Below are positions 1 through 64,000 of a DNA stretch of 64,000 nt, piece after piece (within the stretch, counting starts at the first letter, position 1; every line of letters starts with the position of its first letter). Where the stretch lies: contig UGGN01000001.1 of assembly GCA_900450455.1 (NCBI GenBank), forward strand, positions 682,001 through 746,000, in the 5' to 3' direction. Made by a program: the position numbers and the translations under genes. Below the pieces are notes generated by a model that saw nothing but the letters and a program-made list of their open reading frames with translations, searched no databases and had not been told where the DNA came from. The DNA is from [Eubacterium] infirmum (GTDB lineage: Bacteria > Bacillota > Clostridia > Peptostreptococcales > Anaerovoracaceae).

Positions 1-321
1 TCCATCGTGATTATGCTTGTAGTTTATGGAAGAATGTTTGAAATCTATGTGTACTCATCTGTTTCAGCCATTCCTTTTGCGACGATGGGAAACAAAGAAT
101 GGGGGCAGATAGGAACAAACTACATCAAAGGACTGTTTGCTTTAGGGCTTCAGGGATTGATTCTGATGGTTTGTCTTGGAATTTATGCAGTATTGGTTAA
201 AACGATAAACTTTACGGACATACACACGAGCATATTTATGGTACTCGGATATGCCGTATTACTGGGACTGATGATGTTAAAGAGTGGAACACTTGCAAAA
301 AGTGTGATGAACTCGCATTAA
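1..321 (+). CDS. Conjugal transfer membrane protein, 3' end only (TrbL/VirB6-like)
   Basis: The reading frame is open from base 1, so the gene starts before the window and only about 106 C-terminal residues are seen. They form three hydrophobic segments separated by short polar loops and end in a short polar tail (SVMNSH). Its place directly before a PrgI-type protein and a VirB4 ATPase matches the polytopic TrbL/VirB6-like inner-membrane component of Tn1549-type conjugation modules, which forms part of the DNA channel. The family call rests on context and hydrophobicity, not on a motif. The next gene starts 10 bases after the stop behind an AGGAGG-type site, so the genes are one operon. Confidence 0.65.
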   Translation, partial: SIVIMLVVYGRMFEIYVYSSVSAIPFATMGNKEWGQIGTNYIKGLFALGLQGLILMVCLGIYAVLVKTINFTDIHTSIFMVLGYAVLLGLMMLKSGTLAKSVMNSH

Positions 322-331
322 GGAGGATAAG

Positions 332-604
332 ATGAAAACAACAGAAAATAAAGAAAGACTCTTTTTATCTGTGGAAGTTTTCCTTGCAGGATTTGCAGTA
401 GCTTTTACTGCACTAAACAGGAGAAAACTAAGCAGACTGGAGAAAAAGATTGATACTGTCAAAAGAGACAGCAATTCCATTTTGATGTTTCAAAGTGAGA
501 AAAATAATGAGATGGAAAGAGAAATCGAAGAAGTAAGGGACGAAGTTTCAAGCGTATATGGACATATAGAGGAACTTTTGAGAATAAAGGAAGATGGGAG
601 GTAG
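332..604 (+). CDS. Small membrane-anchored coiled-coil protein of the transfer operon
   Basis: This 90-residue protein starts at an ATG with AAGGAGG seven bases upstream. Residues about 9-26 (FLSVEVFLAGFAVAFTAL) are a single hydrophobic segment; the rest is highly charged with heptad-like spacing, suggesting a coiled coil facing the cytoplasm. I do not recognise a named family. It lies tightly between the TrbL/VirB6-like gene and the PrgI gene, so it is probably a small accessory or assembly part of the mating pore. That role is inferred only from position. Confidence 0.6.
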   Translation: MKTTENKERLFLSVEVFLAGFAVAFTALNRRKLSRLEKKIDTVKRDSNSILMFQSEKNNEMEREIEEVRDEVSSVYGHIEELLRIKEDGR

Positions 605-607
605 CTT

Positions 608-997
608 ATGGCGTATGTACCCATTCCAAAAGATTTAAATAAAGTTAAAACAAAAGTTGCTTTTAACTTAACCAAAAGGCAACTAATCGGCTTTACTTTC
701 GCAGGACTGGTAGGAATACCAGTCTATTTATTTATGAGAAAGTTTGTAGCAAACGATATAGCGGTCATACTTCTTATCGTATCAACGCTTCCTATATTTT
801 TCGCAACTCTTTTTGAAAAAGACGGACTGCCCTTTGAAAAGTATTTTAAGCATATCTATTTGCACAAGTTTTACCAACCGATGAAGCGTGTGAGAAAGGA
901 GGTTTACCTTGAACAGCAAAAGAAAAATTCAGCAGATAAAGTTAGAAAGAAACAAAAAGGCACTAAAAAGGGGGAAACAGGAATTAAAACAAGATAA
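608..997 (+). CDS. PrgI family conjugation protein
   Basis: A 129-residue protein that begins MAYVPIPKDL and has two adjacent hydrophobic segments at about residues 27-44 and 50-66, followed by a basic tail. This is the layout of the PrgI family, VirB3-like small membrane proteins encoded just before VirB4 ATPases in Gram-positive conjugative elements. VirB3-type proteins help anchor the VirB4 ATPase to the inner membrane. It starts three bases after the preceding stop codon, and its last 89 bases overlap the next gene in another frame, so translation of the two is probably coupled. Confidence 0.85.
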   Translation: MAYVPIPKDLNKVKTKVAFNLTKRQLIGFTFAGLVGIPVYLFMRKFVANDIAVILLIVSTLPIFFATLFEKDGLPFEKYFKHIYLHKFYQPMKRVRKEVYLEQQKKNSADKVRKKQKGTKKGETGIKTR

Positions 998-3359
998 AGT
1001 AAAGATGAAAAAAGACAAGACAAACAATGGAAATAGGAAAACATCAGTCTTTGATTTAATCTTAAAGAAAGAGCCGAAACGCCATACCGTAGAAGATACT
1101 ATTCCCTATCTTAGAATGGTAAAAAGCGGTATATGCCAAACAGATGAAAGGCACTTTAATAAAAGTATCGTCTTTGAGGACATTAACTACCAGCTTGCCT
1201 TAGATGAAGATAGGGACTTGATTTTTAACCAGTTTGCAAACTTTCTAAACTCCTTTGATCCGAGTGTAAGTATCGAGCTTTCATATATCAATCAGCTTGG
1301 AAGAAATGAAGAAATGCAATCGGCAATACAAATACCGGATAAAAAGGACGGCTTTGACGATATACGATTAGAGTTTAGAGAGATGCTAAAAAATCAGATT
1401 GTAAAGGGAAATAACGGGCTTAGAAAATCAAAGTATGTAACATTTACGGTAGAGGCGGACAATATGGAGCAGGCAATCTCAAAACTTGAAAGACTGGAGA
1501 TAGACATCTTATCCAATCTTAAAAATATTGGAGTAAGGGCGGAAAGCCTTACCGGCGAAGAAAGGTTAAAGATTCTTCACGATATATTAAATCCAAGTAA
1601 GACATTTTACTTTTCATATAATGACTTGCAAAGAAAAGAAAGTACAAAGACATATATTACACCTGATGAGTTTAACTTTACACCAAGCAGATATTTTAAG
1701 TTCGGTAAATTCATCGGAGCAACAAGCCATTTTCAAATCCTTGCAAGTGAGCTTTCAGACCGTATGCTTTCAGAGTTTTTAGACATTGATGATAACATCA
1801 ATATCTCGTTTCATATCAGGGCGATAGAACAGAGCGAAGCCATTAAGATGGTAAAAAGGAAAAATACCGATATTGATAAGATGCGAATTGAGGAAAATAA
1901 GAAGGCGGTAAGATCGGGTTATGATATGGACATCTTACCGTCAGACTTAATCACCTATGGGGAAGATGTAAAAAGCCTTTTAAAAGACTTGCAGACAAGA
2001 GATGAGCGTATGTTTGTTGTAACCATTGTCTTTATGAATTTTGCAAGGACAATACAAAAACTTGAAAACTCTATTGCACAGATAAGCTCCATTGCCAATA
2101 AGCATAACTGTAAGATAAAAAGGCTTGACCACACACAGGAACAGGGACTTGTAAGTGTGCTTCCTCTTGGAGTAAATAAGCTTGAGATTAACAGAGGACT
2201 TACTTCCTCATCTACGGCAGTCTTTATGCCCTTTACAACGGAAGAACTTTTCATCAACTCAAGCAACAGTTTGTATTACGGATTAAATGCCCTCAGTCAT
2301 AACCTGATTATGGCAGACAGGAAAAGGCTCAAAAATCCGAACGGTTTGATACTTGGTACACCGGGTAGCGGTAAGTCATTTTCAGCGAAAAGAGAAATGG
2401 CTAATGCTATTATAGTAACTGATGATGATGTCATCATCTGCGATCCGGAGGGCGAATATGGCAACCTTGTGCGTCAGTTTAACGGAGAAGTCATTAAGGT
2501 CAGCAGTAAGTCAAAGGATTATTTGAATCCTTTGGATATTAACATGAACTATGGCGATGGAGATGCACCGTTAAAAGACAAGGCAAATTTCATAATGAGT
2601 ATGCTTGAACTTGTCGTTGGAGGAAGTGGACTGACGGCAGAGGAAAAGTCGGTTATAGACAGGTGCTTACCTAAGATTTATGAAAAGTACTTTGAAAATC
2701 CGATTTCTGAAAATATGCCTATCTTACAAGACCTATACGATATGCTTAAAAATCAGGAAGAAAAGGTCGGAAAGAAACTGGCAACAGAGATGGAGATTTA
2801 TGTAACAGGCTCTCTTAATGTATTTAACCATCAGTCTAATGTGGACTTGAATAAGCAGCTCCTTTGTTTTGACATCAAGGAACTGGGCAGTCAGCTTAAA
2901 AAAATCGGAATGTTAGTCATTCAGGATCAGGTGTGGAACAAGGTATCGCAAAACAGAGGGAATAAGGCTACAAGATACTATATCGACGAGTTTCACCTAC
3001 TTTTAAAAGAAGAACAGACCGCCTCTTACTCCGTAGAAATATGGAAGCGTTTCAGGAAATGGGGTGGTATTCCGACAGGTATCACGCAAAATGTCAAAGA
3101 CCTACTCATGAGTAAGGAGATAGAAAATATCTTTGATAATACTGACTTTGTACTAATGCTTAATCAGGCATCCGGCGATAGAGAAATACTTGCAAGAAAG
3201 CTTAAAATCTCAAAACCTCAGCTTAAATATGTTACCAACTCCAATGAGGGAGAAGGACTGTTATTCTTTGGAAATACAATAGTTCCTTTTATAGACAAGT
3301 TCCCGAAAGACACCATTTTATATAAGAAGATGACGACAAAACCCGAAGAAGTGAGGTAG
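909..3359 (+). CDS. VirB4-type conjugation ATPase
   Basis: This 816-residue protein is the energising ATPase of the type IV secretion channel. The C-terminal half has a Walker A motif GTPGSGKS near residue 484 and a Walker B region ending YYIDEFHLLL near residue 695. The N-terminal half is the less conserved VirB4 domain. The start is a TTG at 909 preceded by AAAGGAGG at 896-902; there is no better ATG, and the gene begins inside the end of the PrgI gene. The first 40 residues are strongly basic. Tn1549-type elements carry this protein in this order. The next gene follows after four bases. Confidence 0.93.
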   Translation: MNSKRKIQQIKLERNKKALKRGKQELKQDKVKMKKDKTNNGNRKTSVFDLILKKEPKRHTVEDTIPYLRMVKSGICQTDERHFNKSIVFEDINYQLALDEDRDLIFNQFANFLNSFDPSVSIELSYINQLGRNEEMQSAIQIPDKKDGFDDIRLEFREMLKNQIVKGNNGLRKSKYVTFTVEADNMEQAISKLERLEIDILSNLKNIGVRAESLTGEERLKILHDILNPSKTFYFSYNDLQRKESTKTYITPDEFNFTPSRYFKFGKFIGATSHFQILASELSDRMLSEFLDIDDNINISFHIRAIEQSEAIKMVKRKNTDIDKMRIEENKKAVRSGYDMDILPSDLITYGEDVKSLLKDLQTRDERMFVVTIVFMNFARTIQKLENSIAQISSIANKHNCKIKRLDHTQEQGLVSVLPLGVNKLEINRGLTSSSTAVFMPFTTEELFINSSNSLYYGLNALSHNLIMADRKRLKNPNGLILGTPGSGKSFSAKREMANAIIVTDDDVIICDPEGEYGNLVRQFNGEVIKVSSKSKDYLNPLDINMNYGDGDAPLKDKANFIMSMLELVVGGSGLTAEEKSVIDRCLPKIYEKYFENPISENMPILQDLYDMLKNQEEKVGKKLATEMEIYVTGSLNVFNHQSNVDLNKQLLCFDIKELGSQLKKIGMLVIQDQVWNKVSQNRGNKATRYYIDEFHLLLKEEQTASYSVEIWKRFRKWGGIPTGITQNVKDLLMSKEIENIFDNTDFVLMLNQASGDREILARKLKISKPQLKYVTNSNEGEGLLFFGNTIVPFIDKFPKDTILYKKMTTKPEEVR

Positions 3360-3363
3360 GCTT

Positions 3364-5535
3364 ATGAGTAAAAAGATGAAAAAAGATTTTGCCGAAAGAC
3401 AAAAAATAAAGGAGGAAGCAAGACTTTTAGGGAAAGAAAGTGTCGGTATTGATGAAAGCAGCAAGCTAAAACATGGTGATGATTACAGAGGAAAGATTAT
3501 CCATGACAAAGACAGGTTTCAACATAAGATACACGAAAAGATAAGCAAAAGAAATTCTGAGAATGAGCTTACTCAGGGAAGTTCCAAGAAAAATGCAAGG
3601 CATAGAAAATCTGTTAAGATAAATAACAGTCAAGGAAATGACAACAAAGGAAATGCCGAAATAAAGTCAGACTATAATACCGATGTGAAAGACGGACGAA
3701 TCTACGATCCTTTAGGCAAAGACCTTGATAATGACGGTATCATCGACAGATATGACAATGACTTTAGGGACAGCGACTATTTTGAGTCAACTTATGATGT
3801 GGAAGATAATCTTCATATAAAAGAGGATATGACAGAAAAATTCTCAAAAATGCATAAGGCTCAAAAGGAAAAGTATAAGAAGAAAAACTATTCAGATAAG
3901 CTCTATACAAGAAGTAAGGAGAAGACTTCAAAAGAAGAAAATACTAAAGATAAGGCTGAAAGCAAAAATACCGGTAAAGAAACTGTCTATGACAAAGAAA
4001 AGAAGAACAGCCTTTCCAAAGAGCAAAAAAAGGCACTGAAAAATAAGGTAGCAAAGGTGTCTGCTCTATCAGGACTTGCAAAAGGAAGTGAAACGGTAAG
4101 GGATTATCTTTCCCATGGCAGTGATGAAAATCAGGGTGTGGAAACAGGAGAAAAGATTGCAGATGTAAACTCAAAATTACTTCATGGGATAAAAAATTAT
4201 GCCAATAAGAAAAAGGCTAAGAAAAACTATGATCTCAGCAAAAAAGATTACAAGATACGAAAGCGTAAATCAAAGCTGGAGTTTCGGGAAGCCAAAGAGG
4301 AATTAAAGAAAACGGATGAGTACAAGAAAGCTGATACCTTTAAGAGATTTCAAAAGCGTAAGCAAATGAAAGATACTATAAGAAAGCAGAATAAATCAAG
4401 GCTTAGGGACAGGATTAAGGAAGGAGTTATTAACACCTTAAAGAGTTCAAAGGAAATGATTGTACGAAAAGCAAAGGGACTTATGATGATTGTCATAGGT
4501 CTTATTATTTTACTGACTTTCTTTACCAACTTTGCAGGCACATCTATGACCGGAATGATAAACTCTACAAGCGGAGTATTAACCACAACCTATCTTTCCG
4601 ACCAAAATGTGCTAAGTGAAATCAATCAGCAGTTTTCGGGACTGGAGGAAGGATTACAGGATGAGATAGACTCCATAGAGGAAAATTATCCCGGCTATGA
4701 TGAATACATCATAGAAAAAGAGGGAGAAATCGGACACAACACCCATGAGCTTTTATCCTACATCACTTCAAGATGTGGAGAAATTAAGGATTCGAAGGAA
4801 GTTCAAAGCATCATCCATGACCTTTTTACAAAGATGTATGATTTATCTTATCGGGAAGAAATTGAAATCAGATACAGGACGGTTACGGAAACATATACCG
4901 ATGAAGATGGCAATGAGCATACCGAAAGTCATGAAGAAGCCTACGAGTATAAGAAGCTCATAGTAACGCTAAAAAAAAGAGAAATGGACAGTGTCATAAG
5001 AGAAATCTTTGCAGAGTATCCCGATAATGTTCTTCACTATGAAGCCTTGCTTGCGTCTAAAGGAAACATGGAAACTGTCTTTGGAAGCGGAAACGGAAAT
5101 TTATCGGAGATTGTAGACAATCCCGACTTTTCAAATCCTGGAATTGCCTTTGATGATGTAACGGTGAAGGCATTGTTTAACGAAGCGGAAAAGCATATCG
5201 GAAAGAGATATGTATTTGGGGCGAACGGGCCGAATAACTTCGACTGTTCGTCCTTTGTGTGTTGGAGCTTTACCCATTCGGGAGTAAAAAATATGCCAAG
5301 GACGACCGCTTGGGGAATTTACAAAACTTACTGCAATCCTGTATCTCCATCGGAAGCAAAGGCGGGAGATATAATCTTTTTCAAAAACACCTATAACAGT
5401 GGAAGTCCAATATCTCACGTCGGCATTTATGCAGGAAACGGAATGATGATACACGCAGGAGATCCGATTCGATTTGTCAGTATCAACACACCTTACTGGA
5501 GGGAGCATTTCTACGGCTTCGGCAGAGTAAAATAA
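3364..5535 (+). CDS. Membrane-anchored NlpC/P60 cell-wall hydrolase of the mating pore (CD1108-type)
   Basis: A 723-residue protein predicted to open the peptidoglycan for the mating channel. Residues 1-365 are very basic and low in complexity. One membrane segment lies at about 371-390 (IVIGLIILLTFFTNFAG). The C-terminal 135 residues are an NlpC/P60 domain with the catalytic cysteine in DCSSFVCWSF (near 626) and the histidine in SHVGIYAG (near 685). Residues 114-151 hold a striking aspartate-rich block, [14 protein letters not shown], which recurs almost unchanged near the end of the giant helicase protein at 8471-17602. Tn916 Orf14 has a related C-terminal domain. The role follows the family and is not shown here. 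Confidence 0.88.
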   Translation: MSKKMKKDFAERQKIKEEARLLGKESVGIDESSKLKHGDDYRGKIIHDKDRFQHKIHEKISKRNSENELTQGSSKKNARHRKSVKINNSQGNDNKGNAEIKSDYNTDVKDGRIYDPLGKDLDNDGIIDRYDNDFRDSDYFESTYDVEDNLHIKEDMTEKFSKMHKAQKEKYKKKNYSDKLYTRSKEKTSKEENTKDKAESKNTGKETVYDKEKKNSLSKEQKKALKNKVAKVSALSGLAKGSETVRDYLSHGSDENQGVETGEKIADVNSKLLHGIKNYANKKKAKKNYDLSKKDYKIRKRKSKLEFREAKEELKKTDEYKKADTFKRFQKRKQMKDTIRKQNKSRLRDRIKEGVINTLKSSKEMIVRKAKGLMMIVIGLIILLTFFTNFAGTSMTGMINSTSGVLTTTYLSDQNVLSEINQQFSGLEEGLQDEIDSIEENYPGYDEYIIEKEGEIGHNTHELLSYITSRCGEIKDSKEVQSIIHDLFTKMYDLSYREEIEIRYRTVTETYTDEDGNEHTESHEEAYEYKKLIVTLKKREMDSVIREIFAEYPDNVLHYEALLASKGNMETVFGSGNGNLSEIVDNPDFSNPGIAFDDVTVKALFNEAEKHIGKRYVFGANGPNNFDCSSFVCWSFTHSGVKNMPRTTAWGIYKTYCNPVSPSEAKAGDIIFFKNTYNSGSPISHVGIYAGNGMMIHAGDPIRFVSINTPYWREHFYGFGRVK

Positions 5536-5552
5536 AGAAAGGACGGTAAAAT

Positions 5553-5789
5553 GTGAAAAAAGAACTTACAGCAGTGAAAAACAAAATACAAAAGTTAAAG
5601 GACAAGAAGGCTCTGATTGATGAAGAATTGGAGCCTTTATTGATTCGTGAAGAAGAACTTGAAAATGAGGAGATTATTGCCATTTGCAGAAAAAACAATA
5701 TCACGATTACAGATTTAATGGCAAAGGTTAAAAAAGAACAAACAGAAATGAAAAAGGAGAAAAATCATGGGAACAGTTATGAAAAATAA
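5553..5789 (+). CDS. DUF4315 family protein
   Basis: A 78-residue, highly charged helical protein starting at a GTG; the ATG two bases earlier runs straight into a stop (ATGTGA). GAAAGGA lies upstream at the right distance. The sequence is a coiled-coil-like run of lysine and glutamate, then IAICRKNNITITDLMAKV, the typical pattern of DUF4315 proteins, which sit between the NlpC/P60 and DUF4366 genes in Tn1549-type ICEs. Its function is unknown. The last 23 bases overlap the start of the next gene. Confidence 0.8.
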   Translation: MKKELTAVKNKIQKLKDKKALIDEELEPLLIREEELENEEIIAICRKNNITITDLMAKVKKEQTEMKKEKNHGNSYEK

Positions 5790-6609
5790 GGTATTTACAA
5801 GGTTAATGACAGCGTTACTTCTTGCAGTTATGGTCATTATAGCAGCTTACCCATCGGTAGCCTATGCACAGGTTGATGAAAAAGAAGCAGCACAGGAAAC
5901 AGTAAAGGAAGAACCGAAAAAACCGGAAATTACAGTTATTAAAAAGGAAGAAGAAAAAGAAGTCCGCTATCCCAATAAGTTAAATGCGAAAGAACCTGAG
6001 AATTTTAAACAAAATAATGCGGTTTCAAACGGTGAAAAGGTAAATACAAATAAGGGAGTGGCTTCCGCTCCCTCAAAAGCAAGAGCTTCCGTTACTGAAA
6101 ACAAAGATAATGCGAACCAAAATTATCCGATTCATCATAACAGCGATAAGGACAATAAAGAAATAGACAAATATTCAGCCGATGCAAGACAGTTTATTAC
6201 CTTTAAGACTAAGAACGGTAAGACCTTTCACCTCATTATCAATCACGATGAACAGGGAGAAAATGTAATGCTCCTTACCGAAGTTTCCGAAGATGATCTG
6301 CTCAATATGGTTGAAGCAAAGGAAAAACCGAAAGAAGTAGTTAAGGAAGAACCTGTAAAACAAGAGAAAACGGAAGAAGCGAAGCCTGAAAAAAAGGAAG
6401 AAAAAAGCAGTATGGGAACATATATCCTGCTTGTTCTTGTAACTTTGGGGGCGTTGGGAGCAGGATATTATTTTAAGATAGCAAAGAAGAAAGAAGATAA
6501 GGAGCTGGAAGCCTTGGAAGAAGATGATGATTTCTTCTCGGAAGCGGAAGAAAATGACGAAGCTGAAAGTAAGGGAACAGAAGATGAACCAGATGACAGC
6601 GAGGAGTAA
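5767..6609 (+). CDS. DUF4366 surface protein of the transfer operon
   Basis: A 280-residue secreted or surface protein. It has a signal peptide with a hydrophobic core (MTALLLAVMVIIAAYPSVAYA), a long Lys/Glu/Pro-rich extracellular stretch, a compact middle (about 135-180, QFITFKTKNGKTFHLIINHD) that marks DUF4366, one membrane segment near 218-236 (YILLVLVTLGALGAGYYF), and an acidic cytoplasmic tail. AAAGGAG lies seven bases before the ATG at 5767; a second ATG at 5779 is possible. It is the last gene of the pore operon, since a hairpin follows. Its molecular function is unknown; it may act as an adhesin or channel accessory. Confidence 0.82.
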   Translation: MGTVMKNKVFTRLMTALLLAVMVIIAAYPSVAYAQVDEKEAAQETVKEEPKKPEITVIKKEEEKEVRYPNKLNAKEPENFKQNNAVSNGEKVNTNKGVASAPSKARASVTENKDNANQNYPIHHNSDKDNKEIDKYSADARQFITFKTKNGKTFHLIINHDEQGENVMLLTEVSEDDLLNMVEAKEKPKEVVKEEPVKQEKTEEAKPEKKEEKSSMGTYILLVLVTLGALGAGYYFKIAKKKEDKELEALEEDDDFFSEAEENDEAESKGTEDEPDDSEE

Positions 6610-6668
6610 GAATCTGAAACAGAGGAATAATTCAACGGAAAAAAACATATAATATTCAAACATACCAC

Positions 6669-6698
6669 AGGGCGGAAGAATCACAACTTTCGCCCTAT
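6669..6698 (+). terminator. Hairpin terminator after the DUF4366 gene
   Basis: The arms AGGGCGGAA (6669-6677) and TTTCGCCCT (6688-6696) pair with one G-U wobble and are followed by ATTTTAC. This looks like a factor-independent terminator, or a partial one, between the pore operon and topB. The T-run is short, so some read-through is likely. Confidence 0.55.
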
Positions 6699-6726
6699 TT
6701 TACTGAAAACAAGGAGGAAAAACGAT

Positions 6727-8439
6727 ATGGAACTTGTGATTGCGGAGAAACCGAGCGTTGCCCTATCAATTTCCAAAGTGATTGGAGCAAAGAATAAAAA
6801 AGACGGATACTATGAGGGTAACGGATACAGAGTAAGCTGGTGTGTCGGGCATTTAATTCAAATGGCAAATCCCGATGCTTACGATGAAAAGTATGCAAAA
6901 TGGAAGATTGATAACTTACCGATTATTCCAAGCGAGTATAAGTACGAGGTAGCAAAGGCAACGAAAAAGCAGTTTAATACACTGAAAAAACTGATGAATG
7001 ATAAGGAGATTGATACAGTTATCAATGCTTGTGATGCAGGACGGGAGGGAGAAGCAATCTTCAGACTTGTATATCTTCAAGCAAACTGCAAAAAGAAGAT
7101 GAAAAGGCTTTGGATTTCATCAATGGAAGATTCTGCAATTAAAGACGGCTTTGATAATCTAAAAGACGGAAAAGACTATGGCAATCTTTTTGAGTCGGCA
7201 CAGGCAAGAGCAATTGCAGATTGGCTTGTCGGGATGAATATCAGCAGGCTTTATTCCTGCCTGTATAAGCAAAATTACAGTGTTGGGAGAGTTCAGACAC
7301 CTACCCTTGCTATGATAGTTAGTAGAGATGACGAGATAGCAAACTTTAAGAAAGAAAAATACTATACGGTAGAACTTGAACTTGACGGCTTTACTCTTTC
7401 GACAGAACGAATTGACAGCTTGGAAGTGGCAGAACAGCTTAAAAATTTACTTGAAAACAGAATAGAAATTACGGATGTGATTCAGAAAGAGAAAGTTACT
7501 AAGCCTGACTTGCCATTTGATTTGACAACACTTCAAAGAGAGTGCAACAAGTATTTCGGATACTCAGCTAAACAAACACTTGACTATGCTCAAAGTCTTT
7601 ATGAAAAAAAGCTCATTACCTATCCAAGAACGGACAGCAGATGTTTAACCGAAGATATGATTACAAGCACAGTTAACAATATCTTAGGAAAAAATGATTT
7701 TGATACAGGGCGTATCAAGGTAGTATTCAACTCTAAAAAAGTTACGGATCATCATGCGATTATCCCGACCGTATCATCGCTCAGTGAAGATATATCCAAA
7801 CTTCCTGAAAATGAAGCAAAAGTATATCGACTTATTTCTAATAAGTTTCATGCAAGTGTAGGTTATCCACTCACCCAAAATACTACTAAAATTGTAGCTG
7901 AATTTGACGGTTTTGAATTTACAAGTACCGGCAATGTAATTAAAGACGAGGGCTTTACAAAATACCTTAAAGAATACAAATCTAAGAAGAATGAAGAATC
8001 TGTTTTGCCGGAGGTAAATGTGGGAGATGTCCTTGAAATAAAGGAGAAAGTGATTAGAGAAAAGTACAGTCAACCTCCTAAACACTTTACAGAGGACACA
8101 CTCTTAAAGGCTATGGAGCTTGCAGGTAATGATGCACTGGAAAAAGGTGTTGAAGTGGAAAGAGAAGGACTTGGAACACCTGCAACAAGGGCGGGAATTA
8201 TAGAAAATCTGATTTACAAAGAATTTATTGAACGAGATAAGAAGAATCTGATTGCAACACCGAAAGGAAAAAGCCTGATTGAGATTGTTGCAGATAACTT
8301 TAAATCAGCAGAAATGACGGCACAGTGGGAAATGGAATTGTCTGAAATAGCACAGGGCAAATCTTCCAAAAAAGAATTTTTAGAAAAGATTGAGGAACAG
8401 ATAAAACATACGGTAGAGGAACACCAGAAGAATGAATAG
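6727..8439 (+). CDS. topB: Type IA DNA topoisomerase (topoisomerase III)
   Basis: A 570-residue single-strand-passing topoisomerase. It starts MELVIAEKPSVA (TOPRIM glutamate), has the acidic TOPRIM motif DAGREGEAI near residue 100, and the active-site tyrosine in LITYPRTDSR (Y299). SVGRVQTPTLAMIV is the usual type IA signature. It ends without a zinc-finger tail, so it is shorter than chromosomal TopB. ATG 6727 has AAGGAGG upstream. Tn1549-type elements carry topB between the pore genes and the large helicase; it probably relaxes or decatenates element DNA during transfer or circular replication. Confidence 0.95.
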   Translation: MELVIAEKPSVALSISKVIGAKNKKDGYYEGNGYRVSWCVGHLIQMANPDAYDEKYAKWKIDNLPIIPSEYKYEVAKATKKQFNTLKKLMNDKEIDTVINACDAGREGEAIFRLVYLQANCKKKMKRLWISSMEDSAIKDGFDNLKDGKDYGNLFESAQARAIADWLVGMNISRLYSCLYKQNYSVGRVQTPTLAMIVSRDDEIANFKKEKYYTVELELDGFTLSTERIDSLEVAEQLKNLLENRIEITDVIQKEKVTKPDLPFDLTTLQRECNKYFGYSAKQTLDYAQSLYEKKLITYPRTDSRCLTEDMITSTVNNILGKNDFDTGRIKVVFNSKKVTDHHAIIPTVSSLSEDISKLPENEAKVYRLISNKFHASVGYPLTQNTTKIVAEFDGFEFTSTGNVIKDEGFTKYLKEYKSKKNEESVLPEVNVGDVLEIKEKVIREKYSQPPKHFTEDTLLKAMELAGNDALEKGVEVEREGLGTPATRAGIIENLIYKEFIERDKKNLIATPKGKSLIEIVADNFKSAEMTAQWEMELSEIAQGKSSKKEFLEKIEEQIKHTVEEHQKNE

Positions 8440-8470
8440 GAAAAATGAATATTAGAAAAAGGAGGTAAAA

Positions 8471-11400
8471 ATGCGAATCAATGATTTTCATAACATTTTG
8501 GAGCTTGTAAAACAGGATATTCTGCATAGTGAAGCGGAGTATCTGAAGCTCTTAAAGGTTGTCGGGAACAATCAACGATATGACTTTAGAAGTCAACTAA
8601 GTATCTATGATAAAAATCCGGAAGCAACAGCCTGTGCCAAGTTTGACTATTGGCGTGAACGCTTTCATCGAACTGTTGTACGAGGACAGAAAGGGATTCC
8701 GATTTTAGAGGACTACGGAACATATAAAAAGGTTGACTATATCTTTGATGTAAGCCAGACCGTTTCAAGAAACAGAGATGTTAATGAGGTCAATCTTTGG
8801 CGATTTGATAAAGAAGCTCATCAAGATGTCTTAAAGGAAATGATAGCAAGTGAAGGCTATGAAGAAAGCGAAAGTAATCTTGAAAATATCTTTTCTCTAA
8901 GTAGAATTTATGGCGATGAAAAGATAGACAGCCTGATGAATGAGCTTAGAATAGCTGATGAGGACAGAATATCCTTTGTCAAATTTGTAAGGGATTCCAT
9001 CAGCTATGCGGTAGCTTCAAGATTTAAGTTAGATTATCCTATGGATAAGGAGCTATTAAAGAAAAATTTTGCAATGCTTGACAGCATATCTCTTATGAGC
9101 CTTGGTGAAACCGTATCGGATATTAGCGGAAATATCATAGATACAACCATTCAAAAGAGCAAAGAGCTTAAAATTCAAAAAGAAGTTTTAAGAAGCAGAG
9201 AAGCAGGATATAATAAGATTAGAGAAGAAATTGAGGAAGGAGAAAACAATGTACTTCGACGAGATGATCAGGAAAGAATTAGTGAAACCGAGCGAGTTTT
9301 CAGAAATGGAGAGTACGGACGAGATAGCAGTCAAAATCAGGGAGAACACCCTAAACAGCTTGGAGGAACAGACGGACTTCATCAAGGAATACCCGAATCC
9401 GACCTACGCAGTGATGAGGTTAGACTACCTTTCACAGAGCGAGGAGCAGAGCCGCTTCGAGATGTTAGTGGATCTATACAAGGAGAAGAAGCTGATAGAA
9501 CACCTGATGGATATTCAAAAACAGGCGATAGCATTTATGAGGACAGAGAAGCCGAAACTGATGAAGGCTTGGAAGATAGAGGGCGAGGAAAGTCCTCAGT
9601 ATGGGGCGATGATTTCAGCCTTGAAGGAAATGACCATCAAGGAGATCGTGGAAATCTAAAAGAAAATACTAAAGTAGAGATAAGAGAAGCTGACAAGGCT
9701 TCTTTTTCTTTGCCTGAAAATTCTTATGGACAGATAAGGCTTAGCATCCCTCTTGCTCAGAAAGATATAGACACTGTCCTTATTAACGGAGGAAATCATG
9801 ATGGTGGCAGACTTCCTGTTATTGCCGAGTTTTCTAAAGGAAAAAGCAATGAAGAATTGGGAGAATACCTTAAAAATACTTTTCAAGGGGGAAACGGCTA
9901 TATCATTGACGGAAGTGAAATCTCAGCTTGGTATTCGGATAAGGGACTTCACTTTTCTTCCGGAACATCAGCAAGAGAAGATGACACACAAGTTTTAAGT
10001 TGGGGTAATGCTGCAAACAGAATTGCTGAACTTCTTAACAGCGGAGAATTTGCCACAAATGTGGAACTACAGGAAGCCTTAGACTATGAAAGAGACAGAA
10101 TTTCAGAATCCCTATGGTATCTTATTCACGATTTGAGTGAGGAAGGAAAAGAACAAGGTTTTTTTGAATTTCTCGAAAAGGGAGGTGGCTTTCCGGATGA
10201 AATAAAACGATTATCCGAGGCACTGAAAAATCCTGAATACCTTGTGGATGTTATCAAAGAGTATGGACGATTTTTAGAAGCATATAGAGAAGATAGAGAT
10301 GTACTAAGGTTTCACTATCATAAGGTGGACAGCCTTTATCAGAAGTTACAGGAGCTTGAACTGTCAAGAAAAGAATACAGTACCAATCTGACTGAACTTC
10401 CGAAAGTAAAAGCCTTTATTACGGAAGATGAAGTTCTTGCCACACTTTCAATGGGAAGCGGAATCGATAGAGGAAAAGAGAGAATTACCGAGTTTTTCAA
10501 AGAGAACCATACTTTACAGGAAAAAGCCGACTTTTTAAAAGATGAATACGGAACAGGAGGAAGAAGCCATGCGGTATCAGGTTTGACAGGCAGTGGAGAA
10601 TGGCACGATGCCAAAGGAATAAAACTGGAAAAGAATGATTGTAATGATGTGTTTCTTACTTGGTCAAGCGTGGCAAAGCATATTGATGAGCTGCTTTCTA
10701 AAAATCTTTATGAAGAAAAGAAAATAGAAAGTAAGGCAGAGAGAGAAGAAGCAAAAGAAGCACAAAAATCACAATATTATTCTAAAGATGATCCTGAAAA
10801 CTTAATGACCGATGAAATGCTTGAAAGAGTTCCTGAGCTTTACGCACAGGAAGAAGTATCTTTAGCGGATAAGGAAGTTCATGCAACATATATCATTCCT
10901 TTCCGTTCTAACTGGACTTGGTATATGACGGAGTACGACAGAGAAAGCGGAGAAGCCTTTGGGCTTGTAGTCGGAATTGAACCTGAATGGGGATACTTCA
11001 ATCTTGAAGAATTAAAAGAACTAAATGCTGAGAGGCTTATCTTAGAAGATTTTCCAAAGACTTTTCGAGAGATTAAAGATACAGAGCTTGTAAAACAGAT
11101 GAGCGAGGAAGAAATAGACCGAGTATTTAACGGACAGCTTTCCTCAAAAGATAATCAAAAGGAACAGGACATCTTTTATCTTAGCGATGAAATGGGAATT
11201 TCCTTAGAAGAAGCAGAGAGTATTATCAACGATAGGAACAAATTATCAGGTGTTAATGCAGAGGATAAAGAAAAAGAAGCAGATGACATAAATGCCCTGC
11301 CTGATGAAAAAATTGCTATTAAGGTCGGTACAGAGTTTATTTTGGCAGATAAGTCTGATGTAGCTCATATCAATTTATCCGAAGCGAAAAATAGCGTGGC

Positions 11401-14400
11401 TCTTGGCGGTGTAAAGTACAAACTGTTTTATGGAGAAAGCTATGAAGATAGTAAAAAGGTTGATGAACTGATAGACAGCTACGGCTATACAGCGTATGAA
11501 CTAAAAGAACATTTAAGAATAGATACAGCCGAGTATAAAACTTATGAAAACTTTGAAGAAATGGAAGAAGCACTTGAGAAAAGTCCTGTTCAATCTACCC
11601 TATTTGAATACATTCGGCAAAAGGAAGAAGTAGAGCTGAATGAAAAAGAAGAAAGCCTTGCGGATAAATTTGCAGTGAAACAAGGAGATACCGTATATTT
11701 TGACCATGAAGCATATATTGCAAGAGGTATTGAAAAAAACAAGGTAAACGGAAAGCCGGAGGTATGGCTTTATCCGGCAAGAGATGGAAATAGACAAATT
11801 GCAATCGTACCGTTTATGGATAATGAGGAGCTATTAAGAAAGATAAGCCTTGAAAGACCAAGTTTTATTGTTGGTGATGAAGTTAAATACAAGGATAAGG
11901 ACTGTACCATCACACGCTTTGACAATATGGGAAATAACCTAAAGACCGTAACGGTTAAGGATAATACCGAATATCTTGGTGGTATGATAACCGGCTCCGA
12001 TGTGATTCCCTATCGTTTGGATAGCGACCTTGAGAGAATATTTGAAAATCTGACATACACGAAAGCTAAAGATACAATTCAAGACATTGATGAAAAGGCA
12101 GAAAAACCTAAAATAGAAGCTCATAACTTTAAGATTACCGAAGAAATTCTCCCGGCAAAATTAACGCCAAGTGAAAGGTTAAATAATAACTTGGAAGCAA
12201 TTTCCATGCTTAACCGAGTGGAAAGAGGAGAACGAGAGCTTGACAGCACCGCTCAGGAAACTTTGGCAAAATATGTCGGCTGGGGCGGACTATCCGAAGT
12301 CTTTGACGAGAGCAAGGAAGGTCAGTGGAAAGAAGCAAGAGCTTTTCTAAAGGAGAACTTATCGCAGGATGAATATGACTCTGCAAAAGAATCTACCTTA
12401 ACGAGCTTTTACACACCGAAAACAGTAATTGACAGTATCTACTCTACCCTGTCAGGAATGGGCTTTAAGAGTGGTAATATCTTAGAGCCGTCAATGGGCA
12501 TCGGAAACTTTATCGGCAATCTTCCTGATGAAATGAAAAAGTCCAAGTTTTATGGTGTGGAGCTTGACTCCGTAAGCGGTCGTATTGGAAAACTTCTATA
12601 TCCGGAAAGTGATATACAGATTAAAGGACTTGAAGAAACGAGCTTTTCCAATAACTTCTTTGATGTGGCTATCGGTAATGTCCCATTTGGAGAATACAAG
12701 GTCAATGACAGGGAGTATAACAAAAATAACTTCCTTATCCATGATTATTTCTTTGCGAAATCCATTGATAAAGTCAGAAACGGAGGTATCATCGCCTTTA
12801 TCACATCTTCAGGTACGATGGATAAAAAGGATGAAAGTGTCAGACGATACCTTGCAGCAAGAGCGGAGTTTTTAGGAGCAATCAGACTTCCGAACGATAC
12901 TTTTAAGGGTGTTGCTGGAACGGAAGTAACCTCGGATATTATCTTCCTAAAGAAAAGGGACAGTATCAGAGAGCGTGAGGAGGACTGGATACATCTTGCA
13001 GAAGATGAAAATGGGCTGACATATAACAAATACTTTGTAGAGAATCCTCAGATGGTGCTTGGCTCTATGGAAGAAGTATCCGGAAGATTTGGAAACACCC
13101 TTGCTTGTCTGCCAAGAGAAAATGCCGATTTAAAGGAGCTGCTTGCAAGGGCAAGTGAAGAAATATCCAAAGGAGCAGCCTATGAAGAAATAGAACTTTT
13201 AGATGATGAAATCACATCAATCCCTGCAACGGACGATGTCAAGAACTTCTCATATACCGTTATTGATGATGAAGTGTATTATAGAGAAAATTCCCTATTT
13301 GTAAAGAAAGAGATAACGGAGAAGAACAAGGAAAAAATCAAAGATTACCTTGAACTGAACGAAGCTCTAAAAGATGTCATTTACAAACAAAAGGAAGATT
13401 TTTCGGAGGATGAGGTAAAGAAAGCTCAAGAAAAGCTCAATGAAGTCTATGACAGTTTTTCAAAGAAACATGGCTTTGTAAATAACCTTTCCAATACCAG
13501 AGCCTTAAAAGAGGACAGTAACTTCCCTCTTGTTTCCTCCATTGAAATCCTTGATGAAGAAGAAAACTTCAAGGAAAAGGGGGATATATTCTCCAAGAGG
13601 ACAATCACAAAGGCAAAGACAATCGACCATGTAGATACTTCCCTTGAAGCACTGGTATTATCCGTATCCGAAAAAGGATATGTGGATTTTGAGTATATGG
13701 AAAGCCTGACAGGAAAAGATAGACCGACTCTAATAGAAGAATTAATGGGAGAGATTTATCTAAGTATCAGGGAAGAACAGAACTTTTACAGACCGCTATC
13801 CTTTAACCCCGAAGATGGAGATTTGCCTTTCGCCTGTGCAAATGGCAGCAATTCATATAAGTATGGCTATGTAACAAAAGATGAATATTTATCAGGAAAT
13901 ATCAGGGATAAAATCGCCATTGTTGATAGCTATCTTTCAAAGCTAAGACAGACCGAAAGAGAACTTCCTCATCTTGGATATGCGGAAGATGGCAAAGAAA
14001 AAGAGCTGATAAGCTATGAGATGAACCGATTGGAATACCAAAAGGCAGAACTTACCAAAGTATTACCGAAAGAGCTTGAAGCAAGTGAGATTAGTGTTCG
14101 TCTTGGTGCAACTTGGATACCGATAAAAGATATAGAAAAGTTTATCTTTGAAACGCTGAAAACACCGGGCTGGGCAAGATGGGATATTAAAGTCAAATTC
14201 TCAAACCTTACAAGCGAATGGAATATTGAAGGAAAGAGCAGAGATAAGGGTAATGATCTTGCAGAAATGACCTACGGAACATCAAGGGTAAACGGATATA
14301 AGCTGATTGAGGATGCCTTAAACCTTAAAGAAACAAAGGTCTTTGACCAGATTGAAAATCCGGACGGCTCAAAAAGTTCTGTTCTAAATAAAAAGGAAAC

Positions 14401-17400
14401 TCTCCTTGCAGGACAAAAACAGGAACTTCTAAAAGAAGAATTTAAGAACTGGATATTTAGCGATCAGGAAAGAAGAAACAGGCTTGTAAAACTGTATAAT
14501 GAGCGTTTTAACTCTATCAGGAATCGTGAATATGACGGAAGTAATCTCTCTTTTGAAGGAATGAATACGGAAATAGAGCTTAGACCTCACCAAAGAAATG
14601 CCATTGCACGAAGTTTGTATGGAGGAAATACCTTGCTTGCCCATGTGGTGGGAAGCGGAAAGACCTTTGAGATGGTCGCTTCCGCAATGGAAAGTAAAAG
14701 GCTTGGAATGTGTAGTAAATCGCTCTTTGTCGTACCGAATCACCTGACAGGTCAAATAGGCAGAGAGTTTATGCAGTTATATCCGTCGGCTAACATTATG
14801 GTGGCTGACAAGAAAGATTTTGAGCCGAAAAACAGAAAGAGGTTTATTGGAAAGATTGCTACCGGAGAATATGATGCGGTTGTAATCGGTCATACGCAAT
14901 TTGAAAAAATCCCAATGAGTAAGGAATATCAGGAGAAACATATTCAGGATCAGATTGATGAAATTTTGAACTATATTGAGGAATACAAGCACGACAGAAA
15001 CCAAAATTTTACGGTTAAGCAACTTGAAAAGACAAAGAAAAAACTGGAAGCAAGGCTTGAGAAACTAAACGATGATTTTAAGAAAGACGATGTCATTACT
15101 TTCGAGGAACTGGGTGTAGATAAGCTTTTTGTGGACGAAGCACATGGATTTAAGAATTTGTATCTTCATACAAAAATGCGTAATGTTGCAGGGATTGGGC
15201 AAAGTGAAGCCTTTAAGTCCTCTGATATGTTTATGAAATGTAGATATATGGACGAGATGACAAATGGGAAAGGAATAGTCTTTGCCACAGGAACGCCTGT
15301 AAGCAATTCTATGACAGAGCTTTACACCATGCAGCGTTATCTTCAGTATGAAAACCTAAAGAAGAATCACTTGGAGCATTTTGATGCTTGGGCAAGTACC
15401 TTCGGGGAAACTCAGTCCGCCTTTGAACTTGCTCCTGAAGGAACAGGATACAGGGTGAAAACAAGATTTTCAAAGTTTTATAACCTACCTGAATTGATGT
15501 CCATGTTTAAGGAAGTCGCTGACATTCAGACCGCAGATATGCTAAATCTTCCAACACCTGAAGCACACTATGAAGTAATTAAAACCTTGCCGAGCGAGGA
15601 ACAAAAAGAAATCCTAAAGGGATTATCTGAAAGAGCGGATAAGGTTAGAAATAGAGTGGTAGAACCTGATGAGGATAATATGTTAAATATTACTAATGAT
15701 GGTAAGAAACTTGCCCTTGACCAAAGACTGATCAATCCCCTACTTCCTGATAATCCTGACAGCAAGGTGAATGTTTGCGTGAAAAATGTCTTTAGTATTT
15801 GGGATAAGACCAAAGAAAATAAGTCTACACAGCTTCTATTTTCCGATATGTCCACGCCAAAAGGAGATGGAGAATTTAACATTTATGATGATATTAGGGA
15901 TAAACTTGTAGCTATGGGCATACCGAAAGAAGAAATAGCCTTTATTCATGAAGCTAATTCAGATAAGCAAAAGGACGAACTATTTGCAAAGGTGCGTAAG
16001 GGAGATGTGAGGATATTGCTCGGCTCTACTCAGAAGATGGGAGCCGGGACAAATGTGCAAAATAAGCTGATTGCACTTCATGATTTGGATGTACCTTGGC
16101 GTCCTGCGGATTTAGAGCAGCGTGCGGGTAGAATTGTTCGTCAGGGAAATGAAAATAAAGAGGTAAATATCTATCGCTATGTTACGGAGAATACCTTTGA
16201 TGCATATTTGTGGCAGACCATAGAAAATAAGCAGAAATTCATTTCACAGATTATGACTTCAAAAACTCCCGTTCGTGTTGCGGAAGATGTGGACGAAAGC
16301 TCCCTTAACTACGCTGAGATAAAGGCTCTTGCAACAGGGGATCCGAAAATCAAGGAAAAGATGGACTTGGACAATGAGGTTACAAAACTTAAAATGCTGG
16401 AAGCAAACTACAAGTCCAATCGTTACAGATTAGAGGATAAGGTCGCAAAAAATTATCCTGAAGAAATCACAAGAACGGAAAAACTCATTGAAGCTGTTAA
16501 GAATGATATAGCAAGTGTAGAACCTAAAGCGGTAGGTGAGGAAAAGTTTACTTCCATTACTATTTTAGGCGAGAAGATTACCGATAAGAAATTAGCAGGA
16601 GAAAAACTTCTTGAAGCCATTTCAAAAGTAAAAATCAACGAAAGTAAGATGATAGGAAAGTATAGAAATATGGATTTAGAGGTCAGTTATAACTTCTTTA
16701 CCAATGAGCATAACTTCAGCTTAAACGGTGCTGCAAAGCATTCCGGAGAGCTTGGCACAAGTGCAGACGGTAATATAACAAGACTGGATAATGCTCTTGA
16801 GAAAATGCCAGAGAAACTGAAAAGATTGGAAGAAAAGCTCATAAGCACCAAAGAACAGCTTGAAAATGCCAAAGAAGAACTTAAAAAGCCTTTTGAAAAG
16901 GCAGATGAATTGAAAACTAAAGTATTAAGACTTGCCGAACTGAATAAGCTGCTCAATATGGGAGAGGTAGAAGAAAAGAGAAATGACAATCCCCTTGTGG
17001 AAGATATAAAACGAGCGATTATTGACTTCTGTAACAGAGAGTATGAAGAAAACCACAGCTACGATGAGTTTGACAAGTTATACCCTGATTTAAAGCATAT
17101 CGGGATTGCCTATACCAATACTCCTGATGAAAGGCATGGGATTCAGTACGAACTGAATTTAGAAGCTAAAACATGGACACAGTATATTGATGATACTCCA
17201 ATCAAAACAGAGAGCTTCGACTATGAAAACAAGGGAGAGAACGAAGCTCTAAGGAATATGAAAAATGAAATTGAGTTATCCTCTTTTGAAGATTTAACTT
17301 ATATAGACTCAGAGGACTTAAAGGCAGCACTCGGATTGGAGATTGATGATGAAGGAAACTTCTATGATCCGCTTGCAAAAGACCTCGATAATGACGGTAT

Positions 17401-17602
17401 CATCGACAGATATGACAATGATTTCAGGGACAGTGATTACTTTGAATCAACCTATGATGTGGAAGATAATCTTCATACAAAAGAGGAAACTTCTCAAAGA
17501 ACGGAAGATAAACCGTCTATTTTAGGACAAATCAGAGCTTATCAAAGTGAAAGTAAGACGGAAGAAAAACAAACTACAAAAGAACAGGAATATGCAAGAT
17601 AA
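8471..17602 (+). CDS. Giant ArdC-like / N6-adenine methyltransferase / SNF2 helicase protein
   Basis: This 3,043-residue protein is typical of Tn1549-type ICEs. In order it has an ArdC-like N-terminal domain (about 1-110); a disordered Gly/Asp/Glu/Arg-rich linker (about 260-400) overlapping another gene; two similar domains of unknown role (about 435-525 and 640-755); a DUF2958 segment with [17 protein letters not shown] (about 805-870); a class I methyltransferase (EPSMGIGNF near 1337, NVPFG near 1403, a variant of NPPY); and an SNF2-type helicase ([11 protein letters not shown] near 2060, VDEAHGF near 2221, [11 protein letters not shown] near 2553). The tail has an aspartate-rich block (from 2965) and [16 protein letters not shown] precedes the ATG. 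It probably handles and protects transferred DNA; no activity is shown. Confidence 0.92.
9249..9659 (+). CDS. Out-of-frame gene embedded in the giant helicase gene (possibly TnpV-like)
   Basis: A 136-codon frame runs in a different phase inside the helicase gene. Its ATG at 9249 is preceded by GAGGAAGGAG ending six bases upstream, as good a ribosome site as any in the window. The product has normal globular composition and predicted helices, whereas the helicase frame over the same bases is a disordered Gly/Arg/Asp/Glu linker. The segment AVMRLDYL through [15 protein letters not shown] resembles the core of TnpV proteins (small transposon-encoded family), but this match is from memory and is weak. 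The opposite reading, that the frame is a chance by-product, is less likely given its length and start signal. Confidence 0.6.
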
Positions 17603-17625
17603 GGGAGCAAACAGCTCCCTTTTAC
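17601..17625 (+). terminator. Hairpin between the helicase and SSB-like genes
   Basis: AAGGGAGC (17601-17608) and GCTCCCTT (17614-17621) form a perfect 8-bp stem with a five-base loop followed by TTTACC. The stop codon of the helicase gene lies in its first arm. It is probably a weak terminator or an mRNA-stabilising hairpin, since the SSB-like gene follows after 18 bases. Confidence 0.5.
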
Positions 17626-17642
17626 CATGAAAGGAGAACAGA

Positions 17643-18461
17643 ATGGATTACAAAACAATGCGAGATAGAATTGAAGATATGGCAAAGGATAACCACAAAG
17701 ATTTTGTAAAGGCGGTTATCAGTATGGAGAAAGGTATTAATGATGAAAGTGCCTTGGATAAGCTCTATGATGCTTATATGGACAATGACACCGTAAATTT
17801 ACTACATGAGGAATTTGACTATATGATTGAAGATTTAAGAGAACAGGGGCAGATAAAAGACCTGCCCTATGTTCAGCAGGAGAAAGATGACCTTGTAAAT
17901 ATCGTCGGAAATATTGTTGGAGAGGTCGATGTAGTTGAAAGGGAAAATAAGAACGGAGAAGCCTTTAAGGTGGCAAATTTCTCCGTAGTTTCCAAAGATG
18001 ATGATGGTAATAAGGTGTATCATAATTGCTCCGCCTATGGAGAAAAGAGTGATATTCCAAAGGACTTTAAACAGGGAGATTTCGTAAAGCTATTCGGACA
18101 GCTTAGAACCTCTATTGATGATAACGGCAAGGAGCATAGCAATGTAAGGATATTCTCCTCAAAGCTCTTAAAGGCGAAAGAACAGATGAAAGAACAGGAT
18201 AAAAGTCAGGAGATTGCCAAACTGAAAAGCGAGATAGAAGAAAGAGAAAAAGACTTATTTTATGCCGATTCTTGGGAACAGTCAGGACAGATTAGAGCAG
18301 ATATTGAAAAAATGAAAGCCAAGTTAAATACCTTAACCGGCTCTGAAAAAGGGAAAGAAAACGATAAAAAATCCATACTTGGTGCTATCAAAGAATATCA
18401 GGCAGGAGATAAGCAAAAGCCGAAAGAGGGTAAAGAAAAACCAAAAGAAGCGGAGAGATAA
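17643..18461 (+). CDS. OB-fold single-stranded DNA-binding protein of the ICE
   Basis: A 272-residue protein with an SSB-like OB fold at about 80-185: NIVGNIVGEVDVVERENKNG, FKVANFSVVSKD, YHNCSAYGEK, GDFVKLFGQLRT. The N-terminal 75 residues are acidic and helical; residues about 185-235 form a coiled coil. The C-terminal tail (SILGAIKEYQ then Lys/Glu/Pro repeats) closely matches the tail of the helicase encoded just upstream and differs from the acidic tip of chromosomal SSB. It probably coats the transferred strand. AAGGAG precedes the ATG. A weak hairpin ends the operon against the convergent relaxase gene. Confidence 0.78.
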   Translation: MDYKTMRDRIEDMAKDNHKDFVKAVISMEKGINDESALDKLYDAYMDNDTVNLLHEEFDYMIEDLREQGQIKDLPYVQQEKDDLVNIVGNIVGEVDVVERENKNGEAFKVANFSVVSKDDDGNKVYHNCSAYGEKSDIPKDFKQGDFVKLFGQLRTSIDDNGKEHSNVRIFSSKLLKAKEQMKEQDKSQEIAKLKSEIEEREKDLFYADSWEQSGQIRADIEKMKAKLNTLTGSEKGKENDKKSILGAIKEYQAGDKQKPKEGKEKPKEAER

Positions 18462-18469
18462 AGGTTTGT

Positions 18470-18503
18470 CGGTGTGGTCTTTAGGGCTGCACCGGCTCTT
18501 TTT
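18470..18503 (+). terminator. Probable terminator between SSB-like and convergent relaxase genes
   Basis: CGGTG (18470-18474) pairs with CACCG (18490-18494) around an imperfect loop, followed by GCTCTTTTTTG. It lies in the 68-base gap where plus-strand and minus-strand operons converge. The stem is short, so confidence is moderate. Confidence 0.5.
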
Positions 18504-18529
18504 TGTTGCTCAAAAAAAGGAGATAAAGA

Positions 18530-19861
18530 TTATCTCTCCATCTCCTTACCCATATAAATTCCATAGTTCTTTCGTATCTGATAAAGCTCGTCCATAGTCG
18601 ATTTTGTAGAAGAATACTCTTGCATTAGGGTATTCTTTTTTTCTTGTAATTTATCAAGTTTATCTAAAATATCCTTTGAATTTGGGAGTTTGGAATAAGT
18701 CTTTTTAAGTTCAGAAAGAGCATTTTCATAGAGGGTAATCTGAGCTTTATATTCCTCGAAAAATGCCCTATCAGACGGATTCGCCTTATATTCCTTGTAA
18801 TAGGCACGATATTTTTTGACAGTATGAACTTGCTCCATCGTAGTGGATAACTGTTCCATTTCCTTATCAATCGCCTTGATTTTATCCTGTAAATTTTGTC
18901 TTTCATCAGCACTTTTCTTGATAAATTCATCAAGTTGCTGAACAGATTTTATGCCATGTTCTCTGATAAAGATAACGGATTCTGCCATTGTATTCAGATT
19001 ATGTTTCGTCGCCCAGTATTCATAGCCTTTGCTTTCCTTTACCTTCACATTGGTATTCATATCAATAACATTTCCAATGCGTTTTTTAACGGTAGGCGTC
19101 TTAATAAACTCTCTTTCAGCTATTCGTTCTTTTAATCGTTCCTCCGTATAATCTTCGCCAATCGTCTTAGCTCTTGTAAATCTGGGCTTATCTTTCGGCT
19201 TAAAAGCGATATGTTTGCCATACTTAATTTCATAGCCAAGTTCAGTCATTTTCTTTAGAAATTCGTCCCAATCCTTAGACTGTTTTATCATGCGATCAAT
19301 GTCAAATTGAAGTCTACTTTTCCAAGAAGTACCTCTCTTTGCCTGTTCATTTTCATACCAAGACTTACCGTTCGTCCTATATTTTTTCTTAAAGCTTTCG
19401 TAGTGTTCATCAATGACGGAGAGGTTGTTTTCTTTGCATAGCTTATCACTCTGGTAACGGATCTTATGATAGCTTTTCTTATTGGATTGATAGCACTTGC
19501 CGGTAAACATATTCACATTGTTGAAGATGATATGATTATGGATATGTCCTTTATCTATGTGCGTCGATAACACAAACTCATACTCATCTTTGAGTATCTT
19601 TTTACATAACTCAAGACCGATTTGATGTGCCATTTCAGGCGTTGTTTCTCCCGGTAAAAAAGATTGAATCAGATGTCTTGCAAGGACAGTTCCCTTAGTT
19701 CCCGCCTCCCCTCTTGTCCTTAAAAACTGAGTATGAGCAGTTGACTGATGGCATTTATGCGTACTGACTAAAAGCTGTTCATCTGTTTTATCTCCATTAA
19801 CAATATAGTCAATAGCAAGATGAAGGGTTGATTTTATAGGGTGTATTTTTGTAATCGCCAT
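18530..19861 (-). CDS. MobP-type relaxase (MobA/VirD2 family)
   Basis: This 443-residue protein nicks oriT and stays covalently bound to the transferred strand. The N-terminal relaxase domain has the likely active tyrosine in LAIDYIVNG (Y19) and the metal-binding histidine motif HIDKGHIHNH at 101-110, with three histidines after the first two residues of family pattern. The C-terminal half is a long charged coiled coil. Its start ATG has GGAGGTGAT upstream, which also encodes the last residues of MobC, so the two are translationally coupled. It is transcribed opposite to the pore genes, as in other Tn1549-type ICEs. Confidence 0.92.
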   Translation of the reverse strand: MAITKIHPIKSTLHLAIDYIVNGDKTDEQLLVSTHKCHQSTAHTQFLRTRGEAGTKGTVLARHLIQSFLPGETTPEMAHQIGLELCKKILKDEYEFVLSTHIDKGHIHNHIIFNNVNMFTGKCYQSNKKSYHKIRYQSDKLCKENNLSVIDEHYESFKKKYRTNGKSWYENEQAKRGTSWKSRLQFDIDRMIKQSKDWDEFLKKMTELGYEIKYGKHIAFKPKDKPRFTRAKTIGEDYTEERLKERIAEREFIKTPTVKKRIGNVIDMNTNVKVKESKGYEYWATKHNLNTMAESVIFIREHGIKSVQQLDEFIKKSADERQNLQDKIKAIDKEMEQLSTTMEQVHTVKKYRAYYKEYKANPSDRAFFEEYKAQITLYENALSELKKTYSKLPNSKDILDKLDKLQEKKNTLMQEYSSTKSTMDELYQIRKNYGIYMGKEMER

Positions 19862-19866
19862 AAATT

Positions 19867-20217
19867 TTAATCACCTCCGGAAGTCCTGTTTAGAAGCAAG
19901 GAATGAATTTGCCACAGTTCTTTTGAAAAATGTTCAATCTCTTTCTTTATATCATTGATGTCCTCTTTGTAGATAACACCGGTCGAATTTACTCGCTTTG
20001 CAATCTGGTTGATATTATTTGTGGCATTGGAAAGCAATCCTTGTAAATCTCGGAAAGGCTCTAAATCTACTTGATATATTTCCTTTTCCAAAACGCATTT
20101 GCGGATAAAGTGGCTCATATTTCTGCACCTTGCGAGCTTTCTTTTCTCCTCAAAAAAAGCTTTTTCTTCTTTGGTCAACTTAATTTCAAGTCGTTCATTT
20201 CGTAATCTGTTTGCCAT
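19867..20217 (-). CDS. mobC: MobC-like relaxosome accessory protein
   Basis: A 116-residue basic protein. The N-terminal part (RNERLEIKLTKEEKAFFEEKRKLARCRNMSHFIRKCVL) looks like a ribbon-helix-helix DNA-binding fold, and LLSNATNNINQIAKRVNSTG is the MobC family signature. MobC proteins bind oriT and help open the nic region for the relaxase. AAGGAGG lies before the ATG on the minus strand. The stop is 5 bases before the relaxase start, so the two form one operon read from the oriT-like region at 20221-20345. Confidence 0.88.
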   Translation of the reverse strand: MANRLRNERLEIKLTKEEKAFFEEKRKLARCRNMSHFIRKCVLEKEIYQVDLEPFRDLQGLLSNATNNINQIAKRVNSTGVIYKEDINDIKKEIEHFSKELWQIHSLLLNRTSGGD

Positions 20218-20220
20218 AGA

Positions 20221-20345
20221 TATTTCCTCCTTTGTATGATTTTCGGGGTATTAGGGTCTCCCTAACAAGCTAAAAATTGATAAAAAAAGAAGCAGTTCCC
20301 AAAGGGCTGCTTCATCAATTTTTCCGTAAGTGTACGGACACTTAC
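20221..20345. other. Candidate oriT of the outer ICE
   Basis: The 125 bases just upstream of mobC hold three inverted repeats: TTAGGG-TCT-CCCTAA (20251-20265), GAAGCAG...CTGCTTC with inner CCC/GGG (20289-20313), and GTAAGTGT-ACGG-ACACTTAC (20326-20345). Such clusters next to mobC and relaxase genes mark oriT in MobP systems. The middle hairpin is flanked by A- and T-runs and could also act as a bidirectional terminator. The nic base cannot be fixed by reading. Confidence 0.5.
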
Positions 20346-20572
20346 TGTGCTTGCTACAAAAGAATGATTTATAGAAAGCTTTAAGCATATTTGGACTTTA
20401 TTATAACATATAAAACCAGATATTGATATGATTTTATGAACAAAATAAAACCATTTGGAGTATAATATAACTATTTAGAGTAGCAACACAAAGAATATTC
20501 CTGTAAAATGAGAACAATTATAAGTTAGCAATATCTAACTTAATTATTTGTAAATTTTATGGAGGTATTATT
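20346..20572 (+). promoter_or_regulatory. AT-rich regulatory region upstream of the ECF operon
   Basis: These 227 bases contain no gene. Near the end, TAAGTTAG (20521-20528) and CTAACTTA (20535-20542) form a perfect 8-bp inverted repeat about 30 bases before the first ECF gene. A TATAAT-like hexamer sits in GGAGTATAATATAAC near 20457-20471. The repeat could be an operator for the AraC-type regulator of the same cargo, or an mRNA hairpin; neither is shown. Confidence 0.35.
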
Positions 20573-21169
20573 ATGAATCAAGAATCTCAAAACAACAAAT
20601 TAAACGCTAAAGATTTAATAAATGTGGGAATTTTTACTGCAATTTATTTTGTTTTATATTTTGTAACTATGATGTTGGGATACATTCCTATTTTTACGAT
20701 TTTGCTGGGAATCCTTACACCAATTGTATGTGGAATACCGTTTATGCTTTATGTTACTAAAATAAACAAATTTGGAATGGTTAGTTTAACAGGAATAATC
20801 ATAGGAATATTATTTATGGTTATGGGTAGTGGCATTTTAGTTTTGGTTTGCTGTGTTATCTGTGGAATACTTGCTGATGTTGTTATGAGAGCAGGTAAGT
20901 ATAAAGATATAAAATTTATTATATTAGGATATTCTTTTTTTTCATTATTAAGCAGTGGATTTTTTGCAAGAATATATTTTATGAGAAGTGAGTTTTTGAA
21001 AACTGTATCAGAAGGATATGGAGCGGAGTATGCAAAAACTTTAGCGGAACTTACTCCAAATTGGGTTCTTCCGGTTTTTGTACTTTCTTGTTTTGTTGGT
21101 GGAATTTTAGGCGGAATATTAGGCAGAGCTGTTTTAAACAAACATTTCAAAAAAGCAGGAATAGTATAA
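20573..21169 (+). CDS. MptD-family ECF transporter S component
   Basis: A 198-residue integral membrane protein with five or six hydrophobic segments (for example IFTAIYFVLYFVTMMLGYIPIF and VLPVFVLSCFVGGILGGILG). The N-terminal KDLINVGIFTAIYFVLYF and C-terminal GGILGGILGRAVLNKHFKKAGI match the MptD/Trep_Strep type of energy-coupling-factor substrate-binding subunit. Its substrate is not known from sequence; vitamins, metals or metal chelates are all possible. GGAGG precedes the ATG. The stop overlaps the EcfT start (TAATG), so the subunits are co-translated. Confidence 0.82.
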   Translation: MNQESQNNKLNAKDLINVGIFTAIYFVLYFVTMMLGYIPIFTILLGILTPIVCGIPFMLYVTKINKFGMVSLTGIIIGILFMVMGSGILVLVCCVICGILADVVMRAGKYKDIKFIILGYSFFSLLSSGFFARIYFMRSEFLKTVSEGYGAEYAKTLAELTPNWVLPVFVLSCFVGGILGGILGRAVLNKHFKKAGIV

Positions 21170-21888
21170 TGAAAATGGAGATAGATTATATATTTGAAAG
21201 CAAAAAATCCATATCTCTTGATCCAAGAACCAAAATTTTTTTAATGATAATAGTTACCACAATAATGACAGCCGGTAGTTCAGTAGGAATAATGTATTAT
21301 ATACGCTTTGCAACGCTTATCTTACCTTTATTGTTGTTAAGCATTGATAAAAAGTGGAATATAGTTTGCAGACTTTTAATAACATATAGTATCCTTTTCA
21401 TATTGGAACTAAAAATATTTCCGATATTGTCAGGATTAGGCTTTTTTATTTTGGGAGCATTAATAGGTATATATATAAGAATTCTACCGGGATTCATTAT
21501 GGGGTATTATTTTATCAGTACAACAACAGTAAGTGAGTTTATAGCAGCAATGGAGAGAATGCATTTGTCTGATAAAATTATTATCCCACTTTCCGTTGTA
21601 TTCAGATTTTTTCCTACAATAAAAGAAGAATACTCATATATAAAAGATGCAATGAGAATGCGAGGCATTAATTTATGTGGCGATCCTGTTAAAATGCTGG
21701 AATACAGGTTAGTGCCACTTATGATTTCGATTACAAAAATAGGAGAAGAATTATCAGCTTCAGCATTAATTAGAGGATTAGATTCATCAGGAAAGAGAAC
21801 CAATATATGTAAAATTGGATTTAAACTTTTAGATGTGTTATTAATAATATATTCATCATTGCTTTTCTTAGGATTTATCTTTCTATAA
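21169..21888 (+). CDS. ECF transporter T component (EcfT-like)
   Basis: A 239-residue membrane protein. The start is the ATG at 21169 in TAATG, since an upstream ATG in the same frame lies wholly inside the S-component gene. The CbiQ/EcfT signature appears as MRMRGI near residue 163 and ALIRGLDSSGKR near 203, the short Ala-Arg-Gly type motifs that contact the ATPase. FLMIIVTTIMTAG and several later segments cross the membrane. Residues DPRTKIFLMI near the start are common in EcfT. It couples the S component to the double ATPase encoded next. Confidence 0.86.
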   Translation: MKMEIDYIFESKKSISLDPRTKIFLMIIVTTIMTAGSSVGIMYYIRFATLILPLLLLSIDKKWNIVCRLLITYSILFILELKIFPILSGLGFFILGALIGIYIRILPGFIMGYYFISTTTVSEFIAAMERMHLSDKIIIPLSVVFRFFPTIKEEYSYIKDAMRMRGINLCGDPVKMLEYRLVPLMISITKIGEELSASALIRGLDSSGKRTNICKIGFKLLDVLLIIYSSLLFLGFIFL

Positions 21889-21906
21889 TGAGGATGGTGA
21901 GAATAA

Positions 21907-23355
21907 ATGATCGAATTTAGAAATGTAAGCTTTAGTTACGGTAATGTAAGTGAGAAGAAAGACAGCATATCAGAAATTAGTTTTTTTATCAAAAAAGGAG
22001 AAACGGTATTATTTTGTGGCGATTCAGGATGTGGAAAATCTACTGTAGGAAGGCTTATCAATGGATTAATACCCAATTATTATGAAGGAAATATAGTAGG
22101 GGAAATATACATTAATGGTGTTAATTCGGATAAATGCAGTTTGGAAGATATATCTAATATTAGCGGAAGTGTTTTTCAAAATCCTAAAACGCAATTTTTC
22201 ACTGTAGATACAACAAGTGAATTAGCTTTTGCAAGTGAGAACAAGGGAGTTTCTGAGACTGAAATTATTTCTAAGATAAAGAAAACGGTCAGACTTTTTA
22301 ATATAGATAATTTGTTAGGGGAAAATATCTTTTCCTTATCGGGAGGAGAAAAACAAAAAATTGCTTGTGCTTCAGTTTCTGTTACAGATCCTGATATTAT
22401 AATTTTGGATGAGCCGTCCTCAAATCTTGACAAACAGTCTACTAAAGATTTAAGGAATATAATAGAGTTATGGAAAAAGCAAGGAAAAACTATTATTATT
22501 GCAGAGCATAGATTATATTATCTGCAGGGTTTACTGGATCACATATTTTATATGGAATCAGGTAGAATAGTTGATTGCTATGATGATGAAAGCAAGTTTT
22601 ATGAGCAACATAAATCTAAAATAAGACCGTTTACTTTAAGTAAGTATCCGATAGAGGTAAGAAAACTGACCGGAACGGAAACTTTTATTCTATCAAATTT
22701 GAAATTTGCTTATAAGAAAAACAAAATGATACTTGATATAGAAAATTTACAATTTCCATTAAATAATGTTGTGGCAATTATTGGAGACAATGGTGCAGGG
22801 AAATCTACATTTGCACGCTGTATATGTGGCTTGGAAAGTAAAGATAGAAGTAAAATTAAATATAATGATAAAATATTAAAGAAAAAGGACAGATTGCGTA
22901 ATTGCTATATGGTGATGCAAGACACAAATCATCAGCTATTTACAGAAAGTGTAGAAGATGAACTGTTATTAGGGGCAGATAAAACTATAAAGAATGATAT
23001 AATAAGTATAATGGAAGAACTTAATTTACTGGAATTAAGAGAAAGACACCCGATGTCTTTATCAGGCGGTCAAAAACAGAGAGTTGCAATTGCAAGTGCT
23101 TTGACATCAAATCGTGATATTTTGATTTTTGATGAGCCTACGAGCGGTTTAGATTTAAGCCATATGATACAGGTCGCTAATGAAATCAAGAAGTTAGCGG
23201 ATAAAAGGAAAACCGTTATAATAATTACTCATGACTATGAATTTATAGCTACCTGTTGTAACTATGTGATTCAAATGGATAAAGGACGAATAAAAGAACA
23301 GTATCTTTTAGACGATAAGGGATTTGTAAAATTAAAAGAATATTTTTTGAACTGA
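21907..23355 (+). CDS. ECF transporter double ATPase (fused A and A' subunits)
   Basis: A 482-residue protein with two complete ABC ATPase modules. Module 1 (about 1-230) has GDSGCGKST, signature LSGGEKQK and Walker B IIILDEPSS. Module 2 (about 255-475) has GDNGAGKST, LSGGQKQR and ILIFDEPTSGLD. The fusion replaces the usual EcfA/EcfA' pair. All catalytic motifs look intact. It follows ecfT after 18 bases behind AGGATGGTGAG, and the AraC regulator follows almost immediately. The substrate follows the S component and is unknown. Confidence 0.9.
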   Translation: MIEFRNVSFSYGNVSEKKDSISEISFFIKKGETVLFCGDSGCGKSTVGRLINGLIPNYYEGNIVGEIYINGVNSDKCSLEDISNISGSVFQNPKTQFFTVDTTSELAFASENKGVSETEIISKIKKTVRLFNIDNLLGENIFSLSGGEKQKIACASVSVTDPDIIILDEPSSNLDKQSTKDLRNIIELWKKQGKTIIIAEHRLYYLQGLLDHIFYMESGRIVDCYDDESKFYEQHKSKIRPFTLSKYPIEVRKLTGTETFILSNLKFAYKKNKMILDIENLQFPLNNVVAIIGDNGAGKSTFARCICGLESKDRSKIKYNDKILKKKDRLRNCYMVMQDTNHQLFTESVEDELLLGADKTIKNDIISIMEELNLLELRERHPMSLSGGQKQRVAIASALTSNRDILIFDEPTSGLDLSHMIQVANEIKKLADKRKTVIIITHDYEFIATCCNYVIQMDKGRIKEQYLLDDKGFVKLKEYFLN

Positions 23356-23365
23356 GGTGATATGT

Positions 23366-24331
23366 TTGCTTGAAATAAATCAATTCATGTTAAAGCAAGG
23401 TATGAATAAAATTTGCGAAGATAGAGTTTGTGCAGTATATGAAATGCAACAAGATAGAGGAAATGGGACAATAATCTGTTATCAGGTTTTTCCGGGAATT
23501 TCGGTGATGTATAATAATTTTCATGCCACCGTAAACTCAAAACGCATAGAATCAGAAAATAATTGTCTTAGCATACATCACTGTAAGGAAGGAAGAATTG
23601 AATCAGAAACTATAAATGGAGAATATTTATATTTAGAACCGGGAGATGTTCTAATTGAAAAATTGGATTCAGAATATAGTACCTGTAGTTTTCCATTATC
23701 ACATTTCCATGGAATAACTATTAATATTTCCTTGTCAGAGAATGTAGAGGGAAGATTGAATGAGCTTTTAGGTTATTTTAATATTAATACTATGGAGATT
23801 AAGAAGCTGTTTTTATCAGACAATACTCCATTTGTATTACACGAGGAGGCAATGATAAATCATATTTTTGGAGAGTTATATATGCTTCCGGACAAAGTAA
23901 AGAAGGAATATTTACAAATAAAAATAATAGAGCTGTTTATTTTGTTAAAATCTATTGATCTAACGCAAGTAAACAAAACACAACAGTATTTCTACAAATC
24001 ACAAGTGGAAAAAATTAAAGAGATAAAAAGTTTGATTACAGATAATTTAGATAAGCACTATACAATGACAGAATTAGCAAAAATGTATGATCTATCATTA
24101 TCAGCTTTGAAAAAGTGCTTTAAAGGTGTATATGGGGAGGCGATATACTCATATTTAAGTAGTTACAAGATGAATGTAGCAGCCAGCTTATTGTTAAAAA
24201 CGGATGAAAGTGTAACAGCAATAGCAGGGAAAGTTGGCTATACTAATGTGAGCAAGTTCTCAGAGGTTTTTAAAAAGAACTATGGCAAAAGCCCGATGGA
24301 ATATAGAAAAATAAATATCCAAACAGAGTAA
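23366..24331 (+). CDS. AraC family transcriptional regulator
   Basis: About 321 residues. The C-terminal 100 residues form an AraC double helix-turn-helix, with LAKMYDLSLSALKKCFKGVYG as the first helix pair and VTAIAGKVGYTNVSKFSEVFKKNYGKSPMEYRK as the second (quoted by parts). The N-terminal part has a cupin-like pattern. The start is probably the TTG at 23366 with GAGGTGA ending five bases upstream; a GTG at 23357 in the same frame is too close to that site. Related regulators control siderophore or metal uptake genes (YbtA/PchR type), which suits its place between transporter genes, but the signal is unknown. Confidence 0.85.
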   Translation: MLEINQFMLKQGMNKICEDRVCAVYEMQQDRGNGTIICYQVFPGISVMYNNFHATVNSKRIESENNCLSIHHCKEGRIESETINGEYLYLEPGDVLIEKLDSEYSTCSFPLSHFHGITINISLSENVEGRLNELLGYFNINTMEIKKLFLSDNTPFVLHEEAMINHIFGELYMLPDKVKKEYLQIKIIELFILLKSIDLTQVNKTQQYFYKSQVEKIKEIKSLITDNLDKHYTMTELAKMYDLSLSALKKCFKGVYGEAIYSYLSSYKMNVAASLLLKTDESVTAIAGKVGYTNVSKFSEVFKKNYGKSPMEYRKINIQTE

Positions 24332-24431
24332 TATATAGCTATTCAGGGGAGCAAAATATATTAGAAATCTATAAAATAGAACTATGAACAAAATCATGGT
24401 TCTATTTTATTTTTTAGGAGGGGTAGCTGTA

Positions 24432-25535
24432 ATGAAGAAGAAAAGTTGGATAAAAATAGCTCTTTCATTTGCAGTTCAATGCAAATGGAAAATTTTATTA
24501 TCAGTAATTTGTGCTATTATTGGTGTTTTTGCGGGAATTGTACCATATTGGTGTGCATATAAAATAATTGAATTGTTTGTTAATGGGAGTATTTCTTTAA
24601 ATCAGATTGCATATTATTGTTTGGCGGCGGTTTCAGGATATGCTGTCAGATACTTATTCCATGGAATTTCAACTACATTATCACACTTGTCTGCATATAA
24701 CATATTGGAAAATATCAGGCTTAGTTTGGCAAGGACATTTGTTAAAGCACCACTTGGCTATGTAATGGGAGAATCTGTTGGAAAGCTTAAAAGTGTAATA
24801 GTTGATAGAGTAGAAACAATCGAACTTCCTTTAGCACATGTAATACCGGAATGTATATCTAATATTACTCTTTCAATAAGTGTATTTGCATATTTAACAT
24901 TTATTGATTGGAGAATGGCGTTAGCAATGCTGATTACAGTACCGATTGCCGGCACTTCTTATATGATAATGATGAAGAACTTTAACTCGGAGTATGCCAA
25001 ATATATGGAAACGAGTAATTCTGTAAATAGTGTAATTGTTGAGTATGTAGAAGGAATTGAAGTGATTAAGGCATTTAACCAATCAACAACTTCATATAAT
25101 AAATTTGTTAATGCAATAAAAACTTTTAGAAATTCGACTCTGGCATGGTACAAAAGTGTTTGGAAATACATGAATTTTGGTAATTCTGTTCTTCCATCCA
25201 CTTTTTTAGGAGTGTTACCAATAGGATTAATCCTTTATGTAAATGGGCAAATTTCTCCACAAAATCTGGTCATATGTTTGATCTTATCATTAGGTGTTGT
25301 CGGACCTATGATGAACTTTACAAATTACATTAATGAAGCTAAAGCAATAGAGTATGCTTTGCATGATGTAAGCAGTGAACTTGAAACACCGGTATTAAGC
25401 GACTCAGAAAAAGATATTGAGATAAAAGACAATACAATTGAACTGAAAAATATTTCATTTTCATATGATGGAAATTTAGACAATAAAGTTCTATCAGATA
25501 TAAATTGTATTTTTAAAAATAGCATAAAAATCTAG
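24432..25535 (+). pseudogene. ABC half-transporter, 5' part, cut by Tn916
   Basis: The ATG at 24432 has AGGAGG upstream. The first 362 codons encode a six-helix ABC membrane domain and the start of the ATPase domain (IELKNISFSYDGN). At 25515-25519 (AAAAA) the gene is interrupted by Tn916; a few element-derived codons then lead to a TAG at 25535. The rest of the ATPase is at 43556-44242. Joining the two parts at the shared five A bases gives CIFKKNEFTALVGPSGSGKST without a frame break, so the intact protein was about 590 residues. The truncated product lacks Walker A and cannot work as an ATPase. Confidence 0.93.
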
Positions 25536-25589
25536 TTATCCGCATAAAAACTGGACTTATCACACTTTATCAAGGTCAAAACCACTCAA

Positions 25590-25610
25590 TTTACTACTAA
25601 TTTACTACTT
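25590..25610. other. Left-end integrase arm-type sites of Tn916
   Basis: Two copies of TTTACTACT in direct order (25590-25598 and 25601-25609). The same word occurs at the right end at 43387-43395. In Tn916 such DR-2 repeats bind the N-terminal domain of Int. Further in, AAGTGAAGATATAAAGATACTTCC (quoted by location, 25646-25670) resembles the DR-1/Xis region. Confidence 0.65.
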
Positions 25611-25693
25611 ATGAATGAGCTTTGATACGACGATTTATCCTTGAAAAGTGAAGATATAAAGATACTTCCAATAAAATTTGAATATTTAATAGG

Positions 25694-25727
25694 TAGACAC
25701 TTCAAAAAATGAGGTGTCTATTTTTTT
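25694..25727 (+). terminator. Terminator at the left end of Tn916
   Basis: TAGACACTTC and GAGGTGTCTA pair with one wobble, followed by seven T bases. It would stop transcription entering Tn916 from the host ABC operon or, when the element is circular, from the int side before the transfer genes. Tn916 transfer genes are known to be expressed from the circular form, so this terminator may tune that read-through. Confidence 0.7.
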
Positions 25728-25753
25728 ACCCGATTTTGAAAGGAAGTGAACTT

Positions 25754-25828
25754 ATGAAAACAAAAAATCAAGAATCAAAAGGTCGTTCCCCACTCTTTAA
25801 GACCATCAAACATTCATTCAGCCAATAA
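25754..25828 (+). CDS. orf24: Tn916 Orf24, 24-residue peptide
   Basis: A short frame of 24 codons (MKTKNQESKGR...) with AGGAAGTG before the ATG, in the place of Tn916 orf24. It is basic, with no known domain. It begins the transfer operon, with orf23 following after 22 bases. Whether the peptide has a function or only helps translation is unknown. Confidence 0.55.
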   Translation: MKTKNQESKGRSPLFKTIKHSFSQ

Positions 25829-25850
25829 AAAAGAAAGGATAGGTAAAAAT

Positions 25851-26165
25851 ATGGAACTTAAATTTGTGATTCCCAACATGGAAAAAACATTCGGCAATTT
25901 AGAATTTGCTGGCGAGGATAAAGTCGTTCAGCGAAGAATCAACGGACGGCTAACTGTCTTATCAAGAAGCTATAATCTCTATTCTGATGTTCAAAGAGCA
26001 GATGATATTGTGGTGGTGCTTCCTGCTGAAGCTGGCGAAAAACATTTCGGCTTTGAGGAACGTGTGAAGTTAGTCAATCCACGTATTACCGCAGAGGGCT
26101 ACAAAATCGGCACTCGTGGTTTTACAAATTACCTTTTACATGCTGACGACATGATAAAAGAATAA
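25851..26165 (+). CDS. orf23: Tn916 Orf23, DUF961 family
   Basis: A 104-residue protein starting MELKFVIPNMEKTFG, matching Orf23 of Tn916 and the DUF961 family. DUF961 proteins occur in pairs at the start of Tn916/ICEBs1-type transfer operons; the ICEBs1 counterpart (HelP-type helicase processivity protein) helps the host helicase unwind element DNA. A similar role is likely here. AAAGGA lies upstream. It is followed by its paralogue orf22 after 15 bases. Confidence 0.93.
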   Translation: MELKFVIPNMEKTFGNLEFAGEDKVVQRRINGRLTVLSRSYNLYSDVQRADDIVVVLPAEAGEKHFGFEERVKLVNPRITAEGYKIGTRGFTNYLLHADDMIKE

Positions 26166-26180
26166 AGAAAGAGAGGAAAA

Positions 26181-26567
26181 ATGATGAGATTAGCAAATGG
26201 CATTGTATTAGATAAAGACACGACTTTTGGAGAATTGAAATTCTCTGCTCTACGTCGTGAAGTGAGAATCCAAAATGAAGACGGGTCGGTTTCAGATGAA
26301 ATCAAGGAACGTACCTATGACTTAAAATCCAAAGGACAAGGACGCATGATTCAAGTAAGTATTCCTGCCAGCGTGCCTTTGAAAGAGTTTGATTATAACG
26401 CACGGGTGGAACTTATCAATCCCATTGCGGACACCGTTGCTACTGCCACCTATCAAGGAGCAGATGTTGACTGGTATATCAAGGCAGACGATATTGTGCT
26501 GACAAAGGATTCTAGTTCATTCAAAGCTCAACCACAAGCAAAGAAAGAACCGACACAAGACAAATAG
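26181..26567 (+). CDS. orf22: Tn916 Orf22, DUF961 family
   Basis: A 128-residue paralogue of Orf23, with the shared pattern LANGIVLDKDTTFGELKF and a Lys/Gln-rich tail. Orf22 and Orf23 of Tn916 can stand in for the ICEBs1 helicase processivity factor according to published work on that pair, which gives a role in rolling-circle replication of the excised element. GAGAGGA precedes the ATG. It lies 28 bases ahead of orf21. Confidence 0.93.
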   Translation: MMRLANGIVLDKDTTFGELKFSALRREVRIQNEDGSVSDEIKERTYDLKSKGQGRMIQVSIPASVPLKEFDYNARVELINPIADTVATATYQGADVDWYIKADDIVLTKDSSSFKAQPQAKKEPTQDK

Positions 26568-26595
26568 TCGCTAGGTAGAAAGGAGACTTTTTCGC

Positions 26596-27981
26596 ATGAA
26601 ACAGCGTGGTAAAAGGATTCGCCCATCTGGTAAAGATTTAGTCTTTCATTTTACGATAGCGTCACTCCTGCCTGTTTTCCTGCTGGTTGTCGGACTGTTT
26701 CATGTGAAGACAATCCAGCAGATCAACTGGCAGGATTTTAACCTATCACAAGCAGATAAGATTGACATTCCCTATTTAATTATCAGTTTCAGTGTCGCAA
26801 TTCTTATCTGCTTGCTGGTAGCGTTTGTATTCAAACGGGTTCGCTATGATACGGTTAAACAACTTTACCACCGTCAAAAACTGGCAAAGATGATACTTGA
26901 AAACAAGTGGTATGAATCTGAACAGGTCAAAACAGAGGGTTTCTTTAAAGATAGTGCTGGTCGTACAAAGGAAAAGATAACCTACTTCCCTAAAATGTAT
27001 TATCGACTTAAAAATGGCTTGATACAGATACGGGTGGAAATCACGCTGGGAAAATATCAAGACCAACTCTTACACTTGGAAAAGAAATTAGAGAGTGGCT
27101 TGTACTGTGAGCTGACGGATAAAGAGTTAAAGGATTCCTATGTGGAATATACTTTGCTCTATGACACCATAGCCAGTCGTATTTCTATTGATGAAGTAGA
27201 AGCTAAAGATGGTAAACTTCGCTTAATGAAAAACGTATGGTGGGAATATGATAAGCTCCCTCATATGTTGATTGCTGGTGGTACAGGTGGCGGTAAAACT
27301 TACTTTATACTGACACTGATTGAAGCCTTGCTTCATACAGATTCAAAACTGTATATTCTTGACCCGAAAAATGCTGATCTTGCGGACTTAGGTTCTGTGA
27401 TGGCAAATGTCTACTATAGAAAAGAAGACTTGCTTTCTTGCATTGAAACATTCTATGAAGAAATGATGAAACGTAGTGAGGAAATGAAGCAGATGAAGAA
27501 CTATAAGACTGGCAAAAATTATGCTTACTTAGGTCTCCCGGCACACTTCTTAATCTTTGATGAATACGTCGCTTTCATGGAAATGCTGGGAACAAAAGAA
27601 AACACCGCAGTTATGAATAAGCTGAAACAGATTGTCATGTTAGGTCGTCAAGCTGGCTTCTTTCTAATACTGGCTTGTCAACGTCCAGACGCAAAATATT
27701 TAGGCGACGGAATCCGTGATCAGTTTAATTTCAGAGTGGCTTTAGGTCGTATGTCTGAAATGGGCTATGGCATGATGTTTGGCAGTGACGTACAAAAGGA
27801 TTTCTTCTTAAAGCGAATCAAAGGTCGTGGCTATGTTGATGTAGGAACAAGTGTCATATCAGAGTTTTATACTCCCCTTGTACCAAAAGGATATGATTTC
27901 TTGGAGGAAATTAAAAAGTTATCCAACAGCAGACAGTCCACGCAGGCGACGTGCGAAGCGGAAGTCGCAGGTGTGGACTGA
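26596..27981 (+). CDS. orf21: Tn916 Orf21, FtsK/SpoIIIE-type coupling protein
   Basis: A 461-residue T4CP-like DNA translocase. Two N-terminal membrane segments (LLPVFLLVVGLFHV, YLIISFSVAILICLLVAFVF) anchor it. Walker A is GGTGGGKT near residue 235 and Walker B is LIFDEY near 320. It brings the relaxase-bound strand to the channel. AAAGGAGA precedes the ATG. The oriT hairpins begin directly after its stop codon. It is identical in layout to Tn916 Orf21 (ICEBs1 ConQ). Confidence 0.96.
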   Translation: MKQRGKRIRPSGKDLVFHFTIASLLPVFLLVVGLFHVKTIQQINWQDFNLSQADKIDIPYLIISFSVAILICLLVAFVFKRVRYDTVKQLYHRQKLAKMILENKWYESEQVKTEGFFKDSAGRTKEKITYFPKMYYRLKNGLIQIRVEITLGKYQDQLLHLEKKLESGLYCELTDKELKDSYVEYTLLYDTIASRISIDEVEAKDGKLRLMKNVWWEYDKLPHMLIAGGTGGGKTYFILTLIEALLHTDSKLYILDPKNADLADLGSVMANVYYRKEDLLSCIETFYEEMMKRSEEMKQMKNYKTGKNYAYLGLPAHFLIFDEYVAFMEMLGTKENTAVMNKLKQIVMLGRQAGFFLILACQRPDAKYLGDGIRDQFNFRVALGRMSEMGYGMMFGSDVQKDFFLKRIKGRGYVDVGTSVISEFYTPLVPKGYDFLEEIKKLSNSRQSTQATCEAEVAGVD

Positions 27982-27989
27982 TCTTGCTG

Positions 27990-28044
27990 GCTGGTGTGGC
28001 AATAGCCACGCCAGCACTTAACCCCCCGTATCTAACAGGGGGGT
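27990..28044 (+). other. oriT: Tn916 oriT
   Basis: Two inverted repeats lie between orf21 and orf20, the known oriT location of Tn916. The first is GCTGGTGTGGC/GCCACGCCAGC (27990-28015). The second is ACCCCCC-GTATCTAACA-GGGGGGT (28021-28044), which closely resembles the oriT repeat of ICEBs1. The relaxase Orf20, encoded next, nicks near here. Confidence 0.85.
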
Positions 28045-28114
28045 ACAAATCGACAGGAAACAGTCAAAAAAACATTAGAAAATCCTTTGGTTACAAGGGA
28101 TTTACAAAATTTCA

Positions 28115-28156
28115 GCGTATGTCAAATGGGCTTTAAAAGTTGACATACGCCTTTTT
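28115..28156 (+). terminator. Strong hairpin terminator between oriT and orf20
   Basis: GCGTATGTCAA (28115-28125) and TTGACATACGC (28140-28150) form a perfect 11-bp stem followed by CTTTTT. It stands just before the ribosome site of orf20, so it may cut down relaxase expression relative to orf21, or act in single-strand form during transfer. Confidence 0.75.
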
Positions 28157-28158
28157 GA

Positions 28159-29364
28159 TTGGAGGGATTTTTACTGAATGAACAAACTTGGTTACAGCAT
28201 TTAAAAGAAAAACGCTTGGCTTATGGACTATCTCAAAACCGTTTAGCTGTTGCGACTGGTATTACAAGGCAGTATCTAAGCGATATTGAAACAGGAAAAG
28301 TCAAGCCATCAGAGGATTTACAGCAGTCCCTTTGGGAAGCTCTGGAACGCTTCAATCCCGACGCTCCCCTTGAAATGCTGTTTGATTATGTAAGAATTCG
28401 CTTTCCGACAACAGACGTACAGCAGGTGGTCGAAAACATCTTACAACTGAAACTGTCCTATTTTCTTCATGAGGACTATGGTTTCTATTCTTATTCAGAG
28501 CATTATGCTTTAGGCGACATATTCGTCCTTTGCTCCCATGAACTGGACAAAGGAGTTCTGGTGGAATTGAAAGGTCGTGGGTGCAGACAATTTGAAAGCT
28601 ATCTTCTGGCACAACAAAGAAGCTGGTATGAGTTCTTTATGGACGTTTTGGTGGCTGGCGGTGTGATGAAACGCCTTGACCTTGCCATTAACGATAAGAC
28701 AGGGATTTTAAATATCCCTGTACTCACTGAAAAGTGCCAACAGGAAGAATGTATCTCCGTCTTCCGCAGTTTTAAAAGCTATCGCAGTGGCGAACTGGTA
28801 CGCAAAGAGGAAAAGGAATGTATGGGAAACACCCTCTATATCGGTTCATTACAAAGTGAAGTTTATTTCTGTATCTATGAAAAGGACTACGAGCAGTACA
28901 AGAAAAATGATATTCCCATTGAAGACGCAGAAGTAAAAAACCGTTTTGAGATTCGATTGAAAAATGAGCGTGCCTATTATGCAGTCCGTGATTTACTCGT
29001 CTATGACAATCCAGAGCATACCGCCTTTAAAATTATCAATCGGTATATCCGTTTTGTAGATAAAGACGATTCCAAACCTCGTTCTGATTGGAAACTGAAT
29101 GAAGAATGGGCTTGGTTTATTGGGAACAATCGTGAACGATTAAAACTAACCACAAAACCAGAGCCTTACTCCTTCCAAAGGACGCTGAACTGGCTATCTC
29201 ATCAAGTTGCCCCGACCTTAAAGGTTGCGATTAAACTTGATGAAATCAACCAGACGCAGGTTGTAAAAGACATTCTCGACCATGCGAAACTGACAGACCG
29301 ACACAAGCAGATTTTGAAGCAACAGTCAGTAAAAGAACAGGACGTGATAACAACAAAAAAATAA
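28159..29364 (+). CDS. orf20: Tn916 Orf20, MobT-type relaxase
   Basis: A 401-residue relaxase of the Rep_trans/MobT class. Residues about 8-60 form a Cro-type helix-turn-helix (YGLSQNRLAVATGITRQYLSDIETG); the rest matches the replication-initiation domain. It nicks at the adjacent oriT and also starts rolling-circle replication of the circle. The start is uncertain: TTG 28159 overlaps the GGAGG site, while CTG 28174 lies eight bases after it and fits better. Older annotations begin at a later ATG, which would lose the helix-turn-helix. Confidence 0.93.
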   Translation: MEGFLLNEQTWLQHLKEKRLAYGLSQNRLAVATGITRQYLSDIETGKVKPSEDLQQSLWEALERFNPDAPLEMLFDYVRIRFPTTDVQQVVENILQLKLSYFLHEDYGFYSYSEHYALGDIFVLCSHELDKGVLVELKGRGCRQFESYLLAQQRSWYEFFMDVLVAGGVMKRLDLAINDKTGILNIPVLTEKCQQEECISVFRSFKSYRSGELVRKEEKECMGNTLYIGSLQSEVYFCIYEKDYEQYKKNDIPIEDAEVKNRFEIRLKNERAYYAVRDLLVYDNPEHTAFKIINRYIRFVDKDDSKPRSDWKLNEEWAWFIGNNRERLKLTTKPEPYSFQRTLNWLSHQVAPTLKVAIKLDEINQTQVVKDILDHAKLTDRHKQILKQQSVKEQDVITTKK

Positions 29365-29406
29365 CTCAAATACAAATTCATTGAATATAGAGAGGAGAAC
29401 ATTTTT

Positions 29407-29628
29407 ATGAATTTTGGACAAAACCTTTATAACTGGTTTCTATCAAACGCTCAATCACTGGTGCTTTTAGCAATCGTTGTGATTGGCTTGTATCTTGGCT
29501 TCAAGCGTGAGTTTAGCAAACTGATTGGCTTTTTAATTATTGCGATTATTGCGGTTGGCTTAGTCTTCAACGCTGCTGGAGTAAAAGACATTTTACTAGA
29601 GCTATTCAATCGCATTATTGGTGCTTAA
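29407..29628 (+). CDS. orf19: Tn916 Orf19, small membrane protein
   Basis: A 73-residue protein with two hydrophobic segments (SLVLLAIVVIGLYLGF and LIGFLIIAIIAVGLVFNAAGV). It matches Tn916 Orf19, a TcpD/ConC-like small membrane protein of the transfer channel. AGAGGAG precedes the ATG. Its detailed role is unclear. Confidence 0.88.
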   Translation: MNFGQNLYNWFLSNAQSLVLLAIVVIGLYLGFKREFSKLIGFLIIAIIAVGLVFNAAGVKDILLELFNRIIGA

Positions 29629-29644
29629 ATAAAACCGTTCTTTT

Positions 29645-29675
29645 GTGGAATATAAGTGGTTTTCTTATGTTCCGC
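29645..29675. repeat. Inverted repeat between orf19 and orf18
   Basis: GTGGAATATAAG (29645-29656) and CTTATGTTCCGC (29664-29675) pair with two wobbles around a seven-base loop. There is no T-run. It may be a structured site on single-stranded DNA, for example part of a complementary-strand origin, which Tn916 is known to have; I cannot tell whether this is that site. Confidence 0.4.
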
Positions 29676-29744
29676 AAAGGAATGGTACACCAAACGAAGT
29701 GCGGTAGGGATTTTTGAATCTCTACAAAGAAAGGACGTGAATAT

Positions 29745-30242
29745 ATGGACGATATGCAAGTCTATATTGCGAATTTAGGCAAATACAATGAGGGCGAATT
29801 GGTCGGTGCGTGGTTTACCTTTCCCATTGACTTTGAGGAAGTCAAAGAGAAAATCGGCTTGAATGATGAATATGAGGAATACGCCATTCATGACTACGAG
29901 TTACCCTTTACGGTTGACGAATACACTTCCATTGGCGAACTCAATCGACTATGGGAAATGGTATCGGAATTACCCGAAGAATTACAATCGGAGCTATCTG
30001 CTCTGCTCACTCATTTTTCAAGCATTGAAGAACTAAGCGAACATCAAGAGGATATTATCATTCATTCCGATTGTGATGATATGTATGACGTGGCACGCTA
30101 CTACATTGAAGAAACGGGTGCTTTAGGCGAAGTACCAGCTAGTCTTCAAAACTATATTGATTATCAAGCCTATGGTCGGGATTTAGACCTTTCAGGAACG
30201 TTTATCTCAACCAATCATGGGATTTTTGAAATCGTCTATTAA
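29745..30242 (+). CDS. ardA: Tn916 Orf18, ArdA antirestriction protein
   Basis: A 165-residue, very acidic protein that mimics B-form DNA and blocks type I restriction-modification enzymes, so that the incoming element is not cut. It begins MDDMQVYIANLGKYNEGELVGAW, the usual ArdA start, and keeps the elongated three-domain pattern. Tn916 Orf18 is the structurally solved ArdA. AAAGGACGTG lies before the ATG. The last bases overlap a possible upstream start of orf17. Confidence 0.96.
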   Translation: MDDMQVYIANLGKYNEGELVGAWFTFPIDFEEVKEKIGLNDEYEEYAIHDYELPFTVDEYTSIGELNRLWEMVSELPEELQSELSALLTHFSSIEELSEHQEDIIIHSDCDDMYDVARYYIEETGALGEVPASLQNYIDYQAYGRDLDLSGTFISTNHGIFEIVY

Positions 30243-30282
30243 ATCTGTCGGTACATTACTACTGGCAGATTTTCTATTTTAC

Positions 30283-30313
30283 GGGGTGGCTCAATCAGCT
30301 ACCCCTATTTTTT
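30283..30313 (+). terminator. Terminator between ardA and orf17
   Basis: GGGGTGGCT (30283-30291) and AGCTACCCC (30297-30305) pair with one wobble, followed by TATTTTTTAT. It would lower expression of the channel genes orf17-orf13 relative to ardA. Confidence 0.65.
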
Positions 30314-30330
30314 ATGAAAGGATTGATTAC

Positions 30331-30723
30331 ATGAAGAAAATACGAAGCTATACCAGTATCTGGTCTGTGGAAAAGGTACTGTATTCTATCAATGATTTTA
30401 GACTTCCGTTTCCCATAACCTTTACGCAAATGACATGGTTTGTCGTGTCACTCTTTGCAGTGATGATACTTGGCAACTTGCCCCCTCTTTCCATGATAGA
30501 GGGAGCATTTCTCAAATACTTTGGGATTCCTGTGGCTTTCACATGGTTTATGTCTACAAAAACTTTTGATGGTAAAAAGCCTTATGGATTTTTGAAGTCT
30601 GTCATTGCTTATGCACTGCGACCAAAGCTGACCTATGCAGGAAAAAAAGTAACGCTTGGCAGAAACCAGCCACAAGAAGCCATTACAGCAGTTAGGAGTG
30701 AATTTTATGGCATATCCAATTAA
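30331..30723 (+). CDS. orf17: Tn916 Orf17, TcpE/ConD-type membrane protein
   Basis: A 130-residue protein beginning MKKIRSYTSIWSVEKVLYSI with two central membrane segments (MTWFVVSLFAVMILGNLPPL and FGIPVAFTWFMST). It matches Tn916 Orf17 (TcpE family), a channel component working with the VirB4-like ATPase. GAAAGGA lies eight bases before the ATG at 30331. An in-frame ATG at 30217 would add 38 residues, but this stretch contains the terminator hairpin and overlaps ardA. It overlaps orf16 by 17 bases. Confidence 0.9.
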   Translation: MKKIRSYTSIWSVEKVLYSINDFRLPFPITFTQMTWFVVSLFAVMILGNLPPLSMIEGAFLKYFGIPVAFTWFMSTKTFDGKKPYGFLKSVIAYALRPKLTYAGKKVTLGRNQPQEAITAVRSEFYGISN

Positions 30724-33154
30724 ATACATTGAAAACAATCTCGTCTGGAATAAAGACGGGGAATGTTATGCTTACTATGAGCTTGTTCCTTACAATTACT
30801 CATTTCTAAGTCCAGAACAGAAAATACAAGTGCATGATTCTTTCAGACAGCTTATCGCACAAAATCGTGATGGCAAAATTCATGCTTTACAAATCAGTAC
30901 AGAATCCAGCATACGTTCTGCACAAGAGCGTTCCAAAAATGAAGTCACTGGCAAGCTCAAAGCGGTTGCCTATGACAAAATCGACCAACAGACAGACGCT
31001 TTAATATCCATGATTGGCGAAAATCAAGTGAACTACCGTTTCTTTATCGGCTTTAAGTTGCTTCTCAACGATCAGGAGTTTTCTATGAAAAGTCTTACCG
31101 TTGAAGCAAAAAATGCTTTGTCTGATTTTGTCTATGATGTGAACCATAAGCTGATGGGCGATTTTGTTAGTATGAGTAATGATGAAATCCTGCGTTTTCA
31201 GAAGATGGAAAAGCTCTTAGAAAATAAAATCTCTCGTCGTTTCAAAATCCGCAGGTTAGATAAGGACGACTTCGGCTATCTGATTGAACACCTTTACGGA
31301 CAGACAGGCACTGCCTATGAAGAGTATGAGTACCATCTATCAAAGAAAAAGCTGGATAATGAAACGCTGATTAAATACTATGACTTGATTAAGCCTACTC
31401 GCTGTTTGGTGGAAGAAAAACAGCGATATTTGAAAATCCAGCAGGAAGATGAAACCGTCTATGTAGCTTACTTTACCATTAACAGCATTGTCGGAGAACT
31501 GGACTTCCCGTCCTCTGAAATCTTCTACTACCAGCAACAGCAATTTACATTCCCGATTGATACGTCAATGAATGTGGAAATTGTAGCGAATCGTAAAGCC
31601 CTATCTACTGTCCGCAATAAAAAGAAAGAACTGAAAGACTTGGATAACCACGCTTGGCAAAGTGATAATGAAACCAGCTCCAATGTGGCGGAAGCTCTGG
31701 AAAGTGTGAATGAGCTGGAAACCAATTTAGACCAAAGCAAGGAATCTATGTACAAGCTGTCTTATGTGGTAAGGGTATCAGCAAATGATCTTGACGAACT
31801 CAAACGTCGTTGTAATGAAGTGAAAGATTTTTATGACGATTTAAGCGTAAAACTGGTACGACCATTTGGGGATATGCTCGGCTTACATGAAGAATTTTTA
31901 CCTGCCAGCAAGCGTTATATGAATGATTATATTCAATACGTGACCTCTGATTTCCTCGCTGGTTTAGGTTTTGGTGCTACTCAAATGCTGGGGGAAAATG
32001 AGGGGATTTATGTTGGCTACAGCTTAGATACTGGACGCAATGTCTATCTGAAACCTGCTCTTGCCAGTCAAGGGGTTAAGGGTTCAGTAACCAATGCGTT
32101 AGCGTCGGCTTTTGTTGGTTCGCTGGGTGGTGGTAAATCCTTTGCGAATAACCTTATCGTCTATTATGCGGTGCTTTATGGGGCACAAGCAGTGATTGTA
32201 GACCCAAAAGCAGAACGTGGCAGATGGAAAGAAACCTTGCCAGAGATTTCCCATGAAATCAATATCGTCACTCTGACTTCTGATGAGAAAAACAAAGGCT
32301 TACTTGACCCTTATGTGATTATGAAAAATCCCAAAGATTCTGAATCACTGGCTATTGATATTCTGACATTCCTTACGGGGATTTCCTCTCGTGATGGGGA
32401 ACGCTTCCCAATCCTTAGAAAAGCCATTCGTGCAGTAACCAATAGTGAAGTACGAGGGTTGATGAAAGTGATTGAGGAATTACGGGTTGAGAATACGCCA
32501 CTAAGTACCAGTATAGCCGACCATATCGAAAGTTTTACAGACTATGACTTTGCACATTTATTATTCAGTAATGGTTATGTGGAGCAGTCTATCAGCTTAG
32601 AAAAACAACTGAACATTATACAGGTTGCGGACTTGGTACTTCCCGACAAGGAAACTTCCTTTGAGGAATATACCACTATGGAGCTTTTATCCGTTGCTAT
32701 GCTGATTGTCATTAGTACCTTTGCTTTAGACTTTATCCATACAGACCGAAGCATTTTCAAGATTGTAGATTTAGACGAAGCATGGAGCTTTTTACAGGTA
32801 GCACAAGGAAAAACACTATCTATGAAGCTGGTTCGGGCTGGTCGTGCTATGAACGCTGGGGTATATTTCGTGACCCAAAATACAGACGACCTCTTAGATG
32901 AAAAACTGAAAAATAACCTCGGCTTAAAATTTGCATTTCGTTCCACTGACCTTAACGAGATTAAAAAGACCTTAGCCTTTTTTGGTGTAGACCCAGAGGA
33001 CGAAAACAATCAGAAGCGATTGCGTGATTTGGAAAACGGGCAATGCCTTATCAGTGATTTATATGGTCGTGTCGGTGTGATACAGTTCCACCCTGTATTT
33101 GAAGAACTGCTCCATGCCTTTGATACCAGACCACCTGTGCGAAAAGAGGTGTAA
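30707..33154 (+). CDS. orf16: Tn916 Orf16, VirB4-like ATPase
   Basis: An 815-residue ATPase that energises the Tn916 channel. Walker A is GGGKS in VGSLGGGKSFANN near residue 482 and Walker B lies in KIVDLDEAWSFL near 690. The start ATG at 30707 has TTAGGAG upstream; the longer frame from 30656 is not needed. It belongs to the same broad family as the ICE ATPase at 909-3359, but the two differ strongly in sequence, so the window carries two independent pore ATPases. Confidence 0.96.
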   Translation: MAYPIKYIENNLVWNKDGECYAYYELVPYNYSFLSPEQKIQVHDSFRQLIAQNRDGKIHALQISTESSIRSAQERSKNEVTGKLKAVAYDKIDQQTDALISMIGENQVNYRFFIGFKLLLNDQEFSMKSLTVEAKNALSDFVYDVNHKLMGDFVSMSNDEILRFQKMEKLLENKISRRFKIRRLDKDDFGYLIEHLYGQTGTAYEEYEYHLSKKKLDNETLIKYYDLIKPTRCLVEEKQRYLKIQQEDETVYVAYFTINSIVGELDFPSSEIFYYQQQQFTFPIDTSMNVEIVANRKALSTVRNKKKELKDLDNHAWQSDNETSSNVAEALESVNELETNLDQSKESMYKLSYVVRVSANDLDELKRRCNEVKDFYDDLSVKLVRPFGDMLGLHEEFLPASKRYMNDYIQYVTSDFLAGLGFGATQMLGENEGIYVGYSLDTGRNVYLKPALASQGVKGSVTNALASAFVGSLGGGKSFANNLIVYYAVLYGAQAVIVDPKAERGRWKETLPEISHEINIVTLTSDEKNKGLLDPYVIMKNPKDSESLAIDILTFLTGISSRDGERFPILRKAIRAVTNSEVRGLMKVIEELRVENTPLSTSIADHIESFTDYDFAHLLFSNGYVEQSISLEKQLNIIQVADLVLPDKETSFEEYTTMELLSVAMLIVISTFALDFIHTDRSIFKIVDLDEAWSFLQVAQGKTLSMKLVRAGRAMNAGVYFVTQNTDDLLDEKLKNNLGLKFAFRSTDLNEIKKTLAFFGVDPEDENNQKRLRDLENGQCLISDLYGRVGVIQFHPVFEELLHAFDTRPPVRKEV

Positions 33155-33156
33155 AT

Positions 33157-35334
33157 GTGAAACCATCAATAGTAAACAGAATAAAATCAAACTGGACGCT
33201 GAAACGTCTAGGTAAAGTGGCAATGACAGTGGCTTTCACACTTGTGATTGCCATTTTTCTTTTAGCCATGCTGGGAACGGTGGTTCAAGCTGCGGGCTTG
33301 GTAGATGATACGGTCAATGTGGCAAATGAATACAGCCGATACCCACTTGAAAACTATCAACTGGATTTTTATGTGGATAATAGCTGGGGCTGGCTTCCGT
33401 GGAACTGGTCGGACGGGATTGGAAAACAGGTCATGTATGGACTATATGCCATTACCAATTTTATTTGGACAATCAGTTTGTATGTTTCCAATGCGACAGG
33501 TTACTTAGTACAGGAAGCCTATTCCTTAGACTTCATTTCCGCTACAGCAGATTCCATTGGTAAGAATATGCAGACCTTAGCTGGTGTGAGTGCAAACGGA
33601 TTTTCAACAGAGGGTTTCTATGTTGGATTCCTCTTACTCTTGATTTTGGTTCTTGGGGTTTATGTTGCCTATACGGGACTGATAAAGAGAGAAACCACAA
33701 AGGCAATTCATGCCATTATGAATTTTGTGCTGGTGTTTATCCTATCGGCTTCCTTTATTGCCTACGCTCCCGACTACATTAAAAAAATCAATGACTTTTC
33801 ATCAGACATCAGTAATGCCAGTTTATCACTTGGCACGAAGATTGTCATGCCCCATTCCGATAGTCAAGGCAAGGACAGCGTGGACTTAATCAGAGATAGC
33901 CTGTTTTCCATACAGGTTCAGCAACCGTGGCTACTGCTTCAATACAACAGTTCAGACATTGAAAGTATCGGTATTGACCGTGTGGAAAGCCTGCTCTCCA
34001 CCAGCCCAGATTCCAACAATGGCGAAGACAGAGAAAAAATTGTTGCGGAAGAAATTGAAGACAGAAGCAATACCAATCTAACCATTACAAAGACCATTAA
34101 CCGTTTAGGTACAGTCTTCTTCCTATTTGTCTTCAATATTGGGATTTCCATATTTGTATTCCTATTAACAGGAATCATGATTTTCTCGCAGGTACTTTTT
34201 ATCATCTATGCTATGTTTCTGCCTGTGAGCTTTATTTTAAGCATGATTCCATCATTTGATGGTATGTCAAAACGAGCCATAACAAAGCTCTTTAATACCA
34301 TTTTGACACGAGCTGGAATCACATTGATTATTACGACAGCATTTAGTATTTCAACCATGCTCTATACCTTATCGGCTGGTTATCCGTTCTTTTTGATTGC
34401 TTTTCTACAGATTGTGACCTTTGCAGGAATCTACTTCAAGCTGGGCGATTTAATGAGTATGTTTTCTCTACAGAGTAACGATTCTCAAAGTGTGGGAAGT
34501 CGTGTGATGAGAAAACCTCGTATGCTTATGCACGCTCACATGCACCGTCTACAGCGGAAACTTGGACGTTCCATGACTACTCTAGGGGCTGGGTCTGCCA
34601 TTGTTACAGGTAAAAAAGGACAGTCGGGTTCGGGGAGTTCTGCAAGGACACAAGCAGATCACTCCCGACCAGACGGAAAGGAAAAATCAACACTTGGAAA
34701 ACGTATCGGTCAAACCATCGGTACAGTAGCTGATACCAAAGACAGAATGGTAGACACTGCTAGTGGTTTGAAAGAACAGGTTAAAGATTTGCCGACCAAT
34801 GCAAGATATGCAGTATATCAAGGAAAATCCAAAGTAAAAGAGAATGTCCGTGATTTAACCAGTAGTATTTCTCAAACCAAAGCGGACAGAGCCAGTGGAC
34901 GCAAGGAACAGCAGGAACAAAGGCGAAAAACCATTGCGAAGCGTCGCTCTGAAATGGAACAGGTCAAACAGAAAAAACAGCCTGCTTCTTCTGTTCATGA
35001 AAGACCGACTACAAGACAAGAACAATATCATGATGAACAGACCTCAAAACAGTCTAATATTCAGACTTCATATAAGGAATCTCAACAAGCCAAACAAGAG
35101 CGTCCAGCAGTTAAGTCCGATTTTTCAAGTCCAAAAGTGGAACGCCAAGGCAATACCGTTCAAGAAAAAACCGTTCAAAAGCCAGCAACTTCAACCACTA
35201 CAGCAGATAGAACTTCACAACGTCCAATCACAAAAGAACGTCCGTCTACTGTTCAAAGAGTACCACTACAAAATACAAGAAGTAGACCACCAATCAAAAC
35301 CGCCACCATTAAGAAAGTCGGTAAGAAACCATGA
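33157..35334 (+). CDS. orf15: Tn916 Orf15, VirB6/TcpH-like channel protein
   Basis: A 725-residue polytopic protein starting at a GTG (the ATG two bases before reads ATGTGA). It has an N-terminal membrane segment ending ...VVQAAG, at least six more hydrophobic stretches up to residue 435 and a long Gln/Lys/Ser-rich cytoplasmic tail (about 450-725). It matches Tn916 Orf15, the large membrane channel protein (ConG in ICEBs1). It starts two bases after orf16 and overlaps orf14 by four bases (ATGA). Confidence 0.94.
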   Translation: MKPSIVNRIKSNWTLKRLGKVAMTVAFTLVIAIFLLAMLGTVVQAAGLVDDTVNVANEYSRYPLENYQLDFYVDNSWGWLPWNWSDGIGKQVMYGLYAITNFIWTISLYVSNATGYLVQEAYSLDFISATADSIGKNMQTLAGVSANGFSTEGFYVGFLLLLILVLGVYVAYTGLIKRETTKAIHAIMNFVLVFILSASFIAYAPDYIKKINDFSSDISNASLSLGTKIVMPHSDSQGKDSVDLIRDSLFSIQVQQPWLLLQYNSSDIESIGIDRVESLLSTSPDSNNGEDREKIVAEEIEDRSNTNLTITKTINRLGTVFFLFVFNIGISIFVFLLTGIMIFSQVLFIIYAMFLPVSFILSMIPSFDGMSKRAITKLFNTILTRAGITLIITTAFSISTMLYTLSAGYPFFLIAFLQIVTFAGIYFKLGDLMSMFSLQSNDSQSVGSRVMRKPRMLMHAHMHRLQRKLGRSMTTLGAGSAIVTGKKGQSGSGSSARTQADHSRPDGKEKSTLGKRIGQTIGTVADTKDRMVDTASGLKEQVKDLPTNARYAVYQGKSKVKENVRDLTSSISQTKADRASGRKEQQEQRRKTIAKRRSEMEQVKQKKQPASSVHERPTTRQEQYHDEQTSKQSNIQTSYKESQQAKQERPAVKSDFSSPKVERQGNTVQEKTVQKPATSTTTADRTSQRPITKERPSTVQRVPLQNTRSRPPIKTATIKKVGKKP

Positions 35335-36332
35335 AGTTGAAAACTTTAGTGATTGGTGGTTCTGGATTATTCTTGATGGTCTTCTCACTGCTTCTGTTTG
35401 TTGCCATTTTATTTTCAGATGAACAGGACAGCGGAATTTCCAATATTCATTATGGAGGTGTGAATGTTTCCGCAGAAGTGCTGGCTCATAAGCCTATGGT
35501 AGAAAAATATGCCAAAGAATATGGCGTTGAAGAATATGTCAACATACTTCTTGCGATTATACAGGTGGAATCGGGCGGTACTGCGGAAGATGTTATGCAG
35601 TCCTCGGAATCCCTCGGTCTTCCACCTAATTCATTGAGTACAGAAGAATCCATTAAGCAAGGTGTGAAGTATTTCAGTGAATTATTAGCCAGTAGCGAAA
35701 GGCTCAGTGTAGATTTAGAATCGGTTATCCAGTCCTACAATTATGGTGGTGGTTTCTTAGGGTATGTGGCTAATCGTGGAAATAAATATACCTTTGAACT
35801 GGCTCAAAGTTTCTCAAAAGAGTATTCAGGTGGCGAAAAAGTGTCTTACCCCAATCCCATAGCCATACCTATCAATGGGGGCTGGCGATACAACTATGGC
35901 AATATGTTTTATGTGCAACTGGTAACGCAGTATCTTGTCACAACAGAGTTTGATGATGATACGGTACAAGCCATCATGGACGAAGCACTGAAATATGAGG
36001 GCTGGCGATACGTTTACGGTGGAGCTTCCCCGACTACTTCTTTTGATTGTAGCGGACTGACACAATGGACGTATGGAAAAGCTGGAATTAACTTACCACG
36101 AACCGCACAACAGCAATATGATGTGACCCAGCATATCCCACTATCGGAAGCACAAGCTGGCGATTTGGTTTTCTTTCATTCTACCTATAACGCTGGCTCT
36201 TATATTACTCATGTTGGGATATACCTTGGCAATAACCGTATGTTTCATGCAGGCGACCCAATCGGTTATGCCGACTTAACAAGCCCCTACTGGCAACAGC
36301 ATTTAGTGGGAGCAGGACGAATCAAACAATGA
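35331..36332 (+). CDS. orf14: Tn916 Orf14, lysozyme-NlpC/P60 cell-wall hydrolase
   Basis: A 333-residue bifunctional hydrolase. It has an N-terminal membrane anchor (LFLMVFSLLLFVAILF), a lysozyme-like domain (NILLAIIQVESGG, with the glutamate near residue 82) and a C-terminal NlpC/P60 peptidase (cysteine in DCSGLTQW, histidine in THVGIYLGNN). It opens the wall for the channel (TcpG/CwlT type). Its C-terminal domain is clearly related to that of the ICE protein at 3364-5535. It overlaps orf15 and orf13 by four bases each. Confidence 0.95.
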   Translation: MKLKTLVIGGSGLFLMVFSLLLFVAILFSDEQDSGISNIHYGGVNVSAEVLAHKPMVEKYAKEYGVEEYVNILLAIIQVESGGTAEDVMQSSESLGLPPNSLSTEESIKQGVKYFSELLASSERLSVDLESVIQSYNYGGGFLGYVANRGNKYTFELAQSFSKEYSGGEKVSYPNPIAIPINGGWRYNYGNMFYVQLVTQYLVTTEFDDDTVQAIMDEALKYEGWRYVYGGASPTTSFDCSGLTQWTYGKAGINLPRTAQQQYDVTQHIPLSEAQAGDLVFFHSTYNAGSYITHVGIYLGNNRMFHAGDPIGYADLTSPYWQQHLVGAGRIKQ

Positions 36333-36346
36333 GAAAGGAAGATTTA

Positions 36347-37261
36347 ATGATGAAATTTAGAAAAAATCAGAATAAAGAAAAACAGATACCAAAGGAAAAG
36401 AAACCTCGTGTCTATAAGGTCAATCCTCATAAAAAGGTTGTGATTGCCTTGTGGGTACTTTTAGGGCTTAGTTTCAGCTTTGCGATATTCAAGCACTTTA
36501 CAGCTATAGATACTCATACTATTCACGAAACAACTATCATAGAAAAGGAATACGTTGATACTCATCATGTAGAAAATTTTGTAGAGAACTTTGCGAAAGT
36601 CTACTATTCATGGGAGCAATCCGATAAGTCCATTGATAATCGAATGGAAAGTCTAAAAGGCTATCTGACAGATGAACTTCAAGCTCTCAATGTTGATACA
36701 GTACGCAAAGATATTCCTGTATCGTCTTCTGTAAGAGGATTTCAGATATGGACGGTAGAGCCAACTGGCGACAATGAGTTTAATGTAACCTACAGTGTAG
36801 ACCAGCTCATTACAGAGGGAGAAAATACAAAGACCGTCCACTCTGCTTATATAGTGAGTGTCTATGTAGATGGTTCTGGAAATATGGTACTGGTTAAGAA
36901 TCCGACCATTACCAACATACCTAAGAAATCAAGTTATAAACCAAAAGCCATTGAAAGTGAGGGGACGGTTGATTCCATTACAACCAATGAAATCAATGAG
37001 TTTTTAACGACGTTCTTCAAGCTCTATCCTACAGCGACAGCCAGTGAACTTTCCTACTATGTGAATGACGGGATATTAAAACCAATCGGAAAAGAGTACA
37101 TCTTTCAAGAACTGGTAAATCCTATTCACAATCGTAAGGATAATCAAGTCACGGTATCGCTGACAGTGGAGTATATCGACCAGCAGACCAAAGCAACGCA
37201 GGTATCTCAATTTGATTTGGTACTTGAAAAGAACGGGAGTAATTGGAAGATTATAGAATAA
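36347..37261 (+). CDS. orf13: Tn916 Orf13, TcpC-type channel protein
   Basis: A protein of about 304 residues with an N-terminal basic stretch, one membrane segment (VVIALWVLLGLSFSFAIF) and two tandem NTF2-like/TcpC domains outside. VirB8-like TcpC proteins scaffold the channel. The best start is ATG 36347 with GAAAGGAAG seven bases upstream; an ATG at 36329 overlapping orf14 gives the 310-residue form often listed. It is the last transfer gene before the tet(M) region. Confidence 0.93.
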   Translation: MMKFRKNQNKEKQIPKEKKPRVYKVNPHKKVVIALWVLLGLSFSFAIFKHFTAIDTHTIHETTIIEKEYVDTHHVENFVENFAKVYYSWEQSDKSIDNRMESLKGYLTDELQALNVDTVRKDIPVSSSVRGFQIWTVEPTGDNEFNVTYSVDQLITEGENTKTVHSAYIVSVYVDGSGNMVLVKNPTITNIPKKSSYKPKAIESEGTVDSITTNEINEFLTTFFKLYPTATASELSYYVNDGILKPIGKEYIFQELVNPIHNRKDNQVTVSLTVEYIDQQTKATQVSQFDLVLEKNGSNWKIIE

Positions 37262-37330
37262 CAAATATTGGTACATTATTACAGCTATTTTGTAATCACG
37301 TACTCTCTTTGATAAAAAATTGGAGATTCC

Positions 37331-37359
37331 TTTACAAATATGCTCTTACGTGCTATTAT
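37331..37359 (+). promoter_or_regulatory. tet(M) promoter
   Basis: TTTACA (37331-37336) and TATTAT (37354-37359) are separated by 17 bases, a good sigma-A promoter about 280 bases upstream of tet(M). Tn916 tet(M) is known to be transcribed from here through a leader controlled by attenuation; when tetracycline slows ribosomes, transcription continues into tet(M) and, in the circle, the transfer genes. Confidence 0.8.
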
Positions 37360-37390
37360 TTAAGTATCTATTTAAAAGGAGTTAATAAAT

Positions 37391-37414
37391 ATGCGGCAAG
37401 GTATTCTTAAATAA
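37391..37414 (+). CDS. Seven-residue leader peptide MRQGILK upstream of tet(M)
   Basis: AAAGGAG at 37377-37383 is followed by an ATG and seven codons. The frame lies in the first arm of a long-range hairpin: 37398-37411 is complementary to 37486-37499 over 14 bases. A translating ribosome would keep that arm open. It may be an extra sensing peptide in the attenuator; I do not recall a study of this frame, and it could be a chance reading frame. Confidence 0.4.
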   Translation: MRQGILK

Positions 37415-37535
37415 ACTGTCAATTTGATAGTGGGAACAAATAATTGGATGTCCTTTTTTAGGAGGGCTTAGTTTTTTGTACCCAGTTTAAGAATACCTTT
37501 ATCATGTGATTCTAAAGTATCCGGAGAATATCTGT

Positions 37536-37622
37536 ATGCTTTGTATGCCTATGGTTATGCATAAAAATCCCAGTGATAAGAGTATTTATCACTGGGATTT
37601 TTATGCCCTTTTGGGCTTTTGA
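37536..37622 (+). CDS. orf12: tet(M) leader peptide (Tn916 Orf12)
   Basis: A 28-residue leader, MLCMPMVMHKNPSDKSIYHW..., with CGGAGA upstream, known from Tn916. Its codons pass through the main terminator hairpin at 37563-37602, so ribosome movement decides whether the hairpin forms. It ends 15 bases before the tet(M) ATG and its stop overlaps the GGAGG region. Confidence 0.85.
   Translation: MLCMPMVMHKNPSDKSIYHWDFYALLGF
37563..37602 (+). terminator. tet(M) attenuator hairpin
   Basis: A near-perfect stem of about 16 bases (AATCCCAGTGATA against TATCACTGGGATT) ending in TTTTT. It is the terminator of the tet(M) attenuator described for Tn916, and lies inside the leader peptide gene. Confidence 0.88.
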
Positions 37623-37637
37623 ATGGAGGAAAATCAC

Positions 37638-39557
37638 ATGAAAATTATTAATATTGGAGTTTTAGCTCATGTTGATGCGGGAAAAACTACCTTAACAGAA
37701 AGCTTATTATATAACAGTGGAGCGATTACAGAATTAGGAAGCGTGGACAGAGGTACAACGAAAACGGATAATACGCTTTTAGAACGTCAGAGAGGAATTA
37801 CAATTCAGACGGCGATAACCTCTTTTCAGTGGAAAAATACTAAGATGAACATCATAGACACGCCAGGACATATGGATTTTTTAGCAGAAGTATATCGTTC
37901 ATTATCAGTATTAGATGGGGCAATTCTACTGATTTCTGCAAAAGATGGCGTACAAGCACAAACTCGTATATTGTTTCATGCACTTAGGAAAATAGGTATT
38001 CCCACAATCTTTTTTATCAATAAGATTGACCAAAATGGAATTGATTTATCAACGGTTTATCAGGATATTAAAGAGAAACTTTCTGCGGAAATTGTAATCA
38101 AACAGAAGGTAGAACTGCATCCTAATATGCGTGTAATGAACTTTACCGAATCTGAACAATGGGATATGGTAATAGAAGGAAATGATTACCTTTTGGAGAA
38201 ATATACGTCTGGGAAATTATTGGAAGCATTAGAACTCGAACAAGAGGAAAGCATAAGATTTCATAATTGTTCCCTGTTCCCTGTTTATCACGGAAGTGCA
38301 AAAAACAATATAGGGATTGATAACCTTATAGAAGTGATTACGAATAAATTTTATTCATCAACACATCGAGGTCAGTCTGAACTTTGCGGAAAAGTTTTCA
38401 AAATTGAGTATTCGGAAAAAAGACAGCGTCTTGCATATATACGTCTTTATAGTGGCGTACTGCATTTGCGAGATTCGGTTAGAATATCGGAAAAGGAAAA
38501 AATAAAAATTACAGAAATGTATACTTCAATAAATGGTGAATTATGTAAAATCGATAAGGCTTATTCCGGGGAAATTGTTATTTTGCAGAATGAGTTTTTG
38601 AAGTTAAATAGTGTTCTTGGAGATACAAAGCTATTGCCACAGAGAGAGAGAATTGAAAATCCCCTCCCTCTGCTGCAAACGACTGTTGAACCGAGCAAAC
38701 CTCAACAAAGGGAAATGTTACTTGATGCACTTTTAGAAATCTCCGACAGTGACCCGCTTCTGCGATATTATGTGGATTCTGCGACACATGAAATCATACT
38801 TTCTTTCTTAGGGAAAGTACAAATGGAAGTGACTTGTGCTCTGCTGCAAGAAAAGTATCATGTGGAGATAGAAATAAAAGAGCCTACAGTCATTTATATG
38901 GAAAGACCGTTAAAAAAAGCAGAGTATACCATTCACATCGAAGTTCCACCGAATCCTTTCTGGGCTTCCATTGGTCTATCTGTAGCACAGCTTCCATTAG
39001 GGAGCGGAGTACAGTATGAGAGCTCGGTTTCTCTTGGATACTTAAATCAATCGTTTCAAAATGCAGTTATGGAGGGGATACGCTATGGCTGTGAACAAGG
39101 ATTGTATGGTTGGAATGTGACGGACTGTAAAATCTGTTTTAAGTATGGCTTATACTATAGCCCTGTTAGTACCCCAGCAGATTTTCGGATGCTTGCTCCT
39201 ATTGTATTGGAACAAGTCTTAAAAAAAGCTGGAACAGAATTGTTAGAGCCATATCTTAGTTTTAAAATTTATGCGCCACAGGAATATCTTTCACGAGCAT
39301 ACAACGATGCTCCTAAATATTGTGCGAACATCGTAGACACTCAATTGAAAAATAATGAGGTCATTCTTAGTGGAGAAATCCCTGCTCGGTGTATTCAAGA
39401 ATATCGTAGTGATTTAACTTTCTTTACAAATGGACGTAGTGTTTGTTTAACAGAGTTAAAAGGGTACCATGTTACTACCGGTGAACCTGTTTGCCAGCCC
39501 CGTCGTCCAAATAGTCGGATAGATAAAGTACGATATATGTTCAATAAAATAACTTAG
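37638..39557 (+). CDS. tet(M): Tetracycline resistance ribosomal protection protein Tet(M)
   Basis: A 639-residue EF-G-like GTPase that removes tetracycline from the ribosome. G1 is [10 protein letters not shown]3 DTPGH and G4 NKID; five EF-G-type domains follow. The full length equals the family standard, with no break. The start is ATG 37638 with GGAGG eight bases upstream; an ATG at 37623 lies inside that site. It is controlled by the leader upstream. It would make the host and any recipient resistant to tetracycline and, usually, doxycycline and minocycline. Confidence 0.98.
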
Positions 39558-39657
39558 TGTATTTTATGTTGTTATATAAATATGGTTTCTTGTTAAATAA
39601 GATGAAATATTTTTTAATAAAGATTTGAATTAAAGTGTAAAGGAGGAGATAGTTATT

Positions 39658-39843
39658 ATAAACTACAAGTGGATATTGTGTCCTGTATGTGGAAATAAAA
39701 CACGATTAAAGATAAGGGAAGATACTGAATTAAAAAAATTCCCCCTCTATTGTCCGAAATGCAGACAAGAAAATTTAATTGAAATAAAGCAGTTCAAAGT
39801 AACTGTGATTACAGAGCCAGACGCAAAGACGCAGAGCCGATAA
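39658..39843 (+). CDS. orf6: Tn916 Orf6, cysteine-rich KTR protein
   Basis: About 61 residues with two CxxC pairs (CPVCGNKTR and CPKCRQEN) that form a zinc ribbon, matching the cysteine-rich KTR family found after tet(M). There is no ATG, GTG or TTG at the N-terminus; AAAGGAGGAG at 39638-39648 points to ATT 39655 or ATA 39658 as the start, as in other Tn916 copies. Its function is unknown. A long hairpin spans its stop codon. Confidence 0.8.
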   Translation: MNYKWILCPVCGNKTRLKIREDTELKKFPLYCPKCRQENLIEIKQFKVTVITEPDAKTQSR

Positions 39844-39881
39844 AATGAGATTAATACAATCTCATTTTATCGGCTCTTTCC
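39833..39881. terminator. Bidirectional terminator between orf6 and orf9
   Basis: AGAGCCGATAAAATGAGA and its exact reverse complement are separated by about nine bases, giving an 18-bp stem. It separates the plus-strand tet(M)-orf6 unit from the minus-strand orf9 gene. Confidence 0.85.
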
Positions 39882-39902
39882 GTTATGTATGGATTCTTTT
39901 AA

Positions 39903-40256
39903 TTAGTCTTCGATGTTTCTTGCTTCGTTGATACCGCTGGCTAAAGATTCCATTAAGGATAGTTCTTTGTCTGTAAAGCTATCCATGTATTTCTCTATCT
40001 GTAATCGTCGGGTGCTTTTTACCAAGTTATTAGCAGGTAAGAAAAATTCATCAACGGAAACATGAAGTAACGATACAAGGTCATAAAGAACTTGTATGCT
40101 GGGGTGTTGCCCTTTATTTTCAATATTAGTTAAGTACCGTGGGTCAATTTCAATCAATGCTCCCACTTGTTCACGAGTTAAACCTCGTTTCAATCGAGCT
40201 TCTTTAATGGCTAAACCAAAGGCTCTAAAATCATATTTATCTTCTTTTTTACGCAT
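39903..40256 (-). CDS. orf9: Tn916 Orf9, Cro/CI-type helix-turn-helix regulator
   Basis: A 117-residue protein with an N-terminal Xre helix-turn-helix ([25 protein letters not shown]) and a helical C-terminal part. In Tn916 Orf9 is thought to repress the orf7-orf8 promoter; tetracycline-dependent transcripts through tet(M) and antisense to orf9 relieve this. Here it faces the tet(M) operon, with the same arrangement. Confidence 0.93.
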
Positions 40257-40760
40257 AGTAGACCACCTCTATACATTTTATTGTTCCTACTGAATTAAAA
40301 ACAGGTATAGAAAAACGTGTTATATGGTTTATAGGTTTATATTTAATAAAAAGCACTACTAAACGCCAATAAAAAAAACCGTTATATGGTAGTGCTATTT
40401 ACGCTGTTAAAATATTGTATATTACTTCCAAATGGCGGTTTGTTGGAGGTCAACGTCGCCATGAAGTACATCATATACAATAAATTTCCTTACATTGGGT
40501 TCTTGTCAAAAAAAGTCGTCTATCTGCAATAGATAAGTACGTCCACCAATGTGGTTTTATAAATCATATAGATAGAATAACAGAAGCATGTAAACAGAGA
40601 AATAAATCTGTTTATATGCTTTTTTGGCTATTCAGAACTTTTTTACAAAGTTTATTTATCAGTAATGCAACAAATCCCCCTTTCACATTGGGACTAAGAG
40701 TGAAAGGAGATAAACGAGCAAGGCTCACTTCCTTTCCTAGACAGAAAGGGGGTGAGAAAC
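40257..40760. promoter_or_regulatory. orf9-orf7 intergenic control region of Tn916
   Basis: There is no gene in these 504 bases. They hold AGCACTAC (40352-40359) against GTAGTGCT (40389-40396), ACATTGG against CCAATGT further on, and a strong terminator, AGCATGTAAACAGA (40585-40598) with TCTGTTTATATGCT (40607-40620) and TTTTTT. Divergent promoters for orf9 and orf7 must lie here, so the repeats are likely operators or attenuators for Orf9 control. Confidence 0.6.
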
Positions 40761-41183
40761 ATGAAACCATCTTCTTTTCAGACCACAATAGAAAATCAGT
40801 TTGACTATATCTGTAAACGTGCTATGGAAGACGAGCGAAAGAATTATATGCTTTATCTTTCAAGGATTGCAAAGCGTGAGGTGTCCTTTTCGGATGTTGG
40901 CGATTATCTTGTTAGCCAGTTTGCGACAACAGATAACTATTCAACTGACTTTCAGATTTTTACACTCAATGGGTTATCAGTAGGCGTTGAAAATGATTTG
41001 TTGAGTGAAGCATTACGTGAGTTGCCAGACAAGAAACGTGAAATTCTACTGCTGTTTTACTTTATGGACATGAGCGATTCAGAAATTGCAGACCTGTTGA
41101 AATTGAACCGTTCTACTGTCTATCGGCATAGAACCAGTGGACTAGCCTTAATTAAAAAGTTTATGGAGGAATTTGAAGAATGA
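40761..41183 (+). CDS. orf7: Tn916 Orf7, sigma-70-like regulator
   Basis: A 140-residue protein with a C-terminal region-4 helix-turn-helix (LPDKKREILLLFYFMDMSDSEIADLLKLNRSTVYRHRTSGL, read by parts). Orf7 and Orf8 activate transcription of xis, int and onward transfer genes in Tn916. GGGGGTGAG precedes ATG 40761; the ATG at 40752 overlaps that site. It overlaps orf8 by four bases. Confidence 0.93.
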   Translation: MKPSSFQTTIENQFDYICKRAMEDERKNYMLYLSRIAKREVSFSDVGDYLVSQFATTDNYSTDFQIFTLNGLSVGVENDLLSEALRELPDKKREILLLFYFMDMSDSEIADLLKLNRSTVYRHRTSGLALIKKFMEEFEE

Positions 41184-41410
41184 AAACACAATATCCTATG
41201 ATTCCCTTTCCTCTCATTGTAAAGGCAACAGATGGCGATACCGAAGCGATTAACCAGATTCTACATCATTACAGAGGGTACATAACGAAGCGTTCCCTAC
41301 GACTTATGAAAGATGAATATGGCAATCAAAGTATGGTCGTTGATGAAGTCTTACGTGGAAGAATGGAAACCAGACTGATTACAAAGATTTTGTCATTTGA
41401 AATTAAGTAA
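41180..41410 (+). CDS. orf8: Tn916 Orf8, helix-turn-helix regulator
   Basis: A 76-residue protein with MIPFPLIVKATDGDTEAINQIL, the sigma-70 region-2-like helix-turn-helix pattern (HTH_16) seen in Tn916 Orf8. It acts with Orf7 to switch on excision and transfer genes. It is followed by a 460-base noncoding block with a boxA-like site, not directly by xis. Confidence 0.92.
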   Translation: MKTQYPMIPFPLIVKATDGDTEAINQILHHYRGYITKRSLRLMKDEYGNQSMVVDEVLRGRMETRLITKILSFEIK

Positions 41411-41529
41411 TATCCTCTCTCCTTTCGTGGAAGCGTGCTAAACCATTCCACGCTTCCCGAACAGGGAGGTTTGTTATTCCACCAAAGCATATTGAGCTTT
41501 CAATGTGTTTTGATAGGCTAACGAGCCAT

Positions 41530-41830
41530 TGTTCTTTGAAAACTGAATAAAAGTAATCGAATACGTTTCGATAAGAAAAGAGCCAACGGAACTAACCGCC
41601 ATGACCTATCTTATAAAGATAGCGAGCGATTCATGTTAGTGATCCGAGAAGCAATCTTTAGCAGGATTGCCTGCAACGACATTCTTATCGTGATAATGAT
41701 ACTCCCATACAGTCAATAGTCCGAGCGTGATAAAACCGTCGCAGGCAATGAGTATGGCTACATGAGAACCATGCAGGGGTGGAACTCCCGTGAGCTTTGC
41801 TAAAGCTGTTCGATTGCTGGTAAAACAACT
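41530..41830 (+). ncRNA. boxA-led conserved noncoding block upstream of xis (Tn916)
   Basis: TGTTCTTTGAAAACTGAATA at 41530-41549 is the rRNA-operon boxA word of Firmicutes, which as RNA binds NusB/S10 and resists termination. It is followed by AGCGAGCGAT (41621), GTGATAATGATACT (41690) and GGTGGAACTCCCGTG (41778). The same words in the same order occur in the outer ICE at 46794-47051, between its sigma-like gene and recombination genes. The gap has no convincing plus-strand gene. It may be a transcribed antitermination leader; the type given here is an inference. Confidence 0.55.
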
Positions 41831-41870
41831 TTTATGAAATCCAAATAAGTGATTTGGAAAGGAGGATTTT

Positions 41871-42074
41871 ATGAAGCAGACTGACATTCCTATTTGGGAA
41901 CGTTATACCCTAACCATTGAAGAAGCGTCAAAATATTTTCGTATTGGCGAAAACAAGCTACGACGCTTGGCAGAGGAAAATAAAAATGCAAATTGGCTGA
42001 TTATGAATGGCAATCGTATTCAGATTAAACGAAAACAATTTGAAAAAATTATAGATACATTGGACGCAATCTAG
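41871..42074 (+). CDS. xis: Tn916 excisionase Xis
   Basis: A 67-residue winged-helix excisionase ([23 protein letters not shown], then a basic wing). It bends DNA at the element ends and directs Int to excise Tn916. GGAAAGGAGGA precedes the ATG. It is co-transcribed with int, which starts 81 bases after it. Confidence 0.97.
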
Positions 42075-42155
42075 CGTCGCCAAAGGGTCTTGTATATGAT
42101 AAAATAGTATTAAGTCGTATCAAGGCTCTTTCCATAAAGGAAAGGAGCAAATGCC

Positions 42156-43373
42156 ATGTCAGAAAAAAGACGTGACAATAAAGGTCGAATCTTAAAGACT
42201 GGAGAGAGCCAACGAAAAGACGGAAGATACTTATACAAATATATAGATTCATTTGGAGAACCGCAATTTGTTTACTCGTGGAAACTTGTGGCTACAGACC
42301 GAGTACCAGCAGGAAAGCGTGATTGTATCTCACTTAGAGAGAAAATCGCAGAGTTACAGAAAGACATTCATGATGGTATTGATGTTGTAGGAAAGAAAAT
42401 GACACTCTGCCAGCTTTACGCAAAACAGAACGCTCAAAGACCAAAGGTTAGAAAAAACACTGAAACTGGACGCAAATATCTTATGGATATTTTGAAGAAA
42501 GACAAGTTAGGTGTAAGAAGTATTGACAGTATTAAGCCATCAGACGCTAAAGAATGGGCTATTAGAATGAGTGAAAATGGTTATGCTTATCAAACCATCA
42601 ATAACTACAAACGTTCTTTAAAGGCTTCATTCTATATTGCTATACAAGATGATTGTGTTCGGAAGAATCCATTTGACTTTCAACTGAAAGCAGTTCTTGA
42701 TGATGATACTGTCCCTAAGACCGTACTAACAGAAGAACAGGAAGAAAAACTGTTAGCCTTTGCAAAAGCTGATAAAACCTACAGCAAAAATTATGATGAA
42801 ATTCTGATACTCTTAAAAACAGGTCTTCGTATTTCAGAGTTTGGTGGTTTGACACTTCCAGATTTAGATTTTGAGAATCGTCTTGTCAATATAGACCATC
42901 AGCTATTGAGAGATACTGAAATTGGGTACTACATTGAAACACCAAAGACCAAAAGTGGCGAACGTCAAGTTCCTATGGTTGAAGAAGCCTATCAAGCATT
43001 TAAGCGAGTGTTAGCGAATCGAAAGAATGATAAGCGTGTTGAGATTGATGGATATAGTGATTTCCTCTTTCTTAATAGAAAGAACTATCCAAAAGTGGCA
43101 AGTGATTACAACGGCATGATGAAAGGTCTTGTTAAGAAATACAATAAGTATAACGAGGATAAATTGCCACACATCACTCCACATAGTTTGCGACATACAT
43201 TCTGTACCAACTATGCAAATGCAGGAATGAATCCAAAGGCATTACAGTACATTATGGGACATGCTAATATAGCCATGACGCTGAACTATTACGCACATGC
43301 AACATTCGATTCTGCAATGGCAGAAATGAAACGCTTGAATAAAGAGAAGCAACAGGAGCGTCTTGTTGCTTAG
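42156..43373 (+). CDS. int: Tn916 tyrosine integrase
   Basis: A 405-residue tyrosine recombinase. The N-terminal domain (KDGRYLYKYIDSFGEPQFVYSWKLV) binds arm sites; the catalytic residues lie in TGLRISEFGGL (Arg), HSLRHTF (His, Arg), MGHAN (His) and LNYYAHAT (Tyr near 379). All are intact, so excision should be possible. GGAAAGGAGC precedes the ATG. The element end is about 180 bases further on. Confidence 0.98.
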   Translation: MSEKRRDNKGRILKTGESQRKDGRYLYKYIDSFGEPQFVYSWKLVATDRVPAGKRDCISLREKIAELQKDIHDGIDVVGKKMTLCQLYAKQNAQRPKVRKNTETGRKYLMDILKKDKLGVRSIDSIKPSDAKEWAIRMSENGYAYQTINNYKRSLKASFYIAIQDDCVRKNPFDFQLKAVLDDDTVPKTVLTEEQEEKLLAFAKADKTYSKNYDEILILLKTGLRISEFGGLTLPDLDFENRLVNIDHQLLRDTEIGYYIETPKTKSGERQVPMVEEAYQAFKRVLANRKNDKRVEIDGYSDFLFLNRKNYPKVASDYNGMMKGLVKKYNKYNEDKLPHITPHSLRHTFCTNYANAGMNPKALQYIMGHANIAMTLNYYAHATFDSAMAEMKRLNKEKQQERLVA

Positions 43374-43386
43374 TAGTACAAATGAA

Positions 43387-43555
43387 TTTACTACTTATTT
43401 ACCACTTCTGACAGCTAAGACATGAGGAAATATGCAAAGAAACGTGAAGTATCTTCCTACAGTAAAAATACTCGAAAGCACATAGAATAAGGCTTTACGA
43501 GCATTTAAGAAAATATAAAAAGATAATTAGAAATTTATACTTTGTTTCTTATTAT
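43387..43555. other. Right end of Tn916 with integrase and Xis sites
   Basis: TTTACTACTTATTTACCACT (43387-43406) holds two arm-type Int sites; CGTGAAGTATCTTCCTACAG (43441-43460) resembles the DR-1 region at the left end. The last bases, up to TTATT before ATAAAAAGAATGAG, are the junction with the ABC gene. The region has no gene. Confidence 0.7.
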
Positions 43556-44242
43556 AAAAAGAATGAGTTTACAGCTTTAGTTGGTCCTTCCGGAAGCGGA
43601 AAAAGTACAATAGCAAGATTAATAGCAAGATTTTGGGACACAAATGAGGGGAGTATATTAATAGGTGGAGTGGATATAAGAGATATATCCATTTCAAAAT
43701 TGAATGAATTAATTAGTTTTGTTACACAAGACACCTATTTATTTAATTGCTCTGTTAAAGAAAATATTCGCCTTGGTAATCCGGATGCTTCAGATACAGA
43801 AGTTTTTAATGCTGCAAAGCTAGCTTGCTGCGATGAATTTATAAAAGAATTGGAAAGTGGATATGATACAGTTGTTGGAAATGCCGGGAATAAGCTATCA
43901 GGAGGGGAAAAACAGAGAATTTCTATTGCAAGAATGATATTAAAAAACTCTCCAATAGTAATACTTGATGAAGCTACTGCATTTACTGATCCGGAAAACG
44001 AGAGTAAATTACAACAATCCTTGTCGGCATTATCTAAAGGGAAGCTATTGCTGGTAATTGCTCATAGATTATCAACAATAAAAAATGCAGATAAAATAAT
44101 AGTTTTGAATAATGGAAAAATTGATAATATGGGAACTCATGAAGAACTGTTGCAAAATTGTGAACTGTATCATGATATGTGGCTATCTCATATTGGAGCG
44201 AAAAACTGGTCAGCAAATTCAAAAAGGAAGGAGGTATTGTAA
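43556..44242 (+). pseudogene. ABC half-transporter, 3' part, separated by Tn916
   Basis: It resumes in frame at KKNEFTALVGPSGSGKST and encodes the whole nucleotide-binding domain: Walker A, Q-loop (FVTQDTYLF), signature LSGGEKQR, Walker B IVILDEATAF and H-loop IAHRLS. It has no ribosome site at this end; an internal ATG at 43670 would give a fragment without Walker A. It belongs with 24432-25519. It overlaps the next gene by one base (TAATG), so reading through Tn916's right end may still allow translation of that gene. Confidence 0.92.
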
Positions 44243-45990
44243 TGTTTGGAATGATAAAGAGGCTCATAGGCTGGACTGGAAAATATAAAAAAAGAGTTTA
44301 CATCGGATTTATTTATGCCTTTATAAACAGTATTTTTACTTCCCTGCCGATCATGCTTGCGACATATGGGCTGGGATTGGTTTTTGACGATTACAAAGGA
44401 ATTAGAACTTTTGACAATGATCAAATTATTTATATTTTTCTATTGATGATTCTTGTAATTGGAGGAAGATTCTTATTTTCATATTTAAGAGCTGTTACTC
44501 AGGAAAGTGTTGGTTGTGAAGCCACAGCAGAACAACGAATTCGTTTGGGAAATATATTTAAAAGAGTTTCGCTTGGCTTTTTTAACAGCAACAATATGGG
44601 AGAAATATCTTCTGCTGTAACCACAGATTTATCATTTATAGAAATGTTGTCTATGAATATGATTAATACAGTTGTAAATGGATATATTACGGTTTTGGTA
44701 ATGATATTGTTTTTGCTGTTTTATTGTCCATTAGCGGGAATTATCTCATTAAGCGGTATAGTTTTATCTGCTTTATTTTTATACATTGCGGCTAAAATTA
44801 GTGATAAAAATGCTTCCATTCATCAAAAGGCTCAAGACAGCATAGTAGAAAATACAATTGAATTTTTAAGAGGGATGCAGACTATAAAAGCATTTAAACA
44901 AGAAGGCGTATCTGTGCAAGGTATTAGGAAAGCATATAAAAATCATAAAGATGTAAATATTAAAATTGAATTGGAAAATTGCCCATATAATTGTTTGCAC
45001 CAATTTGTATTAAAAGCCGCCTCAGTTGGAATTATAGCTGTTAGTGCATATTTAACATATACCCGAAAAATGGATGTAAACATTATGCTTATGATGGATA
45101 TGTTCTCGTTTGTTATGTTTAGCCAAATAGAGCCATTAAGTAATGCAATTCATGTAATAGAGGTTGTTAATAAAACATTAGATAAATTAGAAAAAATAGA
45201 AAAGGCGGATATTATAGATAAAGGCGGGCAGAATATAGAGTTAAAAAGACATGACATAAAGTTTTCTGATGTATGTTTTTCCTATGACAAAAAGCAAATA
45301 TTAAATAATATTTCTTTTTATATTCCGGAAGGCAGTACCACAGCCATTGTAGGTCCTTCAGGAAGTGGAAAAACAACAATTTGTAATTTGATTGCAAGAT
45401 TTTATGATGTGAATAGTGGAGTTATAACTGTTGGGGATAAAAATATCAAAGATATAACCTGTGATAGTCTTTTGAAGAATATTTCAATGGTATTTCAAAA
45501 AGTGTACTTATTTAATGACACAATAAAAAATAATATTTTATTTGGTAATCCAAATGCTTCTGATAATGAAGTAATAAATGCAGCCATAAAAGCACATTGC
45601 CATGAATTTATTTCAAAATTACCAAATGGATATGACACTATCATAGGCGATGGCGGGGCTACCTTGTCGGGAGGAGAAAAACAACGAATTTCAATAGCAA
45701 GGGCTATCTTAAAAGATTCTCCAATAATAATACTTGATGAAGCTACAGCAAGTGTTGATCCGGAAAATGAGCATTTAATTCAAAATGCAATAAGCTCACT
45801 AACAAAAGGAAAAACAGTAATTGTTATTGCTCATAGATTAGCAACAATTCAAGATGCAGATCAGATATTGGTTATTGATAATGGTGATGTAGTTCAGAAA
45901 GGTAATCATCTTGAGCTGATTAATCAAGATGGTATTTATAAAAATTTTATAAACATAAAAGAATCAGCGGAAGGATGGTGTATTTCATAA
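44242..45990 (+). CDS. ABC transporter permease/ATPase, partner half
   Basis: A 582-residue half-transporter: six membrane helices (about 15-310), then an ATPase with GPSGSGKTT, LSGGEKQR, IIILDEATASVDPE and IAHRLA. AAGGAGG lies before the ATG at 44242. It pairs with the interrupted half to make a heterodimer. The architecture is shared by drug or peptide exporters and by the siderophore importers YbtPQ/IrtAB; the nearby AraC regulator and ECF genes make the second plausible. With its partner broken it may be inactive unless it can form a homodimer. Confidence 0.88.
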   Translation: MFGMIKRLIGWTGKYKKRVYIGFIYAFINSIFTSLPIMLATYGLGLVFDDYKGIRTFDNDQIIYIFLLMILVIGGRFLFSYLRAVTQESVGCEATAEQRIRLGNIFKRVSLGFFNSNNMGEISSAVTTDLSFIEMLSMNMINTVVNGYITVLVMILFLLFYCPLAGIISLSGIVLSALFLYIAAKISDKNASIHQKAQDSIVENTIEFLRGMQTIKAFKQEGVSVQGIRKAYKNHKDVNIKIELENCPYNCLHQFVLKAASVGIIAVSAYLTYTRKMDVNIMLMMDMFSFVMFSQIEPLSNAIHVIEVVNKTLDKLEKIEKADIIDKGGQNIELKRHDIKFSDVCFSYDKKQILNNISFYIPEGSTTAIVGPSGSGKTTICNLIARFYDVNSGVITVGDKNIKDITCDSLLKNISMVFQKVYLFNDTIKNNILFGNPNASDNEVINAAIKAHCHEFISKLPNGYDTIIGDGGATLSGGEKQRISIARAILKDSPIIILDEATASVDPENEHLIQNAISSLTKGKTVIVIAHRLATIQDADQILVIDNGDVVQKGNHLELINQDGIYKNFINIKESAEGWCIS

Positions 45991-46018
45991 TTTAGCTGTA
46001 AGGAATGGAGGGTTGAAA

Positions 46019-46129
46019 ATGAAAAAAAATTTATATTTAATAGATGAAAGTCAGAATATTTTGCATAATCTTTTTTTCAATAGGCTTCATAATTGTTCAG
46101 CTTTCCAAACACTATTCAGTACAATTTAA
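46019..46129 (+). CDS. Short frame after the ABC operon, perhaps a gene remnant
   Basis: A 36-codon frame starting MKKNLYLIDESQNILHN, with GGAGGG before the ATG. The good start signal suggests a real translation start; the length suggests the 5' end of a longer gene lost by deletion. I recognise no family. It is the last part of the cargo operon before the sigma-like gene. Confidence 0.35.
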   Translation: MKKNLYLIDESQNILHNLFFNRLHNCSAFQTLFSTI

Positions 46130-46246
46130 TACATTTAAAGGAAGAACAAGTTCCTTTCATTTTAGAGGACTTCTTATGCTTAAGTGCAGGAGTCCTCCTT
46201 TTTTTGCCTGAAAACAAGCAGACAGAAAAAGAATGGAGGACTTGAA

Positions 46247-46657
46247 ATGAAAAAAGAATACTACCTTTATGTCAATGGGCAAAAGGTGAAAGTCAGTGAG
46301 GAGATATATAAGGTCTACTGGCGTGAGAAAGAGCATGAAAAATATTTGGAGCAGGTGGACAGGAAAAACCACTTGCTCTTTTTTTCATCATTAGACCATG
46401 ATGGACATTTCTATGAAAACATTGTTGATGAAGGCATTGATGTGGAAAAGATTGTGGAAACACAGATGATGATTGAAGCGGTCAGAAACGCTATATCAAG
46501 GCTCAATGCAGAAGAAAAGGACATCATAGAGCGTTTGTACTTTCATGATGAACCAGTCCGTTCGGTAGCAAAGTTAAAGAGTATCACACACCCGGCTTTG
46601 ATTAAGAAAAGAAACAAAATCTTAGAGAAGCTGAAAAAATTTATCGAAGAAATTTAG
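46247..46657 (+). CDS. Sigma-70-like regulator of the ICE recombination module
   Basis: A 136-residue protein starting MKKEYYLYVNGQKVKVSEEIYKVYWREKEHEKYL, a pattern shared by sigma-factor-like proteins of Tn1549-type ICEs. The C-terminal part (LNAEEKDIIERLYFHDEPVRSVAKL) is a region-4-like helix-turn-helix. GGAGGACTTG precedes ATG 46247; a longer frame from 46184 has no ribosome site. By position it is the counterpart of Tn916 orf7/orf8: it lies before the boxA-led block and the recombinases and may activate them. Confidence 0.78.
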   Translation: MKKEYYLYVNGQKVKVSEEIYKVYWREKEHEKYLEQVDRKNHLLFFSSLDHDGHFYENIVDEGIDVEKIVETQMMIEAVRNAISRLNAEEKDIIERLYFHDEPVRSVAKLKSITHPALIKKRNKILEKLKKFIEEI

Positions 46658-46672
46658 AATTTCGGTAACCAA

Positions 46673-46724
46673 AGGGGTCAAATTTTCCTTATATAAAGTG
46701 AAGGGGAGTTTGACCTCTTTTACT
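46673..46724 (+). terminator. Terminator after the sigma-like gene
   Basis: AGGGGTCAAA (46673-46682) and TTTGACCTCT (46709-46718) pair with one wobble, followed by TTTACTTTC. The stretch between is AT-rich. It separates the sigma-like gene from the boxA-led block. Confidence 0.6.
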
Positions 46725-46793
46725 TTCTTTAAACAAGAGATAGGTTGCTATGGCAAATTGGAAAATAGAAAGAAAGATCCCTTTCAAATATTT

Positions 46794-47060
46794 TGTTCTT
46801 TGACAACTAAATAGACCAAGGTAGGACTTTATCTGCTTGTGGAGAATTATGACTTACGCCAAGACCTTTCTGCTGAGAGATTTCGGTTTTATGAATACTG
46901 GTTAAACCAAGGAAATAAGAAAGTGAGCGATAAATAAGATTACATAAAAAACAGATGTGGCAGTCTGTTCGTTGATACAGGCGGTGATAATGATACTTCA
47001 ACAGTTTATGCCGGCTCGTCTTGAATAAGGGGCGGAGGTGAGATTCCTATGTTGTCAGCC
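46794..47060 (+). ncRNA. boxA-led conserved noncoding block upstream of the serine recombinases
   Basis: TGTTCTTTGACAACTAAATA (46794-46813) is a Firmicute boxA. It is followed by GTGAGCGATAAATA (46923), GTGATAATGATACTTC (46984) and GGTGAGATTCCTATG (47037). The Tn916 block at 41530-41830 has the same words in the same order, with 59 and 66 bases between the second and third. No gene fits the region. The shared layout in two elements with unrelated recombinases suggests a transcribed regulatory RNA acting on excision genes. Confidence 0.55.
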
Positions 47061-47120
47061 AAGACACCTACCAATGTCATAAAACTTAAAAAAGAAAACA
47101 ACAGGGAAAGGAGTTTTCTA

Positions 47121-47351
47121 ATGAATGCAGAAGAATTATCAAGATATAAAAACATGTCAGCGGAAGAGATAGACAGGAAAATTGTCCCTGATATTGAAGA
47201 TATAAAAGATAAGAAAAATGCAGAGCCGCTTTCCATGTACTTTATGAAAGTCGGAAATGTCATTGTTAAATGTAGCTATGCAGAGAATGGAAGAAGTTTG
47301 GAGGATTGCTTTTTGTCTTACCTAAAAAAGAAAGTAATGCTTCTTGATTAA
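47121..47351 (+). CDS. DUF6870-like small protein
   Basis: A 76-residue protein (MNAEELSRYKNMSAEEIDRK..., GNVIVKCSYAENGRSLEDCFLSYL) resembling the DUF6870 proteins that precede serine recombinases in Tn1549-type ICEs. AAAGGAG lies before ATG 47121; an upstream ATG at 47049 belongs to the noncoding block. By position it corresponds to Tn916 xis and might direct recombination, but it has no visible winged-helix pattern. Confidence 0.65.
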   Translation: MNAEELSRYKNMSAEEIDRKIVPDIEDIKDKKNAEPLSMYFMKVGNVIVKCSYAENGRSLEDCFLSYLKKKVMLLD

Positions 47352-47492
47352 AATATGATAAAAGGGGCAGACTTTTTTACGAATTTATGGTATAATACGA
47401 ATCAAATAGGGATACAACTTCATAAGAGCTGAAAGACTCCAAGTTATCATATTTCTCCTTAAAAAAGAATATGAAAGTTTGGAGGTTTTGTT

Positions 47493-49163
47493 ATGTCTAA
47501 AAACAATTTAGATACAGATGTTCTCAAAGTTGCCATGTATCTTAGATTATCACAAGATGATGAAAAATATGATAAAGGCTTTAAGGTGGAAAGCAACAGC
47601 ATTTCCAACCAAAGACTTCAGATTAATGACTTCATTGATAAAAATGAGGATATGGATCTGATAGAAGAATATGTCGATGACGGATATTCAGGGATAAACT
47701 TTGAAAGACCGGCATTTAAGAAAATGATGGAAGATGTCATCACAGGGAGAATTAACTGCATTGTTGTAAAAGACTTATCCAGATTTGGCAGAGATTATAT
47801 TGATAGCGGAAGATACCTGCAAAGAGTGTTTCCCTCTCTTGATATAAGATTTATTGCCCTAAATGATAATTATGACAGCTATACAGCCAGTGAAACGGAA
47901 AAGAACTTGGTCATTCCGTTTAAAAGCTTCATCAATGACAATTATTGTAGGGATACTTCCGCAAAGGTCAGAAGTGTCTGCAAGGTAAAGAGAAAACAGG
48001 GACAGTTTATATCAAACTATGCTCCTTACGGCTATGAAAAAGATAAGGAAGATAAGCACAAAATAGTAATTGATAAAGAAGCAGAATATGTGGTGCGGGA
48101 AATCTTCTCAATGAAGCTTGAGGGGTACAGCTCCTACTCTATTGCCAAACATTTAAATGATAACGGAATATTATCCCCGATGGAGCATAAAAAATCAAAG
48201 GGTATCCGATATAAGACAGGCTTTAGCACAAAGGCTGTTACCAAATGGGATACGCCGGCAGTTAATCGTATTTTAACCAACGAGGTCTATATCGGAACAC
48301 TGCAACAGGGAAAACGGGAAAAGATAAATTATAAGCTGGATAAAGTGGTTTCCAAGGATAGAAGTGATTGGATTGAAATAGAGGATAATCATGAAGCCAT
48401 TATTGATATTTATGACTTTGAAATTGTCCAAAAACTTTTGAAATGTGATATAAAGGCAAAAAATGTCGGAGAGAAAGCAGATTTGTTTTCAGGGCTTTTA
48501 TTTTGCAAAGACTGTAACGCTCAGATGACGAAGAAAGTTGATAAGAGAGGGAAAACTCCTACTGTCTACTATATCTGCTCCCAATACAACAAAGGAAAAC
48601 AGTGCAGCAGGCACTCAATCAAACAGGAGGATTTAAAAGTAAGCGTACTTGAGATGATTCGCCATTACATCAACTCTCTTGGAAAGTATGAAAGCATTTC
48701 GGAAAAAGTAAGGGACATGGAAGTATCCTATGAACTTTTTCAGAAAATAGATAAAAGACAGGAATATACCAAGAAAAGCAAGGCAAAGTTTGAACTTTTA
48801 AAATCGGCTCTGTATCAGGACTTAAAAGAAGGAATCATTTCTGAAGAAGAATTTTACGATATGAGAGAGTTTTATACAAACCGTATCGTAGAAAGCGAAC
48901 TGATTTTAGAAAAGCAGAATAAAGAAATCTCAAGACTCTATCAAAAGAGTTTGGGAAACAAAAACTTCCTGTCAGATATTAAAAAGTACAGGAATATAAG
49001 CACCTTAGAACGAGGACTTCTTGTAAGACTTGTAGATAAAATCTATGTTTTGGAAGAAAAAAGGGTAGAAATCCATTTTAACTATGATGAAACCACAGAC
49101 ATACTGGATAAGTTAAGCGACTACACAAAGCAATCCTCCGAGCTGATGAAGGAGGTGGTGTAG
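47493..49163 (+). CDS. Large serine recombinase 1
   Basis: A 556-residue serine recombinase. The N-terminal resolvase domain has the catalytic serine in MYLRLSQDD and the arginine-rich DLSRFGRDYIDSGRYL. Then come a recombinase domain, a zinc ribbon (CKDCNAQM...CSQYNKGKQC) and a C-terminal coiled coil. GGAGG precedes the ATG. Its stop is directly followed by the ATG of the second recombinase. It looks fully active. Confidence 0.93.
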   Translation: MSKNNLDTDVLKVAMYLRLSQDDEKYDKGFKVESNSISNQRLQINDFIDKNEDMDLIEEYVDDGYSGINFERPAFKKMMEDVITGRINCIVVKDLSRFGRDYIDSGRYLQRVFPSLDIRFIALNDNYDSYTASETEKNLVIPFKSFINDNYCRDTSAKVRSVCKVKRKQGQFISNYAPYGYEKDKEDKHKIVIDKEAEYVVREIFSMKLEGYSSYSIAKHLNDNGILSPMEHKKSKGIRYKTGFSTKAVTKWDTPAVNRILTNEVYIGTLQQGKREKINYKLDKVVSKDRSDWIEIEDNHEAIIDIYDFEIVQKLLKCDIKAKNVGEKADLFSGLLFCKDCNAQMTKKVDKRGKTPTVYYICSQYNKGKQCSRHSIKQEDLKVSVLEMIRHYINSLGKYESISEKVRDMEVSYELFQKIDKRQEYTKKSKAKFELLKSALYQDLKEGIISEEEFYDMREFYTNRIVESELILEKQNKEISRLYQKSLGNKNFLSDIKKYRNISTLERGLLVRLVDKIYVLEEKRVEIHFNYDETTDILDKLSDYTKQSSELMKEVV

Positions 49164-50846
49164 ATGGCAAGGACAGCGAACAGACGGGAAAGGGCAGAAG
49201 AAGCTTCATTAAGCAAAGAAAGCGGAAACAGTTTTCAAACAGCGATTTACACAAGAATATCAAGAGATAAAAAAGAAAAGCCGAGTGATTCCATTGAAAA
49301 TCAAATTGCTCTTTGTGAAAGTTATATAAAGAAAAATGATGGTCATAATTTGGTTGGAATATATAAAGACATCGCAAAGACAGGGACAGAATTTGAAAGA
49401 CCTGACTTTGAAAAACTTATGGGAGAAGTAAGGACGGGGAAAATCAACTGCATTGTTGTAAAAGACCTATCCCGCTTCGGAAGAAATTATACGGAGCTTG
49501 GAAACTTCATTGAAAAGATATTTCCGTTTCTTGGAGTAAGATTTATTGCGGTTAATGACAATCTGGATACCTTTCACATGGAAGATCCCAATAAATCTCT
49601 TGAGGTAATCTTGAAGAATATTGTAAATGAAACTTATGCAAAAGACATTTCAAAGAAAATATCAACTTCCCATCAGATTAGAATTAAGCAGGGTGGATTT
49701 ATTTGTGGTGCAGCTCCTTATGGCTATACAGCAAGAAAAGATGAAGATGGAGTAAGACGGTTATATGTTGATGAAAATACAGCTTCCATCGTAAAAGAAA
49801 TCTTTGATGCGTATTTGAAGGGATTTAGTACACTTGATATTTCAAAGTTACTGCTTGAAAAGAAAGTATATATAGCAACTGATTATAGGAAGTTTGGAAA
49901 AGCTAAAGCTGATGAAAATGAACTTATAAGAGCTTGGATGCCAACAACAATATTACAAGTGCTTAAAAATCGTGTATATACAGGAACACTCATTCAAGGT
50001 AGAAATCAAAAGCATTTATTTGAAGGTAAAAAGAGAGAAAGGCTTGATGAAAAACATTGGACAATAACAGAAGATGCCCATGAAGCAATTATCTCGTTTG
50101 ATACATTTGAAAAGGTACAGGAGAAAATTTCCTCAAAATCTAATTCCATTAAAAATAGCAGAAAAGAAAATAAGAATGCTAAGGATGATACAGTATTTAG
50201 AGGAAAACTCTATTGTGGGATTTGTAAGAGAAAAATGAGCGTACACAGGCAAAAAAGCGGTAATAAAACTGTATTTTATTTTAGCTGTAATCGGTTCAGA
50301 GAATTTACAACAGAAAAATGCGGAACATCTATTACAGAGGCTACTCTTGAAAAAACTGTTAAAGCAGCCTTTGATGCTATTCTTTTAAATAACAGTAAAA
50401 GTTATAAGGCTTATCTGAATGCTTATGACAATCTTAAAATAGAGATGGATAAGAAAAAGGAAAAAGAAATAACTGAAATTGAAAGAAAAATTTTAGGCTT
50501 TAGCAGACTTCAAAGTGAGTATTATGAAAAATATGTTTTGGGCAAGTGGAGTAAAGAAGATTTTGAAAGGGAAAAAGGACTTCTGTGTAAAAAGAAAGCA
50601 GAACTTAAAAGCCTAAAAGAAAGACAAGTTGCTATCTTTGAAAAAGAAGTATTTGAACTTGAAGAAAGGCATAAGTACCTTACAGCACTTTTTAAAGGTA
50701 AAACAAAGAAATGGGATAAAGACTTTGTAGATAGCATCATTGATAAGATCTTTATAGGGAAAGATAACACAATAGAAATCAAATTTAATTTTGAAGAAAC
50801 TCCTGTGATTACTGAAAAACTCGGTAGAAAGACAAGGAGGAGCTGA
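49164..50846 (+). CDS. Large serine recombinase 2
   Basis: A 560-residue paralogue with AIYTRISRD (catalytic serine), DLSRFGRNYTELGNF, zinc ribbon CGICKRKM...CNRFREFTTEKC and a Lys/Glu-rich coiled coil. AAGGAGGTGG, within the end of the first recombinase gene, is its ribosome site. Codons in the second half are more AT-rich than in the first gene. It ends two bases before the third gene. Confidence 0.93.
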   Translation: MARTANRRERAEEASLSKESGNSFQTAIYTRISRDKKEKPSDSIENQIALCESYIKKNDGHNLVGIYKDIAKTGTEFERPDFEKLMGEVRTGKINCIVVKDLSRFGRNYTELGNFIEKIFPFLGVRFIAVNDNLDTFHMEDPNKSLEVILKNIVNETYAKDISKKISTSHQIRIKQGGFICGAAPYGYTARKDEDGVRRLYVDENTASIVKEIFDAYLKGFSTLDISKLLLEKKVYIATDYRKFGKAKADENELIRAWMPTTILQVLKNRVYTGTLIQGRNQKHLFEGKKRERLDEKHWTITEDAHEAIISFDTFEKVQEKISSKSNSIKNSRKENKNAKDDTVFRGKLYCGICKRKMSVHRQKSGNKTVFYFSCNRFREFTTEKCGTSITEATLEKTVKAAFDAILLNNSKSYKAYLNAYDNLKIEMDKKKEKEITEIERKILGFSRLQSEYYEKYVLGKWSKEDFEREKGLLCKKKAELKSLKERQVAIFEKEVFELEERHKYLTALFKGKTKKWDKDFVDSIIDKIFIGKDNTIEIKFNFEETPVITEKLGRKTRRS

Positions 50847-50847
50847 T

Positions 50848-52392
50848 ATGAATACAGTAGATTTTTATTTAAGACTTTCCTTAGAAGATGACGACTTAAA
50901 AGACGAAAGTAACAGCATTACTTCCCAAAGAGAAATCTTAAAAGACTATATCAGTTCAAGAGAAGAATTTACTGGAGTGAAGATAAGAGAACATATTGAT
51001 GATGGCTATACCGGAACAAATTTTAATCGTCCTGCATTTCAAAAGATGATAGGTCTTGTGAAGAAAAATGAGATAAGAACTATTCTTGTAAAGGATTTAT
51101 CACGATTTGCAAGAGATTATATTGAATCCGGAGCATATATTGAGCAGATATTCCCTTTTATGCAGGTTCGTTTCATCTCTGTGAATGACAATTATGACAG
51201 TAATAACAATGAGAATGGAATCAGCAGTTTAGAAATTCCTTTTAAGAATCTTGTCTATGACTACTATTCCAAGGACATTTCACAAAAAATCAGTTCATCA
51301 GTAAGAGTAAGACAGGATAGAGGGTATTATTTCGGTTCAAAAGCACCGTATGGATATGTAAAAGATGAAAAAGACCATCATCAGCTACTTGTCGATGATA
51401 GAGTGAGAAACATCATTGAAGAAGTCTTTGAAAGATACCTTAGTGGTGAAAGTATGCTTTCCATTTCTAAAGAATTTAATCATAGAGGTGTTCTGACGCC
51501 GGCAAAACATATAGGGCTTAAAAGAGGAAGTGGAGTATGGACAGGACAGATTATTAGATATGTTTTAACACAAAGAGTTTATACAGGAGCTGTTGTTGGT
51601 GGAAAGACAAGAGTGCAGGAAGTTGGTTCTGATAATAGGAAATGGGTTGATAGCAAAGACTGGATAATTAGAGAAGATATGCACGAAGCTATTATATCCA
51701 AAGAGGATTTTGACAAAGTGCAGGATATGCTAAACAGCAATGCAAAACTAATCAGTAGAGAGCGTAAGAATTTTCATATACTTCAGGATAAAGTTTATTG
51801 TGGAAAGTGTCATCATAAAATGAGCTACACTGTTAATTACGGAAAAAGTGATGGATACTGCTGCCCTTATAGATACAAAGCGAAAGACTGTGGCTGCATG
51901 AAAGGGAAGATAAAAGCAGAAACACTGGAAGATATTGTTTCAGAAGAGATTAAACTTTATACAGAGAGCTTTCTTGAAAAAGAACAGACAAGAAAGATTG
52001 AGCATAAAGTTATGGAAAGCATTTGTGAAAGCCTGCTTGACGGGAAGAAAAGACTGGAAGCGGAAAAGCAAAAGATTCAGGTTTCCAAAATGCAGCTTTA
52101 TGAAAAGCATAAACAGGACGAAATAGATAAGGAAGCATATTTATCAAAGAAAGAAGCTTTGACCGAAAAACTTAAAAATATAGAACAGGAAATAGCCATC
52201 ATTACGGACAAGATAAAAGAAAATACATCTTCAGGACATAACCTTAATGTTGATAAGCTAAGAGAAGCGGTTGCAAAAGGAGAGCTTGTTTTAGACTGGA
52301 TCAACGAAGTCATAGACAGGATTTATGTTTATGATAAAGACAAGGTGGAGATTATTTGGAAATTTGAGAAAGGGAATGGAAAAGATGGATAA
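50848..52392 (+). CDS. Large serine recombinase 3
   Basis: A 514-residue paralogue with FYLRLSLED (catalytic serine), DLSRFARDYIESGAY, zinc ribbon CGKCHHKM...CCPYRYKAKDCGC and a C-terminal coiled coil. AAGGAGGAGC precedes the ATG. The three genes are one operon; some Tn1549-family ICEs in streptococci have such triplets and integrate at specific genes. Which of the three are needed is not known here. The next gene starts eight bases before its stop. Confidence 0.93.
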   Translation: MNTVDFYLRLSLEDDDLKDESNSITSQREILKDYISSREEFTGVKIREHIDDGYTGTNFNRPAFQKMIGLVKKNEIRTILVKDLSRFARDYIESGAYIEQIFPFMQVRFISVNDNYDSNNNENGISSLEIPFKNLVYDYYSKDISQKISSSVRVRQDRGYYFGSKAPYGYVKDEKDHHQLLVDDRVRNIIEEVFERYLSGESMLSISKEFNHRGVLTPAKHIGLKRGSGVWTGQIIRYVLTQRVYTGAVVGGKTRVQEVGSDNRKWVDSKDWIIREDMHEAIISKEDFDKVQDMLNSNAKLISRERKNFHILQDKVYCGKCHHKMSYTVNYGKSDGYCCPYRYKAKDCGCMKGKIKAETLEDIVSEEIKLYTESFLEKEQTRKIEHKVMESICESLLDGKKRLEAEKQKIQVSKMQLYEKHKQDEIDKEAYLSKKEALTEKLKNIEQEIAIITDKIKENTSSGHNLNVDKLREAVAKGELVLDWINEVIDRIYVYDKDKVEIIWKFEKGNGKDG

Positions 52393-53422
52393 AAAAGACG
52401 AAATTATGCTTGTAAATCATGAATCCCTTGCAGAAAAAATTTATATTATCAGGGGGCAGAAAGTCATGCTTGACTTTGAACTGGCAGAAATTTATGGGTA
52501 TGAAACAAAAAGATTTAATGAACAGGTCAAAAATAACATTGAGAAATTTGACGATGATTTCAGGTTTCAACTCACAAAAGAGGAATGGGAAAATTTGAGG
52601 TCGAAAATTTCGACCTCAAAATCGGAAACAGGTTCAGGAGGCAGAAGATACTTACCTTATGTTTTTAGTGAAGCCGGAATCTATATGCTGATGACGGTTC
52701 TTAAAGGGGAGCTTGCTGTCAAGCAGAGTAAAGCCTTAATACGCACTTTCAAGCAGATGAAAGACTACATTGTAGAAAACCAAGGCTTGATTGGACAAAG
52801 AGAATTTTTACAGCTTTCCATGCAGATAACAAGCAATGTTGTGGAAATGCAGGGTTTAAGACGGGATTTAATGAATGTGGAAGATAAGGTGGCAGGATTG
52901 GTGGACAATTTAGGTAATGTTGTGCATAAATCTGAACTGTCCGAGTTAATTCTTGATCTTAGCAATCCTCAGCTAAAATATGGATTTTTGCTTTTAAATG
53001 GAGAGCCGATTGAAGCGAATCTTGCTTATAAGGACATTTACAGCATAGCAAAAAAGAGCATTTATATTGTTGATAACTATATCGGAGTTAAGACACTTGT
53101 ACTGTTAAAGGATATACCCTCATCGGTAGAAATCACTATATTCAGCGACAATGTTGGTAAAGGACTTCATACCCTTGAATACCAAGATTTTTGCAAAGAA
53201 TATCCGTTTAGAAAGATAAAGTTTCAAAAATCCGGTGGAGAGTTCCATGACAGGTATATTATCATAGATTGGAATACGGATAAGCAAAGGATATACCACT
53301 GTGGAGCATCTTCCAAAGATGCAGGGCAAAGAATCACAACTATATCGGAAGTAGTTGACCAAGTAGTATATGCAGACCTGATAAACAAGCTCTTGAAAAA
53401 TCCAATTTTAAAGTTAAAATAG
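52385..53422 (+). CDS. ORF6N-domain protein with PLD-like C-terminal domain
   Basis: A 345-residue protein. Residues about 10-95 form an ORF6N domain (IIRGQKVMLDFELAEIYGYETKRFNEQVKNN, read by parts), a phage antirepressor-like DNA-binding domain. The C-terminal half has FHDRYIIIDWN and GASSKDAGQR, the single His/Lys/Asp-type pattern of PLD-like proteins. The probable start is ATG 52385, overlapping the third recombinase gene by eight bases. Its role could be regulation or defence; I have no direct evidence for either. Confidence 0.75.
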   Translation: MDKKDEIMLVNHESLAEKIYIIRGQKVMLDFELAEIYGYETKRFNEQVKNNIEKFDDDFRFQLTKEEWENLRSKISTSKSETGSGGRRYLPYVFSEAGIYMLMTVLKGELAVKQSKALIRTFKQMKDYIVENQGLIGQREFLQLSMQITSNVVEMQGLRRDLMNVEDKVAGLVDNLGNVVHKSELSELILDLSNPQLKYGFLLLNGEPIEANLAYKDIYSIAKKSIYIVDNYIGVKTLVLLKDIPSSVEITIFSDNVGKGLHTLEYQDFCKEYPFRKIKFQKSGGEFHDRYIIIDWNTDKQRIYHCGASSKDAGQRITTISEVVDQVVYADLINKLLKNPILKLK

Positions 53423-53429
53423 AGTAAAA

Positions 53430-54033
53430 AAGTTGATTGGAAATTTGAAAAAATATGTATCCAATACTTGACACAAGGGTGGAATTGTAAGTATCACATA
53501 GTGTTTGCACCAAAGTACAGAAGAAAAGTCGTTTACGGAAAGATAAGAGTAGACATAGGGAAAATATTAAGGCTTCTGTGTGAAAGGAAAGGAATACAAA
53601 TAATCGAAGCAGAATGTTGTCCTGATCATATACATATGCTTGTAGAGATACCACCAAAATACAGTGTGTCCCAAATTGTTGGTTATCTCAAAGGGAAAAG
53701 CTCATTGATGATTTTCGATAAACATGCAAATTTAAAATATAAATATGGAAATAGACATTTCTGGTGTCGAGGCTATTTTGTAGATACAGTAGGGAAGAAT
53801 AAGAAAAGAATAGAGGAATACATACGTACACAACTTCAAGAAGATATAGCAGAGGACCAGATAAGCTTGAAAGAGTATATAGATCCGTTCACAGGAAAGA
53901 AAAATAAATAGCCCTTTAGGGCTTGTAGAAAAGGATGTGCGGTTGGTGAATAATTCAGTACATCTTGAGATGTTGCTGGCAAAAGCCCCTTATAGGGGCA
54001 GTACAAACCACCGGCTAAGCCGGTGGTCATGAT
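53430..54033 (+). mobile_element. IS200-type insertion element
   Basis: It encodes only a TnpA, with no TnpB. The right end has GCCCC-TTAT-AGGGGC and then ACCACCGGC-TAA-GCCGGTGGT (54009-54029), subterminal hairpins typical of IS200 ends. A short left hairpin, ATTGGA (53436) with TCCAAT (53460), may be the left end. There are no inverted terminal repeats, as expected. End points are approximate. Confidence 0.75.
53468..53911 (+). CDS. tnpA: IS200/IS605-family transposase TnpA
   Basis: A 147-residue Y1-HUH transposase: CKYHIVFAPKYRRK near the start, the HUH motif in CCPDHIHMLVEIPPK, and the catalytic tyrosine in the C-terminal helix (IEEYIRTQL). It cuts and joins single-stranded DNA at the end hairpins. 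The start is a TTG at 53468 without a good ribosome site; an ATG at 53455 is out of frame. The usual N-terminus (NSLSHTKWN type) appears as YLTQGWN, so the first few residues may be lost or changed. Confidence 0.88.
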   Translation: MTQGWNCKYHIVFAPKYRRKVVYGKIRVDIGKILRLLCERKGIQIIEAECCPDHIHMLVEIPPKYSVSQIVGYLKGKSSLMIFDKHANLKYKYGNRHFWCRGYFVDTVGKNKKRIEEYIRTQLQEDIAEDQISLKEYIDPFTGKKNK

Positions 54034-54084
54034 TGTAAGTAACCTTGAGAAGCCAACTGTAAATAAATATCAAATCATTATTAG

Positions 54085-54690
54085 TTACTTCTTTTGAAGA
54101 TCCAACTTATTGTACCAACGTTTCAACATGGATTCCAAACTGGTTTTCCCATTACTATCTGTATAAAGAAGAAATTTTTGTAGCAGTTTTGGAAATATAT
54201 ATTTGCCTGTTTCAGTCAGGTCTTTGTTTAGATATACCATTTGAAGGATACGGTTCTGCTTATCTAGGGGGTTCTTTACAAGTAGTTTTCTTTCGAAGCA
54301 AAACTGCAAGAACGCTAGGTTCTTGTCATAGAAATCCTCCACTACAGCTGCTCCAATACTGGTATATGTAATGTCGTACACCAAACGCTTATGGTCGAAT
54401 TTCTCCGCATAGAGCAGTTTTAAAGCTGTTTTCCAGTGTTCCTCTGGTATTATCAACATTTGGTGTAATGCTGTGCTTGAGTAGCCATGGTAGACGGGTT
54501 CTGTGTGTCCAAGTAAGTCATTCACACTGTCTGCATAGACGAAGCACAACTCGTTGTCAAACAATCCTCCGATAAAGTTACCATTGCAGTACAGCATATA
54601 ATCTTTAGAATTAGCTGGAGAAAAAGAAAGACTGTATCCTTGTAAATCTAGGTTTTTATATAGTTTGTTTAAAAAATCAATTGATGTCAT
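54085..54690 (-). CDS. Hypothetical protein between two insertion sequences
   Basis: About 201 residues, starting MTSIDFLNKLYKNLDLQGYSL (ATG 54690 with GGAG upstream; ATG 54705 overlaps that site). The N-terminal half, with GGLFDNELCFVYAD and a following LIIP, has a pattern like TfoX N-terminal domains but without clear support. The C-terminal half is helical and ends KRWYNKLDLQKK. I do not recognise the family. It stands alone, facing away from the recombinases, and may be cargo of the ICE end or chromosomal. Confidence 0.6.
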   Translation of the reverse strand: MTSIDFLNKLYKNLDLQGYSLSFSPANSKDYMLYCNGNFIGGLFDNELCFVYADSVNDLLGHTEPVYHGYSSTALHQMLIIPEEHWKTALKLLYAEKFDHKRLVYDITYTSIGAAVVEDFYDKNLAFLQFCFERKLLVKNPLDKQNRILQMVYLNKDLTETGKYIFPKLLQKFLLYTDSNGKTSLESMLKRWYNKLDLQKK

Positions 54691-54868
54691 ATATAACTTC
54701 TCCATTGCATATAAATCAAAATTTAAATAACACTTATTTATTAATCAACTGTATTTTATCACAGATACAAATTTCCTAAAAGTTTAGTTTTAGCCTAAAT
54801 CAAAGCTTCAATATAATTCTATCGGATTATATAAAAATTTAGGGCTATAGGACAAAAAGTGTTGATGA

Positions 54869-55990
54869 TTAATCCCAGTAAACCGGATAATTGCTCGAAT
54901 GATGTAGCTCGCTCCATACAACTGCATCACCCCACATAGGAATAGTATCTTCTAGTTGTTTCTTGGCAGTCATCTTCTTGTAAATATCATCTATGCTCTT
55001 GTTTGTAGGCATTGTTTTTAATATCTCAGAAGCAGAAAGCGGTTTTGGTGAGTGCATATAGCACCACCAAAAAACCGCTTTAATTCTTCTCTCAACAGAT
55101 AACCCCCTATGGTTATGCAGCATCTCCCTAAGACAAGCATTTACACCACCTTCAATTCGATTGTTTGTCGATGGAATTTTAAACTCAGCCCTTAATTCTT
55201 CATTAAGATACGTGAATAGAGTATTATCATTAAGTAGTCTTAGCATTGATTTTTCAGCCTTTATCAGTCTTTCATGCTTAGGTCTTATCTTTCCATTTTC
55301 ATCATATGTTACTTCGCTTAAAAAACGTTTATGCTTGACAATCCAACCTGTAAAACGATCAACCCATATCTTTGAGTCTTCAATACTTTTAACATCAAAC
55401 AAATCCCTTGCCAGTGCATAAAGCTCTAGCCCGGCTAAAGTATTTGGTCTACTTGTTGTATATCTTTTAACCTGTGAAAACACGTGAAATACGCATCTTT
55501 GATGCTTTGTCTTTGGCCACTTTCTCTTAAGTGCTTTTCTAAATCCTTTACCACCATCGGATACAACCACCTTAGGTTCTGCTATACGACTCATTAGAGC
55601 CTCCCAAGCTCCTGAATGCTCATATCTGCATACGTACCAACCTAATACATGTTCTTTGTCACAACATATCAAAATACACGATTTACGCGATAGATATATA
55701 CCATCAAAATACAGTACATCTTTTGATTTTTCAATCTTTGGTGCCATAACCCATATATCCCAAAACTTGGAGGTTTTTCTTCTAAAAGTTCTTCCACCAC
55801 CTGACATATTACTTTGTACTTCTTTACTGAATAACCAAGCCAAGAAATGCTGAAGCTGTTTAGTATCATTATCTATCTTTGGCGTAAACGCTAACTTACA
55901 AGACTTACAAAACCACCTTTGAGAGCCAGATTTTATCTTACCGTGTTTTATACATTTGCAATTACAAATTGGACAATTTACCTGCTTCAT
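54869..55990 (-). CDS. IS1249-group transposase
   Basis: A 373-residue DDE transposase. The N-terminal zinc ribbon is CPICNCKCIKHG...WFCKSCKLAF. The acidic triad is probably D in LYFDGIYLSRK, D in VVSDGGKGF and E in NNRIEGGVN. GGAGGA lies before ATG 55990; the frame open from 56005 includes that site. The stop codon touches the left inverted repeat. All motifs are intact. Confidence 0.92.
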   Translation of the reverse strand: MKQVNCPICNCKCIKHGKIKSGSQRWFCKSCKLAFTPKIDNDTKQLQHFLAWLFSKEVQSNMSGGGRTFRRKTSKFWDIWVMAPKIEKSKDVLYFDGIYLSRKSCILICCDKEHVLGWYVCRYEHSGAWEALMSRIAEPKVVVSDGGKGFRKALKRKWPKTKHQRCVFHVFSQVKRYTTSRPNTLAGLELYALARDLFDVKSIEDSKIWVDRFTGWIVKHKRFLSEVTYDENGKIRPKHERLIKAEKSMLRLLNDNTLFTYLNEELRAEFKIPSTNNRIEGGVNACLREMLHNHRGLSVERRIKAVFWWCYMHSPKPLSASEILKTMPTNKSIDDIYKKMTAKKQLEDTIPMWGDAVVWSELHHSSNYPVYWD

Positions 55991-56072
55991 AATATATTCC
56001 TCCAAGAACTCTGATTCTAAGGAAGATATACCACGTTTTAACGTTGAAATTTGAATAGATTAGAAACTTTTT

Positions 56073-56157
56073 ATCAACACTTTTTGTCCACCCTTAATCT
56101 TCTTTCAAAAAAGATTAAATCGCCATAGACATTGAATTCTCAATGCGCATGGCGATT
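56073..56157. repeat. Internal copy of the IS end plus nested hairpin
   Basis: ATCAACACTTTTTGTCC (56073-56089) repeats 17 bases of the terminal repeat. It is followed by a nested stem: AATCGCCAT (56118-56126) with ATGGCGATT (56149-56157), and inside it CATTGA-ATTC-TCAATG. On the minus strand a run TAATCTTTTTTG follows the stem, so it can stop outside transcription before it reaches the transposase gene. Confidence 0.65.
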
Positions 56158-56236
56158 TTCATCAACACTTTTTGTCCTATAGCCCAAAATTTAATAAAGA
56201 TATCCCTAGCCAATTTGGCTAGGGATATCTTTTGCG

Positions 56237-56312
<76 letters not shown>

Positions 56313-56342
56313 ATATTAAATTGTTCTGAAACTTACCGAAAG

Positions 56343-56431
56343 TGGTGCCGGTGACCGGGGTCGAACCGGTACGATCGGTGAGGATCACGGGATTTTAAGT
56401 CCCGGGCGTCTGCCAATTCCGCCACACCGGC
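56343..56431 (-). tRNA. tRNA-Leu (TAA)
   Basis: 89 bases with a long variable arm. The anticodon TAA lies in CCGGGACTTAAAATCCCG. Acceptor GCCGGTG pairs with CACCGGC; CCA is encoded. It lies 30 bases from tRNA-fMet and 7 bases from tRNA-Asn, so the three are co-transcribed. Confidence 0.95.
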
Positions 56432-56438
56432 GAAAAAG

Positions 56439-56513
56439 TGGCTCCGAGAGTGGGGCTCGAACCCACAGCCTACCGGTTAACAGCCGGTTGCTCCACCATT
56501 GAGCTATCTCGGA
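56439..56513 (-). tRNA. tRNA-Asn (GTT)
   Basis: 75 bases with anticodon GTT in CCGGCTGTTAACCGG. Acceptor TCCGAGA pairs with TCTCGGA; the discriminator base is G and CCA is encoded. It is the first tRNA gene of the cluster. An AT-rich stretch beyond it (56514-56580) probably holds the promoter. Confidence 0.95.
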
Positions 56514-56781
56514 ATACCTAATATATTGCGTCAACAACAATATATATTATACGGTAGGCACATGTATTTGTCAATAAAAAAATACATGCGAATCTAATTC
56601 CGATTGATAATGTTATTAACATTCACCGTTTAAATATGCACAATCTCTTGAAAGCTATTATCTTTTGAGGCACAATGACTATAAGAACAAGGTTTATCGA
56701 AACTTTATATGATAGGGGGATGTTCAGTCTTGATGGTTTTTTTTCACCAGTTATTTTTCATATTTACTCAGGAGGTTTTAT
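56514..56781. promoter_or_regulatory. Divergent intergenic region between the tRNA cluster and nhaC
   Basis: 268 bases with no gene. AT-rich runs next to the tRNA genes suggest their promoter on the minus strand; CAGGAGG at 56769-56775 is the ribosome site of the antiporter gene. A short frame (56709 onward) ends inside nhaC in another phase and is not a gene. Confidence 0.4.
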
Positions 56782-58245
56782 ATGGAAACAGGAAAGAAAC
56801 GTCTAGAATTCTATGGTGGCGCTGGAGTCTCTCTTTTGCCATTCGTGATTTTTATCATCACGATAATTATCACAACATTTGTTTGGGGATCAATTTCTGA
56901 TGGTGCGCTTTGGGTGCCAGCTTTCTTAGCGCTTTTGATTCCTTTCTTTCTATCAAAGGACAAAAAGCAGTATTCACAGGTTGTTATCTCAGGCATGGCG
57001 AGTGAAGAATGCTTAGTTCCTATTGTTTGTTGGATCTTTGCCGGTGTATTCTCGAGAGTCTTGAGGGTTTCAGGACTTGCTGCAGGAATAGCAGGTGTGG
57101 CTGCAAATGCGGGTGTTGGTCCTACGATGTTTTTGATAATCACTTTCCTTGCTTCTGCAGTCTTTGCAACAGCTTCAGGGACGGGCTTTGGAACTATTGC
57201 AGCAGGTATGGGTGTGCTTTATCCGGCAGGCGTTGCGCTAGGATGCAATCACCCACTGCTTGCGGGTGCAATTATTTCAGGTGCGGCATTTGGTGATAAT
57301 CTTGCACCTATTTCAGATACAACTATTTGTTCTGCAGCAACTCAGGGTGTTGATGTACCGGGTGTTGTAAGATCAAGACTCAAGTATAGCATTATTTCAT
57401 GTGCGATTTCAATTCCGATATTCATAATAGTAAGCATGGTGCTCGGACCTGATAAGAATGGAGTCTCAGAGAATGCCAGCTACAATCCTTTGACGCTAAT
57501 TATGCTCATACCTGTAGCTATAACAATATATATTGCGATAAAGTCGGGCGATATTATAATCGCGACATCCATAGGTATAATCATTGCTATTGTATTTGCA
57601 GTTCCCGCGGGACTTATTGATTTGATTCATATTGATTCCGATTCGACAATCCCTGCGGTATTCTCGGTTAGTGGTGAGGGTCTTGAGCGTGTGGTTGGAG
57701 GCGTTCTCTATGATGGTATTGCCGGCATGATTCAGGTTATAGTTTTGGCACTACTGCTCTTTGGCTCTATAAACATTATGAGACAGGGAGAGGGCGACCT
57801 TGTAATCCTTAATGGACTTGGAAGAATCGCAAAGACAGCTACAGGAGCAGAGTTTGTAATTTCCGCAATGGTTATCATTTTATCGGGTATCATGGGACTG
57901 AATGCACCTGCAATTTTGGCAGTAGGGGCTTCGTTTGCCAAGCCGCTATCAAAGCAGCACGGCATTTCACCTTACAGAACTGCGAACCTCATGGACGCAC
58001 AATCAAACACCTTGGCTTATTGCTTACCATGGACACCGGCGGTTGTTTACACGCTAGGTTTTGCTAAGGATTCCGGTGCACCACTCACAGGTGTGCAGAT
58101 TATGCCTATGACAATTTACTGCTTCGTAATGTTTGTCGTTATGACTGTATCAATCATCCTTAAGCTTGGAAGAAGAGACTTCATGGATAAACTTACACCG
58201 GAGATTAGAGCGGAGTACGATCACGAGGATTATGTAGCAAAATAA
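56782..58245 (+). CDS. NhaC-family Na+/H+ antiporter
   Basis: A 487-residue protein with about 12 membrane segments. AAFGDNLAPISDTT (near 172) is a hallmark of the NhaC family, and VFATASGTGFGTIAAG also fits. It exchanges sodium for protons, or a related pair such as malate/lactate, across the membrane. CAGGAGG precedes the ATG. It is a single-gene unit with a terminator after it. Family known; ion not proven. Confidence 0.88.
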   Translation: METGKKRLEFYGGAGVSLLPFVIFIITIIITTFVWGSISDGALWVPAFLALLIPFFLSKDKKQYSQVVISGMASEECLVPIVCWIFAGVFSRVLRVSGLAAGIAGVAANAGVGPTMFLIITFLASAVFATASGTGFGTIAAGMGVLYPAGVALGCNHPLLAGAIISGAAFGDNLAPISDTTICSAATQGVDVPGVVRSRLKYSIISCAISIPIFIIVSMVLGPDKNGVSENASYNPLTLIMLIPVAITIYIAIKSGDIIIATSIGIIIAIVFAVPAGLIDLIHIDSDSTIPAVFSVSGEGLERVVGGVLYDGIAGMIQVIVLALLLFGSINIMRQGEGDLVILNGLGRIAKTATGAEFVISAMVIILSGIMGLNAPAILAVGASFAKPLSKQHGISPYRTANLMDAQSNTLAYCLPWTPAVVYTLGFAKDSGAPLTGVQIMPMTIYCFVMFVVMTVSIILKLGRRDFMDKLTPEIRAEYDHEDYVAK

Positions 58246-58266
58246 ATCCATAATTCAATGAAAAAG

Positions 58267-58309
58267 AAAGATAGAAGCCGAGTTTTTGCCTCAGTTTCTA
58301 TCTTTTTTT
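58267..58309 (+). terminator. Terminator after the antiporter gene
   Basis: AAAGATAGAA (58267-58276) and TTCTATCTTT (58296-58305) form a perfect 10-bp stem followed by TTTT. Confidence 0.85.
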
Positions 58310-58423
58310 GATACATCAAAGCCGGCTGCAAGCAAAAACTCAAAGCTATGAAGCTCATCAAAATATGGTATAATATTAGCATCTATTTATTACGAAAGTT
58401 AAGCTTAATTGGGATGGTTATAT

Positions 58424-59539
58424 ATGAAAAAATATATTGTGTTGATAGCAGTTGGAATTGCTATTATGCTCTTGGCAGCATGCTCAGATCCTAAAGAGGA
58501 TAAGGCGAGAATTGATAGGTATCTCGACAATGTGTATGGGAAAAATGAGTATACCTTGGAGCAAAATCCAAAGAATAAGCGCTATTATATTGTCAGGCTC
58601 AAGAAATATCCGGGTTTAAAGTTCAATATTACGGTCTCACATCAGCCATTTATGGACTCGTTTGTATGGGATGATTTTGATGAGGTATTTACTGAGCATG
58701 TGATTAAGACTTTCCAATCTTCGACGGATATGGGAAAGGACCACATTGAGTTTTTGGATCCGGAACTCGTCTATTCAGCCCAAATAAAATCAATTGATGA
58801 ACTCAAAACCTCATATGACAGATTCATGGCCTTTATTAATATGGTGCGTGAGAAATATACCGCTTTGATCGATGTAGAGCGTTTGCCTTTGAGGTTTGAT
58901 ATCAGAGGAATCAGATTTAAGGGAGATGTAGATAAAGAAACCAGGTATATAGATATAGGTAAGGCAGAAAAAGGTAAGGTTAATGTAAAGAGCTTTGAAG
59001 AGTTATATGCAGATCTTGCACCAAAGGTTCAAACACATGCTGTGAATCCAAACGGAGTAAAACTTGGTTTAAGTTCGGCGCGTACATTTTTGATGGGAAG
59101 CGATACTTTTGAGGACTGCCTGTACAAGGTTATGGAGCTTGATAATCCGACAGGTGCTGATCTAAGCAGTATAGTTTTACAGCCGGGAGAGGTCAGCCAA
59201 ACTTATCTTTTGAAAAAGAAAGATGAGTATAGAGGAGGCGCAAGCATAGAGTTTCAGGTAAAGAATATGACAGATGCGCCCTGCTCGCTATATGATGCCA
59301 CTTTGTATAAGATGGTAGTATCAGGTTCTGATAAAATATTTATCAAAGATAAGTCGGTAGAGCTAATTTACGACGAGCGTAGAGAATGGGTTGATCCGTA
59401 TAAAGCTTTTAATATATCAAAACCAAAGACCGCGCAGGAAAAGGCGGAGGGCGTTGTCTACAAAAATACAAAAGTTCTCTTTATGCAATCCCAATATACA
59501 AAGGACATATATCAAGTTGTCGTGACCTTTATTCCGTAG
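58424..59539 (+). CDS. Lipoprotein of unknown function
   Basis: A 371-residue protein starting MKKYIVLIAVGIAIMLLAACSDP: a signal peptide with lipobox LAAC, so the mature protein is lipid-anchored outside. The rest is soluble, with repeated charged stretches, and I recognise no domain. The start at 58424 gives a normal signal peptide; a longer frame from 58409 adds MGWLY. TATAAT at 58368-58373 may be its -10 box. Its neighbours downstream are small membrane and soluble proteins of unknown role. Confidence 0.75.
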   Translation: MKKYIVLIAVGIAIMLLAACSDPKEDKARIDRYLDNVYGKNEYTLEQNPKNKRYYIVRLKKYPGLKFNITVSHQPFMDSFVWDDFDEVFTEHVIKTFQSSTDMGKDHIEFLDPELVYSAQIKSIDELKTSYDRFMAFINMVREKYTALIDVERLPLRFDIRGIRFKGDVDKETRYIDIGKAEKGKVNVKSFEELYADLAPKVQTHAVNPNGVKLGLSSARTFLMGSDTFEDCLYKVMELDNPTGADLSSIVLQPGEVSQTYLLKKKDEYRGGASIEFQVKNMTDAPCSLYDATLYKMVVSGSDKIFIKDKSVELIYDERREWVDPYKAFNISKPKTAQEKAEGVVYKNTKVLFMQSQYTKDIYQVVVTFIP

Positions 59540-59602
59540 CATAGCATATCAAGTAGAGACTAAGGCGAAGTAAAGCAAATTATATTTTTAAGTGAGATGA
59601 AC

Positions 59603-60115
59603 ATGGAGAAATACGAATTTACAGCAACAACATCAAAGTCAGACATCATCATAGGCTTCGCATTTCCGGCAATGCTGATGCTACCGATTCTTGCAATAAA
59701 TCTAACTTTGTTTTATCTTGGCCCTGATAATTTCATTAAAGAAAATCCGTTGTTCCTATATTTAATTATCATAATATTCATGGCAGGTGTTTTTCTTTTG
59801 ATTAGAAAAGTACAAGAAAGACTGATAAAGAAGTACAGCGTGGAGATTTACGGCAATAGCATAAGGATTTGGCTAGGAAACGATAAGATTCTATCCGGTA
59901 TTATTAGAGATTGCAAGCTTAGTATCAAAATGGACGGTGTAAATGCAAAATCCATTAACCTGAATATATATACCGACAGTGGAAATATCAAATTAAGAGC
60001 CAGGGCTAAGGAGTTTAGGAAGATAACGGGAGTGATGACTCGTAACCCTCTGGGAACAAGTGAGATGCGTGATATGGATGAGATTTATTCTTTAGCGCAA
60101 AAGATAAGGATGTAG
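59603..60115 (+). CDS. Membrane protein of unknown function, PH-like
   Basis: About 170 residues with two membrane segments (IIGFAFPAMLMLPILAINLTLFYL and LFLYLIIIIFMAGVFLLI), then a beta-rich soluble part (KYSVEIYGNSIRIWLGNDKIL, SINLNIYTDSGNIKLRARAKEF) that looks like a bacterial PH-type domain. An ATG at 59597 is also possible. It lies three bases before the next gene, with which it is probably co-translated. Confidence 0.65.
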   Translation: MEKYEFTATTSKSDIIIGFAFPAMLMLPILAINLTLFYLGPDNFIKENPLFLYLIIIIFMAGVFLLIRKVQERLIKKYSVEIYGNSIRIWLGNDKILSGIIRDCKLSIKMDGVNAKSINLNIYTDSGNIKLRARAKEFRKITGVMTRNPLGTSEMRDMDEIYSLAQKIRM

Positions 60116-60117
60116 AA

Positions 60118-60675
60118 ATGGCAAGATACGAGCCGGGTGCAATTTATAAAATAGACGGTGAAGAAAGAACTTACTACGCTAGGCTTTTGACACAGGACAC
60201 ATATGGGATATTTGAGCCTTTTGAAGGAGAAATAAGCGAAGAGATGTTTTCGAAGCTAGGGTACAGGCTTTATATTTGTACCGGAAGCTTTGCAGTAAAA
60301 AGGGGATTTTGGGTGAAACTTATACCGTCTCCCGATAAGACGGATAGCGAGAGATGGAGCAGGCCTCCTTACCTTGTTAATTTTCTCCCTTGGAATATAG
60401 AAGAATCTGTAGAAGCTTGCGTTTCACATAACAGAAGCGGAAATACCGAGATAATAGATAGAAAAAAGTACATCAAATACCTCAAGCAAGGATTTATATC
60501 CGTTATAATGCCGAGATACGAACTCATACCTAATTATTTGGACAGAGTGTATGATAACTGGCCGGAAAGTGAAATCCTTGGAGACCTTGAGTTTACAAAC
60601 GGTACATTAGAACATAGAAGAAAGCAAATCGAGGCTCTAAAGAAGCTGGGCTATGATGTTTCCTATTATGAATAA
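60118..60675 (+). CDS. Imm26-like immunity protein
   Basis: A 185-residue soluble protein. YEPGAIYKIDGEERTYYARLL at the start, followed by IFEPFEGEIS and a later GFWVKLIPSP, resembles Imm26 immunity proteins of polymorphic-toxin systems, which begin with a GDIF/GxIY-type strand and YARVL. The match is by eye. No toxin gene is in view, so if correct it is an orphan immunity gene. Start ATG 60118 comes directly after the previous stop (TAGAAATG). Confidence 0.5.
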   Translation: MARYEPGAIYKIDGEERTYYARLLTQDTYGIFEPFEGEISEEMFSKLGYRLYICTGSFAVKRGFWVKLIPSPDKTDSERWSRPPYLVNFLPWNIEESVEACVSHNRSGNTEIIDRKKYIKYLKQGFISVIMPRYELIPNYLDRVYDNWPESEILGDLEFTNGTLEHRRKQIEALKKLGYDVSYYE

Positions 60676-60743
60676 AATTAGAGAATGTATCTGTCGAAAG
60701 CTGCAGTTTTAGACGTAATAATTTATACAAAGGGAATACTTAA

Positions 60744-61463
60744 ATGGAAAAGGAAATCAAATTTCATAGTATTTATTACAGGTACTTCATATTCATTTTG
60801 ATGTTTGCACTTTCAACTTTTTATGTAATCGCATACCACGAAGTAGGCAATAATATGGTAGAATTCGGCTTCGGAGAATTCAAAATAAGCATGAGCCCGT
60901 ATCAGTATACATACCGGGGATTTGTTATTCTGATAGTTATAAGTATTTTTTTGCATTTTGCAATCTGGAAGTTTTCGGTCGGGAAATCGGGCATATACAT
61001 CAAAAAGATAAACATAACCGTGCCATGGGAAGACGTTGATGCAGTGGCTCACGTATGGATAAATGAGGCTAGCAGGGGCCATTCAAATAAACTCTTTCTA
61101 TACAATAGAAAGAGCCTGGTAATCTACAGAAAAAACATGAAACCGATATGCATCTACAACATTTCACTTCTCAGTATCTTTTTGATAAAACTAATGAGAC
61201 CGCAGATACGTAGCAATATTTTGATTGCAAGCACAGCGACTCTGCTTAATATTTTGCTAAATGTAATCTTGCTTTGCGCAGGTTTGTTTTGGCACTACGA
61301 TACAAAAAGTATAGGAATGTTACTTGCATTTATCGCAGTTTATGCTATCAAAGCACTCGTTGTGCCACTAGTTCTTACGGCTCATCAAAATGCAATTCAC
61401 GGCAAGGTGCTTGCTCATGATGGAATACCGGAAAGAGATAGAACAAAGGCTATCAAAATATAG
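60744..61463 (+). CDS. Membrane protein of unknown function
   Basis: A 239-residue protein with an N-terminal pair of membrane segments, a soluble PH-like stretch (GIYIKKINITVPWEDVDAVAHVWI) and two C-terminal membrane segments. It shares this layout loosely with the protein at 59603-60115, so the two may be distant relatives. AAAGGGAA lies upstream. Function unknown. The aldehyde dehydrogenase gene starts 17 bases after its stop. Confidence 0.65.
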   Translation: MEKEIKFHSIYYRYFIFILMFALSTFYVIAYHEVGNNMVEFGFGEFKISMSPYQYTYRGFVILIVISIFLHFAIWKFSVGKSGIYIKKINITVPWEDVDAVAHVWINEASRGHSNKLFLYNRKSLVIYRKNMKPICIYNISLLSIFLIKLMRPQIRSNILIASTATLLNILLNVILLCAGLFWHYDTKSIGMLLAFIAVYAIKALVVPLVLTAHQNAIHGKVLAHDGIPERDRTKAIKI

Positions 61464-61480
61464 CGAAATTGGAGATAGAT

Positions 61481-62887
61481 ATGGAAGATATAAACATCAG
61501 ATTGGATGAACTTCTACAGAAACAAAAGGACTACTTTAGAACCGGGGAGACCGGTGAAATAGAGTTTAGAATATCAAAGCTGAAGCGCCTAAAGAAGGCC
61601 ATCAAAATCTACGAGCAAAAGCTTCTGGATGCCCTCAGAAAGGATCTTGGAAAACCTGAGCAGGAGAGCTATTTTAGCGAGGTGGGTGTAATATACGGAA
61701 GTATTGACCTATTTATAAAGAACCTGGCAAAGTGGACTAAACCAAAGAGTGTTAATACGCCTATTGTACAGTATGGCGAAAGCTATATAGAGTATGAGCC
61801 TTATGGTAGCGTGCTTATAATAGTTCCTTTTAACTATCCTTTCCAGCTTGCAATGGAGCCGCTGATCGGAGCGATTGCATCCGGAAACACGGCAGTCGTA
61901 AAGCCGAGTGAGCTTGCGCCGGAAACCGAAAAAGTCATATCGGATATCATAAGGGAGGCTTTTGACGAAAGCCACGTCGCATCTGTGTGCGGTGGCGTAG
62001 ATGTGATTACCAAGCTCCTTAGCCTGCGCTTTGACTACATATTCTTTACGGGAAGCGTACGCGTGGGTAAAATTGTCATGGAAGCCGCTGCAAAGAACCT
62101 TACTCCTGTTACGCTTGAGCTGGGTGGAAAGAGTCCGGTATTCATAGATGAAAACTTTGATATCAAGCTTGCGGCAAAGCGCATAGCGTGGGGAAAGTTT
62201 CTGAATAACGGACAGACCTGCATAGCGCCGGACTACGTGCTGGTTCATGAGAGCATAAAGCTTGCTTTGATAGAGGAACTCAAAACCGTAATCCACGAGC
62301 ACTACGGCGAAAATATAAAGGAAAATCCGGACTACGGTCGTATAATAAATGAGAAGCAGGCGGGAAGACTTGCAAAAATACTAGAAAGTGATAAGGAATT
62401 CGTTGTCTTCGGCGGGGACTTTGATGTAGAACAAAGGTATATAGCGCCGAGCCTACTTGATTTAGGTGAGCTTGGCGATTCCCATATAAGCGAAAGTGCA
62501 GCCATGGAGGATGAAATCTTCGGACCTATACTTCCAATAATTTCATATGGGAATTTGGATAATGCTGTCGATAAGGTTAGAGACGGCGAAAAGCCTCTTG
62601 CAATGTATATTTTCTCAAAGGATAAAGAATATATAGAGAGTGTAAAGAGCAGAATATCAAGTGGAAATATTACAATTAACGACACTGTGAAGCATGTTTC
62701 TATAGATAGCCTGCCTTTTGGTGGAGTAGGTCATTCGGGTATGGGTTCCTATCACGGGAAATACAGCATAGAGACATTTTCGCATAGACGTGGCATCTAC
62801 AGGAACAAAGCAAGATTCAACATCAAGCAGATTGCCCCACCATATAATGAAAAGGCCTTCGAATTTTTGAGAAAGCTGTTTAAGTAA
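61481..62887 (+). CDS. Aldehyde dehydrogenase (NAD(P)+-dependent)
   Basis: A 468-residue class 3-type aldehyde dehydrogenase that oxidises an aldehyde to a carboxylic acid. Catalytic cysteine is in NNGQTCIAPDYV, the general-base glutamate in VTLELGGKSPVF, and NAD-binding FTGSVRVGK. The C-terminal half keeps EIFGPILPI and FGGVGHSGMG. Length is typical. The start is ATG 61481 with GGAG seven bases upstream. YwdH/ALDH3-like proteins act on fatty or aromatic aldehydes; the substrate here is unknown. Confidence 0.92.
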   Translation: MEDINIRLDELLQKQKDYFRTGETGEIEFRISKLKRLKKAIKIYEQKLLDALRKDLGKPEQESYFSEVGVIYGSIDLFIKNLAKWTKPKSVNTPIVQYGESYIEYEPYGSVLIIVPFNYPFQLAMEPLIGAIASGNTAVVKPSELAPETEKVISDIIREAFDESHVASVCGGVDVITKLLSLRFDYIFFTGSVRVGKIVMEAAAKNLTPVTLELGGKSPVFIDENFDIKLAAKRIAWGKFLNNGQTCIAPDYVLVHESIKLALIEELKTVIHEHYGENIKENPDYGRIINEKQAGRLAKILESDKEFVVFGGDFDVEQRYIAPSLLDLGELGDSHISESAAMEDEIFGPILPIISYGNLDNAVDKVRDGEKPLAMYIFSKDKEYIESVKSRISSGNITINDTVKHVSIDSLPFGGVGHSGMGSYHGKYSIETFSHRRGIYRNKARFNIKQIAPPYNEKAFEFLRKLFK

Positions 62888-62917
62888 TAGTGCGAGGGAA
62901 GGAAGGACAATTTAGAG

Positions 62918-63571
62918 ATGAGCAAGGGAAAGCCAAGTAGAGAAGAGCTTCTAAATTTGATAAGAAATAATACTGAGTTAAATCACAGGCTCATGTGTGA
63001 CTGCGATATTTATTTTTTAGAGCAAAATCAGGACACGGAATTTCAGGGTCATGGAGAGATATTTTCTATGGAGGGAGAGGTATTTGCGCGTGACGGTAGT
63101 GGTGGCGAATTTCTTTTCCTTGAGGATGGAAGCATTGGTCTTATAAGCAGTGAAGGTGCTGTAGGCAGAGTTTCTGAAAGCTTAGATAAGCTTCTTGAGT
63201 TTTTAATCTGTGCCGGATGTATATCTGATTTCAATTGCAAATATTTCTATTGCAATGAGGAGCTTATTAAGAACTTTTGTGAAAAGTATATAGAAAAGCA
63301 AAGGGCGGATTGTCAGAAAGAGGGCTTTAGCTGGGATGAGAGCAGAGCTTCTTTGGCAAAAGAAATGTCGCTGGATTTCAATCCAAGCAGCTTCGCTGAG
63401 CTTGCGATGGAATTCTATAAATCCGCGACAAGAGAGCCCTTATTCACATGTAGATTTGGAAGTGGCGACGATGCATATGTATGCGACGGCATAATGTCTG
63501 ACATCGTCGGGCTTTGGACGAAAGAGCTCGTTGAAATGAGCGAGGAAGAGATACTAGCAATGGCTAAATAA
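62918..63571 (+). CDS. SUKH-like protein, possible immunity protein
   Basis: A 217-residue acidic protein. GGEFLFLEDGSIGLISSEGAVGRVSESLDKLLEFLI (read by parts) has the strand-helix pattern seen in SUKH (SMI1/KNR4) proteins, many of which are immunity proteins. The C-terminal half is helical and Cys-containing. GGAAGGA lies upstream. The match is by eye and unverified. Confidence 0.5.
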   Translation: MSKGKPSREELLNLIRNNTELNHRLMCDCDIYFLEQNQDTEFQGHGEIFSMEGEVFARDGSGGEFLFLEDGSIGLISSEGAVGRVSESLDKLLEFLICAGCISDFNCKYFYCNEELIKNFCEKYIEKQRADCQKEGFSWDESRASLAKEMSLDFNPSSFAELAMEFYKSATREPLFTCRFGSGDDAYVCDGIMSDIVGLWTKELVEMSEEEILAMAK

Positions 63572-63585
63572 TCAAGGAGAAAGTT

Positions 63586-63999
63586 ATGGAACTACGAATT
63601 CCTGAAGAGGGCAAAGCAGTCTATGTAGGTGAGGATGAAATCCTTTTAGCATACTATGGCAGTGAAATTGAGTTGCGTTTCAAAACCGAGCCGCCGCATG
63701 GCGATAGAATATATTCGGCAAGGCTTCCAATGCTGAACAAAGATTTACCCTTTTGTCTATATGGAAGAAATTTAGTTTTTCTGGATGCCTACTATCTGAT
63801 TGCAGAAACTGTTGAAACGGGGACGTGGTCGCCTATCACGAGCATGATAATCAATATACATAGCGGAAGCTATGCAGGCCTTGGAAGCTGGTATACGGAT
63901 GTAGAGCTTAAACATAGGGGCTTTAAGTTAAAGAATAGCTTTGATGGCAATTCGCTAAGGCTTAAAGACATAGATAAACTCGAATGGATAAAGTTTTGA
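63586..63999 (+). CDS. Hypothetical protein, possibly part of the immunity-like cluster
   Basis: A 137-residue protein rich in beta strands (GKAVYVGEDEILLAYYGSEIELRFKT, FLDAYYLIAETVETGTWSP). I recognise no family. AAGGAGAAAG precedes the ATG. It lies 14 bases after the SUKH-like gene, so the two are one operon. The stop codon is complete at the window edge. Confidence 0.6.
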   Translation: MELRIPEEGKAVYVGEDEILLAYYGSEIELRFKTEPPHGDRIYSARLPMLNKDLPFCLYGRNLVFLDAYYLIAETVETGTWSPITSMIINIHSGSYAGLGSWYTDVELKHRGFKLKNSFDGNSLRLKDIDKLEWIKF

Positions 64000-64000
64000 G

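Follow-up and report, generated by a model that had tools for sequence, protein, structure and literature searches.

A nested reading frame in the helicase gene of a conjugative element

The window, a 64,000-nucleotide (nt) stretch of the [Eubacterium] infirmum genome, carries an element in which we found the full set of PrgI, VirB4, NlpC/P60, CD1107-like, topoisomerase III, helicase and relaxase genes, a predicted gene content that places it among the Tn1549/CTn-type integrative conjugative elements. Related plasmid records have a gene order similar to that of this element. The features that concern us are as follows.

6727–8439, plus strand: topoisomerase III-type gene (Topoisom_bac, Toprim) immediately 5′ of the helicase gene, given for context
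8471–17602, plus strand: giant helicase/methylase-like open reading frame of 3043 amino acids, the outer gene of the conjugative element (Pfam Helicase_C, ResIII, Eco57I, SNF2-related)
8471–9247, plus strand: helicase N-terminal domain preceding the overlap, conserved among related elements
9237–9242, plus strand: Shine–Dalgarno AAGGAG of the nested gene, placed by sequence; such sites are enriched before nested starts
9248–9658, plus strand: helicase residues 260–396, a predicted disordered acidic linker whose bases are common to the nested gene, placed by composition; helicase dN/dS is 1.19 there
9249–9659, plus strand: predicted nested TnpV-family gene of 136 amino acids, in phase +1 relative to the helicase, supported by homology, conservation, selection and predicted fold

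The nested open reading frame (ORF) runs from ATG 9249 to the TAA at 9657–9659 on the helicase strand. Its frame is offset from that of the helicase by one base, which places the third positions of nested codons on the first positions of helicase codons. The AAGGAG ends 6 nt before the ATG, which is the conserved start; the mechanically called ORF begins at TTG 9231. As the first-pass annotation had claimed, a 136-codon frame with a ribosome site thus lies wholly inside the helicase gene in another phase, that is, a complete ORF within another ORF, in a different frame and with its own start and ribosome site, as a nested gene is defined. The same annotation read the helicase frame as a disordered linker over this stretch, which was borne out: hydrophobicity along the helicase frame is at its minimum over the overlap, with the lowest 137-amino-acid windows beginning at residues 262–283. 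The RNA around the nested start folded no better than shuffled sequences, and consensus sites for an internal promoter of the nested gene were no commoner than in shuffles.

Two further observations concern the outer gene. A 32-residue motif occurs twice in the window's element, at 3721–3816 (NlpC/P60 hydrolase) and 17381–17476 (helicase C terminus); the copies are identical at 88 of 96 nt, co-occur in several related elements (L020, L038, L040, L043, L045 and L051) and look like a calcium-binding loop or like a tag that the two proteins share. Right after the linker in L184, L177 and L186, the sequences QLSLF, QMDLF and QLNLF resemble, by eye, what we take to be the bacterial sliding-clamp binding motif.

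An open frame of this length might be nothing but a by-product of the codon make-up of the helicase linker, with no nested protein in existence. When the helicase was recoded synonymously, 1.5% of local trials kept a +1 frame open over an equal length, and the share was 1.5–10% depending on the homologue, which speaks for such a by-product; for the whole helicase gene, the observed open stretch of 155 codons exceeds the 95th percentile (133) of synonymous recodings. Frame length is therefore only moderately surprising, so that a single sequence is suggestive and the comparison of homologues is decisive.

The nested protein as a divergent TnpV

Against the Pfam TnpV profile (PF14198), the window's protein scored 17.8 bits (E = 0.0033), below the gathering cut-off of 27 bits that its canonical nested relatives exceed. 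An iterated family profile reached it at E = 5e-22, and hhalign against canonical nested TnpV, with intermediates, gave a probability of 96.9%; the window's clade alone, set against standalone TnpV with no intermediates, gave a weak match (E = 4.5e-4, probability 33%). On these profile comparisons, the window's protein is a divergent TnpV, the relationship being weak when the protein is taken alone but firm through intermediates. We file it as a divergent homologue and not as a canonical TnpV because the N-terminal TYxxxGDYLIPNL part, present in canonical nested TnpV, is absent from its clade. The PF14198 search that had been proposed as a check therefore came out in two parts, with homology upheld by way of intermediates and the Pfam gathering cut-off not reached.

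AlphaFold2 modelled the window's protein as all-helical (pLDDT 88.9, pTM 0.81), consistent with the early suggestion that the alternative frame encodes a folded, partly TnpV-like protein. The model of a canonical TnpV has the same C-terminal helix order plus an extra N-terminal hairpin. Neither sequence nor fold searches against solved structures, nor searches of viral structures, returned a credible match, so function could not be derived from structure, and no functional name for the nested protein was found in NCBIfam or PHROGs. Acidity-based DNA mimicry as a general role of TnpV is ruled out by the isoelectric points of nested TnpV proteins, which range from 4.6 to 10.2.

Conservation of position and phase

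Scanning a single genome for each species gave 43 loci with the nested protein; within the family to which the window belongs, 7 of 350 genomes carry it. In all 51 close homologue loci the nested frame is open (protein identity 62–100%), as is the helicase frame through the overlap; two of these loci contain runs of N at the start. Indels within the overlap preserve the frame. The start and the Shine–Dalgarno are kept in nearly all of the loci, a GGAGG-type site being nearly always present. Plasmid relatives with 31–62% identity occur in S. agalactiae, Aerococcus tenax, Anaerococcus prevotii and S. suis, all in the helicase region; the helicase is truncated in the Aerococcus record, and the S. 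suis relative ends like a canonical TnpV. The expectation that annotation would miss the nested gene proved right for all four plasmid records checked. A plasmid search with one canonical TnpV query gave no matches; in phage records, the window's protein found no match and canonical TnpV matched two contigs, both unannotated.

Of the genomes sampled, PF14198 was detected in 108 of 293 from the class and in 22 of 299 from the phylum. We fetched TnpV loci and helicase loci and searched all their ORFs. Within this set, which was picked by TnpV or helicase matches and is not a random sample, 81 TnpV ORFs (78 distinct sequences) are nested in a helicase-type ORF, at a median of 267 codons into it and all 81 in phase +1. 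Later loci, other classes of the phylum included, added 24 nested TnpV ORFs, a few of them from identical or near-identical loci fetched again. At the level of sequence, nested TnpV is thus a conserved arrangement, with the same position and phase in many genera of Firmicutes. The initial description of a local nested gene was correct as to the gene but underestimated its extent, since canonical TnpV is nested in many elements.

A 6-nt Shine–Dalgarno match precedes 56 of the 81 nested starts, compared with 0.9% of the remaining ATGs that lie out of frame in these helicases, a statistic somewhat generous to the nested starts because the best start per gene was picked. These sites bear on whether TnpV might instead be made by ribosomal frameshifting, as a fusion to the helicase N-terminal domain, for which a phase of +1 in every case would be suitable. 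However, the strong ribosome sites 5′ of the ATG point to internal initiation, standalone genes start at the equivalent place, and a stop in the nested frame 6 nt 5′ of the ATG leaves hardly any room for a shift in most of the close homologues; we regard a frameshift fusion as highly improbable.

Distances among the TnpV sequences track those among the helicases (correlation 0.54; the highest value under permutation was 0.18), which fits long co-inheritance of the two sequences. Two long helicases of the family (L184 and L185) have no TnpV and short linkers. In the FastTree helicase tree they lie inside nested clades, a placement that suggests loss of TnpV, albeit on long branches. At four loci (L053, L129, L140 and L141), the TnpV frame is intact although the helicase is broken or shortened, and TnpV may accordingly be useful without a full helicase. 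At L092 (10657–11035, minus strand), a helicase with a nested TnpV is apparently split close to its end by inserted DNA that brings a standalone TnpV of its own, much like the published S. suis elements inserted in snf2 (PMC9815147).

Selection acts mainly on the nested frame

We aligned 44 helicases by codon and joined pairs by a minimum spanning tree. Over the overlap, 102 synonymous changes in the helicase were observed and 777 expected (0.13, z = −28), with the qualification that recombination among related elements and the presence of near-copies among the loci leave the comparisons less than fully independent. The overlap is the lowest 135-codon window of the helicase gene for synonymous change, and helicase amino-acid change in it is nearly doubled (0.133 versus 0.072). 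Rates by helicase codon position were.104/.045/.030 inside the overlap and.039/.026/.134 upstream; this flip makes the fast position the nested third, where change is three times as fast as at the nested second. Among the more distant, canonical genes, too, nested-frame rates by position are coding-like (.199/.148/.310).

When each change was classed by its effect in both frames, the overlap-aware dN/dS of the nested frame was 0.27 (CI 0.20–0.35), indicating purifying selection, and that of a control frame was 1.39. The helicase frame gave 1.19 (0.82–1.84) in the overlap, compared with 0.17 upstream and 0.26 downstream. The analysis thus supports the view that amino-acid-level selection in the overlap acts mainly on TnpV. 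The purifying selection sought by the first-pass annotation is apparent both in the nested dN/dS and in the 0.13 ratio of helicase synonymous change, and neither of the outcomes that it held to be incompatible with a nested gene was seen: the 51 homologues have no stops in the nested frame, and the constraint on synonymous sites is extreme.

A fall in synonymous change is expected wherever a functional element overlaps a gene, and the dip alone would fit a DNA or RNA element, such as an origin, a recombination site or a structured RNA, that encodes no protein. Yet the constraint is not position-independent: change follows the nested codon structure, indels stay in frame, and RNA structure in the start region does not go beyond that of shuffles, so that we give a purely nucleic-acid element almost no credence. 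The by-product of linker composition considered above has likewise a negligible probability, contradicted as it is by the nested dN/dS, the position-rate flip, the ribosome sites, the profile homology to standalone TnpV and the single phase of all 81 nested genes.

The helicase phase is kept open

None of the 81 nested genes contains a helicase-phase stop, whereas 33 standalone TnpV genes contain a mean of 7.7; the difference argues that both frames are maintained. Free recoding of the nested protein in six genes gave about 14 helicase stops, with every trial giving 4 or more. At their third bases, nested genes prefer G (0.425 versus 0.228) and avoid T (0.10 versus 0.25), biases that enrich the helicase linker in D, E and G. 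The absence of stops and the base bias thus indicate a helicase frame selected to be open and hydrophilic, with the order of its residues nearly free.

A helicase dN/dS of about 1 in the overlap, and the few helicases that are broken with TnpV intact, could also mean that the helicase is no longer one protein and that TnpV is the sole functional product of the stretch, the open helicase phase being passive. Against this are the lack of stops in the 81 nested genes where 7.7 would be expected from standalone genes, the bias of third bases against T, the strong constraint on the helicase on both flanks, and the failure to find frequent helicase-phase stops in intact elements. A passive helicase phase is therefore highly improbable.

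Two standalone genes deserve mention. The TnpV of L110 (3909–4299, minus strand) is the sole standalone copy with no helicase-phase stop and lies in a 162-codon ORF, possibly as a recent escape or a helicase remnant. At L094 (4557–5514), the standalone TnpV overlaps a short ORF at that ORF's end; the ORF matches Helicase_C weakly, and the overlap may be left over from a former link with a helicase.

Proposed expression, function and origin

Taken together, these data indicate, with a probability of about 0.93, that the stretch is genuinely dual-coding and that its inner gene belongs to the TnpV family. Ribosomes on the helicase message would read through the overlap and produce a flexible acidic tether from the N-terminal domain to the remaining domains, and separate initiation at the internal Shine–Dalgarno and ATG 9249 would produce the 136-amino-acid, all-helical TnpV-family protein. 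We infer both the production of this protein and a common transcript, internal initiation on the helicase message being the likeliest route.

The nested gene follows topoisomerase III in an element with a relaxase and transfer genes, and we therefore guess that TnpV, made together with the helicase and topoisomerase, would be an accessory factor in processing or transfer of the element's DNA. This is the least certain step, a working guess held at somewhat less than even odds. The TnpV of Tn4451 has been postulated to be an Xis-like excision protein by homology with lambda Xis (PMC3158075), and one of the four standalone loci with typed neighbours (L111) has a large serine recombinase; nested TnpV might accordingly serve excision of the element and not be a partner of the helicase. 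The predicted folds, helical bundles unlike any solved protein, do not favour excision, and the gene lies inside the helicase and not beside an integrase. We consider an excision role unlikely.

The term 'overprinted', applied in the first-pass annotation, holds for dual coding but is unproven as to direction. Standalone TnpV homologues exist as independent genes, and in the TnpV tree nested and standalone copies interleave with 10 label changes, some 'standalone' copies being TnpV inside broken helicases. One tentative scenario, which we hold to be possible but doubtful, is that TnpV arose as, or was captured as, an obligate nested helicase gene before the elements spread through Bacillota, its coding creating or reusing the disordered linker, and that standalone TnpV genes of smaller transposons are partly escaped copies. 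If so, TnpV and the helicase would be an ancient and widespread same-strand dual-coding bacterial pair whose products are made together for one DNA-transfer machine. Whatever its origin, the nested TnpV offers an explanation for the disordered linker of the helicase, and carriage of TnpV by conjugative elements is likely to be under-counted where helicase annotation masks the nested gene.

Comparison with known systems

Long same-strand nested genes in bacteria are, to our knowledge, few, usually young and often disputed. The TnpV–helicase pair offers a clean test case for the maintenance of dual coding because its position and phase are conserved, it has the expected selection signature and the family is a curated one. 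In the open-access literature on TnpV and conjugative elements, we found no description of the nested arrangement.

The window's copy resembles TnpV of the Tn4451 type (PF14198) in family profile, C-terminal helix order, small size and link to mobile elements, but TnpV has been described as an independent gene carried by small mobilisable elements (PMC3158075), whereas here it lies inside another gene. The outer gene resembles the SNF2/helicase gene of Tn1549/CTn-type elements, such as snf2 of the S. suis elements, which likewise follows topoisomerase III and has the same domains. That gene is an insertion target for elements bringing their own TnpV and was treated as single-coding, with no nested gene mentioned (PMC9815147), whereas the window's helicase appears to be dual-coding. 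Escherichia coli pop, antisense to ompA (PMC7103648), and laoB (PMC5810103) are, like nested TnpV, complete genes embedded in a coding gene and excluded by annotation; they differ in being antisense, narrowly distributed and accompanied by expression data, whereas nested TnpV is on the same strand, of a known family, widely conserved and predicted from sequence. Tombusvirus p19 and p22 (PMC11044054) are likewise two proteins whose frames differ but share a stretch of the same strand; that pair is viral, whereas nested TnpV is carried by a bacterial conjugative element and its outer frame encodes a predicted disordered linker.
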